Part shown: positions 1-25,958 of the stretch, piece by piece
How positions within the stretch are numbered: the stretch's first letter is position 1
How the letters are laid out: each line of letters begins with the position of its first letter
The notes under the pieces: generated by a model
What the model was told of the DNA's origin: nothing
The model's input: only the letters and a program-made list of their open reading frames with translations
Database searches by the model: none
Source: a virus
Length of the DNA: 25,958 nucleotides
Reading direction: 5' to 3' (one strand)
IMG/VR virus record: IMGVR_UViG_3300047472_000254
Span: 1 to 25,958 of that record
Made by a program: the position numbers and the translations under genes

Positions 1-1341
1 GTCCCAAGCGCGCTTCTTCTCTTCGGCATAGTCGTGATGCAGGTAATGGCGTCTTACCCGCGAGCCGGCCAGCACATGATTTTGGCAACGATCAATGACG
101 TCCAGACTGACCCCCAATGCCTGCATCATGGTCGCGCCCGTGCGGCGCAGGTCATGCGGCGTCCAGTCGCCGTTCTCGCCGTCGGCCAGCACCAGGGTAT
201 CGTCGTGACGCCGTCTGGAGAGGGCCTTGCGGTTTTTGAACCGGGCCTGGCGATCGCCGACCTGTTTACTCACCACTTTCACGTCCACATGCCCATCATC
301 CTGCTTGTTAGGAAAGCACCACTGGGAGTCTCCCGTAAGGGTCTTGAGGTCCTGAAAGAAATGCAAGGCGAAGGGGGAGAGGAAGACATGGTGGTCTTGT
401 TTTTTGCCACGGGAGCCTTTGACATTTTCGCTGGGGAGGAACCAGGTCTGCCGGTCCAGATCGACATTCTTCCATTCGGCCTGCAGCAACTCGCCGATCC
501 GGCACAGCGTGCCCAGGCTGATCCAGAGCGCGAGCTGCGTTTCCTTCTTTAGCGGACGAATGCCGTCGTACTTTTGCCCCGCGGGGAGGGCGTCGTAATC
601 GGCGGTCATTTGCCGGAAGCGGTTGTGCAGTTCCAGCAGCTCAGCCGGGGAAAGGATGCGGCTTCTTTCGGCCTCGTAGTCGGCAGGGATCAGCGGGGAG
701 ATGTCGACCAGCTCAGTCGGATCGCCCTCGATCAATAAGGCCCGCCAGGGCTGACGCTTTCTGGCCCAGTTGAACATCTGAGTGAGGTCGGCGAAGAAAC
801 TGATGGCTTGCCGGTGAGCGCCGCGGTTGATCACGGCCCGGATCAGCGCCCGAACATCGTGTTCGGAGACGCTGCTCACTGCGGTCTTGCCGAGTGCTGG
901 CAAAAGGTCCTTGTTAAAGCGTCGTTGCAACTCGGCATTGCCGTCTTTACGTGCGACGCCATCCAACAGCCAGGCCCTGGCCAGATCCTGGACGGTCAGC
1001 GTTTGCACCTTCGTCGTTATTGCATGTTCGGCCTCTACGTTAGCTGCGGCGTATGCCTGTGCCTTGGCGGCTTTTTTGTGCTCGTTGGGATTGATCTGCT
1101 CATCGATGAGCGCCCTAGCCTGGTTGCGGGCCTTACGGATGTCCGTCAGCGATTTGCGTGGCCAGGACCCGCAGGCGTATTCTTTGTTCTGGTCGCCCCA
1201 CCGATAGCGATAAAAAAAGCTGACCGACACGCCGTTCTTACGCAGGGAAATTCGACCCGCGAGATTGCCATCCTCCCGGAGGATGCGGCCGGCATCGTTG
1301 GCGGTTAGCGACTCGAGTTCTTTGATGGTGATTTTGGCCAT
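1..1341 (-). CDS. Tyrosine integrase of the neighbouring element (3' end off window)
   Basis: Site-specific tyrosine recombinase. From the ATG at 1341 the frame is open for 447 codons to base 1, so only the last residues are missing. The start has a GGGGGAG ribosome site 8 bases upstream. The N-terminal ~110 residues look like the arm-DNA-binding region of P4/island-type integrases (inference), followed by a core-binding domain and a C-terminal catalytic domain. Catalytic residues seen: R281 (LCRIGEL), K308 probable, H396-x-x-R399 (HDLRR), H422 and the nucleophile Y433. The gene reads away from the tRNA-Pro remnant at 1502. It belongs to an element to the left and not to the prophage, which has its own Int/Xis pair at 1636-2960. 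Whether this enzyme also uses tRNA-Pro cannot be told from the window. Confidence 0.93.
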   Translation of the reverse strand, partial: MAKITIKELESLTANDAGRILREDGNLAGRISLRKNGVSVSFFYRYRWGDQNKEYACGSWPRKSLTDIRKARNQARALIDEQINPNEHKKAAKAQAYAAANVEAEHAITTKVQTLTVQDLARAWLLDGVARKDGNAELQRRFNKDLLPALGKTAVSSVSEHDVRALIRAVINRGAHRQAISFFADLTQMFNWARKRQPWRALLIEGDPTELVDISPLIPADYEAERSRILSPAELLELHNRFRQMTADYDALPAGQKYDGIRPLKKETQLALWISLGTLCRIGELLQAEWKNVDLDRQTWFLPSENVKGSRGKKQDHHVFLSPFALHFFQDLKTLTGDSQWCFPNKQDDGHVDVKVVSKQVGDRQARFKNRKALSRRRHDDTLVLADGENGDWTPHDLRRTGATMMQALGVSLDVIDRCQNHVLAGSRVRRHYLHHDYAEEKKRAWD

Positions 1342-1501
1342 GAAACGGACTCCCCCTACTTTTACACCCACAAAAACGCCGGCTCTTGATGGACGTTACT
1401 GGACTCTCGTAGAGCAGAACACCGCTGGAGCTCAAGTAAATACTAGCTTAGAAAAATCCAGAGTAAAATTCTGGAGTCTTTCAAGAAGTATAAAAAAGGA
1501 G

Positions 1502-1546
1502 ATGGGGTGCTAGGGGTCGAGTGTTCGAATCACTCCGTCCCGACCA
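1502..1546 (+). other. tRNA-Pro(GGG) 3' fragment, candidate att core
   Basis: These 45 bases read as the 3' part of a tRNA: anticodon loop with GGG (1502-1508), 3' anticodon strand GCTAG, variable loop GGGTC, T stem GAGTG/CACTC around TTCGAAT (1519-1535), acceptor strand CGTCCCG, discriminator A and encoded CCA (1544-1546). The CGTCCCG acceptor predicts a 5' end of CGGGACG, as in tRNA-Pro. The bases upstream (AAGGAG where CTAGC is needed) do not complete the anticodon stem, so no 5' half is present. A bare tRNA 3' half next to an integrase gene is the usual sign of an attachment site. It lies 90 bp beyond the end of int, as attP does in lambda. Confidence 0.85.
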
Positions 1547-1572
1547 TTATTCCTGAGTAAAATCAGACACTT

Positions 1573-1599
1573 AAGCCGATCATCTAGATCGGCTTTTTT
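1573..1599 (+). terminator. Rho-independent terminator after the tRNA fragment
   Basis: The stem AAGCCGATC/GATCGGCTT with a five-base loop is followed by six Ts. It lies 27 bases after the tRNA CCA and probably came with the tRNA locus, as its native terminator or as part of the att identity. Its A-rich 5' flank is short, so terminating int from the other strand is less likely. Confidence 0.8.
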
Positions 1600-1635
1600 G
1601 TGCCTGCGCAAAACCCGCGCAAAACTGGCGCAAAA

Positions 1636-2751
1636 CTACCCGGTGATTTCGCTGATATTCAGGTCTGGAATCGCCTCCGACCAGACGATTTCGGCGTGGT
1701 CCTTCTGGTAGTTTTTGGTCATGCTCTCGCTGGCGTGACCGGCGATTTTCTGCCCGTCCTTTCCGGCTTTCTGGTACAGGTGCAGCGACAGTGCTCGCAC
1801 TTCGTGGAAGCCCGGCATTTCCTCCTCTTTCCATCCCTTGTAACAATCCGCCGCTTCCCGGGCCTCTTTAAAGGCTCGGGTCAAATATCGTTCTTCTACC
1901 TGCGTCCAGTGGTCTTTCGTTTGTGCCTGTTTCTGTTTCTTGCGATCAGGCCGGCGATGGACCAGGTAAGGTGAAACGATGTCATCCCGGCACCGGCTGA
2001 TCACGGCCTGGAGTTCTTCGGTCACTTTAAACCGGATCCACGCGGCGTCACTGGCCTTGGCCGTCTTCTGCTGCACCACATACAAATAACCTTCCCGAAC
2101 ACCATCGAACCGCATATTCAAAATGTCGGTACGACGTTGCGCGGTGATCAGCGCGAGGTCGATCGCGTTCTGTAGCCAGAACGGCGACTTCTCCCGGATG
2201 GCCTTCAGGCCTTCAATCGTGTGCCGCTTGCGCTGCTTCTTCTCGATACGGTTGATAGTGCTGGCTGCCGGGTTGTCCGGGCACAAACCTTTGGCCGCTG
2301 CGTGGTTGAAGATATCAATCAGCAAGGCGCGGCATTGGTTGGCGGTTCGCGGGGTGAGTACGTCGAGCATCTCCGCAATCATGCGGATTGTGATCTGGTC
2401 GACTGCTTTTCCTTCGAACTGCTTCCGGAAGCGACGGAAGTGCACGGCGTATAGGCCAAGAGTTCCTTTAGCCAGTTCTCGCGGAGGCAGCACGTCGCGC
2501 TCGTAAGTGTCCAGGAAGCCGGTGAATGATTCAGATGTGCTGCCCATCACGGTGCCGATCAGATCAGCACCGCGCATAAATTCCAGATTCAACTGTTTTG
2601 CCGCATCGATGGCCTTGATCCGGTCGGCGCCGAACTGAAACCACTTACCGTCGGTAGGCCGGCGGTAGCGATAGGTCGAGCGCCGCGAATCGAAGTACAG
2701 GTTCTGCGGGAGGCTCTTGTTCGCCTTGTTGCGCGGCCGTGGGACCATCAT
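1636..2751 (-). CDS. int: Lambda-type prophage integrase
   Basis: Tyrosine recombinase of 371 residues that should integrate and excise this prophage. The N-terminus (PQNLYF...YRYRRPTDGKWFQFG, residues 15-41) matches the lambda Int arm-type DNA-binding fold; a core-binding domain (~75-170) and a catalytic domain follow. Catalytic set: R206 (TAQRRTD), K229, H316-x-x-R319, H339 and Y348, at spacings close to those of lambda Int. The start at 2751 was chosen over an upstream in-frame alternative because it overlaps the xis stop (ATGA) and has GAAAGGAG just upstream. The 3' end points at the tRNA-Pro core at 1502-1546, the attP-int-xis order of lambda. It is the last gene of the leftward arm. Confidence 0.95.
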   Translation of the reverse strand: MMVPRPRNKANKSLPQNLYFDSRRSTYRYRRPTDGKWFQFGADRIKAIDAAKQLNLEFMRGADLIGTVMGSTSESFTGFLDTYERDVLPPRELAKGTLGLYAVHFRRFRKQFEGKAVDQITIRMIAEMLDVLTPRTANQCRALLIDIFNHAAAKGLCPDNPAASTINRIEKKQRKRHTIEGLKAIREKSPFWLQNAIDLALITAQRRTDILNMRFDGVREGYLYVVQQKTAKASDAAWIRFKVTEELQAVISRCRDDIVSPYLVHRRPDRKKQKQAQTKDHWTQVEERYLTRAFKEAREAADCYKGWKEEEMPGFHEVRALSLHLYQKAGKDGQKIAGHASESMTKNYQKDHAEIVWSEAIPDLNISEITG

Positions 2752-2960
2752 GCAGCTCCTTTCAATACCATCGCCACCAGGTCGTTGCCGTCCGAGCGGG
2801 TGAATGCGGTCCAATCAACGTACCAGAGTTTTCCGATCTGCTCGCCCGGCACAACGCCGTTACGGATGTGGTTGCGAATCGCCTGGGGGCATTGCGGTGT
2901 ACCGTTCTCGCCCCAGCGCCGGCGCTGAAACTCACTGATCTTGATCAGTTCTTTTCTCAT
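2748..2960 (-). CDS. xis: Excisionase (Xis-like)
   Basis: A protein of 70 residues with a central segment (CPQAIRNHIRNGVVPGEQIGKLWYVDW) typical of MerR-like winged-helix excisionases: a recognition helix followed by a wing ending in an aromatic-rich strand. It would bend DNA at att and steer Int towards excision. The ATG at 2960 is preferred to an in-frame TTG 12 bases upstream because GGAG lies 6 bases before it. The stop overlaps the int start by four bases, so the two are translationally coupled, a normal way to co-express Xis and Int. No DNA-binding assay or alignment backs the call beyond sequence pattern and position. Confidence 0.85.
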   Translation of the reverse strand: MRKELIKISEFQRRRWGENGTPQCPQAIRNHIRNGVVPGEQIGKLWYVDWTAFTRSDGNDLVAMVLKGAA

Positions 2961-3115
2961 TGGGTGCTCCAAGCCGCCCGTGGCGGCAGTGGGTGGTTAC
3001 GTAAATTTCAGATGGAGGGTGTGGGGGGCGCTTTGAAGGTGAGCTACGGTTTATTGGTTCACCTCGCCAGTTGCGTACACGCTTTCTCCCCTGAGGTGAC
3101 TGACGGGGTGAACCC

Positions 3116-3184
3116 TCACCGCCGCGGCCCCTTGTAGATGAGCCAAAGCATGTAGAGCGGGGCGGCTATCGGTAGGAGGATCAT
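3116..3184 (-). CDS. 22-residue hydrophobic peptide
   Basis: A very short gene. Its ATG at 3184 overlaps the stop of the upstream gene (ATGA). The peptide is one hydrophobic stretch (residues 2-18, ILLPIAAPLYMLWLIY) with a basic tail KGPRR, so it would sit as a single-pass inner-membrane peptide with the C-terminus in the cytoplasm by the positive-inside rule. Small one-helix peptides like this are common in the int-proximal part of Pseudomonas phages, but I do not recognise a function. The translational coupling and the clean membrane profile are the only support. Confidence 0.5.
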   Translation of the reverse strand: MILLPIAAPLYMLWLIYKGPRR

Positions 3185-3630
3185 CAGTAATCCCCCCAGC
3201 CCAAGCCCTGAATGTATTCGTTCGGAATAGTCACGGCCTCGACGGGAATCGTGCTTTCAACTTCGAGATTGCCGAAGTATCCAATAGCCGCTTTGGCACG
3301 CTCCATCGATAATTGCGCGTGCCGCATCTGCCAAGACTTACGCGCCTTGTAGGAGCGGAGTGCCAGAGCCTTGTCGGGGTAGGCGAACCGCCGGCCCCAG
3401 GTGCCGCCTTCTTTTAGAGCGCGCTTGCGACGGTTCTTCACGGCTTCGGCAGTCCAGCTGTATTGCGGGCCGCTGACCAGGTCGCAGGTATGCTTGTCAC
3501 CGATGTAGAAGCACTGCGCGGTTTCGCCGATCACCTGATAGGTGATGCAGTGCACCTCAAGACCTTCTGGCCCAATGGTGTCGATGTAGCGGTAGTGTTC
3601 TGGCCACGCTTTCTTCATTTCTTCAGGCAT
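3184..3630 (-). CDS. Hypothetical phage protein
   Basis: A soluble protein of 148 residues with no family I can name. It starts at an ATG with AAGGA about 8 bases upstream. The middle is strongly basic and aromatic (residues ~64-105, with NRRKRALKEGG and SYKARKSWQMRHAQ) and the C-terminus is acidic and hydrophobic. Two cysteines (C19-like VHCITY and TAQCFY regions) are not arranged as a metal site. It lies in the leftward arm between the cargo cluster and xis, the usual place for small early genes that act on the host. No signal peptide or membrane segment is visible. Confidence 0.75.
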   Translation of the reverse strand: MPEEMKKAWPEHYRYIDTIGPEGLEVHCITYQVIGETAQCFYIGDKHTCDLVSGPQYSWTAEAVKNRRKRALKEGGTWGRRFAYPDKALALRSYKARKSWQMRHAQLSMERAKAAIGYFGNLEVESTIPVEAVTIPNEYIQGLGWGDY

Positions 3631-3714
3631 GACTTCGTCCTTGCCGCTATAGCGGCTGACTTTGAAGGGGGAGGGGTTAGATAGATTCCGTTTTCGCAGT
3701 GTGATTTCAATTTG

Positions 3715-3740
3715 TCAGTGCATGTCTCATCATTCACTGA
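3715..3740. repeat. Inverted repeat upstream of the HNH gene
   Basis: TCAGTG (3715-3720) and CACTGA (3735-3740) form an inverted repeat with 14 bases between, flanked by T-rich and A-rich tracts. It lies 26 bases before the start of the McrA-like gene in an AT-rich stretch that should hold that gene's promoter. It could be an operator or just the base of a weak hairpin. I could not place a convincing -35/-10 pair. Confidence 0.3.
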
Positions 3741-3766
3741 AAAAATTGATCTGGTGAGGGGGAGGA

Positions 3767-4843
3767 ATGAGTAAGTTTGAGTTTTTAGAAGAGGTAGTTG
3801 GTTTTCATCAAAACGGTGTCAAGTGCCACCCATATAAAGGTCTTCGCGGCCCAAAGAAAGGAAAATTCAGTTACACCCTTAAAACTGATGACAACACAGA
3901 TTTCCAGGCAGCCACGGCCTCAGAGCTGATAAAAATGATAGAAGAGGGGGCCTTTGACACAAAAGGTAGAATCAGGATGCTTCCGTTGGATGCCCAATAC
4001 TCAAAATACAATAGTGCCTTAAGCGTGGTCTCGTACAGTGGTCAGAATTTACCCTTGGCCCTAAAGTCGGAGCGAGGGGGAGCTGATAGCGATTTGGACG
4101 CGTCCAACGCTAAGCAACTCAAAGCTTCTACGGGTAGGAAAAAATTTGAGAAAACCGAAGTCCGTTTGCCAGCGGAACTATTGCGAAAAGTTACTTCTGA
4201 GTACATTTGGGAAGCGGTGCAAATCCTACTTCAAGGTACTCATGCTGATGGATATAGACCATCGACTGACTATGACTTGTTGGCCGATGACGGTGTGAGG
4301 TTAGCGCCAAAGCAAGTGTTTGGCCTTGCAGCAACAGCTGCGCTAGGAAAGGACATTAAGCCAGTCCACTTCACCGGTGGTGTGGGTACCGTCTGCTTTG
4401 AACTGCTGGAGGCGGCAGGCTACAAGATTGTTCCAAAAGATCAGCAGGTTGAGTCGGTCGAAATACCCACTGACACTGAGGAGAGAGAGTGGGCAGAGGG
4501 CCAGGTCAAGCTGGTGTATCACCTGAAACGCGAACGCTCACCAGGCCTATCTAAAGCCAAGAAGGCTTCATTCATCAAAAAACATGGCCGGCTTTTCTGC
4601 GAAGAGTGCAAAACAGATCCTATCGAGGCCTACGGTGATTTTGGTACGGCCTGTATCGAAGTCCATCATGAAGCCGTCCAGGTCGCCGATATGGGCGATG
4701 AGCACAAGACCACCCTCGACCAACTGCGTTGTCTATGTGCGAACTGTCACCGCATAGTACATCACAGGCTGAAGTTGCGATTACTTCATTCGGCAGTGGA
4801 TAGCCAGAATCAAGGCGTGCCTGTATCGGAGGCAGTGGCGTGA
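3767..4843 (+). CDS. McrA-like HNH endonuclease (putative type IV restriction or exclusion protein)
   Basis: A multidomain protein of 358 residues. Residues 1-100 are an unrecognised N-terminal domain. Residues ~145-222 (RPSTDYDLL...VRLAPKQVFGLA...HFTGGVGT...LLEAAGYKIV) resemble the N-terminal head domain of ScoMcrA-type HNH enzymes. Residues 274-333 are an HNH nuclease: C278-x2-C281, E298-V-H300-H301, C324-x2-C327 and H332-H333, i.e. a zinc-held beta-beta-alpha-metal fold. McrA-family enzymes cut modified foreign DNA, so the likely role is exclusion of other phages; this is inferred. The gene opposes its phage neighbours, is less GC-rich than they are, has a GGGGGAGG ribosome site, and its 3' end overlaps the convergent next gene by 34 bp. 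It looks like a cargo (moron) gene. Confidence 0.8.
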   Translation: MSKFEFLEEVVGFHQNGVKCHPYKGLRGPKKGKFSYTLKTDDNTDFQAATASELIKMIEEGAFDTKGRIRMLPLDAQYSKYNSALSVVSYSGQNLPLALKSERGGADSDLDASNAKQLKASTGRKKFEKTEVRLPAELLRKVTSEYIWEAVQILLQGTHADGYRPSTDYDLLADDGVRLAPKQVFGLAATAALGKDIKPVHFTGGVGTVCFELLEAAGYKIVPKDQQVESVEIPTDTEEREWAEGQVKLVYHLKRERSPGLSKAKKASFIKKHGRLFCEECKTDPIEAYGDFGTACIEVHHEAVQVADMGDEHKTTLDQLRCLCANCHRIVHHRLKLRLLHSAVDSQNQGVPVSEAVA

Positions 4844-5601
4844 TAGTCAGCCTCCGCCATCTCGCAGAAGAATGAGCAGGCCGGGATCTTCTCGTTACGG
4901 CGTACTGGTCCCTCGCTCAGCTCTCGCAGTGAGAAGCGGATATTTGTAGTTCGGTTCCGAAACAGATAGGAGCCTTCGCCCAATTCATCCTGGATTATGC
5001 ATAGGGCTTCGAACTGCTTCGGGAAGTCTTCGCGGATCGCCCGGAAGTAACCTTCGCCGCCCTTCACGCAACCGATGCAGTTTGCATTTTCGTAGCCCAT
5101 GCGGTACATCAACGGCAGTTCAATGCCTGCGCGCTGGATCATCGCCTTGCAATCCTCTTTGCCCAGGCCGCGCTCGATCAATGGAGCAATCACTGGGCGA
5201 TCGGGGTTTCGCTCGCGGAAGTCCTCCAGTCTGTCAGCTTCCTCGGCGGTGTATCCGAATACCATCACGTCTCCGGGCTCTTTCCAGGTATCGAGTAAAC
5301 GGCGCTTCAGCAATTTTGTGCATGGCGCTCCGTTACGTCCCTTCATGAATCGCTCACGTCGGAACACCTGGATGATGTCGGCGCCGTACTTTTCATCCCG
5401 CAACTGTACAACTTCCTGCCCGAACCACGCCTGGCAGTCCATCAGGAATCGGCGGTTGTCCTCGTGCTCGTTGGCCAGGAACGCATTGATGATCTGAACA
5501 TCGTGCGTCGTGCCGTACTGTGCCAAGGCCAACTTGGTAGCCACCGCCGAGGCGGCACCGCAGCTGAATTGGCATACGATTCGCGGTTGTTGTGCGGACA
5601 T
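4810..5601 (-). CDS. PP-loop ATPase of the PAPS reductase family
   Basis: A protein of 263 residues from the adenine-nucleotide alpha-hydrolase superfamily. The PP-loop appears as FSCGAASA (residues 12-19), with a Cys where many members have Gly. Other conserved features are FGYTAEEADR (115-124) and cysteines at C94 (APCTK), C175-x2-C178 (CIGC) and C242-x3-C246, which could hold an Fe-S cluster or carry sulfur. Members activate substrates by adenylation or move sulfur (PAPS reductase, DndC, TtuA/TtcA-like enzymes). Phages often carry such genes and the substrate is generally unknown. The start has GAGG 7 bases upstream. The gene follows the leftward phage orientation, unlike the HNH gene it overlaps tail to tail. 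A DNA- or tRNA-modifying role is possible but unproven. Confidence 0.8.
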   Translation of the reverse strand: MSAQQPRIVCQFSCGAASAVATKLALAQYGTTHDVQIINAFLANEHEDNRRFLMDCQAWFGQEVVQLRDEKYGADIIQVFRRERFMKGRNGAPCTKLLKRRLLDTWKEPGDVMVFGYTAEEADRLEDFRERNPDRPVIAPLIERGLGKEDCKAMIQRAGIELPLMYRMGYENANCIGCVKGGEGYFRAIREDFPKQFEALCIIQDELGEGSYLFRNRTTNIRFSLRELSEGPVRRNEKIPACSFFCEMAEADYHATASDTGTP

Positions 5602-5648
5602 AGGGGATCCTCGCCGGTATAGTTCCGGGATCGACAGGGGAGTGGGTT

Positions 5649-6185
5649 ATGAGCTGGGAAGTTGTTTCTGGTTGGATCGAAGGTCACCCAGGACTGGCGT
5701 CATGGGTTCAAGCATTCGGCTCAATCGCTGCTCTTGGTATTGCAATTTGGGTGGCATCTTCACAGCGCCGCGATCAGCTGAAAGCGGCAGAAAAGACTGC
5801 ACGAGATAAAGTTGATGCGCTGATAGCAGTTGTAGAGAGTGCTGCTATGTTCGTCACGGTCTTGGGGGTTGTTGTTCAGAAAAAACCCGGCGCTTTCGCA
5901 TTCAAAGAAAGCTGGAGACTTGTTCATAGGCACTGGCTGGAATCGTCAATCCATTCATTGGGCCAGCTACCTGCGCATGAGCTTGGCAGGGGAAACATGG
6001 TTCGCGGCTACTTCGGCATCATGGCTGGGCTCAATGAGATCAGTCGGCTAATCAATGGCGCTGTGAGCGCAGATGCATTTCAAGAACAAGAATTTATTTT
6101 CATGTATGAAGAAGTTCTAAGTCAGGTGGAGATCGTGCAATCCATATGGAGGAGCTTTCAAAGCTGCGCGTTATCCAAAAAATAA
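5649..6185 (+). CDS. Single-TM protein of unknown function
   Basis: A protein of 178 residues with one hydrophobic helix near the N-terminus (residues ~18-38, SWVQAFGSIAALGIAIWVASS) followed by a charged helix (QRRDQLKAAEKTARDKVDAL). The rest is a mixed, probably cytoplasmic helical domain, so the protein is anchored in the inner membrane with its bulk inside. The start carries GGGGAG nearby and lies 47 bp from the divergent PP-loop gene. It precedes the AbiC-like gene on the same strand with 109 bp between. The N-terminal pattern (aromatic residues, then AFGSIAALGIAIW) recalls many small membrane proteins beside phage-exclusion genes, but I know no function. Confidence 0.7.
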   Translation: MSWEVVSGWIEGHPGLASWVQAFGSIAALGIAIWVASSQRRDQLKAAEKTARDKVDALIAVVESAAMFVTVLGVVVQKKPGAFAFKESWRLVHRHWLESSIHSLGQLPAHELGRGNMVRGYFGIMAGLNEISRLINGAVSADAFQEQEFIFMYEEVLSQVEIVQSIWRSFQSCALSKK

Positions 6186-6294
6186 GTAGACGGTTGACCG
6201 AGCCATTGATTGCTACGCCTCGCCGGCTGGCGTGATTCGTTGAAGTGGGATATTTGTATTCGGCCCGGCATGGCGTCGGACTTTGGAGCGATAA

Positions 6295-7128
6295 ATGAAA
6301 CGAGACTACTCAGTATTCGTAAAAATAGGATTTGTTTTCTTAGTTATCCTGTTGATCTATGGGATTTACTATTGGTTTTTGTATTCTGGATTCCCAGTGG
6401 ACGACGAGTTGGCCACCCTCAATGGGGTTAGATCCGGAACATTTGGTGACGCATTTGGAGTGTTGAATGCTCTTTTTTCGGGAATGGCTTTTGCCGGTGT
6501 TATAGTTACTCTTTATCTCCAGCGGAAAGATATAGAAGATGGGCAGCATAAAATTGCACGTCAACAGTCTGAAACAGCTCGTCAGAAAGAAGAGTCTCAG
6601 TTCTATAATATGCTTAGCCTTCAGCAGAGTGTTGTTCAGGGATTTGACTTACACAAAACCGCTTCTGATGGGACAGCAAGTGATTTTGGCTCCGACATAA
6701 TTCGGGGTAGAGATTGCTTTAAGACTTGGGCGGCGCAGCTAAAGAGCTCGCATAAAAGAAACATAAGTTTGAATGGTGCGACAGATCTTCAATGGACTTA
6801 CGAGTATGTCTGGAAAAAACATAGAGGAGATTGGAGTATTTATTTCCGAAGTCTTTATAACTTGTTTAGGTTTGTGTCTACTAGTAGTCATGCCGACAAG
6901 CGCTGGCTAGGGAATGTTGTGAGGTCTCTGATATCTGATTACGAATTGGTAATTCTTTTTTATAATTGCCTGTCGCCAAAAGGTGAGAAGTTTAAAGCGT
7001 TTGCAAATGAGTTTGCGATTTTTGATAACCTTGATCCAATGCTATTGCTTGACCCCAAACATGCCCTGCAGCTTGATAGAGAGGCTTACGGAAAGAACGA
7101 AGAGATCTTAATTCTGTTTTCAAATTAA
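6295..7128 (+). CDS. Putative phage abortive infection protein (AbiC-like)
   Basis: A protein of 277 residues matching the pattern of the putAbiC family (putative phage abortive infection proteins). It has two membrane helices (residues ~9-30 and ~53-75) separated by a short outside loop, and the second carries the family signature FGDAFGVLNALFSGMAFAGVI. A coiled segment rich in Gln, Glu and Lys (76-105) leads to a cytoplasmic helical domain with FYNMLSLQQ. Family members are linked to stopping phage growth; the mechanism is not established. The base composition is clearly AT-richer than the phage genes around it, a sign of recent transfer. The start has GGAG 6 bases upstream. Its 3' end overlaps the next convergent gene by 9 bp. 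Confidence 0.8.
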   Translation: MKRDYSVFVKIGFVFLVILLIYGIYYWFLYSGFPVDDELATLNGVRSGTFGDAFGVLNALFSGMAFAGVIVTLYLQRKDIEDGQHKIARQQSETARQKEESQFYNMLSLQQSVVQGFDLHKTASDGTASDFGSDIIRGRDCFKTWAAQLKSSHKRNISLNGATDLQWTYEYVWKKHRGDWSIYFRSLYNLFRFVSTSSHADKRWLGNVVRSLISDYELVILFYNCLSPKGEKFKAFANEFAIFDNLDPMLLLDPKHALQLDREAYGKNEEILILFSN

Positions 7129-7479
7129 GTTTGGGCTCAATACCTCATCGCCCGGATCGCGCTTAAGCTCGGCCAAACTTGCCGCCTCAAAAACTTGCAA
7201 CACCTTTTCGCTTGGCTCGTAAGGTGTCGTGACACATCGGAGCATCCGAGCCTGTCCTTCGAAGTCGGCCCCGATCAGGTTGATCAGCAGTCGCTGGTGA
7301 ATGTCATGCTGGTTGTTGATTCCGTGGGCGGCCATGACCCGCTTGAGGTCTGGCTTGAACACACCGGCCACCTCAACCGTAAATTTCTCGACGCCCAGCG
7401 CAGCGTCCTTGGCTGCCGCCTTCTCGCGCTTCCTGCGCTGCTTCTTGGCTTCCGCCGTCAGATCCTGTTCTTCGGCCAT
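7120..7479 (-). CDS. Hypothetical phage protein
   Basis: A protein of 119 residues with a very basic, helical N-terminus (residues 8-28, Lys/Arg/Ala-rich) and a C-terminal part with no known motif (YEPSEKVLQVFEAASLAELKRDPGDE). A GAGG-type ribosome site precedes the ATG at 7479. It is the first leftward phage gene on the PL side of the cargo cluster, so the cluster was inserted just downstream of it. The basic tail could bind nucleic acid, which is only a guess. Confidence 0.75.
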   Translation of the reverse strand: MAEEQDLTAEAKKQRRKREKAAAKDAALGVEKFTVEVAGVFKPDLKRVMAAHGINNQHDIHQRLLINLIGADFEGQARMLRCVTTPYEPSEKVLQVFEAASLAELKRDPGDEVLSPNLI

Positions 7480-7560
7480 AGCCTGCCTCTTCGATTCCGT
7501 GGGCCGGTAGATCCAGCCATGTCTGTCGTCGGCGCTGACGCACCTGGTTGCTGATTCGTC

Positions 7561-7860
7561 TCACGGCGGCCCCGGGAACTTGATGTTGTTCTCGCGGGCG
7601 ATGAGCCTGGCGCGCTTGGCTTCCATGCCCATCTTTTTCGCAGCTTCAATGACGGTCTTGCCGGCGTCGGCCAGCTCCCTCAGCCGCGGCGCTTGCTTGT
7701 TGCGCTCGATCCGCAACTTGTTGCTGTGGGAGGTGCCGAACATGGCTTCCCGTTCGCCACTGACGCCCGGGGCGATTTCCTGCACCTTCTTGCCGGCGCC
7801 GAAGTAGTGATCCAGCTGCTGGTTCAGGTTCGCGATGATCGAGTCACGCGGGTTTGGCAT
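7561..7860 (-). CDS. Small putative HTH-containing phage protein
   Basis: A protein of 99 residues starting MPNPRDSII. The ATG at 7860 is preferred to an in-frame start 24 bases upstream because GGAG stands 6 bases before it and it leaves an 11-base gap to the previous gene. The C-terminal part (RLRELADAGKTVIEAAKKMGMEAKRARLIARENNIKF) is patterned like a helix-turn-helix that senses or binds DNA: a short helix, TVIEAAKKMGM, then a recognition-like helix. The N-terminal half is likely helical (NLNQQLDHYF). Function unknown; a small DNA-binding early protein is the simplest reading. Confidence 0.7.
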   Translation of the reverse strand: MPNPRDSIIANLNQQLDHYFGAGKKVQEIAPGVSGEREAMFGTSHSNKLRIERNKQAPRLRELADAGKTVIEAAKKMGMEAKRARLIARENNIKFPGPP

Positions 7861-7871
7861 TGGCGCTCCGA

Positions 7872-8144
7872 TCAATTGGCACATCCCGGCTGGCGCTTGG
7901 CCTTTTCCTCGAGCTGGATGGCGTAGTCGACGGCGGAAGCGTGCTCGAAACGGAAGCCGCAGGTCTTGCCGGTGACCAGGTCAACGATGTGGTATGCCTT
8001 CGTCCCGACGGCCTTAACCTGAAAGCGAACCTTCTGCGCGGGTGATGCCTGGCCGATCAAGGCGTAGAACGCGGCTGTGGCGATGCTTGCACGAGCACGC
8101 AGGGCGGCAACCCCGTCGACTCGCTGTTGAATTGATGGATGCAT
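7872..8144 (-). CDS. Hypothetical phage protein
   Basis: A protein of 90 residues. The pattern RFQVKAVGTKAYHIVDLVTGKTCGFRFEHASAVDYAIQLE suggests a small alpha/beta fold with two strands and a closing helix. AAGGA stands 6 bases before the ATG at 8144. Its leader (8145-8290) is unusual: a possible leader peptide, a strong hairpin terminator and a long inverted repeat all lie upstream, so its expression may be attenuated. No catalytic or metal-binding motif is visible and I do not recognise a function. Confidence 0.75.
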   Translation of the reverse strand: MHPSIQQRVDGVAALRARASIATAAFYALIGQASPAQKVRFQVKAVGTKAYHIVDLVTGKTCGFRFEHASAVDYAIQLEEKAKRQPGCAN

Positions 8145-8173
8145 GGCGATTCCTTGGTGGAGTTGCGTGTATT

Positions 8174-8229
8174 CGTCAGCACTCGGGCCGCCTGCTGGTT
8201 GCCGTTGGGCGCAGGGGAGAGTGCTGACG
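8174..8229. repeat. 11-bp perfect inverted repeat in the leader of the 8144 gene
   Basis: CGTCAGCACTC at 8174-8184 is exactly complementary to GAGTGCTGACG at 8219-8229, with 34 bases between that contain a shorter nested pair (CCTGC/GCAGG). The transcript could fold into a long stem that ends about 30 bases before the ATG at 8144. It sits just after the terminator hairpin at 8244-8272 in the direction of transcription. Confidence 0.6.
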
Positions 8230-8283
8230 GATAAAGGCAGGCGAAAAAAAGCCCGATCGGAACCGGGCTTTTGTTTGCGTCAC
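8176..8283 (-). CDS. Possible 35-residue leader peptide
   Basis: A GTG start at 8283 has a perfect GGGAGG ribosome site 5 bases upstream and opens a frame of 35 codons with a TGA inside the first arm of the inverted repeat. The intrinsic terminator (8244-8272) lies wholly within it. A peptide ending where RNA structure begins is typical of attenuation leaders, but the peptide has no run of one regulatory amino acid. It may instead be chance coding in a structured leader. Confidence 0.35.
   Translation of the reverse strand: MTQTKARFRSGFFSPAFIRQHSPLRPTATSRRPEC
8244..8272 (-). terminator. Rho-independent terminator, leftward
   Basis: The stem AAAGCCCG/CGGGCTTT with an eight-base loop is followed, on the minus strand, by seven Ts. 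It is strong in the leftward direction and weaker rightward. It lies between the PL7 gene and the downstream leftward genes, so PL transcripts need antitermination, read-through or a second promoter to reach int. Confidence 0.8.
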
Positions 8284-8441
8284 GAAGACCTCCCTACGTG
8301 TCGCAGGTGCCGCCATTGGGCGGGCTTCGATATCTGTCGGTTACATGGCTGCGAATCCTCTGTGCAGGGTGGGCCGAACAATGCAGGTGGCCGGTATAAG
8401 CCGGAGATTCGTCCGCATTGACCATTGAAGCTTGAGGGGTA

Positions 8442-9116
8442 TCAGATGTGAGTAATCGATAGATCGCTGATGATGCAGATCGAGGCGTCTTCAGGATCGG
8501 TCGTTTCTGAGTAATCGATCTGGTTGTAAACGCCGCCGTGGAAGGCGAGCGTTTTCGTGTCCCATGTGCTGTCGAGACGCATGATGGCTGAAGTAGATTT
8601 GACGCCGTTGCAGCTCGCCGATACTGAAACGGCGCCGGTTGAATTCGCGTGGATATTGATTTTGAAGAGAGCACCCAGCGGCACGTTTTCCAGCACCGTC
8701 GAGTTAACTGGATCGTCTTGCAGGTAGCTGGAGCGGAACCCCATGGTGATTTTTCCCTTGTTCCAAAACACCTTCACCGGAGGGCGCTCGGAGCCCTGCA
8801 CATGAATCTGAGCGATCACCACTTTCTGCAGCGAGTTGACTTTCGTCAGTCGCATCTCTTGTCTGTTCCAGTGATCGGCCGCACTGGAGAACGGCCAGTA
8901 ACCGGGTTCCTTCCACTCGCAGCGCGTGCGTTTCGTGCTCTTGCTTGAGGCACCGAGGGTTGGCGCGGTCATTTGAAGCGAGCCGTCGGGAAGCATTGAT
9001 ACGACGTCAGGGCATTCGATCAGTGCTCGCCACCCGATCAGTTCCAGGGCGATCGGATTGGTCTCGGAAATTGGAACCGGGGTGGCGATGGTGTAGCTGC
9101 TGATATCTACAGTCAT
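8442..9116 (-). CDS. Polysaccharide lyase family 7 (alginate-lyase-like) protein
   Basis: A protein of 224 residues that matches the PL7 alginate lyase fold, a single beta-jelly-roll domain, across its length. The three family signatures are present: RCEWKE with R65, QIH with Q103 and H105, and GGVYNQ with Y197. These correspond to the residues that neutralise the uronate carboxylate and do the beta-elimination. PL7 enzymes usually cleave alginate, an exopolysaccharide of Pseudomonas. No signal peptide is present, so it would stay in the cytoplasm and be released by lysis. It sits in the leftward operon between two small phage genes and ahead of a terminator. This is odd cargo for an early region. 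It might also act on another glycan. Confidence 0.85.
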   Translation of the reverse strand: MTVDISSYTIATPVPISETNPIALELIGWRALIECPDVVSMLPDGSLQMTAPTLGASSKSTKRTRCEWKEPGYWPFSSAADHWNRQEMRLTKVNSLQKVVIAQIHVQGSERPPVKVFWNKGKITMGFRSSYLQDDPVNSTVLENVPLGALFKINIHANSTGAVSVSASCNGVKSTSAIMRLDSTWDTKTLAFHGGVYNQIDYSETTDPEDASICIISDLSITHI

Positions 9117-9220
9117 GGGCGATTCCTCATTTCACTTGATGTCACCTTGCTCTGTTGAGCGTTTCGTTTGATGCAGGCCTACATCCCGCTGCCCACTCCG
9201 TGAATGGGCAGAAGTGATGT

Positions 9221-9382
9221 TTATTCAGCCTGGAGCGTTTCGATTGCCTGCCGGTAGTCGGCGGCTTTTGTCCTGCTGTGTGCCGCGTCGTCATACCGTC
9301 CTTCCTTTTCCTGAATGACCGCGTTGCGTTCGTAGTTGGTAGCGCAGGTATCAAGCAGCGCGACAGCAGATGTGTGCCTCAT
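9221..9382 (-). CDS. Small phage protein, 53 residues
   Basis: An ATG at 9382 with GGAG 6 bases upstream opens a 53-residue frame ending at 9221. The peptide is helical and charged (NYERNAVIQEKEGRYDDAAHSRTKAADYRQAIETL), with the spacing of a short helical hairpin. It follows the LuxR-HTH gene with a 14-base gap on the same strand, so the two are probably co-transcribed from PL. The function is unknown. Confidence 0.7.
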   Translation of the reverse strand: MRHTSAVALLDTCATNYERNAVIQEKEGRYDDAAHSRTKAADYRQAIETLQAE

Positions 9383-9396
9383 AGCGTTCTCCAGGG

Positions 9397-9780
9397 TTAT
9401 GCATGGTGGTCGTAAGCCACGGCGCGTTTTGTCGTTCGGACCTGGGCAATACGGCGCTCAGGGACTCGACGATCACGACGCATTGAGTCGCCATCGAGCA
9501 TTGCGTGCATGGCGATGAGTGCAGCCAGCACGAAGCACATCGGCGAAATGATCTGGCGGCGCATCGCCTCGGCCACCAGGGCGGCGCGGCGTGTGACGCC
9601 GAGCTTGAACATTGCGTTGGTTAGGCGTTTCGCTACGGTGGCCGGCGAGATGCCGACTTCCCGTGCTATTTCCTTCGCGGTCAGCCCAAGGGCAACCCAT
9701 AGAAGGAACTGAAGTTCTCGTGGCGCGAGGCCACGTCCGAGGTGACCTTTCCATGTGCCATTTACGATTTCTGTTTCCAT
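9397..9780 (-). CDS. LuxR-type HTH protein with a C-terminal membrane helix
   Basis: A protein of 127 residues. Residues ~18-72 (APRELQFLLWVALGLTAKEIAREVGISPATVAKRLTNAMFKLGV) are a LuxR/GerE helix-turn-helix with the usual S/P-x-R-E-L start and T-x-x-x recognition helix. There is no receiver or ligand-binding domain. A hydrophobic stretch follows (residues ~79-95, SPMCFVLAALIAMHAML) that may be a membrane helix or a hydrophobic core. The ATG at 9780 has GGAG about 8 bases upstream and is preferred to an in-frame TTG 27 bases earlier. It is the first gene of the PL transcript, the place where lambda keeps N, and may regulate early or host genes. No target is known. Confidence 0.85.
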   Translation of the reverse strand: METEIVNGTWKGHLGRGLAPRELQFLLWVALGLTAKEIAREVGISPATVAKRLTNAMFKLGVTRRAALVAEAMRRQIISPMCFVLAALIAMHAMLDGDSMRRDRRVPERRIAQVRTTKRAVAYDHHA

Positions 9781-9806
9781 CGCGTTGACTCCCGGTTGTT
9801 TTCCCA

Positions 9807-9830
9807 ATGCACCCGGTCAACCAGGTGCAT
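9807..9830 (-). promoter_or_regulatory. Hairpin in the PL leader near the LuxR-HTH start
   Basis: ATGCACC and GGTGCAT form a 7-bp stem with a 10-base loop about 27 bases before the start codon of the LuxR-HTH gene. It may affect translation or mRNA stability. No U-tract follows, so it is not a terminator. Confidence 0.35.
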
Positions 9831-9969
9831 CAGTGAATATTCCGTGTTCCCTTCGGCGCTGCTGGCGCGGTACGGGCTCAACCATTTTGTTCGTCCGACC
9901 GCGACTCAGTCCGCCGGATAACTGTTTTCGGTGCTTTACGCTGCACACCTGGGTCAGTTGCCAACCCTC

Positions 9970-9990
9970 TGAACCGCTAAGGCCGGTTCA
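9970..9990 (-). promoter_or_regulatory. Hairpin early in the PL transcript (possible nut-like site)
   Basis: TGAACCG/CGGTTCA forms a perfect 7-bp stem with a 7-base loop, about 37 bases into the predicted PL transcript. In lambda the boxB hairpin lies at a similar place, but I see no boxA sequence beside it, so the comparison is weak. The rest of 9831-10033 holds no gene I can support. Confidence 0.3.
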
Positions 9991-10033
9991 TCGCTGCCTT
10001 CCATCTGGCCGGTTGTTATCCGGCGATGGATGT

Positions 10034-10062
10034 AAATTAACCGGCGGTTTCTCCATCGTCAA
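10034..10062 (-). promoter_or_regulatory. PL, leftward early promoter
   Basis: On the minus strand TTGACG (10062-10057) and TAATTT (10039-10034) are separated by 17 bases. The -35 overlaps operator OL2 and the -10 overlaps OL1, so a repressor on either site would block it. The start would fall near 10027, about 245 bases before the LuxR-HTH gene. Confidence 0.7.
10037..10051. promoter_or_regulatory. Operator OL1
   Basis: TTAACC-GGC-GGTTTC: the left half is identical to the perfect operator OR3 at 12368, the right half differs at two places. Its centre is 24 bp from OL2, the spacing seen at OR. It covers the -10 of PL. Confidence 0.75.
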
Positions 10063-10075
10063 TACCGGCGGTTAA
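10061..10075. promoter_or_regulatory. Operator OL2
   Basis: AATACC-GGC-GGTTAA: the right half is the consensus. It overlaps the PL -35 by two bases. It is of the same type as the three operators between cI and cro, so CI and Cro should bind it. Confidence 0.75.
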
Positions 10076-10113
10076 TTTATTTTTCAGGTCGATCGGATAT
10101 GCTTTGATTTGTA

Positions 10114-10129
10114 CTGTATGCATGTACAG
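10114..10129. promoter_or_regulatory. LexA (SOS) box
   Basis: CTGTATGCATGTACAG fits CTG-N10-CAG with the expected T/A-rich interior (flanks TA and CTA). It ends 17 bases before the DUF1654 start codon, a place where LexA would block transcription. I could not assign a firm -35/-10 pair around it. Confidence 0.75.
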
Positions 10130-10146
10130 CTATTAGGGAGAGAGCT

Positions 10147-10455
10147 ATGGGCAAGCCGAACAAGAAGAATCAGGATAAAAAAGTTGAAGTGACTGGAATG
10201 GAGCGACTAGGTCTTCGAGTTTCGGAAATGATCAATCATCCCGTTGCACAGATTCAGCGCTGGGTGACGATTCATCGCCTAGACACGGACGGTGACCGGG
10301 AATGGGAGGAGGTGTTGGGCTTATTGTCCGAGACGGACGGCATAGACATGACATTCAACGACGATGAGTCGGTGACGCTGAGGTGGGAGGCGAGTGACGA
10401 AGAGGATCGGCCAGTGGAAGTGCTGGAACCTGTCGAGGAGGTCGCGCCTTTCTGA
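10147..10455 (+). CDS. DUF1654 protein, probably SOS-controlled
   Basis: A small acidic protein of 102 residues with a lysine-rich N-terminus (residues 3-14). Residues ~18-80 (MERLGLRVSEMINHPVAQIQRWVTIHRL...WEEVLGLLSETDGIDMTFNDDESVTLRW) match the DUF1654 family, known mainly from Pseudomonas and its phages, with no established function. GGGAGAG stands 7 bases before the ATG. The LexA box immediately upstream and the rightward orientation, against both neighbours, make it an independent damage-induced unit between the PL operators and the lysogenic genes. By analogy with LexA-controlled antirepressors such as those of Gifsy prophages, it could inactivate CI; this is only a hypothesis. Confidence 0.88.
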   Translation: MGKPNKKNQDKKVEVTGMERLGLRVSEMINHPVAQIQRWVTIHRLDTDGDREWEEVLGLLSETDGIDMTFNDDESVTLRWEASDEEDRPVEVLEPVEEVAPF

Positions 10456-10462
10456 TAAGTAT

Positions 10463-10488
10463 AAAAAAGCCCGCTCAACGGCGGGCTT
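10463..10488 (-). terminator. Rho-independent terminator after the cI transcript
   Basis: The stem AAGCCCGC/GCGGGCTT with a six-base loop is followed on the minus strand by six Ts. It ends the lysogenic transcript (cI and the gene at 10492) before it can run into DUF1654, and may also weakly end DUF1654 from the other side. Confidence 0.8.
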
Positions 10489-10491
10489 AGC

Positions 10492-11385
10492 TTAGGCTTC
10501 GGTGATAAAGAGCCTGTGCAGTTCGCCGTCTTTAAACACTGGTCGTGCTCTCACCTTTAATGGTTCGTGGCGATTAAGTGCTTGGGTGTAGGGGTTGTTT
10601 GGCTGCGTAAGAGCAACATCGTTAATCTTTCCATGATATGTGCCAGCGTATCCTTCGATCTCGACTCGGCATACGCCGCTGTCTACGCTCAGAGAATAAA
10701 TTCTAGTCACCACGTAGTCACCCGGCTCTCCAACCACGACGTCACCGTCTGAACGGATTGCAAGTGCTTCAGGCTCGGAAATCACCACAGGATGTTCGGA
10801 GTCGGAAAATTGCGTGATCTGGTTACAGCTTTTTCCGACCGGAGCGAGCGCTGCTCTCATTGGCGATTTCGCCGCCTCGATCAGCCCAGGAATCGAAATC
10901 ATCATTTTCTCGTGAAGACCGGCGAGGTTGTCATTTGCCTTGATCAGCCCATTGGCCAAAAGTGTATTCAGCTCTGAAGACGACTTCGCCTGTTCCTTGA
11001 TGACGTCGACCAATTCTTTCACGTTAGATGTCCCCGACAGCGCTTCTTTGATGTGTCCCATCACCTTCGCCACCAGCCAGTCGAAAGCCTTTTTGTAGAC
11101 GTCGTTAAATGCTGGGTATTGATGAGTAAGCGCTGTAAGTATAACCAGTGTTGAGTCGAACGAACCCTCCCTAGGCGGTGCCGAAAAGCACCGTAGGTCA
11201 GATTGTTTTTTTCCAGACAGGACTTCACCATGAAGACAATAATGGCTGACTAGCCGATACAGGCGCCCAGACCCGTCAACTGATCGAGCGTACTGAGCAG
11301 AGTCAAGTAGATGCCTGTCTGCATCTCCTCCGTCGTACTTTACGTCCATGTGGCCGGCTACACCGGTCATCGAATCCCATTTCAT
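10492..11385 (-). CDS. Unknown protein downstream of the repressor gene
   Basis: A protein of 297 residues, soluble, mixed alpha/beta. The start resembles a family found next to many prophage repressors (KYDGGDADRHLLD...YARSVDGSGRLYRLVSHYCLHGEV, residues 16-54); I think it is the one named DUF7946, but I am not certain. The middle is helical (residues ~80-170) and the C-terminal third is rich in strands (DGDVVVGEPGDYVVTRIYSL...RVEIEGYAG). AAGGA lies 6-7 bases upstream of the ATG. It follows cI on the same strand with an 85-base gap and one shared terminator, so it should be expressed in the lysogen. Genes in this place often give superinfection exclusion or immunity, which is inference here. 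Confidence 0.75.
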   Translation of the reverse strand: MKWDSMTGVAGHMDVKYDGGDADRHLLDSAQYARSVDGSGRLYRLVSHYCLHGEVLSGKKQSDLRCFSAPPREGSFDSTLVILTALTHQYPAFNDVYKKAFDWLVAKVMGHIKEALSGTSNVKELVDVIKEQAKSSSELNTLLANGLIKANDNLAGLHEKMMISIPGLIEAAKSPMRAALAPVGKSCNQITQFSDSEHPVVISEPEALAIRSDGDVVVGEPGDYVVTRIYSLSVDSGVCRVEIEGYAGTYHGKINDVALTQPNNPYTQALNRHEPLKVRARPVFKDGELHRLFITEA

Positions 11386-11470
11386 GATTTCTTCCTTGAG
11401 GCCGGCGGTTCGATGGCCCGCGAGTATTGGAGATTAGCTTGGGCAACGGTTCGGTCAGATGTCGGCTTCG

Positions 11471-12358
11471 CTACACAAGATGGGCGTTCCACACCAGCAG
11501 CACCCGAGCCTGGATGAACGTCATATCTCGACGAATCATCCGGTCCTTGTGCTTGGTATTATCGGAAATCATCTCGAAATGATCCTCATCAGCAACCTGA
11601 AGACGTTTGATGTAGATGTGGTCATCCCATGAGAAAAGGTAGATCCCATCCCCAGCAAACTCGCGAATGCTCACGTCAACAATCAGGGGGTCTCGATGTT
11701 TGATGGTCGGCTCCATGGATTGACCCCAGCCGGTGACCATCTTCAAGTGGAAATGCTCTTCGAAGTCTACGCCCAGCTCACGTAGGTGCTTGGGGCTCAC
11801 CCTGACGTCCTGAAACATTTCGGGGTAATCGTGTGCTATTTGTCCGCCGCCCATCGCTGCGCGGATGTCGTAGTGCGCAATCCAAACTTCATCACCTACC
11901 AGACCAGGACGCGAGAAATCGCCAGTTATGACGTTCCCTGTATCACCCTTCCCGTTGTCGGTTTCTTCGGCGACGGCTAATAGTCGCCGGCGAGCATGAT
12001 CCGGAAGACTTTTACCCTGTTTCGCCAACATCTGACGAACCATTTCAGCTGCCGATGTCACGTTTCCGGAAGCTTCTGTGTAGTCAACTGCGGTCGTTAG
12101 GCCGCTGATCTCTTGAGCTAATCGGTTACTGAACTTATCGACAGGAACGCCCAGCACCCGCGAAAGCACTGTGGCAAATTTCGCGTTCAAGGGATTGGTG
12201 CCATTCAAATACATCGCCACAGCGGCAGCAGAAATATCCGCCGCTTCCGCGAGGCTCGCCTGGGTGAGACCCAGAGTATTTTTCTTCGACACGAATAGCG
12301 CCTTGGCGGCGTCGCATTCAGCCTTCAGTTCTGGGGATAGCTCTTTCTTTTTCGTCAT
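11471..12358 (-). CDS. cI: CI-type repressor, HTH plus S24 peptidase-like domain
   Basis: The lysogeny repressor, 295 residues. The N-terminal XRE helix-turn-helix (residues ~28-72, LTQASLAEAADISAAAVAMYLNGTNPLN) should bind the five operators. A linker (90-160) leads to a LexA/CI-like C-terminal domain with the Ser-Lys pair S214 (GQSMEPT) and K251 (YIKRLQ). Where cleavable repressors have Ala-Gly, the linker has M169-G170 (RAAMGGG), so self-cleavage is doubtful. The ATG at 12358 lies only about 10 bases from the PRM -10 and has no Shine-Dalgarno, so the mRNA is probably leaderless, as for lambda cI. The gene is divergent from cro across OR. Confidence 0.93.
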   Translation of the reverse strand: MTKKKELSPELKAECDAAKALFVSKKNTLGLTQASLAEAADISAAAVAMYLNGTNPLNAKFATVLSRVLGVPVDKFSNRLAQEISGLTTAVDYTEASGNVTSAAEMVRQMLAKQGKSLPDHARRRLLAVAEETDNGKGDTGNVITGDFSRPGLVGDEVWIAHYDIRAAMGGGQIAHDYPEMFQDVRVSPKHLRELGVDFEEHFHLKMVTGWGQSMEPTIKHRDPLIVDVSIREFAGDGIYLFSWDDHIYIKRLQVADEDHFEMISDNTKHKDRMIRRDMTFIQARVLLVWNAHLV

Positions 12359-12366
12359 TCGTGAAA

Positions 12367-12396
12367 TTTAACCGTTGGTTAATTTATTTGCGTCAA
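12367..12396 (-). promoter_or_regulatory. PRM, repressor maintenance promoter
   Basis: On the minus strand TTGACG (12396-12391) and GTTAAA (12372-12367) lie 18 bases apart. The -35 overlaps OR2 and the -10 overlaps OR3. A start near 12360 puts the transcript within about two bases of the cI ATG. Confidence 0.6.
12368..12382. promoter_or_regulatory. Operator OR3
   Basis: TTAACC-GTT-GGTTAA, a perfect 6-3-6 palindrome and the best copy in the window. It covers the PRM -10, so its occupation would shut off cI. In lambda this is the Cro-preferred site. Confidence 0.8.
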
Positions 12397-12407
12397 CCGG
12401 CGGTATT
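12393..12407. promoter_or_regulatory. Operator OR2
   Basis: TCAACC-GGC-GGTATT: one mismatch in the left half and two in the right. It is centred 25 bp from OR3 and 24 bp from OR1. It covers the PRM -35 and touches the PR -35. Confidence 0.75.
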
Positions 12408-12434
12408 GCCTAAAAACTAACCGGCGGTTAATAT
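12406..12434 (+). promoter_or_regulatory. PR, rightward early promoter
   Basis: TTGCCT (12406-12411) and TAATAT (12429-12434) are separated by 17 bases. The -10 overlaps OR1 and the -35 overlaps the edge of OR2. The start would be near 12441, 27 bases before cro. Confidence 0.7.
12417..12431. promoter_or_regulatory. Operator OR1
   Basis: CTAACC-GGC-GGTTAA, one base from the perfect palindrome. It overlaps the PR -10, so repressor here would block cro and the replication genes. Confidence 0.8.
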
Positions 12435-12467
12435 TTCGAGCACACATCACGCTTCTTAGGCCAAGAA

Positions 12468-12662
12468 ATGAAGAAGACGCCATTGCCCAAACTGGTAGAG
12501 AAGATTGGCCAAGCCGCCGTTGCCAAGGCGCTAGGTGTCAGTTCGCCCGCTATCTCAAAAGCACTTCGCGCAGAGCGGGACATTCAGGTTCTAGAACACG
12601 AAGACGGAACCTACACCGCTGAGGAAATCAGACCCTTCCCATCACAAAACACCGCAGCGTGA
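12468..12662 (+). CDS. cro: Cro-type repressor
   Basis: A protein of 64 residues, nearly all of it a helix-turn-helix (residues ~7-38, LPKLVEKIGQAAVAKALGVSSPAISKALRAER) of the lambda Cro type, with a short C-terminal strand for dimerisation. It is the first gene of the PR transcript, divergent from cI with three shared operators between, which is what identifies it as Cro. The ribosome site is weak (only AGG about 10 bases upstream), so expression may be low. It should bind OR3 first and turn off cI, and also act on OL. That preference is inferred from lambda. Confidence 0.9.
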   Translation: MKKTPLPKLVEKIGQAAVAKALGVSSPAISKALRAERDIQVLEHEDGTYTAEEIRPFPSQNTAA

Positions 12663-12782
12663 TCGGCGCTGGGTATGGAATCGATTATCTGTGACAGGAA
12701 CAAGTAACAGCAGAACACCGGATTAGCTGTTGATTTATCCAGCGGGAAAAGATCAGCCAGGAAGACCATTAGGGGAAAGGAA

Positions 12783-12881
12783 ATGGACGGCAAGACATCA
12801 GGACGTGTGGGGACATTGAGCGCTGAGAGCGGTAGCTCAGTCGACGGGATTGGTCGTGTCTGCTGGAAAGTAACCGCCTGA
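12783..12881 (+). CDS. Possible small protein, 32 residues
   Basis: An ATG with a good GGGGAAAGGA ribosome site opens a 32-codon frame (MDGKTSGRVG...CWKVTA) that ends just before the terminator at 12897. Nothing in the peptide is recognisable. It lies between cro and the terminator, where lambda has its cII/tR1 region. The only support is the ribosome site. The rest of 12663-12896 shows no other gene. Confidence 0.35.
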   Translation: MDGKTSGRVGTLSAESGSSVDGIGRVCWKVTA

Positions 12882-12896
12882 ATCGCAGGCACAAAA

Positions 12897-12922
12897 AAGC
12901 CGGTGGCTAGACCGGCTTCTTT
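12897..12922 (+). terminator. Rho-independent terminator between cro and the replication genes
   Basis: AAGCCGGT/ACCGGCTT with a six-base loop and the tail TTCTTT, preceded by an A-run. It is placed like lambda tR1. Early rightward transcription must read through it to reach the replication genes. Confidence 0.75.
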
Positions 12923-12948
12923 ACAACGCAAAAAACTGAGGGGCCATT

Positions 12949-13077
12949 ATGAACACGATCGTTACTCCCGGCAATACCCACCATGTCGCGACACTTTTGG
13001 GGCAGTCGCAAAAGGTGTCGTGTCACACCATGTCCTCACGCGAGGCTACCGCACTCAATGTTGGAACCTCGCTGTGA
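12949..13077 (+). CDS. Small early protein, 42 residues
   Basis: An ATG with a strong GAGGGG ribosome site 6 bases upstream starts a 42-residue frame (MNTIVTPGNTHHVATLLG...) whose TGA overlaps the GTG start of the replication gene. It is the first frame after the tR1-like terminator, and the stop/start overlap suggests its translation drives that of the replication protein. The peptide is polar, Thr/Ser/His-rich, with no known domain. A regulatory or purely leader role is possible. Confidence 0.65.
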   Translation: MNTIVTPGNTHHVATLLGQSQKVSCHTMSSREATALNVGTSL

Positions 13078-13874
13078 GTGTTCAAGCAATGTCTTGGGCG
13101 CTCTCTTTGCCCACTGAATCCCTGAAAGACTCCAGTGCGCGTCACGTGCTGTTGTGTCTGGCCAACTACGCCGGTTCGAACGGTGCTGGCGCCTTTCCAT
13201 CTGCCTCGACCCTGGCTCAGGACACCGGTCTGTCCGAGCGCACCGTGCGCTACAAGCTGGACGATTTGGAGAAGGTCGGGTTCATCCAGAAGGGCAATCA
13301 GGCCATTGCCGCTGTACACATCGATCGCCATGACCGCCGGCCAGTTGTTTACGACCTTCAACTAACGCGGGGTGCAAATCCTGCACCCCGTGCAAAGCGG
13401 GGTGCAGATGACGCCACGGGGTGCAATTCACAACAGAACGGGGTGCAGCCTGGAACAGTACGGGGTGCAGCGGCTGCACCCAATACATCAATTAACCATC
13501 AAGGAACCGAAGAGCAGCTGCAGCGCGACATCGCCGATGTGATTGCCGAGCAGAATCAGGCAGCGATCGAGTCGCTGGATGAACGCCAACGCTTCTCCAT
13601 GTTCGCCACTTGGCAGCCAGCAGCAAAGGCCATGGCTGATCAGCTCGCCATTGCTGGTTTACCCGATGACTCGGTGACCGTCGAACTGCTCGCCGGGTTT
13701 AAGGGTTTCTTCGTTGCCAAGCCAGCGACCGTCGACAGCGCTGCCGGATGGTGCTTCCGATTGGCGACCTGGGTAAGGCGTGAGCGAGTAAAGGCTGCTG
13801 GAAATGCCTCGTCCGCCGATTCGGACGAGTTCGACGACGACAACACCGAATGGATGAAAAGGGGTTCGATATGA
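13074..13874 (+). CDS. O-like replication initiator with N-terminal winged helix
   Basis: A protein of 266 residues. Residues 1-80 (SVQAMSWALSLP...HVLLCLANYAGSNGAGAFPSASTLAQDTGLSERTVRYKLDDLEKVGFI) are a winged-helix domain of the kind that opens many phage O-type initiators and should bind origin iterons. The linker (~100-135) is encoded by a stretch of direct GGGGTGCA repeats, as the lambda origin lies inside O. The C-terminal half is helical and would contact the helicase loader. The GTG at 13074 was chosen over ATG 13089 because it gives the SVQA start seen in this family, overlaps the preceding stop, and has GGAA upstream. It is followed by the P-like gene with an ATGA overlap. Confidence 0.88.
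   Translation: MSVQAMSWALSLPTESLKDSSARHVLLCLANYAGSNGAGAFPSASTLAQDTGLSERTVRYKLDDLEKVGFIQKGNQAIAAVHIDRHDRRPVVYDLQLTRGANPAPRAKRGADDATGCNSQQNGVQPGTVRGAAAAPNTSINHQGTEEQLQRDIADVIAEQNQAAIESLDERQRFSMFATWQPAAKAMADQLAIAGLPDDSVTVELLAGFKGFFVAKPATVDSAAGWCFRLATWVRRERVKAAGNASSADSDEFDDDNTEWMKRGSI
13367..13481. repeat. GGGGTGCA iterons, candidate replication origin
   Basis: Five direct copies of (C/G)CGGGGTGCA or CGGGGTGCA start near 13367, 13397, 13417, 13439 and 13461. Inverted copies lie at 13382-13390 (TGCACCCCG) and 13475-13481 (partial). Spacings of the direct copies are about 30, 19, 22 and 22 bp, or two to three helical turns. The repeats lie inside the initiator gene, as iterons do in lambda O. Confidence 0.75.
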
Positions 13875-14566
13875 GATCAGTTTCCACGCTAGCGGCCAAG
13901 GCGATGACCAAGGTCAGCCAGGGCGAGTTCATCGAAGCGACCACCGACGTATCAGTTCAGGCCCAACAGGATCGGGCCCGCGAAACCGGCGAGGTGATCA
14001 ACCAACTGTTCCGCCAGTTGCGCTCGATTCGCACTGCTTGGCGCCAGGCGTGGCCGGACAAGAAGGCCTACATGGAATCGAAAGCCACCTGGCTACAGGC
14101 GTTCATCGAGAACGGCATCTGCACCCAGGAGCAGATCGACATCGGCCTTATCCGTTGCCGCGTCGAACCGTCAGATTTCATCCCTAGCGTGGGCAAGTTC
14201 ATTCAGGGCTGCGTGCCAACCCCGGACATGATCGGCTTGCCCAGCGTCGATTCGGCGTTCAATCAGGCTATGCGCAATTGCCACCCGGCGATGCGCAGCG
14301 TTGCAAAGTGGTTTCACCCGGCGGTGTACCACGCCACGGCGGCTGCCGGATTTCACAGCTTACCGCTGCTCAGCCGCGAGCTGGGTTTGCTCAGTTTCGA
14401 GAAGCGATACATGGAGCAGGTGCGTAAGGTCTGGATGGGCGAGCAGCTACCAGCGGTACCGGTTGCGGAGTTGCCCGCGCCGGCGGCCGTGCGCAACTCG
14501 GTAATCGGTAATCAGGCGCTGGCCGATTTGCGGGCCATGCGTTCGCGGGGGGCGGCCCGTGCCTAA
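13871..14566 (+). CDS. Lambda P-like replication protein
   Basis: A protein of 231 residues. Its position directly after the initiator (ATGA overlap at 13871) and motifs such as INQLFRQLRSIRTAWRQAWPD (residues 40-60), FIENGICTQEQIDIGLIRCRV (80-100) and the downstream PSVGKFIQGC fit the replication P family, which brings the host DnaB helicase to the origin. The ATG at 13871 is preferred to an earlier in-frame ATG at 13850 because it overlaps the previous stop and has AGGGG 6 bases upstream. A C-terminal Ala/Pro-rich tail follows. It forms a replication pair with the preceding gene, in the order seen in lambdoid phages. Confidence 0.88.
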   Translation: MRSVSTLAAKAMTKVSQGEFIEATTDVSVQAQQDRARETGEVINQLFRQLRSIRTAWRQAWPDKKAYMESKATWLQAFIENGICTQEQIDIGLIRCRVEPSDFIPSVGKFIQGCVPTPDMIGLPSVDSAFNQAMRNCHPAMRSVAKWFHPAVYHATAAAGFHSLPLLSRELGLLSFEKRYMEQVRKVWMGEQLPAVPVAELPAPAAVRNSVIGNQALADLRAMRSRGAARA

Positions 14567-14762
14567 TCCACACCTGGTCCCTGCTGATCCCGCCGAGTAC
14601 CGCTACGCCGTGCACTGCTGCGGCTACAAGTGGGATCTGACCTTTGAGCAGGACCACGCTGCGGCCATTTTTAGGTGTGTCGAGATGGCCAAAGCCTACG
14701 GTGCGCGGATGTGGCCTACGACCTTTGAAGTCATCGACCGATTAACTGGAGAGTCTGTATGA
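14559..14762 (+). CDS. Small conserved phage protein, 67 residues
   Basis: A GTG start overlaps the stop of the P-like gene (GTGCCTAA), and the stop overlaps the next ATG. The peptide (YRYAVHCCGYKWDLTFEQDHAAAIFRCVEMAKAYGARMWPTTFEVIDR) has an alpha/beta pattern with a Cys-Cys pair and suggests a small compact fold. It is in the middle of a tightly coupled early operon. I do not recognise a function. Confidence 0.8.
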   Translation: MPNPHLVPADPAEYRYAVHCCGYKWDLTFEQDHAAAIFRCVEMAKAYGARMWPTTFEVIDRLTGESV

Positions 14763-15190
14763 CACCCGCCAAACTCAGGCTGTTCAAGCAAAAACCGTCC
14801 CGCGCCAAACCAGTCGACCGGGAAGGGCAGGAACAGGCCGCGTTGATGCGCGAGCTTGAGCTGCGCTACCCGGCAGTGTTCGAGTTGATCTACCACGTTC
14901 CCAACGGCGGGCACCGCGTCAAGGCGGTCGCTGGCAAGCTGAAGGCCCAGGGTGTGAAAGCCGGTATTCCCGACCTGGTGCTGACCATGGCGCGCGGCGG
15001 ATTCTTTGGGCTGTACATCGAATTCAAGGCGACACCGCCGAACGACGCTGCTATCTCGCCAAGCCAGCATGAACGCATCCGCAAGCTCAATGAGCAGGGG
15101 TATTTGGCGGTGGTGTGCCGTGGGCACTTCGATACGGTGGAGCAGATCCGCGCTTACCTGCGACTCGCTCCCACAGTGGTGGCCGCATGA
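14759..15190 (+). CDS. VRR-NUC domain nuclease
   Basis: A protein of 143 residues with the virus-type replication-repair nuclease fold of the PD-(D/E)XK superfamily. The catalytic signature is GIPDLVLTMARGG-FFGLYIEFKA, with the Asp of PDL, the Glu and the Lys of EFK at about residues 69, 87 and 89; an N-terminal Glu-Gln helix and the motif PNGGHR lie upstream. Stand-alone VRR-NUC proteins of phages often act as Holliday-junction or branch-cutting nucleases, and the role here is probably recombination or replication intermediate processing. It overlaps both neighbours by four bases (ATGA). Confidence 0.85.
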   Translation: MTPAKLRLFKQKPSRAKPVDREGQEQAALMRELELRYPAVFELIYHVPNGGHRVKAVAGKLKAQGVKAGIPDLVLTMARGGFFGLYIEFKATPPNDAAISPSQHERIRKLNEQGYLAVVCRGHFDTVEQIRAYLRLAPTVVAA

Positions 15191-16473
15191 CAATGACCGT
15201 GGCCTTCTCCGATGCCGAGATTCGTCGGCGTGCCGATGATCCGGCCGCGGTGCTAATGCGTGACCCGCGTCACCCAGGGCTGTATTTCCGGTTCACCGAG
15301 GCGCGGCCGCGGGGGACCTGGAGTCTGGTAGTGCGCAAGAAGTGGAACCGGATTGGCGCCTATCCGGATCTGTCGGCGAAGGCGGTGCTGGCAGCATTGC
15401 CTGACCTGCGCATGCGCCTGAGCACCGATCCGGAAGCAGGTGCCGCCGTGTCGCCGTGGGCAAAACTGGGCGAGCTGCTGAGTTGGTACGCCGACCGGAT
15501 GAGCCGCGACCGCAACCTCTCCGACAAGCGCAAGGCCACCGGCAAGTCAGCCATCGCCTGTCACCTGATCCCGCGCGTGGGCGATTTGGCGCTTGCTGAT
15601 GTGCGCCATGGCACCCTCGATACCCAGTTGATGTGGCCACTGCAGGAGATGCTGTCGCTGGAGTTTGTCCGGCTGATCTTTGGCCTGTTGGTGGTCGCCT
15701 GCCGTCAGGCGCACACGCTGGGTCTGATCCCGGTCAACCCGATGGCGGGCATCAAGTTCAGCGACTTCTCCAAGACCAAGATCAAGGCCAAGCCGGCACG
15801 CCTGCGCGGTGTGCAAATCGAGGGGCTGCTCAGCCAGTTGCGTGAGCTGTTCGAGTTCGATCCGCAGCCGGCCATGCTCGCCCTGATGATGCTGTGTCAC
15901 GGCACCCGGATTGGCGAAACTCGCAAAGCCCAGTGGTCACACATCAGCCTGGCCGAGCGCACCTGGTATCTGCCGGTGGGCAATACTAAGACTCGCGTTG
16001 AGCATTCGCTCCCACTGACCGATCAAGTCTGCTCCCTTCTAATCCGGTACCGCGCGGCGCAACAAGCGAGTCATTACGACGGCGATTGCCTGTTTCGCTC
16101 CCACAGTGGAAAGGGCATGAGCGAAGGGCAGGCCAGCGCCGTGTTCACCGGGCTGGGGAAGGGCGAGTGGAGCAGTCACGACCTGCGCAAGTTGGCCAGG
16201 ACCGGATGGGCAGATCTCGGTATCGACTTCCTGATCGGCGAGATGCTGATCAACCATGCCATGGGCCACAACGTGCAGGCCTACATCCACACCACCGTGG
16301 AAGAGCGCAAACGTGCTGCCCTCGAACTGTGGCACGCCCATTTAGACGCCAAGGGTTTTTCCCTGATTCACGGGTTGAAGGACGGTAGAAACGAAAATTC
16401 GGGTAACTCGCTGGAAGCTACAGAAAACAAGGCCTGCAAGGCCATTCAAGAATCAACCATAGGCGAGGTTTAA
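15187..16473 (+). CDS. Internal tyrosine recombinase in the early operon
   Basis: A protein of 428 residues with an N-terminal arm/core-binding part (residues ~1-205) and a catalytic domain holding R241 (CHGTRIGE), K268, H331-x-x-R334 (HDLRK), H357 and nucleophile Y366. All expected residues are present, so it is probably active. The ATG at 15187 overlaps the stop of the VRR-NUC gene. No att-like site lies beside it. It sits in the middle of the replication operon and so would act during the lytic phase, unlike the Int at 1636. It may resolve concatemers or recombine with a second target; both are guesses. A Ser/Asn-rich C-terminal tail extends past the catalytic domain. Confidence 0.88.
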   Translation: MTMTVAFSDAEIRRRADDPAAVLMRDPRHPGLYFRFTEARPRGTWSLVVRKKWNRIGAYPDLSAKAVLAALPDLRMRLSTDPEAGAAVSPWAKLGELLSWYADRMSRDRNLSDKRKATGKSAIACHLIPRVGDLALADVRHGTLDTQLMWPLQEMLSLEFVRLIFGLLVVACRQAHTLGLIPVNPMAGIKFSDFSKTKIKAKPARLRGVQIEGLLSQLRELFEFDPQPAMLALMMLCHGTRIGETRKAQWSHISLAERTWYLPVGNTKTRVEHSLPLTDQVCSLLIRYRAAQQASHYDGDCLFRSHSGKGMSEGQASAVFTGLGKGEWSSHDLRKLARTGWADLGIDFLIGEMLINHAMGHNVQAYIHTTVEERKRAALELWHAHLDAKGFSLIHGLKDGRNENSGNSLEATENKACKAIQESTIGEV

Positions 16474-16478
16474 AAATA

Positions 16479-16800
16479 ATGAAAAAGCAGCATGGCCCCG
16501 CCTTCAAAGTCGATCAGCTCGACCTGGCGCAGTGCTCAATCTGTCGGGGCAAGGCGGTTGTTAAGGGCGTTTTTCACGAATTGGCCTGCGTCCCAGTGCA
16601 ACGCTTCCGGCTGGGTTTCGGCTGACACTGGCGAGGCCCTGCCGCTGGAAGTGCTGGTAACCCAGCTGAGCATCCGGCTTAAGGCCACCGAACACCAGGT
16701 CGAACTATTGAAGCGCGAGCCGCTGACGTCTGGTCCGGCTGCGCAGTACGAACGGAATAACCGCCGCGGCGCCGGCGGCACCAACTTCACCGGGGATTGA
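16479..16800 (+). pseudogene. Zinc-ribbon early protein with a frameshift
   Basis: From the ATG at 16479 the frame reads MKKQHGPAFKVDQLDLAQCSICRGKAVVKGVFHELAC and is then diverted after GTC, ending 17 codons short of any use. If one C of the CCC at 16592-16594 is dropped, it continues in the other frame as VQCNASGWVSADTGEALPLEVLVTQL to 16800, giving a protein of about 106 residues with a C-x2-C...C-x2-C zinc ribbon. The reconstructed protein fits the size of zinc-ribbon genes in this slot of Pseudomonas phages. The second half keeps an open frame and the cysteine pair, so the insertion is recent, or it is a sequencing error or a programmed shift. Confidence 0.8.
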
Positions 16801-16809
16801 GGGAACGCC

Positions 16810-17373
16810 ATGGGCATCTATAAAGACGTGATGGGCACGCTGGTTCGGGTACTTGCCGCGGACAGCATCGACAACAGCACCATGCAAAGCTGGCAGAAGC
16901 TGATCGACGCCGACCTTCGCCAAGGCGGTACCGGCAGTTCATTGTCAGTACGCGACAAGTTCGATTATGACTGCTGTCTCTACGCGCTGCTGCACCGTCA
17001 GCTTGAGCCGGCCCAGTGGGACGTTCTGGTCGCCAAGTATTCGACACACAAGGCCAACAAGGTTGCCGCCATCGGCCGCCTTGTGGCCCGCATGGTTTCC
17101 CCAGCACCGCAACTGTTCATCTACAAGGCGCTTACTGCGTGGGCCATCCCCAAGCTGAAGGGGCTCCAGTCCGGCAAGCGATCCACCGACATGATCGTCC
17201 TGCCGGCCGAGTTCTACGACATGAACACCTGGGACGTGGAGGGCAAGCCAGAGTCGACACGCCGGCGTTGGAAGACCGGCATCGCCAAGCGTCTTGAGTC
17301 GTTGGAAGAGGCCGCTGTCATCCATGCGACGGAGATATTCGACCGGGAAGAAATCTTTATTGATGCTGCTTGA
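16810..17373 (+). CDS. Conserved protein in the late-regulator slot
   Basis: A protein of 187 residues with a GAGGGA ribosome site about 6 bases before the ATG. The sequence is mixed alpha/beta with basic patches (RLVARMVSPAPQLFIYKALTAWAIPKLKGLQSGKR; WKTGIAKRLESLEEA) and no domain I can name. It is the last gene of the early rightward operon and is followed by a promoter and two terminators before the holin gene, exactly where lambdoid phages keep Q or another late activator. On position alone it is a candidate antiterminator. I see no zinc finger of the lambda Q type. Confidence 0.75.
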   Translation: MGIYKDVMGTLVRVLAADSIDNSTMQSWQKLIDADLRQGGTGSSLSVRDKFDYDCCLYALLHRQLEPAQWDVLVAKYSTHKANKVAAIGRLVARMVSPAPQLFIYKALTAWAIPKLKGLQSGKRSTDMIVLPAEFYDMNTWDVEGKPESTRRRWKTGIAKRLESLEEAAVIHATEIFDREEIFIDAA

Positions 17374-17398
17374 CGTAGTGGCGGAATGATCGTAATTT
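17370..17398 (+). promoter_or_regulatory. Candidate late promoter (pR'-like)
   Basis: TTGACG (17370-17375) and TAATTT (17393-17398) are separated by exactly 17 bases; the same two hexamers make up PL. It begins inside the last codons of the preceding gene. Transcripts starting near 17405 would meet two terminators before the holin gene. Confidence 0.65.
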
Positions 17399-17439
17399 AG
17401 CCCCATCATGTCGATCTTGCGCGTTATGAGAGACGACAC

Positions 17440-17468
17440 AAAAAGCCCAGTCATCCGCTGGGCTTTTT
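17440..17468 (+). terminator. Rho-independent terminator before the holin (first)
   Basis: AAAAAGCCCAG/CTGGGCTTTTT, an 11-bp stem with a 7-base loop and a T-run. It is strong in both directions. It lies about 35 bases into the transcript of the late promoter. Confidence 0.88.
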
Positions 17469-17484
17469 ACTTTCTATTTCCAAG

Positions 17485-17509
17485 GCCTCGCCATCGTGCG
17501 GGGCTTTTT
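17485..17509 (+). terminator. Rho-independent terminator before the holin (second)
   Basis: GCCTCGC/GCGGGGC (one T-G pair) with a 6-base loop and five Ts, 16 bases after the first terminator. The rest of the stretch to 17598 shows no gene. Tandem terminators ahead of a lysis gene point to antitermination control. Confidence 0.7.
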
Positions 17510-17598
17510 CGTTTTCGGCTCCACCACACCCATCGCTCCGAGCTGGGAGTGCTGCTGGAGCCGGACCTATACCGCTCCCCGCGAGGGAGGAATCCGAG

Positions 17599-17928
17599 AT
17601 GCCGAACATGCCCGACAAACCAGACACCTGGCTCATTGTCATGGCCTGGCTTAGCCAGCATGCCCCGATGTTCTATGCAGCAGCGCTATCGTGCTGGATT
17701 GCTTTCCTCCGCGTCATTTACGGCGGGGGAGGACGGCGGCAGGCACTCCTGGAATCCTGCCTGTGCGGTGCGATCACAGCCGGGGCATTCCCGCTGCTCG
17801 AGTACTTCAACCTCCCATCAAGTCTGGCTGCAGCTCTCGGCGCGGTTATCGGCACCCTCGGCGTAAAGAAGGTGGCCGCCTTGGCCGACAGATTCACCGA
17901 CTTCAAATTGCCCAAGAGGCAGGAGTGA
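17599..17928 (+). CDS. Lambda S-type holin
   Basis: A protein of 109 residues with three membrane helices (about 22-40, 50-68 and 74-92) and a basic C-terminus. The pattern YGGGGRRQALLESCLCGAITAGAFPLLEYF and GAVIGTLGVKKVAAL follows lambda S (RYNGG...IDATMCAIIAW...IGYIGTDSI). It should form holes in the inner membrane at lysis. AGGGAGG stands 8 bases before the ATG. A second ATG at codon 4 (MPNMPDK) recalls the dual start of lambda S, but there is no extra charge between the two, so a holin/antiholin pair is not strongly indicated. No endolysin or spanin genes follow. Confidence 0.9.
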   Translation: MPNMPDKPDTWLIVMAWLSQHAPMFYAAALSCWIAFLRVIYGGGGRRQALLESCLCGAITAGAFPLLEYFNLPSSLAAALGAVIGTLGVKKVAALADRFTDFKLPKRQE

Positions 17929-17931
17929 CCC

Positions 17932-17988
17932 ATGCAACTGATCGACAACTGGAAACATTGTTGTTTGGAGCTGTATGCCACGACTTAA
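17932..17988 (+). pseudogene. Truncated start of a small phage gene (18 codons)
   Basis: After GGAG, an ATG at 17932 opens MQLIDNWKHC..., which resembles the first residues of a short membrane protein often found after the holin in Pseudomonas phages (LIDNWK/R start). Here it runs into unrelated codons and stops after 18 residues, overlapping the start of the HNH gene. It looks like the stub left by a deletion or replacement that removed this gene. It could also be a chance frame; I base this on the N-terminal motif. Confidence 0.5.
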
Positions 17989-18298
17989 AACGTTACCGCC
18001 TCGAATGATGCAAGCTGAAGGTAGGCCATTCGCCATCCCCATTGCACCTGAGGGTGCAGACGGTTGGGGTTCGGGTCGAGGTGGTCGACCTTGGCGGCGT
18101 AAGCGAGCCGCGATCCTCTTGCGTGACGAGTACACGTGTCAGGCTTGCGGCGTCATCACCTCGCAGCTTGAGGTGGATCACATCATCAACCGCGCCCGTG
18201 GCGGGTCTGACGATGATGAGAATCTCCAGGCGCTCTGCATCCCATGCCACAAGCTGAAGACCGCCGCCGAGTCGGCCGAGGGCGCGGGGCGATTGTGA
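17975..18298 (+). CDS. HNH endonuclease of the packaging region
   Basis: A protein of 107 residues with a compact HNH fold: C-x2-C (CQACG), EVDHIINRARGG and CIPCHKLK (about residues 54-95). A Trp/Arg-rich start (GWGSGRGGRPWRRKRAAIL) probably contacts DNA. HNH proteins placed directly before the terminase genes of HK97-like cos phages stimulate terminase cutting at cos, and this one is in that place. GGAG lies 5 bases upstream of the ATG. It partly overlaps the gene stub before it. Confidence 0.9.
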   Translation: MPRLKTLPPRMMQAEGRPFAIPIAPEGADGWGSGRGGRPWRRKRAAILLRDEYTCQACGVITSQLEVDHIINRARGGSDDDENLQALCIPCHKLKTAAESAEGAGRL

Positions 18299-18399
18299 TG
18301 TCCGACGATCTCGTCGATCCCATGCGAATCGGAATCGACTGGGTCGTGTGGCACGTCAGTACCCCGGGGCGGGTCGAAACCTTGGAAGGTTTCGCATAG
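18298..18399 (+). CDS. Possible 33-residue peptide
   Basis: An ATG overlaps the HNH stop (TGATG) and starts a 33-codon frame (MSDDLVDPMRIGIDWVVW...LEGFA). Coupling to the previous gene is its only support. The end of the frame lies across the palindrome at 18375-18394, which is more easily explained as a DNA site. The remaining 54 bases before terS hold no gene. Confidence 0.35.
   Translation: MSDDLVDPMRIGIDWVVWHVSTPGRVETLEGFA
18375..18394. repeat. 20-bp palindrome upstream of terS (possible cos/packaging site)
   Basis: CGAAACCTT (18375-18383) and AAGGTTTCG (18386-18394) are exact inverse complements with two bases between. A CCCCGGGG palindrome lies just before (18362-18369). The pair lies between the HNH gene and the small terminase gene, where HK97-like phages keep cos or terminase-binding sites. 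Confidence 0.5.
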
Positions 18400-18453
18400 G
18401 ACACCGCCCCCGACCGCACGGACAGATTTTTTCCCCACACAGGTTTTTTGTTA

Positions 18454-18948
18454 ATGGCGTTAACAACCAAACAGCGTGCTTTTGTCGACGCTGTGAGGGG
18501 AGGTGCGTCCAACAAAGATGCAGCGATAGCCGCAGGATATGCGGCCTCCAGCGCTTCGGTCGCCGGTTCACGATTGGCCAAACACCCGAATGTCCTCGCG
18601 GCACTGGCCTCTTCACCTATTAACAAAAATGTTAAAGCCGGCCCCAAGCCGGTAAGTGAAAAACCGCAGGCCGAGGACCTTGCCCGGGGGGATGCCGAAT
18701 CCTCTTTCGACTTTTCCAAGGCGATGACGTTTACCGATCCGAAAGCATTCTTGATCGCGACCATGAACGACTACGACGCGGACGCGAAGCTTCGGGTCGA
18801 CGCAGCCAAAGCACTCATGCCGTTCATTCATCCCCGTAAAGGCGAGGGTGGAAAAAAGGAAGAAAAGGAAGACGCTGCGAAGAAAGCCGCCAAGGGTAAG
18901 TTCGGCGCCGCCACTCCACCCCCTACTCATTTGCGATCGGTGAAATAA
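18454..18948 (+). CDS. terS: Terminase small subunit
   Basis: A protein of 164 residues. The N-terminal helix-turn-helix (TTKQRAFVDAVRGGASNKDAAIAAGYAASSASVAGSRLAKHPNVLAAL, about residues 3-50) is typical of small terminases that recognise the packaging site. The middle carries SSFDFSKAMTF...DYDADAKLRVDAAKALMPFIHPRKG, and the C-terminal tail is charged and disordered. The ATG at 18454 is preferred to an in-frame TTG two codons before. The stop is directly followed by the GTG of the large subunit. It should bind near cos and load the large subunit onto DNA. Confidence 0.92.
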   Translation: MALTTKQRAFVDAVRGGASNKDAAIAAGYAASSASVAGSRLAKHPNVLAALASSPINKNVKAGPKPVSEKPQAEDLARGDAESSFDFSKAMTFTDPKAFLIATMNDYDADAKLRVDAAKALMPFIHPRKGEGGKKEEKEDAAKKAAKGKFGAATPPPTHLRSVK

Positions 18949-20637
18949 GTGAACGAACCCACCTGGGACACAGCGTGCCCGGACTGGGAGTCGCGAATCA
19001 TCAACCGACAATCGCTGGTCCCGTTTCCGCCGCTGTTTCCGGATGAGGCAGCCGCGTGCATGCAGGTCCTGAATGACCTGCGGATTGTCGATGCACCGGG
19101 TAGCCCGTTGATTGGTGAATCCTGTGCACCCTGGATCAGTGATCTGGCCGGCGCTATTTTCGGCGCCTACAACTCCGATACCGGTGAGCGGCTGATTCAG
19201 GAGTTCTTTCTCCTCATCAGTAAAAAGAACGCAAAGAGCACCATCGCTGCCGCGATCATGCTCACGGTGCTGATCCGGAACTGGCGCCAGTCAGCCGAGT
19301 TCATCATTCTAGCGCCGACGATAGAGGTGGCGAATAACGCGTACGCGCCGGCCCGCGACATGGTCAAACACGACGAAGAACTTTCGGCACTGTTGCATGT
19401 GCAGGATCACGTTCGGACGATCACCCATCGTGAGTCCGGGGCGACATTGAAGGTGGTGGCCGCCGATCAAAACACTGTCGGCGGAAAAAAAGCCGCCGTC
19501 GTCCTGGTCGATGAGCTTCACCTGTTTGGCAAGAACCCACATGCGGCCAACATGCTGCGCGAAGCCACCGGTGGACTTGCGTCTCGGCCCGAAGGGTTCG
19601 TTATCTATCTCACGACACAGTCTGACCAGCCCCCGGCGGGAGTGTTTCGCGAAAAGCTCCAGTACGCCCGGGGGGTGCGTGACGGCACGATTGTCGATCC
19701 GAACTTCCTACCTGTGATCTATGAGTTTCCGAAAAAGATCATTGAGGCTGATGATCACCGCAAGTCGGAGAATTTCTACATCACCAACCCGAACATGGGG
19801 TACTCGGTTAGTGAGAAATTCCTCATCAGGGAAATGAAAAAGGCGGAGGAGGCCGGTGAGGCTGAGGTGCTGGGCTTTATGTCCAAGCACCTTAACGTCG
19901 AGATCGGACTCGCATTGCGTTCTGATCGTTGGGCCGGCGCTGATTACTGGGTCAGCGCAGCAGAAAAGAAGCTCACCCTCGATGATGTGATCGCCCGATG
20001 CGATGTGATCGACATAGGGATCGATGGCGGTGGTCTGGACGACTTACTGGGTTTTGCCGCCGTGGGCCGGGACAAACGAACCCGTGACTGGTTGATATGG
20101 ACCCACGCCTGGGCGCACCCCTCGGTGCTTGAGCGAAGAAAGGCAGAAGCCCCTCGCTTTCATGACTTTGAAAAAGACGGCGATCTGACACTGTCAAAGC
20201 GAATCGGCGATGACGTGCTTGAGGTGGCTGACCTGGTTGAACAGGTGGAAGAGTCGGGCCTGCTGGACAAAGTCGGCGTCGACCCGGTCGGAATTGGCGC
20301 GATTTACGACGCAATGATCGAGCGCGAAATCCCCCCAGAAAAGATTGTCGCCATCAGCCAGGGCTGGAAGCTCGGCGGCGCGATCAAGACGGCGGAACGC
20401 AAGCTCGCCGAAGGCGGGATGAAGCACGGCGGACAACCCATGATGGCCTGGTGCGTCAGCAACGCGAAGGTCGAGCCACGCGCGAACTCCATCCTGATCA
20501 CCAAGCAAGCCAGTGGCTCGGCCAAGATCGATCCCTTGATGGCCCTTTTCAACGCGGTGACCTTGATTTCTCTGAATCCCGAAGGCCGGGGCAACGATGA
20601 CTTCATGGCAGCCATTCGGAATCCGATCATCGTATGA
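18949..20637 (+). CDS. terL: Terminase large subunit
   Basis: A protein of 562 residues of the Terminase_1 (HK97-like) type. The ATPase part has the P-loop variant SKKNAKST (91-98) and Walker B VVLVDEL with D188-E189; the C-terminal nuclease has the metal-binding Asp in IGIDGG (D359) and further Asp residues downstream. It powers DNA translocation and cuts concatemers at cos. It starts at a GTG directly after terS and overlaps the next small gene by four bases. The HNH gene, terS, terL and portal order is that of cos-type siphophages. Confidence 0.95.
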   Translation: MNEPTWDTACPDWESRIINRQSLVPFPPLFPDEAAACMQVLNDLRIVDAPGSPLIGESCAPWISDLAGAIFGAYNSDTGERLIQEFFLLISKKNAKSTIAAAIMLTVLIRNWRQSAEFIILAPTIEVANNAYAPARDMVKHDEELSALLHVQDHVRTITHRESGATLKVVAADQNTVGGKKAAVVLVDELHLFGKNPHAANMLREATGGLASRPEGFVIYLTTQSDQPPAGVFREKLQYARGVRDGTIVDPNFLPVIYEFPKKIIEADDHRKSENFYITNPNMGYSVSEKFLIREMKKAEEAGEAEVLGFMSKHLNVEIGLALRSDRWAGADYWVSAAEKKLTLDDVIARCDVIDIGIDGGGLDDLLGFAAVGRDKRTRDWLIWTHAWAHPSVLERRKAEAPRFHDFEKDGDLTLSKRIGDDVLEVADLVEQVEESGLLDKVGVDPVGIGAIYDAMIEREIPPEKIVAISQGWKLGGAIKTAERKLAEGGMKHGGQPMMAWCVSNAKVEPRANSILITKQASGSAKIDPLMALFNAVTLISLNPEGRGNDDFMAAIRNPIIV

Positions 20638-20795
20638 ACCCATTACACGTTTTCATTTTGACCGCCCTAAGTGGGTTCGGACTAGCCGTCGCTGGCGTCT
20701 ACATGCTGCTCGGTCTGGGCTGGTCATTACTGGCCGGCGCCGGCGCTCTGTTTCTTATCGCGGGCTTCGTGCGCAAGGGGCTGACAGGTGACTAA
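20634..20795 (+). CDS. Small membrane protein between terL and portal
   Basis: A protein of 53 residues that starts at an ATG overlapping the terL stop (ATGA) and ends 8 bases into the portal gene. Two hydrophobic helices (about residues 5-25 and 28-45) cover most of it. It is almost entirely membrane-embedded and must act at the inner membrane. Small membrane genes in this place are common in Pseudomonas phages, with no assigned role. Confidence 0.7.
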   Translation: MNPLHVFILTALSGFGLAVAGVYMLLGLGWSLLAGAGALFLIAGFVRKGLTGD

Positions 20796-22089
20796 ATCCT
20801 TATCGGTCGTAATCGGGCGCGCCGCCCGCAAGCCCAACGCTTCTTTGGGAGAGTGGTTCGGAAAGTCGATCAAGTTGAGCGACGGCGGTTTCTGGGGTCA
20901 GTTCCTTGGTGGGCAGTCGAGCTCCGGTAAAACGGTCACCGTCGATAACGCCATGCAATTGTCAGCGGTCTGGTCGTGCGTGCGGATCATCTCCACCTCG
21001 GTGGCTGGGCTTCCACTTGGGGTCTACCGTCGCGAGGTGGATGGCGGCAGAAGTGACGCTCGCGACTTTCCGATCTACGACGTCATCCACACCAGCCCGA
21101 ACGAAGACATGACCGCTTTTCAGTTCTGGCAGGCTATGGTCGCCGCCATGTTGCTCCGCGGAAATGCATTCGCAGAAATCCTGCGTATAGGCGGGCGAAT
21201 CATCGCGCTGGATTTTCTGCTGCCGTCCCGCGTGGACCTTGAACTCGATAGCGATGGCCGAGTTGAGTATTGGTACCGACCGAAAAAAGGCGCCCGCCGG
21301 AAAGTTGAGCGCGAAAGCATGTTGCACATTCCGGCTTTTAGCCTGGACGGCCGCGTCGGGCTCTCGGCCATTCGCTACGGCGCGGACGTGTTCGGCGCTG
21401 CGATGTCGGCGGATGACGCCGCTAATGGCACTTTTAAAAATGGCTTGCTGCCTGCCGTGGCCTTCAAGGTCGATCGGGTCCTGAAGCCAGAGCAACGCGA
21501 AGAGTTTCGCGATTATGTGAAGCAGGTGTCGGGCGCGCTGAACGCCGGTCGTTCGCCGGTGCTCGAGCAGGGCATCACGCCGGAGTCGATCGGCATCAAT
21601 CCGGTCGATGCCCAGTTATTGGAGTCTAGGGCTTACAGCATTGAAGAGGTCTGTCGCTGGTTTGGTGTACCCCCTTGGATGGTCGGCAAGACGGACGCCG
21701 GTAGCAATTGGGGGACAGGTCTTGAGCAACAGATGATCGCGTTCCTCACATTCAGCATCAGTTCGATCACCAATCAGATACAGCAGTGCGTGAACAAGCG
21801 CTTGCTTACAGCCGTTGAGCGCCGAACCTATTACGCCGAATACGCCCTTGAAGCCTTCCTCAAAGCCGACAGCTCCGCACGGGCTGCGCTTTACAGCACG
21901 ATGGTGCAGAACGGCATCTACACCCGGGACGACTGCCGGGTTAAAGAGAACCTGCCCCGCATGGGCGGGAACGCCGCGGTGCTCACCGTACAGACCAACC
22001 TCACCCCGATTGATCAGTTGGGGAAAACAACCGACGGGCAAGCCGCGCAGGCTGCTTTGAAAAACTGGCTTGGCCAGAACCAGGAGTAA
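20788..22089 (+). CDS. HK97-type portal protein
   Basis: A protein of 433 residues with the HK97-family portal pattern: an N-terminal part with VDNAMQLSAVWSCVRIISTSVAGLPLGVYRR (residues ~49-79), the central LLRGNAFAEI and RVGLSAIRYGADVFG, and YSIEEVCRWFGVPPWMVG (about 285-302) towards the C-terminal end. Twelve copies form the ring through which DNA enters. It starts at GTG with AAGGGG about 8 bases before. It is followed by the head protease gene with 2 bases between. Confidence 0.95.
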   Translation: MTKSLSVVIGRAARKPNASLGEWFGKSIKLSDGGFWGQFLGGQSSSGKTVTVDNAMQLSAVWSCVRIISTSVAGLPLGVYRREVDGGRSDARDFPIYDVIHTSPNEDMTAFQFWQAMVAAMLLRGNAFAEILRIGGRIIALDFLLPSRVDLELDSDGRVEYWYRPKKGARRKVERESMLHIPAFSLDGRVGLSAIRYGADVFGAAMSADDAANGTFKNGLLPAVAFKVDRVLKPEQREEFRDYVKQVSGALNAGRSPVLEQGITPESIGINPVDAQLLESRAYSIEEVCRWFGVPPWMVGKTDAGSNWGTGLEQQMIAFLTFSISSITNQIQQCVNKRLLTAVERRTYYAEYALEAFLKADSSARAALYSTMVQNGIYTRDDCRVKENLPRMGGNAAVLTVQTNLTPIDQLGKTTDGQAAQAALKNWLGQNQE

Positions 22090-22091
22090 CC

Positions 22092-22955
22092 ATGGCGCTG
22101 AATATCAAAGCCAGCGGCTTTCGCTGCGAGCTGAGTCCTCGTGCGCTCGAGATGTGGAATCCGGATATCCGGGCAGCCACGGAAACCGGGACCGACACCA
22201 TCACCATGTACGGGATCATTGGCGAGGATTGGTGGGGAGAGGGCGTCACAGTGAAGCGAGTGGATGCGGCGTTGCGAGCCATCGGCGACAAGCCCGTCAC
22301 CGTGTACATCAACTCGCCAGGCGGCGACATGTTTGAAGGCATCGCGATTTACAACCGGCTGCGCGAGCATTCCCAGCAGGTCACGACAAAGGTACTGGGC
22401 TTGGCTGCCTCGGCGGCATCCGTCATCGCCATGGCCGGTGAAAAGCGCGAGGTGGCCAAAACCGCGTTTTTGATGATCCACAACTGCTGGACCTACTTTG
22501 CTGGGAATCGACACGCAATACGTGAGCTGGCCGATACCATGGAGGAATTCGACCGCGCCATGATCGGCCTTTATGCCGACACCAGCGGTCAAGATGAGAA
22601 GACGGTCGAGTCAATGCTGGATGCGGAGACCTACATGGGTGGGGCTACCGCCATGGAGAAGGGCTTCGCCACCGGGCTCATTTCCGCCGATGAGGTCAAG
22701 GAAGCCGCCGAGCAAGAACACAGCCAGGCGCATGCCGCACGGCGCTTGGACGCCGCCCTTGCCAAGTCCGGAATGCCCCGGACCGAAAGACGCAAACTGC
22801 TTTCCGAAATCAAGACCGGTACGCCTAGCGCTGCCGGTGGCGATAAGCCTAGCGCTGTCGTGCCGGGTATGCTCCGCGCTGCCCTTGATGTATCCGCGTT
22901 TGAAGAAACCGCAACCCAGGCGTCAGCGCTCCGGGACCTCATCCCTGTCCGCTAA
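22092..22955 (+). CDS. ClpP-like head maturation protease
   Basis: A protein of 287 residues of the S14 (ClpP) type used by HK97-like phages. Motifs: INSPGGDMFEGIAIYN (73-88), the nucleophile region GLAASAASVIA with S107, and the catalytic His in LMIHN (H130); the acidic partner is probably around D177-E179 (LDAETYMGG). After about residue 210 a tail rich in Ala, Lys and Glu may serve as scaffold or be removed. It trims the capsid N-terminal region after assembly. AGGAG stands 5 bases before the ATG. Confidence 0.92.
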   Translation: MALNIKASGFRCELSPRALEMWNPDIRAATETGTDTITMYGIIGEDWWGEGVTVKRVDAALRAIGDKPVTVYINSPGGDMFEGIAIYNRLREHSQQVTTKVLGLAASAASVIAMAGEKREVAKTAFLMIHNCWTYFAGNRHAIRELADTMEEFDRAMIGLYADTSGQDEKTVESMLDAETYMGGATAMEKGFATGLISADEVKEAAEQEHSQAHAARRLDAALAKSGMPRTERRKLLSEIKTGTPSAAGGDKPSAVVPGMLRAALDVSAFEETATQASALRDLIPVR

Positions 22956-22981
22956 ATGACTGCCTTAGCCGTCCGACTACT

Positions 22982-23004
22982 AACCGCCCGCGTGGCGGTT
23001 TTTT
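22982..23004 (+). terminator. Terminator-like hairpin before the capsid gene
   Basis: AACCGCC/GGCGGTT with a 5-base loop and six Ts, 20 bases before the capsid start codon. It looks like a full intrinsic terminator inside the structural operon. It may also protect the 5' end of a processed capsid mRNA. Confidence 0.7.
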
Positions 23005-23024
23005 CATTTCTGAAGGAACACAAA

Positions 23025-24218
23025 ATGCCATATCTTTCCCAAATCGAAGCATCGCAGAAGCAAACCCAGGCCGACCTGAAAGCCGTCGGTGATCAGATCA
23101 AAACTTACGCCGAGCGCACTGAAAAGGAAATCAAAGCCTCAGGTGAGATGCAGGCGGAAACCCGCGGCAAGGTGGACGAACTCCTCCTGAAGCAAGGTGA
23201 GCTGCAAGCCCGCATGCAAGAGGCAGAGCAGAAACTGGTCAATGCTGGAAAACAGCATGATCCTGAAGTTCAGCATTCTGCCGGTCAGTTGGTGGCGGCC
23301 AAGATGCAGGAGGAGGGGGTGAGCAGCTCGTTCCGCGGTTCTCGCCGAGTCGAGGTTCCGCGGGCTGCGCTTACCTCAGCGCCTGCATCGGGTGGCGCGC
23401 TGGTACCGGCGGAGCGTATCGGCGTCATTCTTGCTCCTCAGCGCCGATTGACCATCCGCGATCTGGTCGCACCTGGTACCACGGGTTCCAACGCTGTCGA
23501 GTACGTGCGCGAGACTGGATTCACCAACAACGCAGCGATTGTCGGCGAAGGTTTGGCCAAGCCTTACAGCGAACTGACCTTCGGCCTGGAAAACGCGAAC
23601 GTTCGAACGATCGCGCACCTGTTCAAAGGTAGCCGACAGATCCTGGATGACGCCGCCGCTTTGCAAAGCTACATCGACGCCCGGGCTCGCTACGGTTTGT
23701 TGCTTGCTGAAGAGGCCCAGCTGCTTTACGGCAACGGTACCGGGAATAATCTGCACGGCATTATTCCGCAGGCTCAGGCCTACCTGGCGCCGGCCGGCAT
23801 CGCTGTTGCAGCTGAACAGCGCATTGATCGCATTCGCCTGGCATTGCTCCAGGCAACGCTGGCCGAATTCCCATCCACCGGCATCGTGCTCAACCCGATT
23901 GATTGGGCCGCAATCGAACTGCTCAAGGATGGCGAGAATCGCTACATCATTGGCAAACCGCAAGAAGGCACTTCGCCGCGGCTGTGGAATCTGCCTGTCG
24001 TTGAAACGCAGGCCATTGTCCAGAACCAGTTCCTGACGGGGGCTTTTAGCCTGGCTGCACAGATTTTCGATCGCATGGGCATCGAAGTGTTGGTGTCGAC
24101 AGAGAACGACAAAGACTTCGAAAACAACATGGTCACCATCCGTGCTGAAGAGCGTCTGGCTTTTGCGGTGTATCGACCTGAAGCATTCGTGACCGGGCCC
24201 TTGATCGCCACGCCTTAA
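23025..24218 (+). CDS. HK97-type major capsid protein
   Basis: A protein of 397 residues. The N-terminal ~75 residues form a coiled coil rich in Gln, Glu and Lys (the delta/scaffold domain) that the protease should remove near residues 107-125 (RRVEVPRAALTSAPASGG). The rest is the HK97 capsid fold (GALVPAERIGVILAPQRRLTIRDLVAPGTTGSNAVEYVRE; LYGNGTGNNLHGI; FDRMGIEVLVSTENDKDFENNMVTIRAEERLAFAVYRPEAF). The ATG at 23025 was chosen because AAGGAA stands 7 bases upstream and the coiled coil begins there. Hairpins flank the gene on both sides, which would favour a separate, abundant mRNA. Confidence 0.95.
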   Translation: MPYLSQIEASQKQTQADLKAVGDQIKTYAERTEKEIKASGEMQAETRGKVDELLLKQGELQARMQEAEQKLVNAGKQHDPEVQHSAGQLVAAKMQEEGVSSSFRGSRRVEVPRAALTSAPASGGALVPAERIGVILAPQRRLTIRDLVAPGTTGSNAVEYVRETGFTNNAAIVGEGLAKPYSELTFGLENANVRTIAHLFKGSRQILDDAAALQSYIDARARYGLLLAEEAQLLYGNGTGNNLHGIIPQAQAYLAPAGIAVAAEQRIDRIRLALLQATLAEFPSTGIVLNPIDWAAIELLKDGENRYIIGKPQEGTSPRLWNLPVVETQAIVQNQFLTGAFSLAAQIFDRMGIEVLVSTENDKDFENNMVTIRAEERLAFAVYRPEAFVTGPLIATP

Positions 24219-24236
24219 AATTTGACCACATCAAGA

Positions 24237-24268
24237 AGAGTCGCCAGCAGGCGGCTCTGACTCTTTTT
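24237..24268 (+). terminator. Terminator-like hairpin after the capsid gene
   Basis: AGAGTCGCC/GGCGGCTCT (one wobble pair) with a 4-base loop, then GACTC and five Ts. It is weaker than a classic terminator because of the gap before the Ts. It lies 18 bases after the capsid stop and 12 before the next gene. Confidence 0.55.
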
Positions 24269-24280
24269 GGAGACACGATA

Positions 24281-24661
24281 ATGGCCCGCGTATCCCAGGC
24301 AAAACCCGTAGATACCGATGCCGGTAGTGCGGCTGATACCGTTGAGGGAGCACTCCTCAGTTCTGCTCAAGTGGACGCTCAGACTTCTACGGTTGTTTCA
24401 CCGGTCGTTGATTCGCCTCCGCTCAGCCCACAAGCATCTGATGCTGATGCTGATGCTGATGCTGATGCTGATGCTGATGACGCTGACGCTGACGCTGATG
24501 CCGCGACCTCTGGCAATCAGATGGTGATCTATCCAGTCCGCAGTTATCTGGATGGAAAGGAGATCCGTCAAGCCGGCGGTGCGGGGTATGTTTCACCAAC
24601 ACACGAAGCGCTTTTGCTAATCGCAAAGGGATTGGCGACTGATACCGATCCCAAGGCCTGA
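24281..24661 (+). CDS. Asp-Ala repeat protein of the head module
   Basis: A protein of 126 residues. The N-terminal half is Ser/Thr/Val-rich and disordered. Residues ~54-75 are nearly all Asp-Ala dipeptides encoded by GATGCT/GACGCT hexamers. The C-terminal ~50 residues (NQMVIYPVRSYLDGKEIRQAGGAGYVSPTHEALLLIAKGLATD) form a small compact domain, the conserved part. It lies between capsid and the connector gene, where HK97-like phages often have a short head-decoration or connector-associated gene. GGAG is 9 bases before the ATG. Confidence 0.7.
   Translation: MARVSQAKPVDTDAGSAADTVEGALLSSAQVDAQTSTVVSPVVDSPPLSPQASDADADADADADADDADADADAATSGNQMVIYPVRSYLDGKEIRQAGGAGYVSPTHEALLLIAKGLATDTDPKA
24440..24502 (+). 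repeat. Hexamer tandem repeat (GATGCT)n
   Basis: Six perfect GATGCT units (24440-24475) run into degenerate units (GATGAC, GCTGAC and GCTGAT) up to about 24502. Being hexamers, changes in copy number keep the frame and alter only the length of the Asp-Ala linker. The last units differ by T-to-C changes, so the perfect part is probably younger. Confidence 0.9.
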
Positions 24662-24662
24662 T

Positions 24663-25004
24663 ATGAACGCGATTTCTACTGAGGAGGCGATGCAGCACCT
24701 GCGCGCAGAAGACGATGATCGTGCGCATGTTGGGTTGCTCTTGACTGCAGCTGAAGACAGCGCGGCGCAGTTTCTGAACCGACGCTTTTATGCGGATGAA
24801 CTGTCGCTTGCTGCAGCCGTGTCGGATGGCTCTGCTGGCAACAAGCCAATTGTCATCAACCCATCCATTCGCGCGGCGTGCCTGCTGATTGCCGGCAGTC
24901 TCTACGCGAACCGGGAAGATGTCGTCGTGGGTACGATTTCTTCCGAGCTGCCCATGGGTTCACGATCTTTGTTAACGCCATATCGCATTGGCTGGGGGGT
25001 GTAG
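24663..25004 (+). CDS. Head-tail connector (HK97 gp6-like)
   Basis: A protein of 113 residues fitting the phage connector family: an N-terminal helix (STEEAMQHLRAEDDDRAHVGLLLTAAEDSAAQFLNRRFY), then NPSIRAACLLIAGSLYANRED and the end SRSLLTPYRIGWGV, a typical gp6 ending. It attaches below the portal and joins head and tail. Its stop overlaps the GTG of the next gene by one base. Confidence 0.85.
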   Translation: MNAISTEEAMQHLRAEDDDRAHVGLLLTAAEDSAAQFLNRRFYADELSLAAAVSDGSAGNKPIVINPSIRAACLLIAGSLYANREDVVVGTISSELPMGSRSLLTPYRIGWGV

Positions 25005-25336
25005 TGAGAGCCGGATCCTTGCGTCATCGCTGCGTCATGCAAAAGCCGGTGCGCGTTAAAAACTCATCTGCCGGCTTCGATGTCACCTGGGCAGAAGTTG
25101 GCAAGCTTTGGGCTGATATCGCGCTACCCACCGGACGCATCGCCCCTGTAGCTGAGCAAGTGAAGGCGATTGTGTCAGCTGAAATTCGCATCCGGCCCCG
25201 CGCGGATGTGGTCGCAGGTAATCGCCTGGTGCATGTAGTCGGCGACATCGCCATGACCTACCTCATCGAGTCGGTATTGCCGGATAACGCCCGATCGATG
25301 CTTCGACTCCTCTGTTCAAACGTCCCCAATCCTTAG
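25004..25336 (+). CDS. Head-tail adaptor (gp7/gp16-like)
   Basis: A protein of 110 residues of the head-tail joining family. The start RAGSLRHRC followed by VQ/MQKPVR (residues 2-16) is the usual opening of these adaptors (RAGxLRHR). The middle (VTWAEVGKLWADIALPTGR, then AEIRIRPRADVVAGNRLVH) is the beta-barrel core. The GTG at 25004 was chosen because it restores the RAG start and overlaps the stop of the connector gene. It completes the connector below the portal. Confidence 0.85.
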   Translation: MRAGSLRHRCVMQKPVRVKNSSAGFDVTWAEVGKLWADIALPTGRIAPVAEQVKAIVSAEIRIRPRADVVAGNRLVHVVGDIAMTYLIESVLPDNARSMLRLLCSNVPNP

Positions 25337-25345
25337 AGGTGAACC

Positions 25346-25513
25346 ATGAAAGTAATTGCTTTGGGCAACCTGTCCGGTGCCACTGGTGAAAAGTCCAAAG
25401 GCGAGGAATTCACTGTCGATACCAAGACAGGCGCCGAACTGGTGAATCGCGGGGTTGTCCGCGAAGTGGTCGAGTCGCCGGTGGCCAAAACGGCCGAAGT
25501 AGCCAAGGAGTAA
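25346..25513 (+). CDS. Small phage protein, 55 residues
   Basis: An ATG with AGAGGTG 5 bases upstream opens 55 codons: MKVIALGNLSG...KGEEFTVDTKTGAELVNRGVVREVVE, then a Lys/Ala tail. The first part is a compact, beta-rich domain seen in short proteins of this part of phage head-tail modules. It is in a colinear operon with its neighbours, 5 bases before the next gene. Confidence 0.7.
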   Translation: MKVIALGNLSGATGEKSKGEEFTVDTKTGAELVNRGVVREVVESPVAKTAEVAKE

Positions 25514-25518
25514 TTGTC

Positions 25519-25958
25519 ATGGCTGCTCGCCGCTCGCGCATGTCCGGCGACTTTAAATTGCGTCGCACATTGCGCAACATCCACGCCACGATGGATAACG
25601 AGTTGGTGGGGGTGATGAGGGAGAGCGCTGACCGGATCTTGGCCACGATGAGGCAACTCATCCCCAAGGATACCGGAGCCGCCTCTGCCGCCCTGAAGGT
25701 GTTTGTTTCCAAGAGCGGTCTAAATGCGGAAATCGGCATCCGGGGAAAGCGCGACACACAGCGTTTCTTCTATCTGCGCTTCCTTGAGTACGGAACGAAA
25801 GGGTACAGTGGCGCCCTCTACCGGCGGGCTGATCGAAATGCGGTAGGTGGTGAACACACCAACAACCGCGACAAGTCGAAGCTGTCCGGGCGTCGCAATG
25901 CGTTGCGCGCCAGGGACACCGAGAACAAGTCGAACGGATCCACCTTCTTTGGAAAATA
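25519..25958 (+). CDS. HK97 gp10-like tail-joining protein (partial)
   Basis: The first 146 codons of a gene that continues past the right edge. The sequence (LRNIHATMDNELVGVMRESADRILATMRQLIPKDTGAASAALKVFVSKSGLNAEIGIRGK...FYLRFLEYGTKG) matches the HK97 gp10 family: an N-terminal helix, the P-K-D-T-G motif and the aromatic FLEYGTKG. It is probably a tail-completion or minor tail protein. The ribosome site is poor (GGAG is 9-10 bases upstream, across the previous stop). Confidence 0.85.
   Translation, partial: MAARRSRMSGDFKLRRTLRNIHATMDNELVGVMRESADRILATMRQLIPKDTGAASAALKVFVSKSGLNAEIGIRGKRDTQRFFYLRFLEYGTKGYSGALYRRADRNAVGGEHTNNRDKSKLSGRRNALRARDTENKSNGSTFFGK

Follow-up and report, generated by a model that had tools for sequence, protein, structure and literature searches.

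A LexA-controlled DUF1654 gene as a candidate prophage inducer coupled to the S24 half of the CI repressor in Pseudomonas phages

Results

The window, i.e. the whole stretch of DNA analysed here (a 25,958-base IMG/VR virus record), carries a DUF1654 gene on the plus strand (10147..10455), encoding a 102-aa protein that matches PF07867 with an E-value of 8e-25 and 86.8 bits (Pfam cut-off 27). The gene is preceded by a LexA box, CTGTATGCATGTACAG (10114..10129, plus strand), which is the sole zero-mismatch match to CTGTATNNATNNACAG across the window and lies inside a TTGTAC-N16-TATTAG-like promoter. This promoter was read by eye, and a promoter scan listed none at the DUF1654 LexA box. Two operator-like repeats TTAACCGGCGGTTAA are found on the OL side (at 10037 and 10061, spanning 10037..10075), 40-75 bp to the left of the LexA box, and two more on the OR side (at 12368 and 12417, spanning 12368..12431), between cI and cro (Cro, 12468..12662, plus strand). 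A terminator-like hairpin (10467..10488) separates DUF1654 from the convergent cI-side gene, so that DUF1654 forms a single-gene unit with operator-like repeats on both flanks and a hairpin downstream. The initial annotation had described the gene as standing alone between the operators and the repressor. It is indeed alone, but a DUF7946/DUF7947 gene (10492..11385, minus strand) intervenes before cI, in a variable cargo spot. This interval, which runs from DUF1654 to the 3' end of cI (10456-11470), measures 56-4158 bp in relatives and contains mostly unrelated genes. The CI repressor itself (11471..12358, minus strand) is a 295-aa protein composed of a lambda-CI-like helix-turn-helix and an S24 domain (8e-18), with a Ser-Lys dyad (S214 and K251) and an AAMGGG loop; its S24 half corresponds to 11474..11896 (minus strand).

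Several other genes of the window were identified. To the left of the operators, an alginate lyase (PF08787, 4e-41) is encoded on the minus strand (8442-9116), and 10 of the 46 related loci have a homologue. There is also an AbiP/putAbiC-like gene that is possibly anti-phage (6295-7128), a PAPS-reductase-like gene that weakly matches SspD (4810-5601), and a second integrase-family gene (PF00589, 15115-16473) besides the integrase at 1636-2814.

The claim that a LexA box precedes DUF1654 was borne out in related phages. A CTG-N10-CAG box is present directly upstream of DUF1654 in all 80 fetched IMG/VR loci. When sites within four mismatches of the consensus were counted over 617,821 bp, 80 LexA-like boxes were found at ≤110 bp upstream of DUF1654 versus 8 elsewhere. 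This conservation and this distribution place the box beyond chance. Overall, 191 of 200 DUF1654 ORFs have an upstream LexA box, 13 isolated phages among them. In four Pseudomonas genomes, the same kind of box is found upstream of lexA1-type genes, and nothing resembling it was found at the second lexA-type loci of these genomes. A search of the window for LexA2 sites returned one match, far off and at chance level. As sequence evidence, the case for LexA control of DUF1654 is solid.

What the protein does could not be read from its family or fold. Family searches returned just PF07867 and phrog_2707 (function unknown) and no antirepressor family, leading us to reject an antirepressor assignment by homology, and in the open-access literature searched DUF1654 is mentioned by one paper, without a function. 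An AlphaFold2 model (pLDDT 75) predicts a confident alpha/beta core at residues 16-83 (blocks near 88 pLDDT) followed by an acidic disordered tail, which ends in the tip EEVAPF (codons at 10435..10452, plus strand). Foldseek comparison of this model with the PDB and viral models gave no match at E≤0.001, DinI included, and there is no sequence relative in the PDB; a known fold was therefore not supported.

A published genetic result turned out to concern this family. PP3901, a prophage gene of P. putida KT2440/mt-2, is described in a published account on strain mt-2 (PMC4595014, citing Abella 2007) as belonging to both LexA regulons (LexA1/LexA2), and the same account reports that damage-mediated induction of other prophage genes requires it. 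The four published PP3901 primers, which have no match in 399 Pseudomonas genomes, match exactly in the IMG/VR record IMGVR_UViG_637000222_000004. The promoter primer abuts the GTG start codon of an ORF of 86 aa, both qPCR primers lie inside this ORF, and the encoded protein matches PF07867 with 1.7e-32 and 111.4 bits. PP3901 is a member of the DUF1654 family. Upstream of it, a LexA2-type site, GTACAAATGTGC, begins 83 bp before the start and a LexA1-type box, CTGTCTATGCATACAG, 35 bp before it, in agreement with the reported dual control; GTACAAATGTGC was typed by what we take to be the LexA2 motif.

Like the gene in the window, PP3901 has a nearby upstream LexA box and has, inside a prophage, the cI side on one flank and the early operon on the other. 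It differs in being short, lacking the C-terminal tip, having the extra LexA2 site, lying in flipped orientation and accompanying a repressor of a different S24 type, with a Leu-Gly loop. A HicA/HicB-like pair adjoins the DUF1654 gene in this prophage (L231:2302-3301). Relatives of the PP3901-prophage repressor are mostly without DUF1654 (15 of 17 with room for it). Since PP3901 is of the short type and its own repressor's relatives mostly lack DUF1654, the reported effect may be exerted in trans or indirectly.

We next searched IMG/VR with the S24 half of the window CI alone, which yielded 80 loci at 77-99% identity. DUF1654 is present in 77 of them, and the other three end <1.5 kb beyond cI. 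In the 46 loci with full flanks, selected by similarity of the CI C-terminal domain (CTD), DUF1654 is present in 46/46, invariably encoded on the strand opposite to cI and at a distance of 56-4158 bp. Homologues of the other neighbours are found in fewer loci, between 0 and 28 of the 46: the N-terminal, DNA-binding domain (NTD) of the window CI in 11, Cro in 11, a LuxR-like gene in 10, DUF7946 in 1, and replication genes in 14 and 28. The DNA-binding halves of CI in these loci fall into 4-9 groups, depending on the cut-off. DUF1654 distances track those of the CI CTD (r 0.63) more than those of the NTD (r 0.24). Because DUF1654 is retained and follows the CTD while the DNA-binding half is swapped, these findings suggest that the partner of DUF1654 is the S24 half of CI. 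Shared descent could account for part of the coupling, given that a correlation is also seen between DUF1654 and the LuxR-like gene (0.54, 25 loci) and that CTD similarity was the basis on which the 46 loci were chosen.

This coupling bears on two other readings. One is that DUF1654 is a LexA-controlled passenger with no part in induction, linked by shared descent, CI cleaving itself at Met-Gly as usual. The preserved dyad of CI (see below) and the cargo spot between DUF1654 and cI both speak for it. Real cargo, however, is swapped out, as DUF7946 is (1/46), whereas DUF1654 never is (46/46), and the PMC4595014 account describes a family member, PP3901, as necessary for prophage gene induction; we regard the passenger reading as improbable. 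The other, which we consider very improbable, is that DUF1654 activates early phage promoters directly rather than acting on CI. The PP3901 requirement, as reported in that account, would also fit, but DUF1654 proteins have a strongly acidic composition, with a net charge of −12 on average, searches assigned them to no fold or family that binds DNA, and the coupling is to the CI CTD, not to operators or Cro.

The repressor was claimed to have an unusual linker, which holds in one respect: the cleavage loop is AAMGGG, with Met-Gly where canonical repressors have Ala-Gly. The Ser-Lys dyad is intact. Among 136 typed loci, the scissile position is Met/Leu-Gly in 132 and Ala-Gly in 4. S214 and K251 are kept in all aligned CI relatives, and in 45 of 46 repressors of the full-locus set. 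A CI rendered non-cleavable by loss of the dyad was therefore rejected, and the invariant dyad suggests that the Met-Gly loop is cleaved. With an intact dyad, CI may self-cleave unaided. No CI was found nearby in 18 of 160 DUF1654 loci, mostly explained by short flanks or long cargo, and repressor-free phages are thus not supported. In the isolated phages F116, TC7 and LESphi3, DUF1654 and its LexA box occur alongside canonical Ala-Gly repressors. Both the intact dyad and these phages count against an inducer role of DUF1654, as do the chromosomal copies described next, which have no repressor nearby.

DUF1654 is a Pseudomonas family. PF07867 is present in 102 of 119 sampled Pseudomonas genomes (about 86%), usually as one copy scoring >100 bits, and is almost absent beyond the genus: it was found in 4 genomes among the 146 that made up the order sample, one being the Pseudomonas centre, and in 1 of 185 genomes of the class sample, which is the Pseudomonas centre itself. 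The family comes in two forms, one chromosomal and short (about 80 aa, ending FWxVPKED), the other longer and carried by phages, which are split by a supported branch in a tree that is approximate given its long branches. Two phages have two divergent DUF1654 genes each, one short and one long (L088, 4668-5315, and L107, in its DUF1654 region). Instead of a repressor, the chromosomal copies examined have endA or an asparaginase gene next to them, and a LexA box accompanies most copies. In P. aeruginosa, the chromosomal DUF1654 gene may well be PA0922; the fetched chromosomal regions showed no dinB neighbour. PA0922 is a member of the LexA regulon (PMC8944484).

Most phage copies end in a tip resembling that of SSB. 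Pro-Phe is the ending of 131 of 144 distinct phage-type DUF1654 proteins, preceded by a variable tail, and positions −5 and −6 are occupied by Glu or Asp in about 90%; no other ORF of the same loci ends in PF (0/1662). Three Pseudomonas SSBs end in DFDSFDDDIPF, the host SSB tip being DDDIPF. The tip codons of DUF1654 vary synonymously, and since every Ala, Pro, Phe and stop codon occurs, selection acts on the protein. SSB binds repair proteins such as RecO through its acidic tip (PMC7913777). The SSB-like tip of most phage copies is probably one more point of contact, for repair or replication proteins that bind SSB. The tip is absent from the chromosomal copies and from those of PP3901, F116, LESphi3, TC7, phi297, P54 and D14S. 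Since PP3901 is among these, the induction role reported for it does not require the tip. Ala-Gly repressors are paired with tip-less DUF1654 in 4/4 cases, which come from few lineages, and with D14S as an exception we rejected covariation of the tip with CI type.

The chromosomal copies and the tip raise another possibility, that DUF1654 is a general Pseudomonas SOS effector acting on RecA or SSB-binding proteins, with an indirect effect on prophages via RecA activity or DNA repair, and that the SSB-like tip is a phage addition by which this machinery is steered. Its presence in 102/119 Pseudomonas genomes and near absence elsewhere, the mostly LexA-boxed chromosomal copies next to endA or asparaginase genes, and a host-like tip that is restricted to DUF1654 among the ORFs of these loci and selected as protein would all be expected. 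This reading nevertheless leaves unexplained both the tie of DUF1654 to the S24 half of CI and the effect on prophage genes reported in the PMC4595014 account for PP3901, which has no tip, and comparison of the modelled fold gave no match at E≤0.001 to DinI or any known protein. We consider it unlikely.

Discussion

On balance, we lean towards DUF1654 being a LexA-controlled prophage inducer whose target is the S24 half of CI, either as an antirepressor or as a cleavage partner. The idea that it is a LexA-regulated inducer, put forward in the initial annotation, is supported in part, through the identity of PP3901 and the coupling to the S24 half. On these two grounds, a published family member and the coupling, an inducer role is likely; that it is exerted on the S24 half we infer from sequence comparisons. 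In the scheme we propose, RecA would remove LexA and DUF1654 would be made at once, after which its target would be the S24 half of CI. There, it might block dimerisation of CI, as an antirepressor, or it might license self-cleavage of CI at its unusual Met-Gly loop. By acting on the S24 half, DUF1654 would work with any DNA-binding half of CI.

If this inducer reading is right, a large group of Pseudomonas prophages would depend on two factors for their SOS induction: an S24 repressor, and a partner under LexA control by which the conserved half of that repressor is recognised. The trans-induction of several prophages at once would thereby be explained. The reading offers a function open to experiment for a protein family present in about 86% of sampled Pseudomonas genomes and in many Pseudomonas prophages, and it links the DUF1654 family to a published genetic result, that on PP3901, in which the family went unnamed. 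Apart from this, the SSB-like tip offers a lead that is simple to test.

A more specific version of this scheme can be offered tentatively, as a possibility that we would not yet favour. DUF1654 could be the dedicated partner of S24 repressors that changed from Ala-Gly to Met/Leu-Gly and that RecA alone inactivates poorly. It would then license their cleavage, or break their dimers, via the S24 half, and the tip would bring DUF1654 to sites of RecA loading. In this way, a single inducer could serve prophages of any DNA-binding specificity, others in the same cell included.

Known systems that come close include the LexA-controlled antirepressors GfoA/GftA of the Gifsy prophages, Tum of phage 186 and AntC of N15. 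Like them, DUF1654 is small, phage-encoded and under LexA control, and its proposed function is to inactivate a repressor, but no sequence relation to any of them was found. DinI and RecX, SOS-induced modulators of RecA in other bacteria, resemble DUF1654 in being small acidic SOS proteins with chromosomal and phage copies, but no match to it was found in modelled fold or in sequence. For Gifsy, to which the initial annotation had likened the locus, the parallel is a loose one. Gifsy repressors, of about 136 aa, lack a domain for cleavage, and the immunity region does not contain the genes of their antirepressors (PMC3121763), whereas the window CI has an intact S24 domain with its Ser-Lys dyad, and DUF1654 is part of the immunity region and has no antirepressor homology. 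The window CI shares this dyad (S214, K251) with S24 repressors of the lambda CI/LexA type, but has AAMGGG instead of their Ala-Gly (or Cys-Gly) scissile bond. Finally, DUF1654 differs from SSB in having a small alpha/beta core rather than an OB fold, and no SSB family match, yet both proteins end, after a variable disordered linker, in acidic residues followed by a C-terminal Pro-Phe.
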